Positions 1 through 43,668 of a stretch of 43,668 nucleotides of DNA are shown here, one piece after another. Each line of letters starts with the position of its first letter. The first letter of the stretch is position 1. The notes under the pieces are model-generated. The model was not told the origin of the DNA. It did not search any database and saw nothing but the letters and a program-made list of their open reading frames with translations. Source of the stretch: Saprospiraceae bacterium (GTDB taxonomy: Bacteria > Bacteroidota > Bacteroidia > Chitinophagales > Saprospiraceae); assembly GCA_020627825.1 (NCBI GenBank), contig JAHDGD010000004.1, forward strand, positions 39,102 through 82,769, written 5' to 3'. Position numbers and translations under genes: made by a program.

Positions 1-11
1 ACACAAAAAAA

Positions 12-572
12 TTAATGATCTAAAAAAATCAACTCACCTTCTGCATTAAAAGTCGCCGTCCGATGGCTTATATGAGTGTGTTTTGAAAGTTCTTCCTGAT
101 ATACAACGTCTGCTAAGTTAAATAAAGAAGTAGGGTGTCGACATGTCAATTCGTTGGACTGTTCTGTTCTTTTGAATGAATACATAAGCAGTGGATGTCC
201 TATCTTGTTTACTAATGTTTTATGAAAGTCTTCATGTACAATACGCATATGAACGTATCCTTTTTTGTTTAAACATGCAGGTGGTAAATTATGAGGATTG
301 TTAAACACCAATGTTAAAGGTCTGGTATTATAAACTAAAAATGTTTCTATTCTAGGATGAATTTTCTTAACATACTGCTTTAGCATTTGAACTGTAGATA
401 CTAAAACTGTTTTGGATTTATATAATATTTCGGGTTCAAGTTCAATAGTCTGTATTTCAAATTCTTTTTGAATGGTGCATAAAATGTCAATTGATGTTGA
501 AAATGGAAATAAAATAGATTTTCCATTAACTAAGTTAGCAGCACTTTCGCTTATTAATTTGTCATACTTCAT
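12..572 (-). CDS. Degenerate TsaC/Sua5/YrdC-like protein
   Basis: The middle and C-terminal parts follow the YrdC fold as found in Bacteroidota threonylcarbamoyl-AMP synthases. Residues 57-70 (LVSTVQMLKQYVKK), 84-91 (RPLTLVFN), 96-101 (LPPACL) and 108-112 (HMRIV) align by eye with the family segments for nucleotide and threonine binding. The usual N-terminal signature (PTDTxxGLGC) is replaced by PFSTSIDILC around residues 23-32. The KxR motif is not visible, and the STSANxSG stretch has become LLMYSFKRTEQS at 128-139. True family members use these residues for L-threonine/ATP chemistry in tRNA t6A synthesis, so this copy is probably not a normal TsaC. It may be a paralogue with another role. 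At 186 aa it is close to the normal domain length, so it is not simply truncated. It is divergent from the PKD protein and shares a 248-bp intergenic region with it. The family call is moderately secure; the function is unknown. Confidence 0.6.
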   Translation of the reverse strand: MKYDKLISESAANLVNGKSILFPFSTSIDILCTIQKEFEIQTIELEPEILYKSKTVLVSTVQMLKQYVKKIHPRIETFLVYNTRPLTLVFNNPHNLPPACLNKKGYVHMRIVHEDFHKTLVNKIGHPLLMYSFKRTEQSNELTCRHPTSLFNLADVVYQEELSKHTHISHRTATFNAEGELIFLDH

Positions 573-679
573 AGTAGGTTATTTATTCTATTAAGGTTTA
601 GTTTGCCTTTCGACCTGGAGCATATTATGTATGGTTTGAAACGTGGACAAATGATGAATATTATCTATAGGTAAAAATG

Positions 680-704
680 TTTTTTGGGCTTTAAGCCCAA
701 AAAA
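680..704. repeat. Palindrome copy 1 (intergenic)
   Basis: A perfect inverted repeat with 12-bp arms, six T then GGGCTT on the left and AAGCCC then six A on the right, around a single central T at 692. It lies between two divergent genes, just upstream of the -7 element of the PKD gene. It therefore cannot terminate either gene, and its T-stem-A polarity is the reverse of an intrinsic terminator. Confidence 0.9.
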
Positions 705-731
705 AATAATTACAATATGTCTTGCTTAAAA

Positions 732-739
732 TAGATTTG
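732..739 (+). promoter_or_regulatory. Promoter -7 element of the PKD/CHU_C gene
   Basis: TAGATTTG followed by C matches the Bacteroidota -7 consensus TAnnTTTG. No clear TTG is visible at the usual -33 spacing. It lies inside the longest possible reading frame of the downstream gene, which supports the start at 821 rather than a TTG at 722. Confidence 0.55.
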
Positions 740-820
740 CGAATTTTGTACCTTATAGGTAAACCAAAAAGATGCATTTTTAAGTTATATATAAGGATCA
801 TGCAATGTAATGCATTAATT

Positions 821-3094
821 ATGATGAAAAGGATTAAAATAACAATTGGGTTAGTCTGCCTTTTTTTATGTTCAGTACAAATAGGTTTTGCGCGTCATAT
901 CATAGGAGGTGAAGTGTACTATGATTGTTTAGGTATAGATAATTCTGGTACTGAAGACTTCGTAACATTTCGTATTACATTCAATATGTATCGTGATTGC
1001 TTTGGTGGAGGTGCTGATTTTGATTCTCCAGCAAGATTCGGATTATATAGAGGTTCCGGCGAAGACTGGATTTTCACAGAATTGTTTTCAGTTGTTCCAA
1101 ATCAAATATTTGATTTAGCAATTAATGATGATCCTTGTGTTGAAGAACCAAACAATGTATGTGTTGAACAAGCTATTTATGAATTTGATATTACAGTACC
1201 TATATTAGATGAATCCTATTTATTAGCATACCAAAGGTGCTGTCGAAATAATACAATTCTCAATATCGTAGATCCAGGTGAAACAGGAGCAGTATTTCAA
1301 GTAGAAATAAGCCCATTAGCTCAAGAGATTTGCAATGATTCTCCCACCTTTGATAATTTCCCACCTATAGTTGTTTGTGCGAATACACCGCTCGCTTTTG
1401 ATCATGCAGCAACGGATAATGAAGGCCATACTCTAGTGTATGAATTATGTACACCTTTAACTTCTGGTGGTACATTAGGTTCTAATGATAATCCGGGTGA
1501 CCCTGAATCTTGCGTAGGCGTTACTCCTAGTCCAATAAACTGTTTGCCTCTTTATGATGAAGTCATTTTTAAACAACCTAACTTTTCGGTAACAGAACCA
1601 ATGGGTACTGGGTCCAATACTACATTGAATAATTTCACTGGCTTGCTGACTACCACGCCACAATTTATAGGACAAAATGTGGTCGGTGTCTGTGTTCGAG
1701 AATTTTTAGATGGGCAACTTTTGAGCGAAGTAAGACGAGATTTTCAATTTAATGTTGCCGCTTGTCAAATTATTATTCAGGCAAATGTGGGGAACGATGA
1801 AGTCATTAAAGAACAAGAATTTTTGATTCGCTCATGTGGTGAATTTGACGTTCAGTTTGAAAATTTAAGTGAGGATAAAAATTTTATTGAAGAATATTTA
1901 TGGGAATTTAGTATCGGTGGAGAAGTTGTCACTTCCAATGAAGAAAATCCGAATATATCGTTTCCTGCAGTTGGAGATTATTTCGGACAATTAATAATAA
2001 ATCCAAATTCTACTGGTTGTCAGGATACAGCAAAACTTTTTATTGAAATAAGACCTGAAATTATCGCTGATTTTTCAGCAGTGTATGATACTTGTGTGGC
2101 AGGTGATGTTTCGTTTTTCGATGAATCGTTTACAGGGTCAGGAATTTTAACTAATTGGGAATACGATCTTAATCAAGAAGATACGGCGATCATAGCAGAT
2201 CCGTCTTACTTCTTTGAAGAACCTGGGTTAAAAGAAATTACTCTAAGAGTAGAAGATATTAATCAATGTGTGGATGATACTACTATTACACTGTCTTATT
2301 TTCCTATTCCAGGTGAAATTATAGTCGAACCCAGCTCATTTATAGGATGCTTGCCAGCATTCATTACATTTAATAATTTATCCACTCCTATAAGTGATGC
2401 GTATACAATATTATGGGATTTTGGCGATGGAAACCAAGATACAGTAATAAGTCCTACTCATTTATATGAAGACTTAGGAGAATTTTCTGTTCAGCTAGAT
2501 ATAACATCTCCTCTAGGATGTGAGACATCTGCTTTTTATCCGTTCCTGATTCAAACCCTTGAAAGTCCGGTAGCCGATTTTAGTTATACCCCAGACGAGG
2601 TCACCAGTAACAATCCTGTCGTTTCTATTTCAGATGAATCTCTTGATGCGATTTCTTGGCAGTATATCATAAATGATGAAGATTCTTTTTTTCAACCTAA
2701 TATAACATATGAATTTAGGGATACTGGAATTCAAGTGGTAGATCTTATTGTTTTACATCCTAGTGGATGTCCTGATACATTAAGGCAATTCATAGATGTC
2801 CAACCACTTTCTTCAGTTTTTATGCCGAATGCATTCTCTCCAAATGGAGACGGGAAAAATGATACATTTAAGCCGAAAGGTAACTTTTTTGGAGTTGAAG
2901 ACTATAGTTTAGCAATTTTTAATCGATGGGGTCAACAAGTTTTCTTTACAGAAGACCCCAATGATGGTTGGAATGGAAAGTTGAATAACTCAGGGAATGA
3001 TTCCCCAACAGGAGTTTATGTATATAAATTAAATTATATAGGTCCACGTAATAAAATTGTATCTGAAGAGGGATTTGCTACTATAGTAAGGTAA
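821..3094 (+). CDS. T9SS-exported PKD-repeat protein with CHU_C (gliding-type) C-terminus
   Basis: I start the gene at ATG 821 because the frame upstream (TTG at 722) encodes an unlikely 33-residue leader over the promoter. From 821 there is a good signal peptide: MMKRIK, a hydrophobic stretch, then cleavage near FA/RHIIGG. The first half is the HIIGGEVYYDCLG-type domain seen in many Bacteroidota surface proteins. About four immunoglobulin-like PKD-type repeats follow, with motifs such as WDFGDGN and ends such as SPLGC or SGCPDT. The last ~90 residues start at FMPNAFSPNGDGKNDTF and end in a short basic segment, which is the T9SS type B (CHU_C, gliding motility-associated) sorting domain. It is expected to cross the outer membrane by T9SS and act as a surface or extracellular protein, perhaps an adhesin. 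No enzyme motif is visible. Confidence 0.85.
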   Translation: MMKRIKITIGLVCLFLCSVQIGFARHIIGGEVYYDCLGIDNSGTEDFVTFRITFNMYRDCFGGGADFDSPARFGLYRGSGEDWIFTELFSVVPNQIFDLAINDDPCVEEPNNVCVEQAIYEFDITVPILDESYLLAYQRCCRNNTILNIVDPGETGAVFQVEISPLAQEICNDSPTFDNFPPIVVCANTPLAFDHAATDNEGHTLVYELCTPLTSGGTLGSNDNPGDPESCVGVTPSPINCLPLYDEVIFKQPNFSVTEPMGTGSNTTLNNFTGLLTTTPQFIGQNVVGVCVREFLDGQLLSEVRRDFQFNVAACQIIIQANVGNDEVIKEQEFLIRSCGEFDVQFENLSEDKNFIEEYLWEFSIGGEVVTSNEENPNISFPAVGDYFGQLIINPNSTGCQDTAKLFIEIRPEIIADFSAVYDTCVAGDVSFFDESFTGSGILTNWEYDLNQEDTAIIADPSYFFEEPGLKEITLRVEDINQCVDDTTITLSYFPIPGEIIVEPSSFIGCLPAFITFNNLSTPISDAYTILWDFGDGNQDTVISPTHLYEDLGEFSVQLDITSPLGCETSAFYPFLIQTLESPVADFSYTPDEVTSNNPVVSISDESLDAISWQYIINDEDSFFQPNITYEFRDTGIQVVDLIVLHPSGCPDTLRQFIDVQPLSSVFMPNAFSPNGDGKNDTFKPKGNFFGVEDYSLAIFNRWGQQVFFTEDPNDGWNGKLNNSGNDSPTGVYVYKLNYIGPRNKIVSEEGFATIVR

Positions 3095-3114
3095 ATAATT
3101 TTAGATTTTTCTTA

Positions 3115-3143
3115 TTGAAATACCAAAATATGTATTATCTTTG
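3115..3143 (+). promoter_or_regulatory. rplS promoter
   Basis: TATCTTTG at 3136-3143, followed by CGC, is a clean match to the -7 consensus TAnnTTTG. A TTG at 3115-3117 lies 18 bp upstream as the -33 element. This is one of the two best promoters in the window; the other is that of rpsP. Confidence 0.75.
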
Positions 3144-3159
3144 CGCTTCAAAAATTATT

Positions 3160-3178
3160 TGTACTGATTTTCGGTACA
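3160..3178 (+). promoter_or_regulatory. Small dyad in the rplS leader
   Basis: TGTAC at 3160-3164 and GTACA at 3174-3178 form a 5-bp stem around a 9-nt loop. It overlaps the decamer CTGATTTTCG (3164-3173), which recurs with one change (CTGATGTTCG) in the rpsP leader. The stem is weak by itself. It is recorded because two ribosomal-protein leaders share the loop sequence. Confidence 0.35.
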
Positions 3179-3203
3179 TTTGAGCACAATAAAAAATATT
3201 CAA

Positions 3204-3557
3204 ATGGACGCTATCAAATTTGTTGAAGAGCAACTATCGCAGAAGACAGAATTGCCTGCATTTAGACCAGGTGATAATGTAGCTGTAAGTTATAAAATAC
3301 GTGAAGGAGAAAAAGAAAGAATTCAAGTATTTAGAGGAGATGTTTTACAAATCAATGGTTCAGGAGGATCAAAAACTTTCACTGTTCGTAAAATGAGCAA
3401 TGGTGTAGGTGTAGAAAGAATTTTTCCTTTTGAATCTCCTAATATTGACTCTGTTCAAGTTCTTAAAAGAGGTAAAGTAAGAAGAGCAAAATTATATTAT
3501 CTTAGAGGACTAGTTGGTAAAAAAGCTAGAATCAAAGAAAGAAAGTACTCTAAATAA
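3204..3557 (+). CDS. rplS: 50S ribosomal protein L19
   Basis: L19 sits at the 30S-50S interface of the ribosome. The sequence is recognisable throughout: [28 protein letters not shown], then a gap, [21 protein letters not shown], and the basic end [21 protein letters not shown] prefer ATG 3204, giving [11 protein letters not shown]. This matches the usual Bacteroidota L19 start, and a TTG at 3180 would add only eight residues. The length, about 117 aa, is normal. The gene stands alone between its own promoter at 3115-3143 and a strong intrinsic terminator at 3576-3605, so it is monocistronic. Confidence 0.95.
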
Positions 3558-3575
3558 TCTTTCTCAAAATTATAT

Positions 3576-3605
3576 AAGCCGAAAAGTCTACTTTTCGGCT
3601 TTTTT
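3576..3605 (+). terminator. Intrinsic terminator of rplS
   Basis: An 11-bp stem (AAGCCGAAAAG / CTTTTCGGCTT) with loop TCTA is followed by a run of T. It begins 18 bases after the rplS stop. Its A-side, stem, T-side order is the normal polarity and contrasts with the T-stem-A palindromes elsewhere in the window. Confidence 0.9.
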
Positions 3606-3773
3606 ATTTAAACTAGGTTTTCTGTATTTTTGATTCGTTTTAGTCAGATATTTTTTTATGAATCATTTTTCACGTTGAATAATCGTTCATAATGTTGAAA
3701 TTAGCCGATTTTAGTGGCTTATTTGTCCTAAACGATATACTTTTATTCCTTAAAATTCTTAAAATTTACGTCA

Positions 3774-4136
3774 GTGAAATATTCTACATATATTGTTTTA
3801 TTATGTTCTTTTCTTTTTATCGCTTGTGGTGAGGATGTTGTTGTTCAATCCGACAGTATAGAAGGTTTTTGGACAGTTAAAGAAGCAAAAAGAAATAGAA
3901 AAGTTACCTCAACACTTGATAAGTCATTTTTTGAATTTAGTGAAGGAAACTTAAAACATAATATAAACGGAGATACGATTTTGACGAAATATCAACTTGA
4001 AGGGAATAAAATCACAGTTGAAAATGATATAATAAAATCATTGGATATTAAATCTATAGGAGCTGATTCACTCGTACTCCATACAAAGATTAGTGATTTT
4101 AAGTTTGAATTTTTATTGAAAAAAGATAATGAATAA
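3774..4136 (+). CDS. Small lipocalin-like lipoprotein
   Basis: The start is GTG 3774. A hydrophobic signal ends in the lipobox LFIAC at about residues 14-18, so the mature protein should be lipidated at that Cys and membrane-anchored. The remaining ~100 residues alternate short strands (SIEGFWTVKEAKR, FFEFSEGN, YQLEGNKITVE, DSLVLHT). This fits the lipocalin-like lipoprotein domain common in Bacteroidota, though no single residue proves it. It overlaps the next gene by 8 bp, which suggests translational coupling and a role with the GWxTD protein and TonB receptor. A possible -7 element (TATTTTTG, 3625-3632) lies about 140 bp upstream, giving a long leader in which I see nothing else. Confidence 0.7.
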   Translation: MKYSTYIVLLCSFLFIACGEDVVVQSDSIEGFWTVKEAKRNRKVTSTLDKSFFEFSEGNLKHNINGDTILTKYQLEGNKITVENDIIKSLDIKSIGADSLVLHTKISDFKFEFLLKKDNE

Positions 4137-5583
4137 TAAGTATGTTTTTCTTTTAGGCTTCTTTTTCTTTTGCCATTCAACATTGTATGGGAAGATTGAT
4201 GCAGATGTCAATATTGTAACTTATTATCAAGATGATCAGCCATTCATAGAAGTAAATATTCATATAGTTGGGTCTAGTGTAACACAGAAAAAACTGGAAC
4301 AAGCTTATGTTGAATCTAGAGCAAATGTGCTTATTACCATTGAAAAGGACAATGAGATTTTAGATTTTAGAAAGTATGCTCTTGTTTCTCCCAAGGCTCC
4401 GAGTGCATCGGATTTTATAGATCTTAAAAGGTTTACGCTTCAGCCTGGACAATATACTGTTAATATCGAATTAACTGACCAACTCGATATATCAAATACA
4501 TTAAAAAAGACGATTAATCTTGATATTTCACCTCGTGATAAAGAAGTTTTTTCTTCTGCTACTCAATTGCTTTATGATGCGCAGGCGTCTGAAAATCAAG
4601 ACAATCCTTTTTATAAGTATGGGTATGTTTTGCTGCCTACAGCCTACAATTTTTTTCATCAAGGAATTGATAAGCTGATTGTTTTTGAAGAAATCTATGG
4701 CTTACAATTTTTGAATGAATCCTCCTTAGCTGCAAAAATATCGATCATCAATACGGATAAATCGGATGCAGAGCCAACCAATAAATTTAAAAGGTTAAAA
4801 ATCGATAACAAAGTAGTGATTTTAGAATCATTCGATATTTCTGAAATGAAAAGTGGTAATTATAAACTTATGGTTGAAATTATCAATAAAACAAATGATG
4901 TTTTGCATACAAGTACAACTTATTTCCAAAGAAGTAATCCTTCATATGATGCAAAATTATTGTACTCAGAAGGTATAGAAATTGATGACACCTTTGTAGG
5001 CAAATTATCTAATGAAGAATTGGAATATAATCTTAAAGCTTTAGCTCCATTACTTCCACAATCAGAAATTACTGTTTTAAATGTGCTTTTATCTGAAGAA
5101 AATATAAAAGGGCAAAAATTCTTTTTATTTAACTATTGGAATCGATATAATCCTGTAAAACCAGAAGAGTCTTTTAATCATTTCTTGAAAATAGCAAAAG
5201 CTGTTGATGTAAAGTTTTATTCAACAGTAGGACGTGGTTTTGAAACAGATAGAGGCTATATTTTTCTAAAATATGGAAGGCCTGATAATGTAATTTCTGT
5301 TGAAAATGAACCATCGGCACCTCCATATGAAATATGGTTTTATGATAAATTAGACTTAACGGGTGAAACCAATATGAAATTCCTTTTTTACAATCCTAGT
5401 TTGGGAGGGAATGATTTCCAATTGTTGCATTCTACATCAAGATTTGAGGTTCAAAATAGACAATGGGAACTTGAATTGTATAGAGATGCTCCCAATGATA
5501 TTGATGGAAATCCAGTTGATGCAACATCAGTTGTTGATAATGTCAACAGAAGAGCAAGAGAATATTTCGAAGATAACAATTAA
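4129..5583 (+). CDS. GWxTD domain-containing exported protein
   Basis: A signal peptide (MNNKYVFLLGFFFF...LYG) begins at ATG 4129, which overlaps the end of the lipoprotein gene. The C-terminal third carries the GWxTD-family block: GRGFETDRGYIFLKYGRPDN, then PYEIWFYD, then KFLFYNP. Here the signature Trp is Phe (GFETD). The family is widespread in Bacteroidota and related phyla and is presumed periplasmic. Its biochemical role is not established. The first ~250 residues are beta-rich, with no motif I recognise. Its place between a lipoprotein and a TonB receptor suggests an envelope uptake or assembly unit. The next gene starts 15 bp downstream. Confidence 0.8.
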   Translation: MNNKYVFLLGFFFFCHSTLYGKIDADVNIVTYYQDDQPFIEVNIHIVGSSVTQKKLEQAYVESRANVLITIEKDNEILDFRKYALVSPKAPSASDFIDLKRFTLQPGQYTVNIELTDQLDISNTLKKTINLDISPRDKEVFSSATQLLYDAQASENQDNPFYKYGYVLLPTAYNFFHQGIDKLIVFEEIYGLQFLNESSLAAKISIINTDKSDAEPTNKFKRLKIDNKVVILESFDISEMKSGNYKLMVEIINKTNDVLHTSTTYFQRSNPSYDAKLLYSEGIEIDDTFVGKLSNEELEYNLKALAPLLPQSEITVLNVLLSEENIKGQKFFLFNYWNRYNPVKPEESFNHFLKIAKAVDVKFYSTVGRGFETDRGYIFLKYGRPDNVISVENEPSAPPYEIWFYDKLDLTGETNMKFLFYNPSLGGNDFQLLHSTSRFEVQNRQWELELYRDAPNDIDGNPVDATSVVDNVNRRAREYFEDNN

Positions 5584-5598
5584 CGCAACTACTAATAA

Positions 5599-7911
5599 GT
5601 GAAGAATAAATTTATGACAACAACTGTACGAACTACCTTTTTAAGTATTGTACTATTTATTGTAGCTATATCAGTTGCAAATGGACAAGGGAGTGTAAGA
5701 GGGTCTGTTTATGATGCAAATTCAGGAGATCCAGTAGGATTTTGCAATGTTTTTCTAGAAAATACTAATTTCGGTGTAACGACAAATGTTGATGGGTTTT
5801 ATACAATAAGTAAAGTGCCAGCCGGAACTTATACCTTGATGGCGACTTTCATTGGATATGACACAGCTCGTGTTGAAATCATGATCAATGATAATGATGT
5901 CATTACGAAGCAATTATTTATAGGTGAGGCAGGTTTGCAGATAGGGGAGGTTTCTATTTCTGCAGAGCGAGAAATCTCTCGTAATGAAGTGAAAATTAGT
6001 GAGTTGAGCATTAGTCCTCAACAAATTACTATGTTACCATCTACTGGAGGTGAACCGGATATAGTACAATATTTACAGGTTATCCCAGGTGTTATTTCAA
6101 CAGGAGATGCGGGTGGACAAATTTTCATAAGAGGAGGATCACCTGTTCAGAACAAAATATTAATGGATGGATTAACTATTTTTAATCCTTTTCACAGTAT
6201 AGGTTTCTTTTCTACATTCGAAACCGATGCCATAAGAAATGTAGATGTATTGACTGGAGGATTCAATGCGGATCATGGCGGAAGAATCTCGGCAATCGTT
6301 GAAATCAACACAAAAGATGGTGATAAGAAAAAGCTAAGCGGAGCGCTATCGGCAAGTCCTTTCATGGCCAAAGCCTTTATAGAAGGACCACTTGTAAAAC
6401 AAACAGAATTTGGAGGATCAACTTCGTTTATGTTTTCACACAAACGTTCGTATATTAATCAAACAGGAGCTTTTATATATCCATATGCAGCTTTGAGTGA
6501 CTCGATTGGCCTTCCATATTCATTGAATGACACATATGGAAAAATCAGCTTTATCAATAAAAACGGTTCGCATCTTTCATTATTTGGATTCAATTATCTT
6601 GATCAATTTCGAAATCCTGCTGTCGCCTCTATAGGTTGGCAAAATCTTGGAGGAGGGGCAAACTTTAGATTATTACTCGATAATAGTGACCTTGTGTTGA
6701 ACGGATTAGTAGGCTATACAAGCTATGACATTTCATTCTCGCAAGATAATGGGGGAGACCCTAGATTTAGTAGTGTTGGTAATTTTATAGGACGATTTGA
6801 TTTCGATTATTATATTCCAAATGGATCTTTTACATATGGAGTTGAAGTCAATATTTTAAATACAGATTTTGATTTTACGAATCCCTTTGGTTTAACGATA
6901 AAGACGGGTCAAAGTTCTCCAGATATTGCTGGTTTTGGAAAATTGAGGTATAAGCTAGGCAGATTAATTATTGAACCAGGATTCAGAGGTATTTTTTATG
7001 CAGCATTGTCAGAATTTTCTCCTGAGCCAAGGCTAGGGATTAAATTTAATATTACTGACAATCTTAGATTTAAGGCAGCAGCCGGAGTATATAGTCAAAA
7101 TCTACTTGCTACATCCAACGAACAGGATGTTATTGCTTTATTCAATGGATTCTTAACCTCCCCAGAAGATCAAATCTTAAACTTAGGATCACCTTCAGAA
7201 AGAACAACTTCCAATTTGCAAAGGGCGCGCCATTTAGTAGGAGGTTTTGAAGTAGATATCATGCGTAATTTTTCGATCAACATTGAATCATATTATAAAA
7301 GGTTCGACCAATTGATCGTAGTAAATCGTAATAAAATTGAACCAACAACACCAAATTATGCATCTGAAAATGGGAATGCATTCGGTGGTGATATTACACT
7401 AAAGTATCAATTGCCGAATTTGTATTTATGGGGAACATATGCATTGGGGTATGTTAATCGTTTTGATGGTGAACAGATTTTTCCTACAATTTTCGATCGT
7501 CGTCACAACATCAATTTATTGGCAAATTATCAATTTGGAGGAGATAAATCATGGGAATTAGGAGCAAGATGGAATTTTGGAACTGGTTTTCCTTTTACAC
7601 AAACCGTGGCATTCTATGATTTGATTAATTTTGAAGATGGGGTTGAAACAGATATAGTTACTGAAAATCCTGATAATGTAGGTGTGCTTTTTAGTAATAC
7701 TAGAAACGGAGGAAGATTGCCAAGTTACCATAGACTTGATCTTTCTTTGATTAAAACAATTGAATTTGGAAATGCAGGCCAGCTTGAAATAAACACTTCT
7801 ATTACCAATTCTTACAATCGCGGGAATATATTTTACTTTGATCGAATTAGTTATGAACGTGTTAATCAATTACCTATCTTACCTAGTGTTAGCTTAAAAT
7901 ATAGTTTCTAA
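5599..7911 (+). CDS. TonB-dependent receptor with CarboxypepD_reg-like N-terminal domain
   Basis: The start is GTG 5599; an ATG at 5614 is an equally possible choice. The order is: signal peptide ending SVANGQ; a carboxypeptidase-regulatory-like domain (SVRGSVYDANSGDPVGFCNV to about residue 105); a plug domain with VQYLQVIPGV, GGQIFIRGGSPVQNKILMDG and FNADHGGRISAIVEI; and then a beta-barrel ending in the aromatic SLKYSF. It should sit in the outer membrane and import an unknown ligand using TonB energy. No SusD lipoprotein is next to it, so it is not a standard polysaccharide-utilisation SusCD pair. Its stop codon overlaps the ATG of the deiminase gene (TAATG), which indicates coupled expression. 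Confidence 0.9.
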   Translation: MKNKFMTTTVRTTFLSIVLFIVAISVANGQGSVRGSVYDANSGDPVGFCNVFLENTNFGVTTNVDGFYTISKVPAGTYTLMATFIGYDTARVEIMINDNDVITKQLFIGEAGLQIGEVSISAEREISRNEVKISELSISPQQITMLPSTGGEPDIVQYLQVIPGVISTGDAGGQIFIRGGSPVQNKILMDGLTIFNPFHSIGFFSTFETDAIRNVDVLTGGFNADHGGRISAIVEINTKDGDKKKLSGALSASPFMAKAFIEGPLVKQTEFGGSTSFMFSHKRSYINQTGAFIYPYAALSDSIGLPYSLNDTYGKISFINKNGSHLSLFGFNYLDQFRNPAVASIGWQNLGGGANFRLLLDNSDLVLNGLVGYTSYDISFSQDNGGDPRFSSVGNFIGRFDFDYYIPNGSFTYGVEVNILNTDFDFTNPFGLTIKTGQSSPDIAGFGKLRYKLGRLIIEPGFRGIFYAALSEFSPEPRLGIKFNITDNLRFKAAAGVYSQNLLATSNEQDVIALFNGFLTSPEDQILNLGSPSERTTSNLQRARHLVGGFEVDIMRNFSINIESYYKRFDQLIVVNRNKIEPTTPNYASENGNAFGGDITLKYQLPNLYLWGTYALGYVNRFDGEQIFPTIFDRRHNINLLANYQFGGDKSWELGARWNFGTGFPFTQTVAFYDLINFEDGVETDIVTENPDNVGVLFSNTRNGGRLPSYHRLDLSLIKTIEFGNAGQLEINTSITNSYNRGNIFYFDRISYERVNQLPILPSVSLKYSF

Positions 7912-9635
7912 TGAAGAAATCAGTATTACTTGTCATTTTTATATGTACTTATTTTTTGGGTTCAACCCAAAAAAACATTTTGCCAAAACATCTTACTGAA
8001 TCCGAAATTCAATATATGTTATCGGATAAATTTGAAAAGCCATTAAGTCTTACTAAGAATGCACCTCCAGGTGATGTAAGAATACCTGCTGAATGGGAAG
8101 AAATGCAAGCTGTCATTATTACATGGCAAGGATTTTCATCACTTCTATCACAGATTGTTGAAGCATTAATAGAAGATGTAGAAGTATATATTGTGTGTAA
8201 CAATGAAGCTGTAGTTAAAAATTATCTGACGAATCAAGGGATTGACTATGAAGGAAAGGTTTCATTTTACGAAATAAGTAGTAATTCCATATGGGTAAGA
8301 GATTATGGACCGAATAGCGCTTATCTCAAGGAAACTGGTGAATTAGTGTGGATTGACTGGATTTATAATAGACCTAGATATCAAGATAATGCCGTTCCTC
8401 AAAATCTAGGTGACATCTTAAATATTCCGGTTTATTCTACTAATTCTGCTCCCGAAGATCTCGTTAACACAGGAGGGAATTTCATGAGTGATGGAATGGG
8501 GTATGGTTTTTCTAGTGATTTAGTTCTTGATGAAAATGGACTTCAAAATCAGTTTGGAATAAGTAATCATTCTGAAGAAGATGTTGATAACATAATGAAA
8601 CAATACATGGGAGTAGAGTCTTATGTGAAAATGGAAGCTCTACCTTATGATTTGATACATCATATCGATATGCATATGAAAATCATTGATGAAGAAACAA
8701 TGATAGTAGGAGAGTATCCTGAAGGTGTTGCCGATGGGCCACAAATAGAAGCAAATATTCAATACATTCTCGACAATTTTCAAACCGCATATGGCAGAGA
8801 CTTCAACATCATAAGGATCCCTATGCCTCCAGAAAATGGATCTTATCCGAATACAGGAGGTGATTATCGAACGTATGCAAATGCATTAATTGCAAATAAA
8901 ACAATCATCGTTCCTACCTATGAAGAAACTTATGATACAACTGCATTAAGGATATGGGAAGAGTCGATGCCTGGATATGAAATTAAAGGAATAAATTGTA
9001 ATTCTATAATTCCACTTTCTGGTGCTCTTCACTGTATAACTAAAGAGGTTGCAGCAGATAATCCTTTAACAATCCAAATGAAAAGAGAAGATAATTGGTG
9101 TGCGGATCAGTCTTTTACATGGGAAGTATTGGTGGAATCTATACCAACTATTAATAAAGCAAAGATTCATTATAACATAGATGAACAAGGCTATGAGGAA
9201 AAGGACTTAGAAACAACTGATGGAATTCAATACTCTGTTGACTTAGGTTTGTTTGAAATTGGCACTTCAATAGAGTATTATGTTGAATTTGAGAATGATG
9301 CAGGGAAGAATATGACAAGACCTTTGCCAGGTGAAGAAGGACCAAGAGTTACAAAAATTGTGGATTGTATAAGTTCTACAACAGATCATTTCAAAGAGAC
9401 ACCTACCGTATTTCCGAATCCTGCATCAGCAATTACTTGTATTGATTTGAAACGGAAGTATAGTGTATTAAAAGTGGAGCTTTATAATATAATAGGGGAG
9501 AAAGTAATGACGATTCAAGAAGGGGCTTCCGCCCAAAAGCTTTTTTTCGATGCTTCGAATTTACAAAAAGGAAGTTACATATTGAGGTTTGAGACACCGA
9601 ATGAAATACACAATTCAAAAATCATTGTTAAATAA
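7911..9635 (+). CDS. Secreted PPAD-like peptidylarginine deiminase (agmatine deiminase superfamily), T9SS tail
   Basis: A signal peptide ends near FLGSTQ. The catalytic domain has EWEEMQAVIITW, WVRDYGP (D131), YNRPR (R154, R156), TGGNFMSDG, HHIDMH (H251, D253), YANALI (N324) and GALHC (C375). This is the full Asp/His/Asn/Cys set of guanidine-modifying hydrolases. From memory, the arrangement matches Porphyromonas gingivalis PPAD: the YNRPR arginines that bind a substrate C-terminus, the MPGYEI segment before the Cys, an Ig-like domain (IEYYVEFENDAGKN), and a final T9SS Por tail starting VFPNPAS. Plain cytosolic agmatine deiminases lack the signal, Ig domain and tail. The likely reaction is conversion of C-terminal peptidyl-arginine to citrulline plus ammonia outside the cell; agmatine or free arginine remain possible substrates. 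It is translationally coupled to the upstream TonB receptor. Confidence 0.85.
   Translation: MKKSVLLVIFICTYFLGSTQKNILPKHLTESEIQYMLSDKFEKPLSLTKNAPPGDVRIPAEWEEMQAVIITWQGFSSLLSQIVEALIEDVEVYIVCNNEAVVKNYLTNQGIDYEGKVSFYEISSNSIWVRDYGPNSAYLKETGELVWIDWIYNRPRYQDNAVPQNLGDILNIPVYSTNSAPEDLVNTGGNFMSDGMGYGFSSDLVLDENGLQNQFGISNHSEEDVDNIMKQYMGVESYVKMEALPYDLIHHIDMHMKIIDEETMIVGEYPEGVADGPQIEANIQYILDNFQTAYGRDFNIIRIPMPPENGSYPNTGGDYRTYANALIANKTIIVPTYEETYDTTALRIWEESMPGYEIKGINCNSIIPLSGALHCITKEVAADNPLTIQMKREDNWCADQSFTWEVLVESIPTINKAKIHYNIDEQGYEEKDLETTDGIQYSVDLGLFEIGTSIEYYVEFENDAGKNMTRPLPGEEGPRVTKIVDCISSTTDHFKETPTVFPNPASAITCIDLKRKYSVLKVELYNIIGEKVMTIQEGASAQKLFFDASNLQKGSYILRFETPNEIHNSKIIVK
7952..7974. repeat. Palindrome copy 2 (in deiminase signal junction)
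   Basis: Arms of 11 bp, six T + GGGTT and AACCC + six A, flank a single C at 7963. It is read in frame as LGSTQKN at the signal-peptide cleavage region of the deiminase. Compared with copy 1, the stem pair C:G is replaced by T:A. Confidence 0.9.
9523..9534. repeat. Short palindrome variant (in T9SS tail)
   Basis: GGGC, loop TTCC, GCCC, followed by four A. There is only a 4-bp stem, read as GASAQK inside the Por tail of the deiminase. It is included because it shares the core GGGCTTNNGCCCAAA with the copies at 15041 and 39570. Alone it would not stand out. Confidence 0.4.
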
Positions 9636-9637
9636 GC

Positions 9638-9667
9638 TTGTATATTACAAATAACTATGTAATTTTG
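9638..9667 (+). promoter_or_regulatory. rpsP promoter
   Basis: TAATTTTG at 9660-9667, followed by CGCC, is an exact -7 match. TTG at 9638-9640 lies 19 bp upstream as the -33 element. The promoter starts right at the stop codon of the deiminase gene (9633-9635) and gives rpsP its own transcript. Confidence 0.75.
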
Positions 9668-9679
9668 CGCCGTTAAAAA

Positions 9680-9707
9680 CCTGATGTTCGTTTACGAATT
9701 ATTCAGG
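9680..9707 (+). promoter_or_regulatory. Hairpin in the rpsP leader
   Basis: An outer stem CCTGA / TCAGG (9680-9684, 9703-9707) encloses an inner stem TTCG / CGAA (9687-9690, 9695-9698) with loop TTTA. It lies between the promoter and the rpsP start. It contains CTGATGTTCG, nearly the decamer of the rplS leader. It could be a ribosomal-protein autoregulatory site or simply a stabilising leader; the sequence does not decide. Confidence 0.45.
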
Positions 9708-9737
9708 TATGGTTAAACCAAATAAATTTTACAAAAA

Positions 9738-10220
9738 ATGCCAGTTAAAATTAGATTAGCTAGAAGAGGAAGGAGAAAAGCTCCATTTTATCATATCGTT
9801 GTTGCTGATGCAAGAGCACCAAGAGATGGTAAATTCATCGAAAAGATAGGATCTTATAATCCAATGACAGTTCCTGCAACAATTCAATTAGATAATGATA
9901 AAGCTGTTGATTGGATCCAGAAAGGAGCTCAACCAACTGATACTGCAAGAGCTATTCTTCGATTCAAAGGTGTATTATATAGAATGCATCTCTTAAGAGG
10001 AGTTAAGAAAGGTGCATTAACTCAAGAACAAGCAGATAAGATGTATCAAGAGAAGCTGGATGCTAAACAAGCAAAAGTAGAATCAAGAATTGCAGAAACA
10101 CTAGCTAAAAAAGCTGAATATAGAAAGATGATAAGTGGTTCAGCAAAAGCAGCACCTGTTGCAGAGGCTGCAGATCAAGAAGCTCAAGATGCTTTTAAAG
10201 CAGGATCTGAGGAAGAATAA
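9738..10220 (+). CDS. rpsP: 30S ribosomal protein S16
   Basis: The first ~85 residues are typical S16: VKIRLARRGRRKAPFYHIVV, DARAPRDGKFIEKIGSYNP and then RAILRFKGVLYRMHLL. The remaining ~75 residues are a charged, Ala/Lys/Glu-rich extension (KAEYRKMISGSAKAAPVAEA), as is usual for Bacteroidota S16 and not a sign of fusion. It assembles early into the 30S subunit. The ATG at 9738 is the only sensible start. It has its own promoter and leader hairpin and ends in an intrinsic terminator. In many bacteria rpsP is followed by rimM; here the next gene is an unrecognised one. Confidence 0.96.
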   Translation: MPVKIRLARRGRRKAPFYHIVVADARAPRDGKFIEKIGSYNPMTVPATIQLDNDKAVDWIQKGAQPTDTARAILRFKGVLYRMHLLRGVKKGALTQEQADKMYQEKLDAKQAKVESRIAETLAKKAEYRKMISGSAKAAPVAEAADQEAQDAFKAGSEEE

Positions 10221-10264
10221 AAATCTCGTTTATATTTATTATATTTGAGTCAAGGACGGAAAAT

Positions 10265-10305
10265 AAACCTGATAAAGCTTAATTGCTTTATCAGGTTTTC
10301 TTTTA
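10265..10305 (+). terminator. Intrinsic terminator of rpsP
   Basis: A long stem (AAACCTGATAAAGC / GCTTTATCAGGTTT) with a 6-nt loop TTAATT is followed by an interrupted T tract (TTCTTTT). It sits between rpsP and the 464-aa gene. Confidence 0.85.
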
Positions 10306-10332
10306 GTAATATTTACCATTAATTTAGATTTC

Positions 10333-11727
10333 ATGCACGAATTACATAAAGACTATAAAGAACAATTAAATACAATTGCAGAAGAAATACAGAATTCTCA
10401 GCTTTTGGAGCAGTATCTTGATACGGAAGAAGAAGAGGATTTTAAAGCTATTGTGTCAGAATTTGAGCCTAGAATAGGTGAAATTCATTCAACTGTAGCA
10501 AATAATCATCCGTTACAACTTATAAGTCTTGAGAAGGAGTTGCTAGATCCGAAATACGAAGGAATGTATTTGCCAAGAATCTTAGGGTATTGTGTACTTA
10601 GAGGCGAACTTAATGATCGTTATAAATATATCAAACCTCAAGATCATTTTAAAGATGTATTGATGGGAATATGTAATTCATCTAATTTTGAAGTTATTAA
10701 ACACCGAGTCAGTCAAACGCTTCAAATTGGGTTTTCCCTTAGTTCTGATATTTGGAGTACCAATCTTATTAATGAGATACCTTTAAAATCTGTTCGTTAC
10801 TTTTTGGAGTCTAAGAAAATTGAAAAGTATAGAAATATTGACGTAAGAAGAATAAGCTATTTGAAGTTCCAGCGTCAGTATAAATCATTAAATTTTATGA
10901 CAGCAGAATTTCCATCGGATCCAGTGGAAATGAAGACCTTAACACCTAGACTAAAAACGTTTATTTTATTAAGAACAAATGGAGATTTCAATAATGACAA
11001 TCTTGTGCCTCATTTAGTAGAATTCCTGAAAAATGAGAAAATTCGATCTACAAAAGAATACATCGAATTATTAATGATAATTGGGATGACATTAGACTTG
11101 AATGATGCTCAATTAAAAGTTGTGAGAGAAGCACTTCAAGACTTATCAAAGAACTATGATAATTTCGAAAATGTATATTTTGAAGTATTAGATGATTTAT
11201 ATGATATTCCTGAAATTCACGTGGCTAATTCAGATAAGAGATTCAGTAGTGTGGTTGATAAAAAGAATAAAGGAGATCTTTCAAAGTATTATGAAGTTGT
11301 CGATGAAGTTCATTCCAAAGGTTATGTACATGAAGATGCTATTGAAGCAGTAAGAAATTTTTACTATCAACATCAAGGATTAAGTGATATAAATGAATGT
11401 GTTCGAAAAGTTATATTCTCTTATTTTGCTAATTTCCTGATCAACTTAGATCCTAAAGAATATGCTTCTTGGTTTGAAATAATGAAAACTATGGTTGTAT
11501 ATATGGGGATTTTCAGCAATCAGAAATTCAATTTAGGAATTAAAGAATATTCATTAAAGTATATAAAGAAGTTAATCAAAACCTTTACTGATAAGCGAGG
11601 AAGAGATTATCAAGACATTAAAAAATATGTCAAGACTACATTTGTTGATTTAAATTTCCTTACTGAAAAAGAAGTTGTTGAGTTGTTTAAGACAAGAAGG
11701 AAAAAACCTGCTGCTAAAGTAAGTTAA
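10333..11727 (+). CDS. Unrecognised 464-aa protein, probably helical and cytoplasmic
   Basis: I do not recognise this family. The protein has no signal peptide, membrane segment or cysteine motif. It is rich in Glu, Lys, Leu and Ile, has many predicted helical stretches (LHKDYKEQLNTIAEEIQNSQ at the start), and ends in a basic tail (KTRRKKPAAKVS). The even spread of charged residues and length suggest an all-alpha, repeat-like fold, but no repeat unit is clear. ATG 10333 follows the rpsP terminator by about 30 bp. I see no strong -7 element in that gap, so it may depend on readthrough from rpsP. Codon use looks like that of its neighbours, so there is no sign of recent transfer. Confidence 0.75.
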   Translation: MHELHKDYKEQLNTIAEEIQNSQLLEQYLDTEEEEDFKAIVSEFEPRIGEIHSTVANNHPLQLISLEKELLDPKYEGMYLPRILGYCVLRGELNDRYKYIKPQDHFKDVLMGICNSSNFEVIKHRVSQTLQIGFSLSSDIWSTNLINEIPLKSVRYFLESKKIEKYRNIDVRRISYLKFQRQYKSLNFMTAEFPSDPVEMKTLTPRLKTFILLRTNGDFNNDNLVPHLVEFLKNEKIRSTKEYIELLMIIGMTLDLNDAQLKVVREALQDLSKNYDNFENVYFEVLDDLYDIPEIHVANSDKRFSSVVDKKNKGDLSKYYEVVDEVHSKGYVHEDAIEAVRNFYYQHQGLSDINECVRKVIFSYFANFLINLDPKEYASWFEIMKTMVVYMGIFSNQKFNLGIKEYSLKYIKKLIKTFTDKRGRDYQDIKKYVKTTFVDLNFLTEKEVVELFKTRRKKPAAKVS

Positions 11728-11794
11728 CTGTATACTTAAGAAAATGTGTTGCCTTTATTTCGAACTATTTTATTAAAAGACAAAAGGATTTAAA

Positions 11795-12247
11795 ATGAAA
11801 AATATTGTAATGAGCCTTATGCTCTTGTTACCTGTTTTGGGTTTTGGACAAGACTTAAATCCTGCTTTTGATTCAATTGCAGCACAACAGTATGGTGCTG
11901 ATGATTACGGAATGAAGAAGTATGTTATTGCTTTTTTAAAGAAAGGTCCTAACAGAGATTTGAGCAAAGAAGATGCTGCACGATTACAAGATGCTCATAT
12001 GAAAAATATAGGTCGACTTGCTGAAGAAGGAAAGTTAATACTTGCAGGTCCTTTTTTCGGAGATGGTGATTTGAGAGGGATTTATGTTTTTGATGTTCAG
12101 AGTATCGAAGAAGCAAAGGCATTGACCAATACAGATCCAGCTATTCAAGAAGGATCATTAATTATGGAATTACATGAATGGTATGGAAGTGCAGCTGTTA
12201 TGGCAATACCATCCATTCATGAAACTTTGCAAAAAATTAACTTCTAA
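11795..12247 (+). CDS. Exported YciI-like protein
   Basis: ATG 11795 starts a clear signal peptide (MKNIVMSLMLLLPVLGFGQ, cut near FGQ). The mature part contains a YciI-related domain: KYVIAFLKKGPNRDLSKEDA, QDAHMKNIGRLAEEGKLILA with the conserved family His in DAHMKNI, then GPFFGDGDLRGIYVFD and a C-terminal strand near LIMELHEW. YciI-domain proteins are usually ~100-aa cytoplasmic dimers of poorly defined enzymatic role (ferredoxin-like fold, Asp-His pair). Here the domain is predicted to be periplasmic or secreted. It ends 14 bp from the stop of the convergent epimerase gene. Confidence 0.8.
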   Translation: MKNIVMSLMLLLPVLGFGQDLNPAFDSIAAQQYGADDYGMKKYVIAFLKKGPNRDLSKEDAARLQDAHMKNIGRLAEEGKLILAGPFFGDGDLRGIYVFDVQSIEEAKALTNTDPAIQEGSLIMELHEWYGSAAVMAIPSIHETLQKINF

Positions 12248-12261
12248 CTATTTTCGTTATA

Positions 12262-13251
12262 TCAAGACCAGTATAAACGAGCATTTGAATCTAATATAGT
12301 AGAGATGCCATTATTTGTCACCCAAGTGGTATATGAGCTTATATGTTCATCAAATGATCGTTGTTTAACTGTAGGAAAGGCTGCTAATACTTTTGAATTT
12401 GATAAGAGATGATCTTTAGTTAAATAATCAATAGTAGTCTGAGTAAATTGGTTTCCAGGAACTAATACGGTTCTTAAGCCTGCAATTATACGAAGAAAGA
12501 TTTCTGACTTTTCGTTTAGTTCAATTTGCTTTTTTAACGTATTATTTAATAATTGTAAAAAGACATCTTTTAGGATATAGGTTTTAGAATCTACTATATT
12601 ATAAATCTCAACACCTTTAATGTCAGTGTTAATTAGAGATTTGATGATTTCTATTAAGTAATCTATATTGGTTAAAGAAACTTTTACATTTAAATTACCT
12701 GGTACATTCAATCTGCCATTTTTATATAGTTTCATGACTTTATTGTACAGGCTTGTAGCCCTTTTTCCATAAACATCTTGAATTCTTAAGATCGAAATAT
12801 CTCGATCTTTAAATTCCGTTTGCAGTATATTTTCTGCTTGTAGTTTGGATCGACCATAAGGTGTTAATAAAACGGGGTTTATCTTTTCATTTTCGAAATG
12901 AACAGCATTAGTAATGTTATAAATATTCGCGCAAGAGATAAACACCACTCTCGCTGATACAGGAATTGCATTCATTATTTTTCGAGTTCCCTCCACATTG
13001 GTCTTGTTTAAATAAAACGACAATGTCTTTTCACTCACTAAAGCAGCACAATGTATAAGGATATCACATTCGATCTTGTCAATCTCATCTTTTGATAAAT
13101 CAACTCTTCGTACTTCATGTTTATCCTTTATTTCATCAGGTAACTTATCTTTTTTACGTACTAATAAACAAAGTTCATGACTCGTGAAATGCAATTCTCG
13201 AACAATCTGAGACCCCACGTAACCCGTACTACCAGTTATGCAAATTTTCAT
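12262..13251 (-). CDS. NAD-dependent epimerase/dehydratase (extended SDR)
   Basis: I start at ATG 13251, which overlaps the stop of the upstream TonB receptor gene (TAATG). The protein then begins MKICITGSTGYVGSQIVREL, with the Rossmann GxxGxxG motif at the very N-terminus as in this family. An upstream in-frame start would add a leader encoded inside the receptor gene. The catalytic YxxxK is YGRSK, preceded by the usual VFISCANIY strand. At 329 aa it is of normal length. Extended SDRs act on nucleotide-sugars, steroids or similar substrates, and this sequence does not reveal which. The coupling to a receptor gene suggests that it processes the imported ligand or a surface glycan. Confidence 0.8.
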   Translation of the reverse strand: MKICITGSTGYVGSQIVRELHFTSHELCLLVRKKDKLPDEIKDKHEVRRVDLSKDEIDKIECDILIHCAALVSEKTLSFYLNKTNVEGTRKIMNAIPVSARVVFISCANIYNITNAVHFENEKINPVLLTPYGRSKLQAENILQTEFKDRDISILRIQDVYGKRATSLYNKVMKLYKNGRLNVPGNLNVKVSLTNIDYLIEIIKSLINTDIKGVEIYNIVDSKTYILKDVFLQLLNNTLKKQIELNEKSEIFLRIIAGLRTVLVPGNQFTQTTIDYLTKDHLLSNSKVLAAFPTVKQRSFDEHISSYTTWVTNNGISTILDSNARLYWS

Positions 13252-15098
13252 TATTTCTTCTCGAATGTATACCTTAAACTCGTTCGTAACCATCTCCCTG
13301 GCATAGGAATTCCAGGGTATTCTTCATATTGTTTATTAGTGGCATTAACAACAGTAAAATCAATGTAAAATCCTTTGTATTTCCCTCCAACTGAAAAGTC
13401 CCACAATCCATACGGACTTGTTTCAATTCGATCTACAAAACGATAATTACTTGAAAACTTAACAGTGTTCAAAATACTCCAATAAGTAGAAAAACTTAAT
13501 TGATTCCTTATATTTTCCAGCGCATACCTTGATTCAATACCTTCCATTTGTATTGCTCGTGCATCTAAATAAGTATAGGCGAATCGAACTTTTCTTAGAG
13601 GACTTAAAAATGTGATTTTATTTACATTTATAACAGTTGATAAATCGATTCCACTAACAGGGAGTTGTGTTATATTATCAGGTCTCCATTTTAACACTTC
13701 CATTGTATCAACAACGACAGGTATCCTTGTCCAATCGATTATGTCCATTCCATCCCTATGAAAGCCTGACAATTGTACAAAATATTTGTTTGAAGTGTAT
13801 TTTATTCCGAGTTCATAATTAGTAGCACTTTCTTCTTGAAGATTTTCATTTCCTATGTTGCTACGGTCACTGTAATATAATTCCGTGAATGATGGAATTC
13901 TATAAGTCGTTCCTGCATTTACGAACAGATCGAGTTTTTTGCTAAGTGCTAAACTTGCATCAATTCCATATAGCCATCTTATTCCATAGTCCGTGTAATA
14001 ATTAAATGATGCTCCAGGAATTATCTTTAATCGGTCATTAAATAAATACGTTTTCCATTCTGCTGTTGCCGTGATTACATTCCTTGAATGGTTTCCTAAA
14101 TTATTACTTTCAATTCTTTCATCTCTAAATTCAAAACCATACCCTAAGATGGAGTATTTTGAAACAGGTGTAGAAAAATTGACCATCGCATTTGATACTT
14201 GAGAAATATGTAAATTCTCATATACTTCAGGTTGTTCTCTTATGAAAATATAATTGTCCGTATTTCGTCTATAGGAAAGACTAGGGAGAATTTTAGTTTT
14301 TCCTACTTTGTAATTTGCACGAATAGAAGTAAATAATGTTTTTACTCGTTCATAAGAGCTAGAATCAAAAGGGGCAGCATAAAACGAATTTGCACCAAAT
14401 GCATTATCAGTATATGCTGCTAGAATAGAATAGGTGGATTTTTTTTGTTTGATATCGGATTGAACAAATGCGTTATGTCTATAGTAATAATTATTGAATC
14501 TGTATCCAGGATCAGCTTCATCATAGCTATACGATGCATATGTTCTTACTTTTTTAGTTTTGTGATTCACACCAACTTTAGCTCGCTTTAACCCATATTC
14601 TCCCAGCATTATTTCACCATATACTTTGTTCGCATTTTGCGGCTTTGTAACGATATTAATGGCACCTGCAAGAGCACCTTGGCCATAAATTCTCCCAGCG
14701 CCTCCTTTAACAATTTCTATTCGTTCTATAACATCAAGGTCAATAGGAAGATTAAGTATGTGGTGGCCTGTTTGAGGGTCAATGATTTTAATTCCATTAA
14801 TTAAGACCAAGACTTGTTCGAAAGTACTTCCTCTAAAAGAGATATCTGCTTGTACTCCCATAGGTCCTCTTCTTCTAATATCAACACCTCCTATATTTTG
14901 TAATAGTTCGCCTACGGTTTCTGAAGCTGACAATAAGATCTCAGTTTTAGTTACGATCTCCATAGATCTAGTTGTTTCAGAAAAAGGAGTGGATAATCTA
15001 TTTTCTTCAATAGAAATATCTTGTAAAGCAATTTCTCTTTGGGCGAAAGCCCCTATAAAGCACATGATGAAAAAGCTACAAAGAGCAATCTTATTCAT
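13251..15098 (-). CDS. TonB-dependent receptor, BtuB/siderophore-type
   Basis: The start is ATG 15098 (MNKIALCSFFIMCFIGAFAQ, a signal peptide); a TTG at 15116 would overlap the promoter. There is no carboxypeptidase-like domain. The plug comes directly: VGELLQNIGGVDIRRRG, DISFRGSTFEQVLVLINGIK and RIEIVKGGAGRIYGQGALAGAINIVTKP. A 22-strand-type barrel follows, ending YPGIPMPGRWLRTSLRYTFEKK. This layout is that of cobalamin, haem and siderophore receptors rather than SusC, but the ligand cannot be read from sequence. At 615 aa it is typical. It has its own promoter and couples by TAATG to the SDR gene. Confidence 0.88.
   Translation of the reverse strand: MNKIALCSFFIMCFIGAFAQREIALQDISIEENRLSTPFSETTRSMEIVTKTEILLSASETVGELLQNIGGVDIRRRGPMGVQADISFRGSTFEQVLVLINGIKIIDPQTGHHILNLPIDLDVIERIEIVKGGAGRIYGQGALAGAINIVTKPQNANKVYGEIMLGEYGLKRAKVGVNHKTKKVRTYASYSYDEADPGYRFNNYYYRHNAFVQSDIKQKKSTYSILAAYTDNAFGANSFYAAPFDSSSYERVKTLFTSIRANYKVGKTKILPSLSYRRNTDNYIFIREQPEVYENLHISQVSNAMVNFSTPVSKYSILGYGFEFRDERIESNNLGNHSRNVITATAEWKTYLFNDRLKIIPGASFNYYTDYGIRWLYGIDASLALSKKLDLFVNAGTTYRIPSFTELYYSDRSNIGNENLQEESATNYELGIKYTSNKYFVQLSGFHRDGMDIIDWTRIPVVVDTMEVLKWRPDNITQLPVSGIDLSTVINVNKITFLSPLRKVRFAYTYLDARAIQMEGIESRYALENIRNQLSFSTYWSILNTVKFSSNYRFVDRIETSPYGLWDFSVGGKYKGFYIDFTVVNATNKQYEEYPGIPMPGRWLRTSLRYTFEKK
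15041..15052. repeat. Short palindrome variant (in receptor signal junction)
   Basis: On the plus strand GGGC, GAAA, GCCC; on the gene strand GGGC, TTTC, GCCC followed by AAA. The 4-bp stem is read as GAFAQR at the signal-peptide cleavage site. It shares the core with the variants at 9523 and 39570 and may partly reflect the common A-x-A-Q cleavage motif. Confidence 0.4.
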
Positions 15099-15113
15099 AT
15101 TAATTTTTTTTTG

Positions 15114-15121
15114 CAAATGTA
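15114..15121 (-). promoter_or_regulatory. Promoter -7 element of the BtuB-type receptor gene
   Basis: On the minus strand the sequence reads TACATTTG then C, an exact TAnnTTTG match. It is 15 bp before ATG 15098, so the leader would be only about 10 nt. Confidence 0.6.
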
Positions 15122-15158
15122 AACGAAGAATTCAAAGAATCAAATTAATTGCGAATTC

Positions 15159-17528
15159 TTAAAACTCTATAGATAACCCGATTGTCGGCAACACTCTTCC
15201 GGTGTCACTATTTATCTCTTGTAACAGATATTGTGACGGATTATTTGGATCAACTTGAACCTCACCATTTTCATTGTAAATAGGAGATAAGTATGGAATT
15301 AATTGAAATTGATTGTTGTATAGATTTTGCAGATCCAAGAATGCAATAATCGTTGATTTATTTAAGAACCATTTTTTATCAATTCTAAAATCAAGTGCAT
15401 GAAACGCTGGTAATCTTTCTGAGTTTATTCTAGAATAATCAAATACTCCTCTTTGATTTGCATCCCATATATCAAGTTGCGAAGATAAATCAGCATTATA
15501 TGGTGTATATGGATTAGCTCCGGCATAAGTGAATTTTCCACCTATTGACCAATTTTTACCGAATGTCTTGCCAAGTATAATATTTAAAGCTGTTCTGTTG
15601 TCCCATGACGAAGGTATAAACTGCCCATTTATATCTTGAAATTCACTTACAATATAACTTGCAGAGCAATTATAAAACCAATTGTTATTTAATTTTTGCT
15701 GAATAAAAAATTCAATTCCATATGCCCGACCTTGCGAACTTGAATTAGCTTGTTGATTACCAACACTTACATATTCTCCATTTGCATTCGCATAAGAAAT
15801 AGAATCTCTTAGTAAAAATGGATATTGATCGTAATTTTTATAAAACAAATCAACATTGAATCGCGTTGCTTCATTAATTTCATAATCTAGCCCCCAACTA
15901 ATCTGACTTGATTGGATATATTCTAAGGAGTTGATATTGATTTGTTCTTCATTCTGTTTGTATGCTAGAAGTACATTGGGTACATGTTGGTAATATATTC
16001 CTGAACTTAAGGTAGTAGATATTTTAGGAGTTATAATATATTGCAAGGAAGCCCTTGGTGAAAGTTGACGAAATGGATTCATCATATTAGGTGCTAATGT
16101 ATTAGCATCCATTCGTAATCCGGCATATAAATTCCATCTTGAAGTTAAGTTTCTACTATAATCAAAGAATACACCATATTTTTGATAATTGAGTTCGCTA
16201 AAGTAGTCGAGGGTGTCAACAATCCCATTTCTTCCAGCGAAAATTGAATATTGGTCTAGATCGAAATCTGCAACATCGTAATTAACGCCATAGGTAAATG
16301 TATTTTTTGACTTTACGATTCTATTCTCTAATCTGATCTTTATTTCGTTGTCATGTGATTCATATGCTAACGATCGATCTTCTTCTTCACCTGTGTTTCC
16401 ATAAAATTTATCAGCTGTATTGTGAAATCTCGTTGTACTTACAACAAGAGTATAAAATCCATTTTCTGTGAAATGTTTATAGTTCATGCCAAACAACGTG
16501 GTATTCTGATCTCCTTCAGGTATAAAACCGGTATTGTAGAGAATTGCATCAGAAGCTTCAGCATCGGTGTTTAAACGGTATTTGTCGTATGCGCCTAGTC
16601 CAACAATAGTAATAAGATCATTGTTCGGTAGCCAAATTTTATGTTTGTATTGAAAATCTGTGAAAGCAGGTAAAACAGGTAAATCAAATGCTTTCAAAAG
16701 AAATTCTGTGTATGATTTTCTTGCACTTAAGATAAAGCTTGATCTTTTACCTAAAGGCCCCTCTATATGCATTCCGTATTCTGCTGCACCCAGTGTCAGT
16801 TTTGTCCCAAATCGATCACGTCTTCCTGCCTTTTGTTCCATTTCGAGGGTAGAACTTAATGTATTTCCTCTATTTACTTTAAATGAACCTGTACGAAATA
16901 CTGCACGACTGATAAGATCTGTATTGATTAAACCATTTGGCCCACCACTCAATCCTTGTACAGAGAAATGTGTAATAGCTGGAATTTCAATTTCGTCTAA
17001 ATAGTATGTGTTTTCAAAGGATCCTCCGCCTCTAACAATAATATTATATCCAAAAGATACGCGTGGAGCAACACCAGGGAAATTGCGAATAACTTTGGAC
17101 ATATCCATAACGGCACCAGGCATACGCTGGATTTCATCAATTTCAAGCGATTTAATATTATTTCCATTAATCGCAGAACGTTTTATCTTATCAGAGCTCA
17201 CCGTAACATTGACTATTTGTTCGGAAGGAGAAAGAGCAGTTTCTATAAAATTGGACTGAACAAGATAAACACGTTGTTCATAGATCAATGTTTTTTCATA
17301 TCCAATATGTGAAATATAGATATTATATAAACCCGGTTCAATTTCCAGCGACCATGCACCATCTTGATTGGAAACGGTCATAACATTAGCTTCTTTAATG
17401 CTAATGGTCGCCCCTTCAATAGGAGAGCGACTAGCTTCATCAATAATTCGTCCCTCTAAAACGGCTGTTTGACTTGAGAGAATTATTGTAAAAAGAAATG
17501 ATATAGTAAGGCTGAATATTTGTTTCAT
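15159..17528 (-). CDS. TonB-dependent receptor with CarboxypepD_reg-like N-terminal domain
   Basis: ATG 17528 gives a signal peptide (MKQIFSLTISFLFTIILSSQ). A regulatory-like domain follows (VLEGRIIDEASRSPIEGATI through YIVNI-type strands to about residue 105). The plug has MSKVIRNFPGVAPRVSF, NIIVRGGGSFENTYYLDE and SFKVNRGNTLSSTLEMEQK. The barrel ends TIGLSIEF. It is an outer-membrane importer powered by TonB; the substrate is unknown and no SusD gene adjoins it. The plug's FRTGSFKVNRGNTLSS segment resembles receptors annotated simply as TonB-dependent. The gene lies between the DUF6580-like gene and the BtuB-type receptor on the same strand, each with its own -7 element, so they look co-located rather than strictly polycistronic. 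Confidence 0.88.
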   Translation of the reverse strand: MKQIFSLTISFLFTIILSSQTAVLEGRIIDEASRSPIEGATISIKEANVMTVSNQDGAWSLEIEPGLYNIYISHIGYEKTLIYEQRVYLVQSNFIETALSPSEQIVNVTVSSDKIKRSAINGNNIKSLEIDEIQRMPGAVMDMSKVIRNFPGVAPRVSFGYNIIVRGGGSFENTYYLDEIEIPAITHFSVQGLSGGPNGLINTDLISRAVFRTGSFKVNRGNTLSSTLEMEQKAGRRDRFGTKLTLGAAEYGMHIEGPLGKRSSFILSARKSYTEFLLKAFDLPVLPAFTDFQYKHKIWLPNNDLITIVGLGAYDKYRLNTDAEASDAILYNTGFIPEGDQNTTLFGMNYKHFTENGFYTLVVSTTRFHNTADKFYGNTGEEEDRSLAYESHDNEIKIRLENRIVKSKNTFTYGVNYDVADFDLDQYSIFAGRNGIVDTLDYFSELNYQKYGVFFDYSRNLTSRWNLYAGLRMDANTLAPNMMNPFRQLSPRASLQYIITPKISTTLSSGIYYQHVPNVLLAYKQNEEQININSLEYIQSSQISWGLDYEINEATRFNVDLFYKNYDQYPFLLRDSISYANANGEYVSVGNQQANSSSQGRAYGIEFFIQQKLNNNWFYNCSASYIVSEFQDINGQFIPSSWDNRTALNIILGKTFGKNWSIGGKFTYAGANPYTPYNADLSSQLDIWDANQRGVFDYSRINSERLPAFHALDFRIDKKWFLNKSTIIAFLDLQNLYNNQFQLIPYLSPIYNENGEVQVDPNNPSQYLLQEINSDTGRVLPTIGLSIEF

Positions 17529-17544
17529 ATATAGTATTCAACCA

Positions 17545-17574
17545 CAAAATTACTATGAATGTTATAAGGATCAA
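17545..17574 (-). promoter_or_regulatory. Promoter of the 15159-17528 receptor gene
   Basis: On the minus strand TAATTTTG (plus coordinates 17545-17552) is an exact -7 match. A TTG (17572-17574) lies 19 bp further upstream as the -33 element. Confidence 0.7.
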
Positions 17575-17614
17575 GTTGACTTACGTCAAAATAATGTCAC
17601 ATAATGAAGTGAAA

Positions 17615-18187
17615 CTATTTTTTTTCATAAGATAATTGTGGGATAATTAATCTTGCTCCATGATAAATGAAAAAGAAGAAAGAAACAAAACATAAATCCG
17701 CTAATAAAGAAGTCTGAAAGAATGGTATTCCTGCTACGATAGAGGCAAAAAGACCAGATATTGTATTAGGGTATAATCCGAATGGATCAAAAATCCATGA
17801 ACCTGTATTTGTTAAAACAAAGAATAGAATCGATGAAACGATACTAAGGTTTAAAATATTAAAAATGGAATTTTTATTACCGAAAGCTTTACCTAATATG
17901 TAAATAATTATATAGCTTAAAGCAGTAAATATCATATAATTACTAAACCATATAATGCCTTCTTTGTCTGGGTAATAAATAGAAAGTACGGTGTTGTTTA
18001 AAATAAAATCACTTAAATAGAATAAAGAGAAAACTACAAAGAAAGATTTCCACTTACTTTTGGAGGCAACTCCAATAAACAAAAAAGTAGCTAGAACTGG
18101 TGAAAAGTTCGGAACATTTGGTAACAATCTATAAGCAAAGGCTAAAATCGCAATAGTAAAGATTAAAAATACATTACTAAACTTCAT
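17615..18187 (-). CDS. DUF6580-like integral membrane protein, putative transport component
   Basis: A 190-aa polytopic protein with about five or six hydrophobic helices. Features I associate with the DUF6580 family are RLLPNVPNFSPVLATFLFIG near residues 20-40, SDFILNN around 60, and TNTGSWIFDPFGLYPNTISG and AGIPFFQTSLLADL in the second half. The family is thought to resemble substrate-binding (S) components of ECF transporters, but no substrate is proven. It is the first gene of a same-strand set with two TonB receptors, so it may carry the same ligand over the inner membrane. I looked for a cobalamin riboswitch upstream and saw none. ATG 18187 is well placed behind a -7 element. Confidence 0.7.
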   Translation of the reverse strand: MKFSNVFLIFTIAILAFAYRLLPNVPNFSPVLATFLFIGVASKSKWKSFFVVFSLFYLSDFILNNTVLSIYYPDKEGIIWFSNYMIFTALSYIIIYILGKAFGNKNSIFNILNLSIVSSILFFVLTNTGSWIFDPFGLYPNTISGLFASIVAGIPFFQTSLLADLCFVSFFFFIYHGARLIIPQLSYEKK

Positions 18188-18221
18188 AACTTTTAATTTT
18201 CTTTATACTTAGAAACTGTTG

Positions 18222-18229
18222 CAAAGGTA
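18222..18229 (-). promoter_or_regulatory. Promoter -7 element of the DUF6580-like gene
   Basis: On the minus strand TACCTTTG followed by C, an exact consensus match 34 bp before the start codon. The -33 element is not obvious. Confidence 0.6.
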
Positions 18230-18302
18230 CAGAATTATATAGAACTTAAAGTATCAATGAAGTCAATTGCTTATCTTCGCTTTTCAAAAAAAAAATAGTA
18301 AA

Positions 18303-20171
18303 GTGAAAAATATAGTAATCCTTCTTTTTGTATGCTACACATCATATTTAGCCGCTCAGCCATCCGCAAGTTATTGGCAGCAAGAAGTACAGTATAAAAT
18401 GGATATTGATGTTGATGTAAAGAAAAATCAATTTACAGGAATTCAAGAATTGGAATACACCAATAATTCACCTGATACCTTGAATCGTGTTTTTTATCAT
18501 CTATATTATAATGCTTTTCAACCCGGTTCAGTAATGGATGAAAGAAATAAATATCTTCCTGATGTTGACCCAAGAGTAGGAGACCGCATACCTAAACTAA
18601 GGAAAAAAGAAATAGGGTTTCACGATATTAAATCGCTGAAATTGGGTAAAAAGACAGTTACATTCAATGTTAATGGTACAATTCTAGAATGTTTTTTACC
18701 AAATCCTATCTTACCAGGTGAAACAGTAACACTTCGAATGGAATTTCTAAGTCAAATACCTTTACAAATTCGAAGAACAGGAAGAGATAATAAGGAGGGG
18801 GTTAGATATAGCATGTCACAGTGGTATCCTAAAATTTGTGAATACGATGCTGAAGGGTGGCATCCTAATCCCTATATAGGAAGAGAATTCCATAGTCCAT
18901 GGGGTGATTTTGAGGTAAACATTACAATTGATAAATCTTACGTTCTTGGCGCTACAGGAGTACTATTAAATTATAATGAAGTAGGTAAGGGGTACCAAGC
19001 AATTGATCTTATTGTTCCTGAGCCAGAAGGAGATAAAATTACTTGGCAATATAAGGCAGAAAATGTAATCGACTTTGTATGGGCTGCAGATCCAGACTAT
19101 GTGGTAAAAATGAAAAAAGCATATGATGGTACAAGGATGTATTTTGTTTATCAGCCAGGAGAAGAAACAAATGAAAATTGGTCGTTATTACCTAATATTA
19201 TGGATGAGGCACTACAATTTATGAATAAGAGATATGGAAAATATCCGTATCCACAATATTCATTTATTCAAGGTGGAGATGGTGGTATGGAGTATCCAAT
19301 GGCCACATTGATAACAGGTAATAGGAATTTAGGATCCTTAGTAGGAGTTTCAGTTCATGAGTGGATGCACAGTTGGTATCAATTCATGTTAGCTACAAAT
19401 GAAGCATTATATCCATGGATGGATGAAGGCTTTACCACATTTGGTACCAATGAAACAATGAATTATCTTCGCACAAAAGGAGTTTTGAAAGGTGAAGTTC
19501 AAGAAAATGAACATGCAAGATCCTATTTGAGCTACGGGAATTTAGCAAATTCAGGCCAAGAAGAAGCCCTATCAACTCACTCAGATCATTACATGACGAA
19601 TACAGCTTATGGAATAGGGTCTTATTCCAAAGGTAATGTCTTCCTTAATCAAGTTGAATATATACTAGGAGAAGAAGTTTTTGCAAAAGCTTTACACCGA
19701 TACTTTAATGAATGGAAATTTAAACACCCTACACCTAAAGATTTCATAAGAATAATGGAGAAAGAAAGTGGTTTTGTGTTGGATTGGTATTTAGAGTATT
19801 TTGTATATACAACTAAGCAAATTGACTATACTATTTCTTCTGTTTCCAATAAAGGACTTATACCAAAAGCTGAAGTTACAGTGCAAAGGATTGGTGAAAT
19901 GCCAATGCCTTTGGATGTATTGGTAGAGTATACAGATGGAAGCAAAGAGATTTATTACATTCCACTTGATATCATGAGAGGAGAAAAATCACAGGACTCT
20001 TCTTTATATCCAGATTTAGCTTACAATGTTTTACAAGATTGGAATTGGGTGAATAAAGAGTATGTTTTCAAATTGAAGAAAGGAAAGAATAAAATAAAAT
20101 CTATTGACATCAATCCTTCAATGAAATTAGCAGATATCAATCCAGATAACAATATTTTTGAAAATAATTAA
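18303..20171 (+). CDS. M1-family metallopeptidase (aminopeptidase N type), exported
   Basis: I choose GTG 18303, which gives MKNIVILLFVCYTSYLAAQ as the signal peptide. The longer frame from TTG 18267 would add an unlikely leader that covers a near-consensus -7 (TATCTTCGC). Numbering from 18303, the exopeptidase motif is GGMEYP at 327-332 (GxMEN variant), the zinc site is HEWMH at 352-356, and the second Glu is in WMDEGFTTF (E375). The M1 fold continues to a C-terminal domain ending SMKLADINPDNN. It probably trims peptides in the periplasm. The length, 622 aa, is normal for Bacteroidota M1 proteins. It is divergent from the DUF6580-like gene. Confidence 0.9.
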   Translation: MKNIVILLFVCYTSYLAAQPSASYWQQEVQYKMDIDVDVKKNQFTGIQELEYTNNSPDTLNRVFYHLYYNAFQPGSVMDERNKYLPDVDPRVGDRIPKLRKKEIGFHDIKSLKLGKKTVTFNVNGTILECFLPNPILPGETVTLRMEFLSQIPLQIRRTGRDNKEGVRYSMSQWYPKICEYDAEGWHPNPYIGREFHSPWGDFEVNITIDKSYVLGATGVLLNYNEVGKGYQAIDLIVPEPEGDKITWQYKAENVIDFVWAADPDYVVKMKKAYDGTRMYFVYQPGEETNENWSLLPNIMDEALQFMNKRYGKYPYPQYSFIQGGDGGMEYPMATLITGNRNLGSLVGVSVHEWMHSWYQFMLATNEALYPWMDEGFTTFGTNETMNYLRTKGVLKGEVQENEHARSYLSYGNLANSGQEEALSTHSDHYMTNTAYGIGSYSKGNVFLNQVEYILGEEVFAKALHRYFNEWKFKHPTPKDFIRIMEKESGFVLDWYLEYFVYTTKQIDYTISSVSNKGLIPKAEVTVQRIGEMPMPLDVLVEYTDGSKEIYYIPLDIMRGEKSQDSSLYPDLAYNVLQDWNWVNKEYVFKLKKGKNKIKSIDINPSMKLADINPDNNIFENN

Positions 20172-20301
20172 AAATTACCAACCCTTTAGATTCATATTTC
20201 GTCTATACAATTGAAGCCATTATAAAATGCTATTTAAGAGCAAGTTGATGGGTTGAAATGTTTATATTTACTAAGCTATCATATTTAAGAGCTTACAGTA
20301 T

Positions 20302-20847
20302 ATGACCGAAATAGAATTAATAAAAGGATGTCAAAATAATGAGCGAAAAGCACAAGAAATGCTTTATCGAAAATATTTTGGTATTGTTAAATCTATCTGT
20401 CTACGGTATACTCAAGATGAAGATAAGTTGATCTCCATTATCAATGATAGTTTTCTAAAAGTATTCAAAGGTATTTCAAATTATCAAGCGACAGGCTCAT
20501 TTGAAGGGTGGTTGAGAAGAACATCATTCAATGCATTAAGTGATTATTTTAGAAAAGATAATCGATATACTAAACATACTAGTTTTGATATTCCTGAACA
20601 ATCTCAAAACAGTGAAGCAATTGTTGATTTATATTATGCTGATTTACTTGATGTTGTTGATATGTTGCCAGAAACTACAAAAGTTGTATTTAAAAAGTAT
20701 GCAATTGAGGGATACACGCATAAAGAAATAGGAGAATGTATGGGGTTTTCAGATGGAACTTCCAAATGGCATTTATTTGAGGCAAGGAAAAAATTGAAAA
20801 ATATTCTCAAATCCAGAGGATCAAAAATTATGGGATATGTTGGATAA
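20302..20847 (+). CDS. ECF-type RNA polymerase sigma factor
   Basis: Region 2 spans about residues 20-90 (MLYRKYFGIVKSICLRYTQD ... FLKVFKGI ... FEGWLRRTSFNALSDYFRK). Region 4, with its helix-turn-helix, spans about 115-175 (MLPETTKVVFKKYAIEGYTH, KEIGECMGFSDGTSKWHLFE, ARKKLKNIL). No region 3 is present and the length is 181 aa, as in extracytoplasmic-function sigma factors. It should direct RNA polymerase to a small regulon, possibly its own operon. It overlaps the next gene by 11 bp, the usual arrangement with a membrane regulator. A weak -7-like TATATTTA is at 20263-20270; I do not rely on it. Confidence 0.9.
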   Translation: MTEIELIKGCQNNERKAQEMLYRKYFGIVKSICLRYTQDEDKLISIINDSFLKVFKGISNYQATGSFEGWLRRTSFNALSDYFRKDNRYTKHTSFDIPEQSQNSEAIVDLYYADLLDVVDMLPETTKVVFKKYAIEGYTHKEIGECMGFSDGTSKWHLFEARKKLKNILKSRGSKIMGYVG

Positions 20848-22168
20848 TAAGACATTTGAAGATAAAGCATGGGATCAAATGAGTATAATGCTCGACAAGG
20901 AAATGCCAACTCGTAAAGTTGTGCCATTTTGGAGAAGATGGTATTCTTTATTGGTTTTGTTCATGTTTTGCAGTGGTACGATCTACATGTTGTTTTATGA
21001 TCAAGCGGGAGGAAATACAATGCATAAAGAGCATAATGTAAGTTCACAATTTATAGCAGAAAATTCAATTTATGTTAATGAGAATAGCGGTATAGAAAGA
21101 TTAAATTCTACTTCTAAAGAATCAGAAAATACAATAAAAGAGATAGAAGTTGAAAGAAAATTTATTCAAGAATCTAGTGTTGAGGAGCCATCTTCAAATT
21201 CTATAATAGCTTATAATGCTGGTTTTGATAGTCCTAGTGATCTTGATGAGCAATCTGGAAATGACCTCGTTTTTTCTGTTATCAATAATTCTAAAGATGT
21301 TCAAGATGAAGAAAACGTTCAATTTTCTCAAGTCCAGTCAACATTTTCAAGTGTTTCTTTTTCAGAATCTAATACTTCAAACGAGCAATCAAAAGTAGTA
21401 TTTAGCAACGAAAATGAGGTGATTGCTTTTGAGCAAAATGCCCAGTCAAAAGGATCTATTGAGGATCTTCCAACAAGATTGTTCGTTAGCGAATTTCCTA
21501 TTCGTTCAATGTTTAGTGAATCAATATTAAGTGCTAAGAATCAAGATAAACACGAGAGTCTATTTAAAGAATCTCTACTTCCAAATCCTACTGTTTTTAA
21601 TAGATTGAATTTAGATTTCGGTCTAGTTGCAGGTCTGAATTATTATACAGATTTTCAATCGTTATCTAGATTTGTTGGATTCGAAACTTCTATTGGAAAG
21701 CGGTATAGTCGATGGAGATTAAGTACTGGGCTTCAATATGAAGACGTTTCGTTGAATAAAATTGAAACAGCTTCGAGAGAACTAGATTTAGTTGAAGACA
21801 ATAATGCTCCTGGATGGAATGTGAATGAATCTTCCATTTCTATTGAAAATATTACACAGTTGAATATACCATTGACGATACGTTATACTATCAATCGATT
21901 TGGTTTTAGTTTTGGGATAAACAACAGCATTATTTTAAGCCAAACAGGAGCAGATCCATTTGATCTTAGTAATGGTTCGATAAATCTTAATACTGTTGAT
22001 AATACTTTGTACCGAGTTGGATTGATTAAAAGGATATCGTATTCATTTTCTAATTCGTTTTCAACGGGCTTAACATATAAATATGATTTATCTCCGTTCA
22101 ATACTGGCTTTTCCAATGAATCTAAACGTCTTCATGCTTTAGGAGCACATTTGAAATACACATTCTAA
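20837..22168 (+). CDS. One-helix membrane protein with C-terminal outer-membrane-barrel-like domain, probable partner of the ECF sigma
   Basis: ATG 20837 overlaps the sigma gene. A short cytoplasmic N-terminus (EDKAWDQMSIMLDKEMP) precedes a single hydrophobic helix (YSLLVLFMFCSGTIYMLFY, about residues 36-54). A low-complexity Ser/Glu/Asn-rich stretch of ~180 residues follows. The last ~190 residues look like a PorT/OmpW-type small beta-barrel (LDFGLVAGLNYYTDFQSLSR ... LGAHLKYTF). In Bacteroidota such genes often follow ECF sigma genes and are assumed to control them. The N-terminus would bind sigma, but I see no zinc anti-sigma motif. The barrel would reach the outer membrane only if the linker spans the periplasm. 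The role is inferred from context and topology. Confidence 0.65.
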   Translation: MLDNKTFEDKAWDQMSIMLDKEMPTRKVVPFWRRWYSLLVLFMFCSGTIYMLFYDQAGGNTMHKEHNVSSQFIAENSIYVNENSGIERLNSTSKESENTIKEIEVERKFIQESSVEEPSSNSIIAYNAGFDSPSDLDEQSGNDLVFSVINNSKDVQDEENVQFSQVQSTFSSVSFSESNTSNEQSKVVFSNENEVIAFEQNAQSKGSIEDLPTRLFVSEFPIRSMFSESILSAKNQDKHESLFKESLLPNPTVFNRLNLDFGLVAGLNYYTDFQSLSRFVGFETSIGKRYSRWRLSTGLQYEDVSLNKIETASRELDLVEDNNAPGWNVNESSISIENITQLNIPLTIRYTINRFGFSFGINNSIILSQTGADPFDLSNGSINLNTVDNTLYRVGLIKRISYSFSNSFSTGLTYKYDLSPFNTGFSNESKRLHALGAHLKYTF

Positions 22169-22263
22169 AACTATATTGGCCATTTAGTCAAGCTCCACCT
22201 AATACCGATAGAATGCCTATATGGCTTGATCATTTAACTTCTTTTATAATTAATCTTTTTTTC

Positions 22264-22271
22264 TATTTTTG
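22264..22271 (+). promoter_or_regulatory. Promoter -7 element of pdhB
   Basis: TATTTTTG followed by CG matches the -7 consensus and lies 22 bp before the pdhB start. No TTG is at the expected -33 distance, only a T-rich stretch. Confidence 0.6.
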
Positions 22272-22293
22272 CGTTCTTAAAAGATAAAAAACG

Positions 22294-23274
22294 ATGAGTA
22301 GAATTCTAAATCTAAGAGATGCCTTAAATGAAGCGATGAGAGAGGAAATGAGAAGAGATGAAAATGTCTTTTTGATGGGAGAGGAGGTTGCTGAATATAA
22401 TGGAGCTTACAAAGTGAGCAAAGGCATGTTGGATGAATTTGGACCAAAGCGAGTGATAGATACGCCAATTGCTGAGTTAGGATTCGCTGGAATAGGTGTT
22501 GGAGCTGCTATGAATGGTTTAAAGCCGATCGTAGAATTTATGACATGGAATTTTGCTGTTTTAGCGTTTGACCAGATCGTAAATAATGCTGCAAAAACTG
22601 TATCCCAATCTGCGGGAGAATTTCATTGTCCTATCGTTTTTAGAGGACCTTCAGGTTCAGCAGGGCAACTTGCACAACAGCATTCACAGACATTCGAAGC
22701 ATGGATGGCTAATACTCCAGGATTAAAAGTTATTTCATGTATTGATCCAGCGGATGCAAAGGGCCTTTTGAAATCAGCAATACGAGATGAAGATCCGGTA
22801 TGTGTGATGGAATCCGAAATCATGTATGGTTTTAAAGGCGAAGTTCCTGAAGGAGAAATACTTGTTCCCATAGGGAAAGCCGCAATTCGAAGAGAAGGAT
22901 CTGATGTTACGATTGTATCATTTAATAAAATGATAGAAGTTGCGAAAAGTGCAGCAGATGAATTAGCAAAAGATGGTATCTCTGCTGAAGTAATTGATTT
23001 AAGGACAATTCGACCTCTCGATTATGAAACTATTGTTGAATCTGTAAAGAAAACGAATAGATTAGTTGTTGTTGATGAAAGCTGGCCATTCTCAGGCGTT
23101 TCTGCTGAAATTACTTATGAGGTGCAAAAATTTGCATTTGATTATCTTGATGCCCCAGTAGTTCGTGTAAATAGTGCTGATACAAGTTTACCATATGCAC
23201 CAACTTTAGTAGAAGCCTACTTACCGAATCCTGCAAAAGTAATTGCAGCTGTAAATCAAGTTATGTATAGATAG
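22294..23274 (+). CDS. pdhB: Pyruvate dehydrogenase E1 component, beta subunit
   Basis: The beta subunit of the alpha2-beta2 type E1 binds thiamine diphosphate and feeds acetyl groups to the E2 lipoyl domain in acetyl-CoA formation. Hallmarks: LRDALNEAMREEMRRDENVF, MGEEVAEYNGAYKVSKG, PIAELGFAGIGVGAAMNGLK, IVFRGPSG, SQTFEAWMANTPGLKVI, VSFNKMIEVA and AEVIDLRTIRPLD. At 326 aa it is standard. Branched-chain 2-oxoacid E1-beta is a close relative, but the PDH form is favoured by overall similarity. The alpha subunit is not adjacent, which is common in Bacteroidota. It has its own promoter and abuts the convergent subtilase gene with one base between the stops. Confidence 0.9.
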   Translation: MSRILNLRDALNEAMREEMRRDENVFLMGEEVAEYNGAYKVSKGMLDEFGPKRVIDTPIAELGFAGIGVGAAMNGLKPIVEFMTWNFAVLAFDQIVNNAAKTVSQSAGEFHCPIVFRGPSGSAGQLAQQHSQTFEAWMANTPGLKVISCIDPADAKGLLKSAIRDEDPVCVMESEIMYGFKGEVPEGEILVPIGKAAIRREGSDVTIVSFNKMIEVAKSAADELAKDGISAEVIDLRTIRPLDYETIVESVKKTNRLVVVDESWPFSGVSAEITYEVQKFAFDYLDAPVVRVNSADTSLPYAPTLVEAYLPNPAKVIAAVNQVMYR

Positions 23275-23275
23275 A

Positions 23276-24751
23276 TCAACTTGATACGAGTTTTTCTAAA
23301 GCAGTTTTTGGATCTATTATAGAAACTTCATTTGATTGGAGCATAGTAGATTGGAGGATGTCGTAAATATGTTCAACTGTCAGTTCTGGCTTAATAGATT
23401 TCATTAACGATATAAGTCCAGCAACAAATGGTGTTGCCATACTCGTTCCACTAAATGTTTCGTATGAATTATTAGGGAAGGTCGATAATATATTTACCCC
23501 CGGAGCATAGACCCCCATTTTTATGCCTTCAAGCGTGTTGGAAAATTCAGCTAATGTATTGTTCTCATCTGATGCAGCAACTGTAATCACTCCTTCAGAA
23601 TTTGCTGGTGCGTAATAAAGTGCTTTAGACCTGGAGTTGCCAGCTGCAACTACAACAATACAATTTCGATCTCGTGCATATCGGACTGCCTCATTATAGG
23701 CCTTTTGCTTTTTATCGTTGGAAGGGCCGCCAAGAGACATTGAAATGACATCCGCGCCATTATCAACAGCATTAATTATACCTTTGATAATGCCAGCTTG
23801 TGTTCCACCCCCGAAATCTGCTAATACTTTTTCAGAGTAAATTTCTATCCTTTTGTCGAAATTAAATGAGCTAATTCCTACATTATTTCCAGTCAAGGCA
23901 GCAGCTATTCCGGCACAATGGGTTCCGTGTCCACGTTTATCCTTATCATTCTTTTTTCCACTTTTTACATAAACATCTTTCAAGTCTTCATGATCTCCGT
24001 CTACACCAGTGTCCAGTATAAAAAGTTTAATTTTCTTTTTGGGCTTTTGTTTGACAGCGATTTCATAAAAGTCATTCATTCTAGTGTTTTCAAGTGCCCA
24101 TTGATTTTTATTTAAAGGATCACTAAAGATATAAGACTTCTTATTTTTATATGTTTTTGGGCTTCTAAATGAAGGCGTAAAGACGAGATCGTTCTCTTCA
24201 ACATATTCTACAAAAGAAAGGGATTGTAGTCTTTCTATTATTTTTTTTGGGCTCGAGCCCAAAATATCAACAACAAAATAGTCATCTAATTCAGTATGTT
24301 CTTCGTATAAAGGATCGAAGTACTCCACAATTTTTATATCATCTTGGGCATCGCAATATGCTTTGAAATCTTCTACATGTGCGTGCTGTACTTCAACTAG
24401 CAATTCTGGTATTCCGGAGGAGTTAGGTTCTACGGCATGACTTAAAGGTGTGCGTATAATACCACTGGAGCATAATAAAAGTATAATACTGGAACTCAAT
24501 AAATACAACAATTTTGTTCTACTATTTTTTCCAATAAATTTGGCGATAAAAGATGTAATACTTAAGCAAATCAGCGATACAGAAAGTGCATTCCAATTTA
24601 ATTGAGATATAAATCCGTTGTAACTTAAATGCAGAAAACTTAATGTGAGAAAGATTAATGTTAAGGATCTAAATATAAAATTCACTTTAGATTCACTCCA
24701 CAATTGCCATGCAATTAATGCAATTCCAAAACTTATAAAAAATAGACTCAT
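23276..24751 (-). CDS. Membrane-anchored subtilisin-like (S8) serine protease
   Basis: Four hydrophobic segments occupy roughly residues 3-18, 26-46, 53-72 and 80-98. Next comes an I9-like propeptide (LLVEVQHAHVEDFKAY ... FVEYVEENDLVF, ~116-192), then the catalytic domain. The triad is visible: D247 in LFILDTGVDGDHED, H275 in GHGTHCAG, and S437 in FSGTSMATPFVAG, with oxyanion N372 in VAAGNS. It should be held in the inner membrane with the protease domain outside. That differs from the usual secreted subtilases, which have one signal peptide and a T9SS tail. No C-terminal sorting domain is present. A perfect member of the palindrome family lies in the propeptide (LGSSPKK, 164-170). Confidence 0.88.
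   Translation of the reverse strand: MSLFFISFGIALIAWQLWSESKVNFIFRSLTLIFLTLSFLHLSYNGFISQLNWNALSVSLICLSITSFIAKFIGKNSRTKLLYLLSSSIILLLCSSGIIRTPLSHAVEPNSSGIPELLVEVQHAHVEDFKAYCDAQDDIKIVEYFDPLYEEHTELDDYFVVDILGSSPKKIIERLQSLSFVEYVEENDLVFTPSFRSPKTYKNKKSYIFSDPLNKNQWALENTRMNDFYEIAVKQKPKKKIKLFILDTGVDGDHEDLKDVYVKSGKKNDKDKRGHGTHCAGIAAALTGNNVGISSFNFDKRIEIYSEKVLADFGGGTQAGIIKGIINAVDNGADVISMSLGGPSNDKKQKAYNEAVRYARDRNCIVVVAAGNSRSKALYYAPANSEGVITVAASDENNTLAEFSNTLEGIKMGVYAPGVNILSTFPNNSYETFSGTSMATPFVAGLISLMKSIKPELTVEHIYDILQSTMLQSNEVSIIDPKTALEKLVSS
24245..24264. repeat. Palindrome copy 3 (in subtilase propeptide)
   Basis: A perfect 20-bp palindrome with no spacer: TTTT + GGGCTC / GAGCCC + AAAA, with further T on the left. 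On the gene strand it is read as LGSSPKK, in a different codon phase from copy 2. Confidence 0.9.
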
Positions 24752-24897
24752 ATGATGGCTTATGCTGATCTTATGAATATAACGGTAATTGATTTAAAAT
24801 AATTCTTATATGTCTTATTTTTTGATGTGATATTCTTTCTACATGATGTCAGATCTTTTTGAATTTTGCAATGGAATATACTGTTTTACATAAAAGA

Positions 24898-24914
24898 ATG
24901 TCAATTTTTGACAT
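24898..24914. promoter_or_regulatory. Operator-like dyad between subtilase and trxB genes
   Basis: ATGTCAA, spacer TTT, TTGACAT form 7-bp arms in the 258-bp divergent region, about 70 bp upstream of the trxB -7 element. Size and symmetry fit a dimeric repressor or activator site, but no factor can be named. The rest of this region is AT-rich and I see no other structure. Confidence 0.4.
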
Positions 24915-24984
24915 GCTTGTTAGAATAGAGTTAAATCGCATAAATGGTGATCATATAATAAGTAATTATACTGTATAATTATAT

Positions 24985-24992
24985 TACCTTTG
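24985..24992 (+). promoter_or_regulatory. Promoter -7 element of trxB
   Basis: TACCTTTG followed by C, an exact match, 18 bp before the TTG start of trxB. The leader is therefore only about 13 nt. Confidence 0.65.
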
Positions 24993-25009
24993 CAAAAAAA
25001 TATAAAATC

Positions 25010-25942
25010 TTGGAACACGTAAAATGTTTAATAATTGGTAGTGGCCCGGCGGGATACACTGCAGCAATATATGCAGCAAGAGCTGCGATGGATCCTGTAA
25101 TGTTTACAGGTCAGGAGCCAGGAGGACAGTTAATGATAACTACAGATGTGGAGAATTATCCAGGATACCCAGATGGAATTATGGGGCCACAGATGATGGA
25201 TGATTTTAGGAAACAAGCAGAACGATTTGGCACGAAGATCCACTATGACATTGTAACGGAGGTTGTAAAGGAGGGTGATGTATCTAGAATAAAAACGGAA
25301 GGTGGTATAGAAATGACTGCAGATACTGTAATAATTTCTACAGGTGCTAGTGCAAAATGGCTAGGTTTGGAGTCAGAGCAAAAATTAATGAATAAAGGAG
25401 TTTCAGCTTGTGCTGTTTGTGATGGATTTTTCTTTAAAGGAAAAGATGTGATTGTTGTAGGAGGTGGAGATACAGCCGCAGAAGAAGCTTCATATCTTGC
25501 TAAATTGTGTCCTAACGTGCATTTGCTTGTAAGAAGAGATGAAATGAGAGCTTCAAAAATCATGCAACAACGGGTATTTAATACTGAAAATATTACAGTA
25601 CATTGGAATACGTCAACTATGGAAATTCTAGGAGAAGATGAAGTAATAGGAGCAAGAGTGAAAGATACAGTTACAGGAGAAGAACGCACAATAGAAGCTA
25701 ATGCATTTTTTGTTGCAATAGGGCACAAACCAAATACTGATATTTTCAAGGATTTGCTTGATATGGACGATTCAGGTTATTTAGTTACAAAACCAGATTC
25801 CACAAAAACGAATGTTGAAGGAATATTTGCGAGTGGGGATGCTCAAGATAATGTATATCGTCAGGCAGTTACTGCTGCAGGAACAGGTTGTATGGCGGCC
25901 TTAGATGCTGAGCGATATTTAGTCGAGAAAGAAATCATATAA
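25010..25942 (+). CDS. trxB: Thioredoxin-disulfide reductase
   Basis: A flavoenzyme that reduces thioredoxin with NADPH in the cytoplasm. FAD motif GSGPAGYTAAIYAARA at residues 10-25, redox pair C134-A-V-C137 in SACAVCDGFFF, NADPH motif VVGGGDTAAEEA at about 149-160, and C-terminal FAD segment GIFASGDAQDN. The length, 310 aa, is standard. The start codon is TTG: in-frame ATG codons come only after the FAD motif, and the TTG start gives MEHVKCLIIGSG, typical of the family. fbaA follows 12 bp downstream, so the two are probably cotranscribed. Confidence 0.96.
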   Translation: MEHVKCLIIGSGPAGYTAAIYAARAAMDPVMFTGQEPGGQLMITTDVENYPGYPDGIMGPQMMDDFRKQAERFGTKIHYDIVTEVVKEGDVSRIKTEGGIEMTADTVIISTGASAKWLGLESEQKLMNKGVSACAVCDGFFFKGKDVIVVGGGDTAAEEASYLAKLCPNVHLLVRRDEMRASKIMQQRVFNTENITVHWNTSTMEILGEDEVIGARVKDTVTGEERTIEANAFFVAIGHKPNTDIFKDLLDMDDSGYLVTKPDSTKTNVEGIFASGDAQDNVYRQAVTAAGTGCMAALDAERYLVEKEII

Positions 25943-25954
25943 AATCATAAATCA

Positions 25955-27019
25955 ATGTCAAAATTTAAAAAAGGAGTTTTAGTTGGAGAGGAAGTTACAG
26001 AACTTCTGAATTATGCTAATGAACATAATTTTGCCTTACCAGCGGCCAATATTGTAGGAACGAATTCACTAAATGCTGTTTTGGAAACAGCATCCAAAGT
26101 AAATTCTCCTGTAATTGTACAACTTTCCAATGGAGGGGCACAATTCTATGCTGGAAAATCTATTTCAAATGATAATCAGAAAGCGGCAATTGCAGGCTCG
26201 ATAAGTGCGGCACATCATGTCAATACAATGGCAGAGCATTATGGAGTATCTGTTGTACTGCACACGGATCATTGTGCTAAAAAATTGTTGCCATGGATAG
26301 ATGGTTTAGTAGAGGCAAGTGAAGCGCATTATAAAATGCATGGAAGATCCCTATATTCTTCTCATATGATTGATTTAAGTGAAGAGCCAATTGAAGAGAA
26401 TATTGAAATATGTTCGACTTTCCTTAAAAGAATGGAGGCAATAGGAATGACTCTTGAAATAGAATTGGGTGTTACAGGTGGAGAGGAAGATGGAGTAGAT
26501 AATACAGATGTTGATAGCTCTAAATTGTATACCCAACCAGAAGAAGTAGCTTATGCTTACGAAAAACTTAGTGCAATAAGTCATCGATTTACTATAGCAG
26601 CAGCTTTTGGAAACGTTCATGGAGTATATAAGCCGGGGAATGTTGAATTAAGACCTATTATTCTTAAGAATTCACAAGATTATGTACAGGAAAAATTCAA
26701 CACAGCTTCAAACCCTATAAATTTTGTTTTTCATGGAGGATCAGGTTCTTCTCCTGAAGAGATAAAAGAAGCAATTGAGTATGGTGCTGTGAAAATGAAT
26801 ATAGATACAGATTTGCAATGGGCTTTTTGGAATGGCATTCGTCATTACGAATCCGATCATAAAGATTTCTTACAGTCACAGATAGGAAATCCAAATGGAG
26901 AAGATGTTCCAAATAAAAAATATTATGATCCTAGAAAATGGCTTCGAGTGGCTGAAGAAAGTTTTGTAAAACGCATGACTCAAGCTTTCGAGGAATTGAA
27001 TTGTATCAATAGGAATTAG
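25955..27019 (+). CDS. fbaA: Class II fructose-bisphosphate aldolase
   Basis: A zinc-dependent aldolase of glycolysis and gluconeogenesis that cleaves fructose 1,6-bisphosphate to dihydroxyacetone phosphate and glyceraldehyde 3-phosphate. The type IIA signature is clear: VVLHTDHCAKKLLPWIDGL (catalytic Asp and zinc His), SSHMIDLSEE, LEIELGVTGGEEDGVDN, AAAFGNVHGVYKPGNV, FVFHGGSGSS and VKMNIDTDLQWA. At 354 aa it matches the E. coli FbaA group rather than the shorter IIB forms. It lies 12 bp behind trxB and ends at a bidirectional terminator shared with the convergent purK-purE pair. Confidence 0.96.
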   Translation: MSKFKKGVLVGEEVTELLNYANEHNFALPAANIVGTNSLNAVLETASKVNSPVIVQLSNGGAQFYAGKSISNDNQKAAIAGSISAAHHVNTMAEHYGVSVVLHTDHCAKKLLPWIDGLVEASEAHYKMHGRSLYSSHMIDLSEEPIEENIEICSTFLKRMEAIGMTLEIELGVTGGEEDGVDNTDVDSSKLYTQPEEVAYAYEKLSAISHRFTIAAAFGNVHGVYKPGNVELRPIILKNSQDYVQEKFNTASNPINFVFHGGSGSSPEEIKEAIEYGAVKMNIDTDLQWAFWNGIRHYESDHKDFLQSQIGNPNGEDVPNKKYYDPRKWLRVAEESFVKRMTQAFEELNCINRN

Positions 27020-27039
27020 ATTTTCAATATCAGCAAATA

Positions 27040-27075
27040 AAAAAAGGCTATCTGAATTTTCAGATAGCCTTTTTT
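27040..27075. terminator. Bidirectional terminator between fbaA and purE
   Basis: Arms of 16 bp (six A + GGCTATCTGA / TCAGATAGCC + six T) surround the loop ATTT. The tracts run A before and T after on both strands, so it can end both convergent transcripts. Confidence 0.92.
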
Positions 27076-27080
27076 ATTGA

Positions 27081-27572
27081 TTACATATCTTTTTTGAGTT
27101 GTTTTTCTTTTTGGGCAACCATATTCTTCAGCTCTTCTTTATATGCGATCAGTTTTTGGGCGACTTGTTCATCAAAAGCTCCGATCATTGATGCAGCTAA
27201 AATTCCTGCATTTTTAGCACCATTCAATGCAACGGTTGCGACTGGAATTCCGCCAGGCATCTGTAAAATTGACAATACTGAATCCCATCCATCGATTGAA
27301 TTACTACTTTTTATAGGAACGCCGATAACGGGCAAGGTAGTTATACTAGCAGTCATGCCTGGAAGGTGTGCAGCACCACCTGCACCTGCTATAATTACTT
27401 TTGTTCCAGCAGAACGGGCATTTTTTGCAAATTCATACATTTTTTCAGGAGTTCGATGTGCACTTACAACATGAACATCATATTTAATACCAAAATGATC
27501 GAGCATTTCTATTGCTGATTTCATAACTGGATAGTCGGAATTCGACCCCATTATAACACTTACTAAACTCAT
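27081..27572 (-). CDS. purE: N5-carboxyaminoimidazole ribonucleotide mutase
   Basis: Class I PurE moves the carboxyl group of N5-CAIR to C4 in purine synthesis. Visible motifs: [14 protein letters not shown] (phosphate/substrate loop), [11 protein letters not shown] with the family His, [14 protein letters not shown], and [20 protein letters not shown]. It has 163 aa. The start overlaps the end of purK by 4 bp (ATGA), and PurK supplies its substrate. The pair is the normal two-step bacterial route to CAIR. Confidence 0.96.
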
Positions 27573-28699
27573 GCGATGACTTTAAAAAATTGATTTATTT
27601 TATCGATCTTATCTTCGATTTCTTGTCTGTCTTGTCCTAATACATTGATATGTCCCATTTTGCGCTTAGGTTTTGTTATTTCTTTACCGTACATGTGAAC
27701 ATGTACATTACTCAATGACAAGATATCTTCTAAACCTAGGTACTTGGCATTTCCTGTAAATCCCTCTTCTCCTAAAATATTAACCATAGCACCTTTTTTA
27801 TACAATTCTGTGTTCCCCAATGGAAATCCTGCAACGCCTCTTATGTGATTTTCAAATTGACTGCAAACTGATGCATCAATTGTGTGGTGGCCGCTATTAT
27901 GTGGCCGAGGAGCTACTTCATTAATCAAAACTTGACCCGCTTTTGTTAAAAAGAACTCTACCGCCAGTAATCCACTTATTTCAAATTTTTCAATTAAAGT
28001 TTTCGCTAAAATCTTGCATTGCAATTCAATGTCAGAGGAAATTTCTGCTGGTGCAAAAAGAAATTTCACCAAATTCGCTTCAGGATCAAAAACCATTTCA
28101 ACTACATCATACGTTACGATTTCATTTTTTGTATTTCTACAAGCAATGACTGCTAATTCTTTTTCAATTTCTACAAGTTCTTCCACTAAACATGGTCCAT
28201 TAAGCAAATGTGTTAGATCATTTTCATGTTTAACTACAAAGACACCTTTTCCATCGTATCCATCCTTTCTGGCTTTCTGAACAAAAGGTATAGAAAGCTC
28301 TCCAGCTTTCACTGCTTTTACAACAGCTTCAGCGTTCTCATATATTGTATAATCAGAAGTGGGGAGGTTATTTTTTGTGTAAAATTCTTTTTGCAGCCCT
28401 TTATCTTGAATAATTCGTAATGCCTTAGGGGAAGGATGAACAATCTTACCTTGTTGTTCTAGTTCTTCTAATGCATCTACATTAACCCTTTCGATTTCAA
28501 TTGTGATGACATCTTTATCTAATCCAAATTGTAACACATCATCGTAATTAGTGAAATCACCTTCAAAAAAATGTTGTGCGATTTTACCAACTGGAAAATG
28601 TCTAGAACGATCAAGAAAATGGATGTCTAAATCCAAACCAATAGTTTCTTGAAACATCATTCTTCCTAATTGGCCTCCTCCTAATATTCCTATTTTCAT
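27569..28699 (-). CDS. purK: N5-carboxyaminoimidazole ribonucleotide synthase
   Basis: An ATP-grasp enzyme that carboxylates aminoimidazole ribonucleotide with bicarbonate and ATP. The N-terminus is [18 protein letters not shown]-grasp segments include [59 protein letters not shown] and [14 protein letters not shown]. At 376 aa it is full length. It is upstream of purE with a 4-bp overlap and divergent from the dihydroorotase gene, so a purine and a pyrimidine gene share a 134-bp control region. I see no PurR-like site there. Confidence 0.96.
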
Positions 28700-28833
28700 T
28701 AAGCAAAGTATTTATGATTTTATTGAAAGGAATTGATCCAGCCACAAATATGCTCTATTAAATTATATTCTGCTAATCGAATATAAAGTCGATTTGCTTT
28801 TATGTACCTTTACTTTTTAAAATAGAGACGTTA

Positions 28834-30165
28834 ATGAGTAGAATTATTATAAAAAATGCATTATTAATTAATGAAGGAAAATCTTTTGTTAGTGATCTAT
28901 CTATACTAAATGGAAGAATAGAAAAAATCGACACAAGTATCGATTTGCCAGGTGAGGAAATAAACGGAGAAGGTAAATGGTTGATTCCAGGAATTATTGA
29001 TGATCAAGTACATTTTAGAGAGCCAGGGCTTACTCATAAGGCGAATATCAAAACAGAATCTCATGCTGCTGTTGCAGGCGGAACAACATCCTTTATGGAA
29101 ATGCCAAATACCAAGCCAAATGCTCTTACCCAAGAACTTTTACAAGATAAATACGATATCGCATCAGCATGCAGTCCAGCTAATTATTCCTTTTTTATGG
29201 GTGCTGGAAACGATAACATTGAAGAAGTATTAAAAACAGATCACACACAAGTCTGTGGCATAAAGATTTTTATGGGGAGTAGCACTGGGAATATGTTAGT
29301 GGACAATAGAACAACATTGGAAAACATTTTTTCAAAATCACCAATGCTTATTGCTACACATTGTGAAGACGAGGCTACCGTTAGGGCTAATACTCAAGCT
29401 TATATTGAAAAGTATGGTCAAGATATACCAATTAAATACCATCCTATAATTCGAAATGTAGAGGCTTGTTATTTATCTTCATCAATGGCTGTTGATTTAG
29501 CTAAAAAGCATAATACAAGGCTTCATATTTTACATATATCCACTGCAAAAGAGTTAGAATTATTTGAAAAAGGACCGATTGAGAATAAAAGGATAACATC
29601 AGAAGTATGTGTGCATCATTTGTATTTTAATGCAAATCAATATGATGAAATGGGCACTAAGATTAAATGCAATCCTGCTATTAAGTCAGTGGAAAATCAA
29701 TCGGCACTTTTACCGGCTTTATTAGATGATCGTCTGGATATTATTGCTACTGATCATGCTCCACACACGCAAGATGAGAAAAATAATCCATATACTAATG
29801 CGCCGAGTGGACTCCCTCTTGTCCAGCATTCATTGAATGTAATGCTTGATTTTTATGATCGAGGATTGATATCGCTAGAAAAGATTGTTGAGAAAATGTG
29901 TCATGCCCCTGCAAAATGTTTTCATGTTGTAAATAGAGGATTTATAAGAGAAGGCTATGCAGCTGATTTGGTTCTTATTGATCCCAATAAATCTTTTACT
30001 GTTAATAAAAGCAATATCCTATATAAATGCGCATGGTCTCCTTTAGAAGGAAAACAATTTAATCAAACGGTCACACACACCTTTGTTAACGGCAATCTCG
30101 TTTATGAGAATGGAAGATTTAGTAAGGGTTTATATGGTCAACGAATGGAATTCAATCCATTTTAA
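28834..30165 (+). CDS. pyrC: Dihydroorotase (zinc amidohydrolase)
   Basis: It closes carbamoyl-aspartate to dihydroorotate in pyrimidine synthesis. Amidohydrolase landmarks: GIIDDQVHFREPGLTHKANI (residues 53-72), K144 in GIKIFMGS (the position of the bridging carbamylated Lys), HCEDE, LHILHIST, and ATDHAPHTQDEK with the catalytic Asp. The first His of the usual HxH pair is Gln (Q58-V-H60). I recall this DDQVH form from other Bacteroidota dihydroorotases, so I do not call it inactive. Its 443 aa suits the allantoinase-like type I group. A near -7 element, TACCTTTA at 28805-28812, may drive it. Its stop directly abuts the ribH stop. Confidence 0.88.
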   Translation: MSRIIIKNALLINEGKSFVSDLSILNGRIEKIDTSIDLPGEEINGEGKWLIPGIIDDQVHFREPGLTHKANIKTESHAAVAGGTTSFMEMPNTKPNALTQELLQDKYDIASACSPANYSFFMGAGNDNIEEVLKTDHTQVCGIKIFMGSSTGNMLVDNRTTLENIFSKSPMLIATHCEDEATVRANTQAYIEKYGQDIPIKYHPIIRNVEACYLSSSMAVDLAKKHNTRLHILHISTAKELELFEKGPIENKRITSEVCVHHLYFNANQYDEMGTKIKCNPAIKSVENQSALLPALLDDRLDIIATDHAPHTQDEKNNPYTNAPSGLPLVQHSLNVMLDFYDRGLISLEKIVEKMCHAPAKCFHVVNRGFIREGYAADLVLIDPNKSFTVNKSNILYKCAWSPLEGKQFNQTVTHTFVNGNLVYENGRFSKGLYGQRMEFNPF

Positions 30166-30681
30166 TTAGAAACCAATAGATTTTTTTGTTGATTTATTTT
30201 CTCTTTTAAGGACAGCCATTTTGATTGCCGTTGCAGCAGCTTCTATCCCTTTATTACCATGTTTGCCTCCTGATCGATCTAGAGCTTGTTGCATATTTTT
30301 TGGGGTTAAAACCCCAAAAATTACAGGAGTGTTGGACAAAATACCGAGTTGAGCAATGGCACTAGCTACAGAATTTGAGATGTACTCATCGTGTTTTGTT
30401 TCGCCCGTTATTACACAGCCTATGCATATGATCGCATCATATTTTTCTGTACCCATTAATATTTTTGCACCCATAGGTAATTCAAAAGTACCAGGTACAT
30501 CAATCTTTTTTATATCCTGTTTATGGCATCCTTGATTTACTAGAAATTCTTCACAACCTGATGTAAGAGCTTCTGTAATTTCGGCATTCCATTCCGCTCT
30601 CACTATACCAAATTTTAATCCTTCAGCAGAGGGAATATCTTGTGTAATTGCAATGGATAAATTTTGATTTGAACTAGCCAT
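30166..30681 (-). CDS. ribH: 6,7-Dimethyl-8-ribityllumazine synthase
   Basis: It condenses the ribityl-pyrimidinedione with dihydroxybutanone phosphate in riboflavin synthesis and forms icosahedral shells in many species. I start at ATG 30681 (MASSNQNLSIAIT). The longer frame from 30732 would run back through the upstream terminator. Motifs: FGIVRAEWNAEITEAL, DVPGTFELPMGAK, CIGCVITGETKHDEYISNSV (catalytic H97) and GNKGIEAAATAIKM. Residues 123-129, GVLTPKN, are encoded by a strong palindrome copy where relatives usually have GVLT plus a variable segment. Other rib genes are not nearby. Confidence 0.94.
   Translation of the reverse strand: MASSNQNLSIAITQDIPSAEGLKFGIVRAEWNAEITEALTSGCEEFLVNQGCHKQDIKKIDVPGTFELPMGAKILMGTEKYDAIICIGCVITGETKHDEYISNSVASAIAQLGILSNTPVIFGVLTPKNMQQALDRSGGKHGNKGIEAAATAIKMAVLKRENKSTKKSIGF
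30297..30320. repeat. Palindrome copy 4 (in ribH)
   Basis: Arms of 11 bp, five T + GGGGTT and AACCCC + five A, around a 2-nt spacer AA. On the gene strand it is read as GVLTPKN at the end of a conserved lumazine-synthase strand. Confidence 0.9.
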
Positions 30682-30689
30682 TTTATTGA

Positions 30690-30707
30690 TTTTGTTAGGT
30701 AACAAAA
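30690..30707. repeat. Perfect AT-rich dyad in front of ribH
   Basis: TTTTGTTA, GG, TAACAAAA: 8-bp arms, directly next to the terminator of the upstream gene and 9 bp before the ribH start. It has the same T-stem-A polarity as the palindrome family but lacks the GGG/CCC core. It could be a ribH regulatory site. Confidence 0.5.
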
Positions 30708-30748
30708 AAATAAGCATTATTGATGCGTTCAATAATGCTTATTTTTTT
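30704..30748 (-). terminator. Intrinsic terminator of the TPR gene
   Basis: Arms of 18 bp (seven A + TAAGCATTATT / AATAATGCTTA + seven T) and a 9-nt loop, with a T run on the minus strand. It begins about 20 bp after the stop of the TPR gene and separates it from ribH, which then needs its own promoter; I see no clear one. Confidence 0.88.
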
Positions 30749-30767
30749 ACTAAGTCTTAAATGTGTA

Positions 30768-31445
30768 TTATTTAATTATGAATTTTTCAACTTCTGCTGC
30801 AGCAGGAGATTCCGGATATTCTTTCTTTATTTCAGCGAATATTTTTTGAGCTTCCGCGACATTGTTGTTTTTCATTTCCAATAAGGCAAGCTTATTCATA
30901 TAATAGGGTGTAAGAAAGCTGTTTTCTTTTGCATTTGCAGCTTTCTTATAAAAGGATAATGCTTTATCAAAGTCGTTTAATTCTGAATATGCATCTCCAA
31001 GATTTCCGTTTTTCATTATGGGAAGAATAGCTCCTTTAGCTTTTACATCTTCTAAGTAATCAATTGCATCTTGATATCTTCCCAAATTAAGGTATGAAAC
31101 TCCTGCATAATATTTTGCTGTATTAGCTGTAGGTGTTCCACTGTAATTTTCAATAATATCTAAAAAACCTTCGAATCCAGCTCCAGGATTTTCCAAAGCT
31201 AAAGCAAACGAGTCTTTAGCAAATTGTTCTTGAGCTTTTGTCATTGATGCAACTGCATCTCTTTTTTTAGGTCCTACTATAGCATACTGATATAAGAAGT
31301 AACCACCAACTAACAAGATGATACCTGCTAATATACCACCTACTAATCCTTTATTCTTATCAATATAATCTGCTATGTTATCTCTTGTTTCAACAATATC
31401 TATTATTGTTTCTTCACTCTTTTTTTCTACTTTTCTTTTTGCCAT
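30768..31445 (-). CDS. Membrane-anchored tetratricopeptide-repeat protein (YfgM-like)
   Basis: A cytoplasmic N-terminus of ~33 residues (MAKRKVEKKSEETIIDIVET) precedes one transmembrane helix (GLVGGILAGIILLVGGYFLY, ~34-53). A long soluble part follows, with TPR-type helical repeats: AKYYAGVSYLNLGRYQDAID, NLGDAYSELNDFDKALSFYK, and LALLEMKNNNVAEAQKIFAE ending in PESPAAAEVEKF. The layout resembles the YfgM/TPR_21 family, which assists protein folding at the inner membrane. That role is only inferred. It has a good -7 element and a strong terminator and is monocistronic. Confidence 0.82.
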   Translation of the reverse strand: MAKRKVEKKSEETIIDIVETRDNIADYIDKNKGLVGGILAGIILLVGGYFLYQYAIVGPKKRDAVASMTKAQEQFAKDSFALALENPGAGFEGFLDIIENYSGTPTANTAKYYAGVSYLNLGRYQDAIDYLEDVKAKGAILPIMKNGNLGDAYSELNDFDKALSFYKKAANAKENSFLTPYYMNKLALLEMKNNNVAEAQKIFAEIKKEYPESPAAAEVEKFIIK

Positions 31446-31503
31446 TGTTCTAAACGTTAATTGTTATTTTCTTACTGTATCTACAGTTTGTGAAAATCAA
31501 GCG

Positions 31504-31511
31504 CAAAAGTA
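31504..31511 (-). promoter_or_regulatory. Promoter -7 element of the TPR gene
   Basis: On the minus strand TACTTTTG followed by CGC, an exact match, 58 bp before the start codon. No clear -33 element. Confidence 0.6.
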
Positions 31512-31595
31512 AACATATCGTTTAAATACTCATAAATCTTTGTAAAGTATTTTTTGAAATAGGCTCTTTATGCTATATAATTCATGCACATAAAA

Positions 31596-32390
31596 TTATA
31601 TATCTCTTCTTTTAAATATATAATAGGTCAAGAAAACAAAGACACCAATAAAAAGTATGCTAGTGATCGCAGCATGTTGATGACTTAAAAAACCAATCGT
31701 ATCTTTCATGCCTTCATTTGGTAATGGCATAGGCATCAAATCTTCTATTGCATTAAGCGGGTAATAATTGTGGCTATTTCCTTCAAAAAGTTTTTGGTGT
31801 CCCCACAATCTTATGATAGGCTCTAGCATAATGCCATAAGCTAGATATACCAAAACTGCTAATCCACTGTTTTTTATTAAGAAACCTATAAACATTGCAA
31901 AACTTAAATAGCCTACACACATCAGAAAAAACCTAGGAATGGCATAATTATTGGCGAAGACTTCACTAATGGTATATTGTTCATCTGATAAAAAGCCAAG
32001 TAAATAACCTACTATAGCATAATAAAGTGTAGCAGTTATGGAGAAGAAAATAACAATTGCAAATTTCGAAATAAAGTAATCAGTTCTAGTGAGTCCAGTT
32101 ATTATATTCTGGCGCATAGTCTTATAGGTTACCTCTATGCTGATGATGTATACAATCAAGAAACCTAGAATAAAATAAACCATCCAATTGCCTATATATC
32201 CTAACCATTCCCATATTCCTGGATAACGAAAGATATCTTTTGGGTCAAAAAATGGAGTTTGAGGTATCACATTATCATCTTTAAAGATGAGCATGAGAAT
32301 AGGGAAAATAAACAAGTAAATGAAAAACAATAGACGAACTACTGAATTATCCTTAAACTTATTCCATTCAAGAGTTAATAATTTTATCAT
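31596..32390 (-). CDS. ABC-2 type transporter permease
   Basis: A 264-aa membrane protein with about six helices: FLFIYLFIFPILMLIF, VYFILGFLIVYIISIEV, FAIVIFFSITATLYYAIVGY, FLMCVGYLSFAMFIGFLI, GLAVLVYLAYGIML, and the last ITSILFIGVFVFLTYYIF with a basic end. The segment MRQNIITGLTRTDYFISKF between helices 2 and 3 is typical of ABC-2 permeases (TYKTMRQNI...GLTR). It follows the ATPase gene after a single base and forms an exporter with it. The substrate is unknown, and nothing suggests it is the gliding GldF/GldG system. Confidence 0.85.
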   Translation of the reverse strand: MIKLLTLEWNKFKDNSVVRLLFFIYLFIFPILMLIFKDDNVIPQTPFFDPKDIFRYPGIWEWLGYIGNWMVYFILGFLIVYIISIEVTYKTMRQNIITGLTRTDYFISKFAIVIFFSITATLYYAIVGYLLGFLSDEQYTISEVFANNYAIPRFFLMCVGYLSFAMFIGFLIKNSGLAVLVYLAYGIMLEPIIRLWGHQKLFEGNSHNYYPLNAIEDLMPMPLPNEGMKDTIGFLSHQHAAITSILFIGVFVFLTYYIFKRRDI

Positions 32391-32391
32391 A

Positions 32392-33273
32392 TTATTTTAC
32401 TATTTCTAAAAATTCTTCTTCTAATGACCTTTTTTGCATTAAAAGATGCGTTATCACATGATTTTTACTTGTTAAGTACCTGCTAAAGTCTTCTATATTG
32501 TAGGTGTCACTTACTTCACATTGAATAAAGGCGTTTTGCTCTTTTATTATGGTTACACCTTCCATATTATTCAAATCTTCTTTTAAGTTCGATCTATTTG
32601 TTGAATTGATTTCTATGAACTTATTTTTAGCAAATGATCCTATCGCTCCAGTTGCTAATAAATTCCCATTCTTTATGATTGCTACGTGACTACATACTTT
32701 TTCAACTTCATCTAAAATATGACTAGCCATAATGACTGTTTTTCCTTCATCTGCAATACTTGTTAAAATATTTCTTATCTCAGCGATTCCTTGCGGGTCA
32801 AGCCCATTTGTTGGCTCATCAAATATAACGACTTCTGGGTTTCCTACTAACGTAGCACCAATAGCCAATCGTTGTTTCATCCCAAGTGAATAACTTCTAA
32901 ACTTAGATGATCTACGATCCCACAGGTTAACGCGTTTTAGAATACTTTCATAATCCTGGTTTCCTGTACCTTTTATCTGACTGATAATTTTGAGATTGTT
33001 TTCAGCGTTCATGTAAGGATAAAAGTTAGGAGTCTCTAAAATTGCGCCTATCTTCTTCCTGTGATTCTTATTACTAGAATCACCAAACCATTTATAATCG
33101 CCAGCGTCTTTTTTGATAATACCTAGAATCATTCCCAGGGTAGTAGTTTTACCACTACCATTGGGTCCCAAAATTCCAAATACGCAACCCTTTTCAATAC
33201 TTAAGCTTAGATCATTAACAGCTTTAATATTGCCATAATTTTTACTTAAGTTCTTTATTTCAAGTACCTTCAT
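32392..33273 (-). CDS. ABC transporter ATP-binding protein
   Basis: A single nucleotide-binding domain of the exporter (CcmA/DRA-like) class. Walker A is GILGPNGSGKTT (~33-44), the Q-loop region is GAILETPNFYPYMNAENN, the signature is SYSLGMKQRLAIGATL, Walker B is VVIFDEPTNGLDPQG, and the H-loop is VIMASHIL. The C-terminal ~80 residues form the small regulatory domain common in this class and end SLEEEFLEIVK. With the downstream permease it makes a two-gene ABC-2 exporter. At 293 aa it is normal. The minus-strand TATTATTG just upstream is one mismatch from a -7 element. Confidence 0.9.
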   Translation of the reverse strand: MKVLEIKNLSKNYGNIKAVNDLSLSIEKGCVFGILGPNGSGKTTTLGMILGIIKKDAGDYKWFGDSSNKNHRKKIGAILETPNFYPYMNAENNLKIISQIKGTGNQDYESILKRVNLWDRRSSKFRSYSLGMKQRLAIGATLVGNPEVVIFDEPTNGLDPQGIAEIRNILTSIADEGKTVIMASHILDEVEKVCSHVAIIKNGNLLATGAIGSFAKNKFIEINSTNRSNLKEDLNNMEGVTIIKEQNAFIQCEVSDTYNIEDFSRYLTSKNHVITHLLMQKRSLEEEFLEIVK

Positions 33274-33435
33274 CTTTTAGTCTTTATCATGCAATAATAT
33301 TTTAATACCATTTAATTCTAAATTTAAATGGTAAAAGAAAATAATATGACCTTCTTGCATGCAATATAATGAAGTATTGATTCATTTTCTTTAAAATTCT
33401 TCTTAATCTTGTATTTCTTCGACAAACAATGTAAA

Positions 33436-35169
33436 GTGCTGCAGAAACCTCTATTATCCTTGCAAAATGTTTCCATTTCATTATTTCATAAGAATAAAGA
33501 GAAACAAAAACTGGTACACAACATATCGCTTCATGTTGCATCAGGTGAGATTGTGGGAATTGTAGGCGAAAGTGGATCAGGCAAATCTTTAACATGCCTG
33601 TCAATTCCTGGATTACTTCATCATAATTTAAAAGTTGTTCAGGGAAGCATTTTGTTTGAGGATCAAGAGCTTCTTTCTCTCAGTGATCAAAAACTAAGGT
33701 CTTTTAGAGGAAATAAGATTGCTATGGTTTTTCAAGAACCTATGAGTTCATTTAATCCAGTTATGACTTGTGGAAAACAAGTTGACGAAATGATACAGCT
33801 TCACCTTTCAATAGATCGTAAAGAAGTTAAGTCACACACATTGTCTCTTTTTAAGAAAGTGCAGCTTAGAGATCCTGAAAGAGCGTACGATTCTTATCCG
33901 CATGAACTTAGTGGAGGTCAACTTCAACGAATAATGATAGCTATGGCAATCAGCTGCGATCCACTTCTTTTAATCGCTGATGAGTGTACAACTGCACTAG
34001 ATGTTACTGTTCAAAAAGAAATTTTACTTCTTCTTAAAGCCTTAAATAAAGAGTTGCAACTTACCATTTTATTCATTTCTCATGACTTGGGAGTTATAAA
34101 AGATATTGCAGATCAAGTTGTTGTGATGAAGGACGGAAGAATTGTCGAGCAAGGAAAAGCCGAGGTTATTTTCAATACCCCTCAAGAGAATTACACGAAA
34201 ATGCTTTTGGCAAGTACACCTCCTTCCAATGTTTCATTAAAGGCTCTTCCTAAACCAGAAATGTTCTTTGATCAATCAGCTTTTTCTTTAGAAAAAGTGA
34301 AAATTTTTTATCGTGAGCATACAATACTTAATGAAGAAATTGAAAACCGTAAAAAATATATAGTAGAGCAAGAGACCATTTTGGATGTACGTAATATTTC
34401 TAAAAAATTTGTTTCCGAGCGTAACTTTTGGGGTAAACCCAAAAAAATAATTCATGCTGTAAATGATCTTAGTTTTGCATTAAAGAAATCAGAAACTTTA
34501 GGCATAGTAGGAGAGAGTGGAAGTGGAAAATCAACTGTCTCTAAAGCAATTCTTCAATTAATAAAGCCAGATTCTGGGGAGATTGATTTTCAAGGCCAAC
34601 GACTTGATCTAATGGCATTAAGAGATTTAAGAAAAGTAAGAAAGCATATTCAATATATTTTTCAGGATCCGTATTCAAGTTTGAACCCAAGATTAACAGT
34701 TGGATTTGCTATCCAAGAACCCATGAAGATTCACAATATTCGAGAATCTAAAGCAAAAAGAAAGGAATTCGCTCTAGAATTACTTGAAAAAGTAGGGATG
34801 TCAGCAGAGCATTATGATAGGTACCCTCATGAATTTTCAGGAGGACAACGGCAACGGATTTGTATTGCTAGAGCTTTAGCTCTTGAACCAAAAGTTTTGG
34901 TTTGCGATGAAATAGTCAGTGCTCTTGATGTTTCTGTTCAAGCTCAAGTTTTAAATTTACTCGTTGACTTAAGAAAAGAACTAGAATTAAGTATGATTTT
35001 TGTAACGCATGACTTATCAATAGTTCGTTTTCTATGTGAACGGACTTTGGTAATGAGAAAAGGCGAAAAAGTAGAATATGGATGGACAGATGAGATTTTT
35101 GAAGATCCTTCATCCGACTACACAAAAAAACTGCTCGATTCTATTCCTGGTAAACAATTGGCATTATGA
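33436..35169 (+). CDS. Fused peptide-type ABC ATPase (DppD-DppF / YejF type)
   Basis: Two complete nucleotide-binding domains lie in one chain. NBD1 has IVGESGSGKSLTC, ELSGGQLQRIMIA and ADECTTALDVTVQ; NBD2 has IVGESGSGKSTVSKA, EFSGGQRQRICIA and CDEIVSALDVSVQ. This fused form energises oligopeptide or microcin-like import and, in Bacteroidota, is often encoded apart from its permeases; none are nearby. I choose GTG 33436 (MLQKPLLSLQNVSISLF). A TTG at 33409 is possible, but it overlaps the -7-like TAATCTTG at 33404-33411. The next gene overlaps by 4 bp (ATGA). A palindrome copy lies in the variable insert near the start of NBD2. Confidence 0.9.
   Translation: MLQKPLLSLQNVSISLFHKNKEKQKLVHNISLHVASGEIVGIVGESGSGKSLTCLSIPGLLHHNLKVVQGSILFEDQELLSLSDQKLRSFRGNKIAMVFQEPMSSFNPVMTCGKQVDEMIQLHLSIDRKEVKSHTLSLFKKVQLRDPERAYDSYPHELSGGQLQRIMIAMAISCDPLLLIADECTTALDVTVQKEILLLLKALNKELQLTILFISHDLGVIKDIADQVVVMKDGRIVEQGKAEVIFNTPQENYTKMLLASTPPSNVSLKALPKPEMFFDQSAFSLEKVKIFYREHTILNEEIENRKKYIVEQETILDVRNISKKFVSERNFWGKPKKIIHAVNDLSFALKKSETLGIVGESGSGKSTVSKAILQLIKPDSGEIDFQGQRLDLMALRDLRKVRKHIQYIFQDPYSSLNPRLTVGFAIQEPMKIHNIRESKAKRKEFALELLEKVGMSAEHYDRYPHEFSGGQRQRICIARALALEPKVLVCDEIVSALDVSVQAQVLNLLVDLRKELELSMIFVTHDLSIVRFLCERTLVMRKGEKVEYGWTDEIFEDPSSDYTKKLLDSIPGKQLAL
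34426..34444. repeat. Palindrome copy 5, one mismatch (in fused ABC ATPase)
   Basis: TTTTGGG and CCCAAAA pair perfectly around GTAAA, inside which one position is mismatched and one pairs. It is read as FWGKPKK, a third codon phase (CCC AAA), in the variable loop at the beginning of the second NBD. Confidence 0.75.
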
Positions 35170-36074
35170 AGATAAGTGGATTTACAATGGTAAAAAATGC
35201 TGACAAATTCTACTTTCCTATTGTAGAATCAATCAAAAGCATATTGCCCTTAGTTGATGAATTTGTTATTGCTTTAGGTGATAATGATGAAGGAGATCGG
35301 ACAGAGGATATGATTCGGTCTATATCTTCTGACAAAATAAAAATATATAATCGAGTATGGGATGTTAATGCAATGAAAGATGGAAGGATTTATGCTGATG
35401 AAACCAATTTTGCATTGAGTAAATGTACAGGTGATTGGTGTTTTTATTTACAAGCTGATGAATGTATTCATGAAAAAGACCATGATATGATTCTTTCGAT
35501 GTGCAAGCAATATCAAGCTAGAGAAGATGTTGATGGATTACTTTTCAATTACATCCATTTTTGGGGTGATTATAATCATTATTTACCTTTTCATGGTTGG
35601 TATAGAAATGAGATCAGGCTTTTCAAAAATAATCGACAGATTCAATCTATAAAAGATGCTCAAAGCTTCCGAAAGCGTATTACAGGTGGCATGCAAAAGC
35701 TGAATGTTGTTCAATCTCCTATTCGGGTATTCCACTATGGATGGGTGAGGCCTCCATATGTTATGAATTCAAAGAAGGATGAACAAGATGTTGTCCATTA
35801 TCAAACGAAGGCAGAAAAGAAAAGACAAGATTATGATTATGGTGCTTTAGGTAAAATACCAGAATATAAAGGTTCACATCCTTCTATTATGAAACATAAA
35901 ATGCAAGATTTTCACTGGGAGGGTCAACTTAATTATTCTAAAAAAGCTGAACTGAATCGACCCAAATTCAAACATGAAAAACTGAAATATCGACTTTTAT
36001 CTTGGGTCGAAAATAAGCTAAACAATGGGAGAACCATTATGGGCTACAGCAACTGGAATATTGTAAGAAAATAA
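35166..36074 (+). CDS. Family 2-like glycosyltransferase
   Basis: The GT-A start MKISGFTMVKNADKFYFPIV is followed by strands with LPLVDEFVIALGDNDEGDRT (nucleotide binding). The DxD-like position is LQADE in WCFYLQADECIHEKD, as in GT2 enzymes of this group. The rest (WGDYNHYLPFHGWYRNEIRL, FRKR, VFHYGWVRPPYVM) fits the acceptor side. There is no membrane helix, so it is probably a cytoplasmic transferase acting on a glycan or lipid precursor. At 302 aa it is complete. It overlaps the ABC ATPase gene by 4 bp, although no functional link is obvious. Confidence 0.82.
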   Translation: MKISGFTMVKNADKFYFPIVESIKSILPLVDEFVIALGDNDEGDRTEDMIRSISSDKIKIYNRVWDVNAMKDGRIYADETNFALSKCTGDWCFYLQADECIHEKDHDMILSMCKQYQAREDVDGLLFNYIHFWGDYNHYLPFHGWYRNEIRLFKNNRQIQSIKDAQSFRKRITGGMQKLNVVQSPIRVFHYGWVRPPYVMNSKKDEQDVVHYQTKAEKKRQDYDYGALGKIPEYKGSHPSIMKHKMQDFHWEGQLNYSKKAELNRPKFKHEKLKYRLLSWVENKLNNGRTIMGYSNWNIVRK

Positions 36075-36075
36075 A

Positions 36076-37530
36076 CTATTGTTTTTGTTTACTTAATTCC
36101 ATTTGTCTTTTCATTTCAATCTCTTTTAGTAAAGACCCCATGATCTCATCGAGTCTTTCAGTAGGGACTCTTTTAAGTAGAATTTCTTTTTCTTTATCCA
36201 AGATGAATACTCTTGGTGTAGAAACCACATTGTACACTTCTCTGAAATTGGATCTATGATACTGATCTCCTACTGTTATCCATGGGATTTCTTTCTCTTT
36301 AGCAAAATCAAAACATTCTTTGAATTTATCCCTGTGCTGAGTGCAAACTCCTAAAATTTCTACCCCTTGAGGATTCCATTTTGCGTAAAATTCTTTTAAT
36401 CCCGGTATGGCTTTTTTACAGTGACCGCAGTTTGGTGACCAGAAAATAAGTATTGTGTATTCTGAATCAATGTCATAAAGATTGACTGGAGCGCCATCTT
36501 CTTTGTAAAAAGTAATGGCTGGCGCTTTTTTACCAATTAGTATCGGTTTTAGTTTTTCAGAATTCTCTTTAAATTTTGTTAGCGTTTCTTCTGATACCCA
36601 AGGCGTTTTCCCATTTGCATAATAGGCATCAATCATTTTTACATAAATTGCATCGTAGCCAATAATGTTTGAATTCGCATATTTATTCAAAAAGGTAGAA
36701 GTGTAAAATTGATACATCTCGGGTGCCTTTTCCATTTTATTCAATAGATAGTCTATGCTGGCGAAAATAGAATCAGGATGCTGAGCGGTAAGTTTTTCCA
36801 TGAAGTATGTAACTTTTTCATCTATAAATGGAGTACGTAGAACAGCTGGATTGGATAAATCAACTTCATCGAAATAATGTGTTTTATAATACATGTATCT
36901 TTTAAGCTGAAGTTCATCTCCTGTTGCTTGAAATTCAGGTATTTTAATGCCTATATTACTTTTAAGTAGTAATGCCGTAATACTTTCAGGGTGATTATTG
37001 ATAATCTCATCCATTCTTGACTTGACGAGATTGTCCATATCCTTGAGTTGTTGTTCCTGTTTCGAAACATCAGTTCCATTTTTTTTACCTTCTTCAATGA
37101 TCCCTTGTAATTCTGCTCGTTCTTTTCCTTTAAGCGTAATAAGCTGCATGTAATCGTGATACATTTTATTATCAATACTGCCTGAAGGTTGAAGTGCATC
37201 ACCTTCGAAACTCCCTTTCAATTTAAACTTCTGATCTTTTTCGTTCACCATAAATTGAAAAAAAGCATTTCCAGGTTTGAATAAACTGAGGTAAACACCA
37301 GGTTCTAGTAATGTGTCTTTTTGATATCTAAATTGACCTTTTTTCTCACTTATCAATGTATCCAATACCAATGTTTTATCACCGAAATAAAAACCAAGTA
37401 TCATCGTATCATTCTCATAATTTTCTATGTCGAATTGAATATCAACTACATTCTTTTGGCTTAAAGCCAAAAAACAAAAGAAAAATATGAATATTAAACT
37501 AAAAACAGACCTGCTTATATATTGACTCAT
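36076..37530 (-). CDS. TlpA-like thioredoxin-fold lipoprotein/periplasmic oxidoreductase with DUF4369-type N-terminus
   Basis: ATG 37530 gives a signal peptide ending FLALSQ (~residues 5-25). An N-terminal beta domain of DUF4369 type (~28-120: NYENDTMILGFYFGDKTLVL ... GSFEG) and a helical middle follow. The C-terminal TlpA/thioredoxin domain has KKAPAITFYKEDGAPVNL, the active site C368-G-H-C371 in FWSPNCGHCKKAIPGL, and the cis-Pro segment VSTPRVFILD. It should reduce disulfides in the periplasm. No Cys follows the signal, so it is not a lipoprotein by the lipobox rule. A palindrome copy covers the signal cleavage site. It ends one base from the stop of the convergent glycosyltransferase gene. 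Confidence 0.87.
   Translation of the reverse strand: MSQYISRSVFSLIFIFFFCFLALSQKNVVDIQFDIENYENDTMILGFYFGDKTLVLDTLISEKKGQFRYQKDTLLEPGVYLSLFKPGNAFFQFMVNEKDQKFKLKGSFEGDALQPSGSIDNKMYHDYMQLITLKGKERAELQGIIEEGKKNGTDVSKQEQQLKDMDNLVKSRMDEIINNHPESITALLLKSNIGIKIPEFQATGDELQLKRYMYYKTHYFDEVDLSNPAVLRTPFIDEKVTYFMEKLTAQHPDSIFASIDYLLNKMEKAPEMYQFYTSTFLNKYANSNIIGYDAIYVKMIDAYYANGKTPWVSEETLTKFKENSEKLKPILIGKKAPAITFYKEDGAPVNLYDIDSEYTILIFWSPNCGHCKKAIPGLKEFYAKWNPQGVEILGVCTQHRDKFKECFDFAKEKEIPWITVGDQYHRSNFREVYNVVSTPRVFILDKEKEILLKRVPTERLDEIMGSLLKEIEMKRQMELSKQKQ
37454..37472. repeat. Palindrome copy 6 (in TlpA-like signal junction)
   Basis: Arms of 9 bp, TTTTGGCTT and AAGCCAAAA, around a single A at 37463. On the gene strand it is read as LALSQK at the signal-peptide cleavage site, the same place as copy 2. 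The core has GG/CC instead of GGG/CCC. Confidence 0.85.
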
Positions 37531-37680
37531 AAAGTATTACTTTGAAACGATAAAATAACCTAAATCATATCGTTTAAATTCCAAGAAAATTACATTTTAT
37601 CATTTTCTTAACCAGACACAAAGAAACAAGTTTATCCATTAATCTTCAAATTCAAAATATTCCTGTACTTCGTCCTCATT

Positions 37681-37714
37681 TTGCATATCATTATAAAAAC
37701 TTTTTCAACCTTTG
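37681..37714 (+). promoter_or_regulatory. Candidate promoter of the MFS gene
   Basis: AACCTTTG at 37707-37714, followed by C, differs from TAnnTTTG at one position. TTG at 37681-37683 may be the -33 element with a long 23-bp spacer. The start codon at 37720 would give an almost leaderless transcript. Confidence 0.4.
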
Positions 37715-37719
37715 CACCA

Positions 37720-38952
37720 ATGAATATCATTTCTATATATAAAGAATCTCTTGAGGGATTATCACGAGAGGTGTGGATTATCTCCATATTAATGTTGGTC
37801 AATAGAGCAGGGCTGATGGTCATTCCCTTTTTGACAATTTATTTAACGGATTCACTCTCTTTTACATTAATTCAAGCAGGTATAGCAGGCTTTTGTTTTG
37901 GGGCTGGTTCTATTGTTTCATCATACACAGGTGGTCGATTAACGGATGTATTCGGATACGATAATGTGATGAAATTTAGTTTGTTAACTGGTGGTATTTC
38001 CTTTTGGATATTGATGACTTGTACAACATTTTATTCTTTTTGTATTGTTATTTTTTTTACTGCATTTTTAGCTGATTTACTAAGACCAGCAGTTCTATCA
38101 TCAATGTCACTGTTTAGTAAAGTAGAAAATAGGACTAGAGCGCTTTCTCTATTAAGGATTGCTATTAATCTCGGTATTTCAATAGGACCTGTTGTTGGTG
38201 GGGTCATGATTGAGTTTTTTGGATATAACTGGTTGTTTATATTAAATGGTGGGACATCAATTCTTACATTTTTCCTTTTCATTTTACTGAGCAAATCAAT
38301 GAAAAAGCAACCTGTCGATGTTTCTACTGGTTCTGATGAATTAAAAAGAAAGAAACCTATCAATGACGTAAACTTTTTGTGGCTTCTAAGTATCGTATTT
38401 ATCTTATTTGCGGCGTTTATTCAAATTATTTTTTTAGTCCCCGTATTTTTTAAAGATGTATATCAATTAAGTGAATTTGAAGTGGGTATCTTTTTTACGA
38501 TCAATGGACTACTTATTGTCATATTTGAAATGCCAATTGTGCACTATTTTGAGAAAAAAAGGATGTTCACAAAGCCCATTATCTGGGGAACTTGGTTAAT
38601 GGGTATAGGATTTTTAGCTTTAATTCTGCCTATTCATTTTCATCCTTTATTTTGGATCCTTCCTTTTTCTATCTATACTATAGGAATTAGTATAGGAGAA
38701 ATATTGAACTTGCCTTTTTTGAGTAGTTTAGCGTTGGCTAGAACCGAAAAGAACAATAGTGGTAGTTATATGGGGCTATTTGCATTTGTAACTTCGTCTG
38801 CCTTTACTGTTGCCCCTCTTATAGGCACTCAGATCGTAGAAAATTTCGGATTTTCTCAACTATGGATCGTTTGTATTGTTATGCTAATTGTGTCGAATAT
38901 GCTTTTTATCAGTTTAAGTAATCGATTTCTTATTAATGAAGATTTCAAATGA
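37720..38952 (+). CDS. Major facilitator superfamily transporter
   Basis: ATG 37720 (MNIISIYKESLEGLSREVWI) is preferred over the frame start at 37681, which would include the promoter. About 12 hydrophobic helices can be counted. The MFS loop 2-3 motif appears as GAGSIVSSYTGGRLTDVFGY, and NRAGLMVIPFLTIYL lies in helix 1. Central charged residues KSMKKQPVDVSTGSDELKRK mark the cytoplasmic loop between halves. MFS carriers of this kind (YfcJ/MdtH-like) export drugs or small metabolites; the substrate is unknown. It overlaps the DoxX-like gene by 4 bp. Confidence 0.88.
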   Translation: MNIISIYKESLEGLSREVWIISILMLVNRAGLMVIPFLTIYLTDSLSFTLIQAGIAGFCFGAGSIVSSYTGGRLTDVFGYDNVMKFSLLTGGISFWILMTCTTFYSFCIVIFFTAFLADLLRPAVLSSMSLFSKVENRTRALSLLRIAINLGISIGPVVGGVMIEFFGYNWLFILNGGTSILTFFLFILLSKSMKKQPVDVSTGSDELKRKKPINDVNFLWLLSIVFILFAAFIQIIFLVPVFFKDVYQLSEFEVGIFFTINGLLIVIFEMPIVHYFEKKRMFTKPIIWGTWLMGIGFLALILPIHFHPLFWILPFSIYTIGISIGEILNLPFLSSLALARTEKNNSGSYMGLFAFVTSSAFTVAPLIGTQIVENFGFSQLWIVCIVMLIVSNMLFISLSNRFLINEDFK

Positions 38953-39335
38953 TTAATAGAAAAGTACTCTCTGTTATAGGTAATATCTTTATCTATTTTG
39001 TTGCTTTAGGATTGTTTGGATCAGCGATGGCTAAACTGATGAATGAAAAATCAGTAACGGAAGCCTTGAATTTGTTAAACTTAACAAATCCTATTCCTGT
39101 AGGAATTTTGGAAATGACTTGCGCACTACTTCTTGCCTTTCCTCCTACAAGAAGAATTGGAATTCTCATGTGCAGCGCATATATTGGCGGAATAATTGTT
39201 GCGGAAAATGCTTTGAACGGTAAGCCATATGGTGGATTTCTATTGGGTGTAATTCTGTGGACAGGTGTATTTTTACGACAGCCAAGTTTTTTTGGGGTTA
39301 AACCCCAAAAAAATAACAGCTCAACTACTAGCTGA
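38949..39335 (+). CDS. DoxX-like membrane protein
   Basis: A 128-aa protein with four hydrophobic helices: IGNIFIYFVALGLFGSAMAK, VGILEMTCALLLAFP, GILMCSAYIGGIIVAE and FLLGVILWTGVFL. GSAMAKL, the helix-2 Glu (GILEM) and the PYGGFLLG segment are typical of DoxX-like proteins, found with quinone or thiosulfate metabolism in other species; the function here is open. The hydrophilic tail (114-128) is largely encoded by the longest palindrome copy. It starts inside the end of the MFS gene (ATGA). Confidence 0.78.
   Translation: MINRKVLSVIGNIFIYFVALGLFGSAMAKLMNEKSVTEALNLLNLTNPIPVGILEMTCALLLAFPPTRRIGILMCSAYIGGIIVAENALNGKPYGGFLLGVILWTGVFLRQPSFFGVKPQKNNSSTTS
39287..39313. repeat. Palindrome copy 7, the longest (DoxX-like C-terminus)
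   Basis: Arms of 13 bp, seven T + GGGGTT and AACCCC + seven A, around a single A at 39300. It is read as FFGVKPQKNN, just before the stop codon. With A after the stem instead of T, it does not look like a terminator for this operon. Confidence 0.92.
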
Positions 39336-39379
39336 CTTATTTTACGAACTATTAACCTTTACTAGATAAAAAGCAATTT

Positions 39380-42300
39380 ATGAAATCAGCTCTTTACAAA
39401 ACCTTAATATTTTGCGCAGTTCTTACTACTTTTTTGGCTTTTTCATTTTTTAATGCAAATGAACAAGAACCAATTTTTACATTTATAGAAGGTAATGAAG
39501 ACTGGAAGAAGATTAAAGAAGATATTCAAATTTCTGAAGGGGAGTTACTTAATAGATATCAGGAGCAAATGGGCTTCGGCCCAAAGGATGTTTTACATAA
39601 ACACAGAACTTCTCAGGATAAAGCAGGAAATACACATACCCATTATCAACATTATCATAATGGATATAGAGTTTTTGGATCACAATTTATTATTCATTCA
39701 AATACTCAAAATAAGGTATACTTAGTCAACGGTCGGATTGCTGAACATCTAGAATTGAATACGAAAGCTTCTCTTTCAAAAGAAGAAGCAATAGAGATAG
39801 CTAAAGAAGAATTCCCTGGTGCGAAATTCATGTGGGAGAACGATTATATGGAATCCTTTATTAAAAAAATCGATCGGAATCCTACAGCTACTTTTTTTCC
39901 TGAAGCACCCCTAGTTTACTATAGGATAGGAGAAGAAAGAATTTCAGAAAATTATAGACTAGTATATGAAGTGGATATTCATACCTATGCACCAGAGTTA
40001 AAAGAAACTGTGTATGTCGATGCTCTTGACGGTACAATAGTCCTGCGAATAAACGATTTACACACTGGAGGAGATCATGAAGGTGTTGCAGAAACAAGAT
40101 ATCATGGAACACGTACGATAATAACAGACTCTATAGGAGTCGATTCTTTTGTATTAGTGGATTCAACAAGAGGTCCAGGTGTTTTTACGTATAATGCTCG
40201 TAGACAAGAAGTTGACTCTTCAACTGTGGATTTCTTTTATGATGATGATAATTACTGGAATAACATAAATGCATTTCAAGATGAAGTTGCTACTGATGCA
40301 CACTGGGGAACAGAAATGACGTATGATTTTTATACGAATGTGCTCGGTAGAGAAGGACTTAGTGGCGACAGCATTCCGTTAATAAGTTTCGTGCACGTCC
40401 GTCAAAACTGGACAAATGCTACTTGGAATGGGCGTTTTGCTAGATTTGGTGATAGTGACGATCCGAATTCACCGCTAACAGCAATTGATGTGGTTGGTCA
40501 TGAATTTGCGCATGGATTAACAGATTATACGGCTGATCTAGTATATATGAATGAACCAGGAGCACTAAATGAATCGTTTTCGGATATTTTTGGAACTGTT
40601 CAAGAATTTCTTTACGATCCTGCTACTGCAGACTGGGAAATAGGTGAAGATTTTATAGCAAGTGGAGGATTCAGGTCCATGCAGAATCCTAAAGATTTTA
40701 ATAATCCACATACTTACTTTGGCCAATTTTGGACAACAGGGGCAGGAGATAATGGAGGCGTTCATACGAATAGTGGGGTTCAAAATTTTTGGTTTTATCT
40801 GATCAGTGAAGGAGGTGAAGGAATAAATGATATAGGCAATACCTATAGTGTAGATTCATTGGGACTAGATAAGGCTACACAAATCGCATATGGTAACCTG
40901 AATAATTATCTTACCGTTGAATCTCAATATATAGATGCTAGATTGGGAAGTATTCAGGCAAGTGTAGATCTATATGGTGATTGTTCATATGAAAAAGAAG
41001 CTACTACAGACGCATGGTTTGCTGTAGGAGTAGGTCAACGATTTGAACGAAACGATATTGAATTGCTTCAAATAGTGGGGCCAGATAATAGTATATGTGG
41101 CACTAGTTCAGAAGTATCGTTAACAGTTGAAATGCGTTATGCTGATTGTCAAAAGAATTTAGTAGAGGGTGATTATATCCCTTTTGAGTTTACTGTAAAC
41201 TTCGGCGACGTCTATTTTGACACACTTTTTGTTTCGGATACTATCTTTTCTCAAGATACTTTTGTGTTTGAATTTAATACGACCATACCAGAATTTGCAT
41301 TGCCAGGAGACTATGAAATTAATTTAAGGAGTTCGTTAGAAGGAGATAACATAGAGCAAAATAGTATATTAAGAGACTTTTATCATATTCGGTATGATCA
41401 AAACGTTGATTTGGCTTATGCTGAAACCTTATCTCCAGTATCCGGTTGCTATTTGTCAGTAGAAGAGGAAGTTTCAGTAAGATTGCAGTTTTTAGGATGT
41501 GATTCAATAGTAGGTGGAGAGGCTGTAGAATTAGTATACAAACTAAATGAAGGAGATTGGGTGTCGGAAAACTTTACGTTGGATTCTACATTTTATGCAG
41601 ACGAGTTTATAGATTTTACATTCCAAGAAACTAGTATCGATTTAGAAGAAAATGGTAACTATCAGTTCCAAGCTAGATTAATTTATGAAGCTGACACCTT
41701 GCTTTTAAATAATGAGAGTTCAATTGAATTCTTTAAAAATCCCATACCACTTCAAAGGGCTGTAGAGTTCACATTCGAAGGGACAGAAGAGAGTTATTTA
41801 GATAGTTTTTATGTTATTAAAGGGCAGCAAGCAAGGGTGGAAATACTGGACAGTGTAGGGTTTAATCAAACGAGTGGACTAGCTATAACAGGTAGTAACG
41901 GATTGGACTTATTGTTAGATGATCGATTAGTGGAGCCAAGTTTGGGAACTGTATGGACAAAGGTAAACACAGGCTTTAAGACGGAATCTTGTATGTGTGC
42001 GGATTTAAGGAACACAACATCTGCTAATCTCCAGTTTAGAGTCAACCAGAGTTTTTCACCGATTTATAACGATTTGTTTGGATTGGAAATGAAATATGCT
42101 TCAGCATTACGTGTGACTGTTAATGGTAAAAGTGCATCTCCCACTTATATTCCTGTGGATAATGAAAGTGACTTTTATTTGTTTAAAAATATTAGTTTAG
42201 CTGATTACCATGGCGAAACAATTGAGATATGTTTTCAGACGCATACACTGTTGGATCAAGAGAATGATCCATATGGAATAGGAGATAACATATACTTAGA

Positions 42301-42583
42301 TAATATTGTCATAAAAGGTGTAGCAACAACGTCTACAGAAGATGTGAATGTTGGGGAAGGAAAAATTTATCCAAATCCAGCTCGTGAAACGATCACGATA
42401 GAAAATGATTGGACTACTTCCTATGAACTTACTATAATGAATATCAATGGACAAGTAGTGAAGCGAATGGCTGCGTATACAGATCGTCAGATCTTACGTG
42501 TTGATGAATTGCCAGAAGGTATGTATGTTGTAAAATCAGAAGGAGAGGAGGGAATTAGACTAAATAAGTTAATTGTACAATAA
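39380..42583 (+). CDS. M4 (thermolysin-family) metallopeptidase with T9SS tail
   Basis: A signal-like N-terminus (LIFCAVLTTFLAFSFFNA) is followed by an FTP/PepSY propeptide (~60-225, e.g. HYQHYHNGYRVFGSQFIIHS and VYVDALDGTIVLRI). The protease domain has HEFAHGLTDY (zinc His 374 and 378, catalytic E375), E398 in NEPGALNESFSDIFG, and H462 in DNGGVHTNSGVQNFWFYL, all as in thermolysin. About 400 residues of beta-sandwich domains and a Por-type sorting tail (KIYPNPARETITIENDW ... LNKLIVQ) complete it. It is secreted by T9SS and degrades proteins outside the cell. The total of 1067 aa is long because of the added domains. Confidence 0.93.
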   Translation: MKSALYKTLIFCAVLTTFLAFSFFNANEQEPIFTFIEGNEDWKKIKEDIQISEGELLNRYQEQMGFGPKDVLHKHRTSQDKAGNTHTHYQHYHNGYRVFGSQFIIHSNTQNKVYLVNGRIAEHLELNTKASLSKEEAIEIAKEEFPGAKFMWENDYMESFIKKIDRNPTATFFPEAPLVYYRIGEERISENYRLVYEVDIHTYAPELKETVYVDALDGTIVLRINDLHTGGDHEGVAETRYHGTRTIITDSIGVDSFVLVDSTRGPGVFTYNARRQEVDSSTVDFFYDDDNYWNNINAFQDEVATDAHWGTEMTYDFYTNVLGREGLSGDSIPLISFVHVRQNWTNATWNGRFARFGDSDDPNSPLTAIDVVGHEFAHGLTDYTADLVYMNEPGALNESFSDIFGTVQEFLYDPATADWEIGEDFIASGGFRSMQNPKDFNNPHTYFGQFWTTGAGDNGGVHTNSGVQNFWFYLISEGGEGINDIGNTYSVDSLGLDKATQIAYGNLNNYLTVESQYIDARLGSIQASVDLYGDCSYEKEATTDAWFAVGVGQRFERNDIELLQIVGPDNSICGTSSEVSLTVEMRYADCQKNLVEGDYIPFEFTVNFGDVYFDTLFVSDTIFSQDTFVFEFNTTIPEFALPGDYEINLRSSLEGDNIEQNSILRDFYHIRYDQNVDLAYAETLSPVSGCYLSVEEEVSVRLQFLGCDSIVGGEAVELVYKLNEGDWVSENFTLDSTFYADEFIDFTFQETSIDLEENGNYQFQARLIYEADTLLLNNESSIEFFKNPIPLQRAVEFTFEGTEESYLDSFYVIKGQQARVEILDSVGFNQTSGLAITGSNGLDLLLDDRLVEPSLGTVWTKVNTGFKTESCMCADLRNTTSANLQFRVNQSFSPIYNDLFGLEMKYASALRVTVNGKSASPTYIPVDNESDFYLFKNISLADYHGETIEICFQTHTLLDQENDPYGIGDNIYLDNIVIKGVATTSTEDVNVGEGKIYPNPARETITIENDWTTSYELTIMNINGQVVKRMAAYTDRQILRVDELPEGMYVVKSEGEEGIRLNKLIVQ
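39570..39583. repeat. Short palindrome variant with TTCG loop (in M4 propeptide)
   Basis: TGGGC, TTCG, GCCCA: a 5-bp stem closed by a sequence that forms the very stable UUCG tetraloop in RNA, followed by AA. It is read as MGFGPK in the FTP region. It shares GGGCTTNNGCCCAAA with the variants at 9523 and 15041. Confidence 0.5.
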
Positions 42584-43093
42584 TTGATTGTATTAGTGGG
42601 ATATATGGGGAGTGGAAAGACTACACTAGGAAGGGAGGTAGCGCGCAGAATGGAGGTGGAGTTTATTGATTTGGATGAGGAGATAGAAAAGAAGTTTCAG
42701 AAAAATATTCCCCAACTTTTTGAGGAATATGGGGAATATTTTTTTCGGAAGCAAGAGTATTTGCAATTGAAGGAGGTGCTAAGTAAGCGAGAAGGGGTGT
42801 TGTCAACTGGTGGAGGAACCCCTATGTACTTTAATTCGATGCACTATATAAACTCAAATGCAAAGTCTATATTTATTGAAGTTGAAGTACAAGATCTTGC
42901 AAAAAGATTACAGAAAGAAAAGGAAAGTAGACCTATCTTAGCAAATAAAAATGATGACGAAATGCAACAATTTATCAAGTTTCATTTGCAAGAAAGAAAC
43001 CCATATTATACTAAAGCTCATTTTACTGTTAAAAATAATGATGAGTTAGTTGCAATCGAAAAAATTCTAGAGTTTGCCAAAAAGAAGATGTAA
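42584..43093 (+). CDS. aroK: Shikimate kinase
   Basis: It phosphorylates shikimate with ATP in aromatic amino-acid synthesis. Walker A is GYMGSGKTT (residues 6-14). Shikimate contacts are FIDLDEEIEKKF (Asp), FFRKQE (Arg), GGGTP, and the lid Arg in RPIL; the adenine-side R is in ERNPYY. The start codon is TTG 42584, immediately after the stop of the M4 gene with no gap. The next ATG (M8) would cut off the Walker motif, so the TTG is needed. It has 169 aa, which is complete. A long hairpin overlaps the LFEEYGEYFF region. Confidence 0.93.
   Translation: MIVLVGYMGSGKTTLGREVARRMEVEFIDLDEEIEKKFQKNIPQLFEEYGEYFFRKQEYLQLKEVLSKREGVLSTGGGTPMYFNSMHYINSNAKSIFIEVEVQDLAKRLQKEKESRPILANKNDDEMQQFIKFHLQERNPYYTKAHFTVKNNDELVAIEKILEFAKKKM
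42701..42743. repeat. Inverted repeat in the shikimate kinase gene
   Basis: AAAAATATTCCCC (42701-42713) and GGGGAATATTTTT (42731-42743) form 13-bp arms around a 17-nt spacer. Both arms encode conserved shikimate kinase residues, so codon choice could have made it. It has opposite polarity (A side first) to the palindrome family. Confidence 0.55.
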
Positions 43094-43096
43094 TTC

Positions 43097-43633
43097 ATGA
43101 AGATATATACTAAGACAGGTGATAAAGGTACCACTTCATTATATGGAGGTACACGGTTACCTAAAAATCACATCCGTATTGAAGCCTATGGGAATATAGA
43201 TGAACTTAATAGCCATATAGGTCTACTGATTGCTCATATACCTCATATCAATTCTACTTTGCTTACAAAAATACAGAATGAACTTTTTGTACAAGGCTCG
43301 CATCTAGCCGCAGGAAATGATCATGATTTTAAACTTCCGGATTTTAATATTGCGCTTATTGAAGAAATGGAAACTGAAATAGATTCAATGAATGAAAAGT
43401 TAGAACCTTTAAAACATTTTATTTTACCGGGAGGAAGTAAGAGTATTGCAATTGCACATGTATGTAGAACAGTGACTAGACGAGCTGAAAGAGGAGTTGT
43501 TGCATTGTCTCAGAATGAACTAGTTGAAGATCATATAATCATTTTTCTCAATCGGTTATCTGATTACTTTTTTATTTTAGCACGATATATAGCAAAACAA
43601 GAGAAAATAGATGAATTGAAGTGGATGCCTTAA
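43097..43633 (+). CDS. Cob(I)yrinic acid a,c-diamide (ATP:cobalamin) adenosyltransferase, PduO type
   Basis: It transfers adenosyl from ATP to cob(I)alamin to make coenzyme B12. The N-terminal ATP site is MKIYTKTGDKGTTSLYGGTR. The family segments EAYGNIDELNSHIGLL, FILPGGSK, CRTVTRRAERGVV (catalytic Arg region) and FLNRLSDYFFILAR follow. At 178 aa it is a complete PduO/MMAB-type enzyme. It starts 3 bp after the shikimate kinase stop, so the two may share a transcript although the pathways differ. It suggests that the cell uses adenosylcobalamin. The last 35 bases of the window hold nothing I can name. Confidence 0.94.
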   Translation: MKIYTKTGDKGTTSLYGGTRLPKNHIRIEAYGNIDELNSHIGLLIAHIPHINSTLLTKIQNELFVQGSHLAAGNDHDFKLPDFNIALIEEMETEIDSMNEKLEPLKHFILPGGSKSIAIAHVCRTVTRRAERGVVALSQNELVEDHIIIFLNRLSDYFFILARYIAKQEKIDELKWMP

Positions 43634-43668
43634 TGAATTCGGTCTCCTCGAATTTCTAATTCATTCAT

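Follow-up and report, generated by a model that had tools for sequence, protein, structure and literature searches.

In the Saprospiraceae, the native tsaC gene has often been retained after losing its ATP-binding residues, and these losses accompany the presence of another TC-AMP synthase gene, nearly always Sua5. This link, together with the retention of the altered TsaC, is well supported by our sequence comparisons, and the old gene has probably been retired from TC-AMP synthesis and kept as a pseudoenzyme with a non-catalytic role. TsaC/Sua5 belongs to the small number of protein families that are nearly universal. Within this family of bacteria, a universal tRNA-modification enzyme appears to have been repeatedly replaced by a different one. 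The window, that is, the whole stretch of 43,668 nucleotides that was analyzed, carries one of the most eroded copies, in which the motifs are gone and one segment and the fold are kept. The features discussed here are as follows.

12-572, minus strand: tsaC-derived ORF, 186 aa, YrdC fold without catalytic motifs.
465-512, minus strand: former LxPTDTxWGxGCDATN stretch, now LFPFSTSIDILCTIQK, located by comparison with relatives.
429-443, minus strand: former KxR, present context ELEPE, located by comparison with relatives.
303-404, minus strand: retained segment, window residues 57-90, LVSTVQMLKQYVKKIHPRIETFLVYNTRPLTLVF, found by comparison; its core HPRIETFLVYNTRPLT is coded by 312-359.
171-185, minus strand: former STSAN, now MYSFK, located by comparison with relatives.
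573-820, no strand: intergenic region between head-to-head genes; of 59 other Saprospiraceae loci tested, 58 are arranged in this way.
821-3094, plus strand: HIIGG...PKD protein of 757 aa with a T9SS type B sorting domain (TIGR04131, PF18911, PF13585), the conserved divergent neighbor of tsaC.
3204-3557, plus strand: rplS-like gene, presumably encoding ribosomal protein L19 (named from its sequence); the cluster is present in 14 of 28 stretches compared.

The ORF at 12-572 runs uninterrupted over 186 codons from ATG to TAA, as had been described before. Its sole Pfam match is PF01300 (E 1.4e-9, 38.2 bits against a cut-off of 25.1, residues 14-147); the C-terminal SUA5 domain PF03481 is absent, and the TIGR00057 equivalog (30.7 bits) is far from its cut-off of 123.2. 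The same model gave 140.9 bits, above the cut-off, for L038, an intact copy from a congener, and 103, 107 and 54 bits, under it, for three other tetrad-lost copies. An AlphaFold model built with 49 sequences reached a pLDDT of 84.8 and a pTM of 0.83, and all 27 Foldseek matches below 1e-3 were TsaC, TsaC2, Sua5, HypF, YrdC and their kin, among them 1k7j, which we take to be YciO, and 1jcu, presumably a relative. Against TsaC2 (9dsq), the model gave a VIA Z of 15.1 and an rmsd of 3.2 with 171 residues aligned. That the ORF encodes a YrdC-fold protein, with a kinship beyond chance, is therefore confirmed. The preliminary description had both the central and the late parts following YrdC, which holds up to residue 147, where the Pfam match ends, but the late part is weaker.

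According to PMC10321239, the KxR/SxN residues bind ATP, and T33, S181 and R195 of Pyrococcus abyssi Sua5 bind threonine. Mapped by motif spacing in the present analysis, the ATP-binding tetrad corresponds to K47, R49, S133 and N135 of L038 and the threonine set to T24, S173 and R188. In the window protein, YPTDTIWGLGCDATN of L038 has become FPFSTSIDILCTIQK, the K and the R of KxR are both replaced by E, STSAN reads MYSFK with S retained and N changed to K, and H stands in place of the PS serine and D in place of the C-terminal arginine. The tetrad now reads E, E, S, K and is lost, and the threonine-binding positions read F, H, D, with none of the three residues retained. All signature motifs had been described as replaced; this stands for the PTDTxxGLGC-type stretch, KxR and STSAN, apart from one STSAN serine that is kept. 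We infer from these sequences that TC-AMP synthesis has been lost in the window protein and in the other tetrad-lost proteins.

The gene had been taken for a paralogue. Synteny and the intact orthologues found at the same locus instead identify it, at the level of sequence, as the orthologous native tsaC of the Saprospiraceae, Sua5 being the patchily found synthase gene. Of 59 Saprospiraceae loci with enough flank, 58 have the gene head-to-head with the HIIGG/PKD/T9SS surface-protein gene, and so does the window; the layout is seen with tetrad-lost (28/29), intact (25/25) and partial copies (5/5) alike. An HIIGG domain lies within the fetched stretch in 14 of 14 named Saprospiraceae (13 plus L214, placed there by sequence), in 0 of 66 other named Bacteroidota loci (among the 80 best matches out of at least 596) and in 0 of 19 loci from other families of the order, where flanks are short. 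A single-domain TsaC orthologous to the window gene is present in 80 of 80 named Bacteroidota loci, which are the top-scoring ones among at least 596. Compared with its congeners, the HIIGG neighbor of the window is 65-74% identical and tsaC only 34-36%. A shared divergent promoter for the pair, within 573-820 upstream of 821-3094, is possible. A link between presence or absence of the HIIGG gene and tsaC was considered and rejected, the domain being found in 198 of 199 genomes.

Two further PF01300 proteins are encoded in the window genome: a Sua5 on contig C60 (195 bits), which holds the single PF03481 match of the genome, and a protein on C173 (148 bits) that we named YciO-like. With its motifs present, the Sua5, whose gene start falls at a run of N, is a second TC-AMP synthase gene, so that the proper synthase expected elsewhere in the genome does exist. 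The window protein itself was rejected as a YciO, as a TsaC-orthologue profile, with the window protein included in its build, gave it 188 bits versus 90 for the YciO-like protein, and it occupies the tsaC locus. The TsaD match of the genome is on contig C252 (L336, G000 C252:8754-9590), near an HIIGG-domain paralogue at G000 C252:6433-7347, which brings to two the t6A-pathway genes close to such surface-protein genes.

A total of 199 Saprospiraceae genomes were searched, 184 of them giving a match, some to other PF01300 proteins. As a query for related loci, the window protein alone gave no match; relatives were sought with it and then with a profile, and with synteny for a few genomes, and remnants devoid of the retained segment could have been missed because both queries contain it. 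The 141 native copies comprise 118 read first and 23 added from 41 genomes chosen as Sua5-positive or match-less; Sua5 or YciO-like rows (L001, L002, L035, L036) were excluded from the counts, as were duplicates of the window gene. Sua5_C (PF03481) was found in 82 of the 199 genomes. Among these 82, 71 were classified, G195 and G283 were read later, 8 yielded no native copy and G155 was left out; 70 of the 117 Sua5-negative genomes were classified.

The tetrad is intact in 74 copies, lost in both halves in 58 (all of them ORFs of at least 181 aa) and lost in one half, or partial, in 9. Intact copies, a lack of which in relatives the preliminary description had associated with pseudogene decay, are therefore plentiful, and L038 of the window genus is one of them. 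Tetrad loss coincides with Sua5 in 56 genomes and occurs without it in 2, whereas an intact tetrad is found without Sua5 in 67 and with it in 7; partial copies are divided into 8 with and 1 without Sua5. Fisher's test on the lost and intact classes gave 9e-27, a value inflated by relatedness. With one genome per genus, the numbers were 34 lost with Sua5, 1 lost without, 43 intact without, 4 intact with and 7 partial (1.8e-17). Seven genera differ internally in Sua5, and five were concordant (g1, g156, g143, g85, g98), two showed no difference (g84, g125) and none was opposite; G146, read from L291, enters only the per-genus table and these contrasts. Some genomes are incomplete (G251 is 61% complete), and an apparent lack of Sua5 may reflect sequence missing from the assembly.

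Another synthase gene is present in all 58 tetrad-lost genomes, Sua5 in 56 and a second TsaC beside tsaD in the other 2. This second TsaC, with K.R and TSAN, adjoins tsaD in G119 (L293) and lies between tsaB and tsaD in G262 (L313), gene names that we assume from the sequences; it is a replacement route distinct from Sua5. K.R, SAN and HY are present in each of the 21 Sua5-type proteins that were read, of which 13 come from the 56 tetrad-lost, Sua5-positive genomes; in the other 43, Sua5 was judged from the presence of the SUA5 domain alone. In one genome (G205, contig C112), Sua5 lies a few hundred bases from the tetrad-lost tsaC (L079), on the opposite strand. Among the 58 tetrad-lost copies, R49 is retained in 2 and N135 in 1, the replacements sharing no common residue, K47 in 29, and T24, S173 and R188 all together in 37.

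To fit the gene tree, the tetrad must have changed state at least 18 times, with partial copies scored as changed, and Sua5 at least 19 times. A single clade holds 35 rows, all tetrad-lost, and branches are mostly weak (39 of 157 starred). Only 4 independent pairs fall on well-supported branches (about 2 changing the same way, 0 opposite and 2 without difference), which is not significant. No native remnant was found in 8 of the 82 Sua5-positive genomes (G120, G137, G159, G228, G235, G254, G258, G277); for G120, G159 and G254, none was seen beside the HIIGG gene viewed, one of two HIIGG matches per genome, and for the other 5 the view of the locus did not settle absence. The retired tsaC would therefore be dispensable in some lineages.

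The best-retained part of the retired copies is, as far as the alignments tell, a Saprospiraceae-specific segment with the core pattern HPR[IL]ETLLxYHxRPLT, and not generic YrdC sequence. It was absent from 66 other named Bacteroidota copies (again among the 80 best matches out of at least 596) and from 19 copies belonging to other families within the order, all 19 of them with an intact tetrad. In the predicted model of the window protein, the segment comprises a strand (54-58), two helices (61-65 and 73-81) and a strand (86-91). Over L038 residues 58-91, intact copies match the intact consensus at an identity of 0.883 and lost copies at 0.834; outside this range the values are 0.900 and 0.642, respectively. 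Within the segment of lost copies, P74 is found in 58/58, R or K75 in 58/58 and P86 in 57/58; R75, E77, T78 and R85 rise after tetrad loss (from 0.74-0.77 to 0.88-0.95), and Y68, V69, T88 and Y91 at the segment edges drop. Outside it, D115, S150 and F186 gain conservation and W28, R111 and P128 persist, which indicates that the whole fold is constrained; the rise of outside residues also means that shared ancestry contributes, 35 of the retired copies belonging to one clade.

The segment boundaries were set by eye after viewing the window along with a few degenerate copies, before the later copies were found, and since the choice followed the data, it was tested on 20 retired copies found later and not used for the definition. 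These showed 71% identity inside versus 56% outside, and in 19 of the 20 identity was greater inside (p 5e-7, the rows not being independent). The window gene itself shows 82% inside versus 38% outside (Fisher 0.0018; scan-corrected p 0.0055). In genus g146, the remnants in G283 and G195 gave weak profile matches (in Pfam, none at all for one and a match under the cut-off for the other) and were identified by their place beside the HIIGG gene. They retain IHPRIDTLLSIH and IHPRVDTLISIH and, of the remaining conserved positions, roughly one in three. These two are the most eroded remnants, and in them the segment leads by a narrow margin, with 9/18 inside versus 17/45 outside and 8/18 versus 15/45.

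Selection was estimated on near neighbors in the tree, picked by hand as 16 "lost" pairs, one of which (L189/L190) includes a partial copy and gave no dS that could be used, and 14 intact pairs. Ratios were measurable in 7 of 16 lost and 7 of 14 intact pairs, the others being saturated. NG86 dN/dS was 0.05, 0.08, 0.05 and 0.10 for the four tetrad-lost pairs with dS under 1 (0.04-0.18 by YN00), and 0.11, 0.14 and 0.14 for three with dS of 1.45-2.2; the intact pairs gave 0.04-0.15. The low dN/dS anticipated for relatives is thus seen at 0.05-0.14, in lineages other than that of the window copy, which stays outside these figures because it has no close relative in the set (congeners are 34-36% identical). 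Where measurable, and on the evidence of these ratios, retired copies are under purifying selection like intact pairs, suggesting that they are not simply rotting.

For the window copy, the case is more delicate. Its genus holds an intact copy (G251), one without the KxR arginine (G305) and one with an in-frame TAG (G156), and its end branch, at 1.72 against a median of 0.4, is among the longest. A reading of the window ORF as a broken-frame pseudogene was rejected, its 186 codons being open, although its congener G156 does carry the TAG. In neutral, substitution-only simulations started from the congener's gene (400 runs per step), stop-free runs amounted to 2.75% at 10% divergence, 0.75% at 15% and 0/400 at 30%; the window and congener genes differ at 53% of aligned bases, of which an unknown share arose under selection. 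Under long neutral drift the window frame would hardly have survived, and a recent release from selection is possible. Because the copy is heavily eroded and G156 has its TAG, we regard the window copy as likely, and only likely, to be functional; decay of it is possible given this congener. The next mechanical ORF after the G156 TAG (L057 1669-2067) has a TTG start and opens at the segment, LVSNVSMLKQFVEDIHPRIETLL, so that a shortened protein is conceivable.

Taken together, the favored model is one where the native tsaC has been retired from TC-AMP synthesis and kept as a pseudoenzyme. The ancestral Saprospiraceae TsaC would have had two jobs, making TC-AMP and a function exerted through the HPR[IL]ETLLxYHxRPLT segment, in its simplest form docking to a partner. 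With another synthase present, the first job would be covered and only the second would still constrain the sequence, leaving a pseudoenzyme that might serve as a scaffold or adaptor. As its partner, the t6A machinery (TsaD, TsaB, TsaE, Sua5) would be the most economical candidate. A nucleotide- or RNA-binding role, as suggested in the preliminary description, is conceivable, but what these copies have lost is their ATP-binding tetrad. The window protein would be an extreme case, with the threonine-binding residues lost as well. The 7 Sua5-positive genomes that retain an intact tetrad count against the pseudoenzyme reading. A more specific version, in which TsaC became bifunctional by acquiring this segment and, after several Sua5 takeovers, survived as a threonine-responsive regulatory adaptor of t6A synthesis, is unlikely as it stands; many copies of such an adaptor would still bind threonine but would be unable to activate it, the threonine set being kept in 37 of 58 copies that have lost the tetrad.

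Slow pseudogene decay, with a dispensable tsaC at varied stages of erosion and the segment as its last recognizable piece, is the strongest competitor, if still a rather unlikely one. The stop codon in G156, the long end branch of the window copy, the 8 Sua5-positive genomes where no remnant was found and the little contrast in the two most eroded remnants would all fit decay. It does not sit well with the low dN/dS of the lost pairs, including the strongly diverged L199/L200 (0.10), with the open frames of at least 181 aa in 58 of 58 tetrad-lost copies, or with a retention that peaks in one segment and does so too in copies that turned up once the segment had been defined. We consider it quite improbable that the protein is still an enzyme, its pocket remodeled for another substrate: the joint presence of T24, S173 and R188 in 37 of 58 copies, and of K47 in 29, could be explained in that way, but R49 and N135 are almost always gone with no common replacement, and in the window copy all three threonine-binding positions have changed. 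That it is the DNA of the segment that is preserved, as an overlapping element or antisense gene, might be imagined for a gene with a conserved divergent neighbor and is very improbable, as segment dS in four close lost pairs is not consistently lower (0.47 vs 0.59, 0.12 vs 0.32, 0.91 vs 0.77, 0.42 vs 0.28) and no plus-strand ORF of at least 50 aa covers the segment in the window.

In the Saprospiraceae, a displaced enzyme often stays, minus its ATP-binding residues and with a preserved non-catalytic segment. If the pseudoenzyme reading is correct, a second function of TsaC, masked elsewhere by the enzyme activity, would be exposed, dozens of natural separation-of-function variants would be at hand, and homology-based annotation would mislabel these proteins as synthases. 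Our literature search, with most subscription papers outside it, returned no account of a retained tetrad-less TsaC in the Saprospiraceae, and the accessible part of PMC9654439 contains no word starting with "bacteroid."

Compared with TsaC/YrdC (L-threonylcarbamoyladenylate synthase), the window protein has the same fold, length and orthologous locus but lacks the tetrad and threonine residues, and what it keeps best is a segment found only in the Saprospiraceae. YciO resembles the retired TsaC in being a YrdC-fold protein beside a true synthase whose job it does not do in vivo (PMC12506659); it differs in that, according to the same paper, its active-site residues are largely conserved and it is likely a paralogue. 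The YciO-like gene of the window genome is a separate locus. PMC10321239 reports that TsaC and Sua5 are interchangeable and seldom found together, and the Sua5/TsaC exchange described in that paper, there by horizontal transfer, is like the present one in that one synthase supplants the other. The paper also describes a filter for KxR/SxN, which would have hidden tetrad-less copies. It gives the endogenous gene as lost in several cases and lists few species that have both, whereas in the Saprospiraceae the old gene persists without its tetrad.
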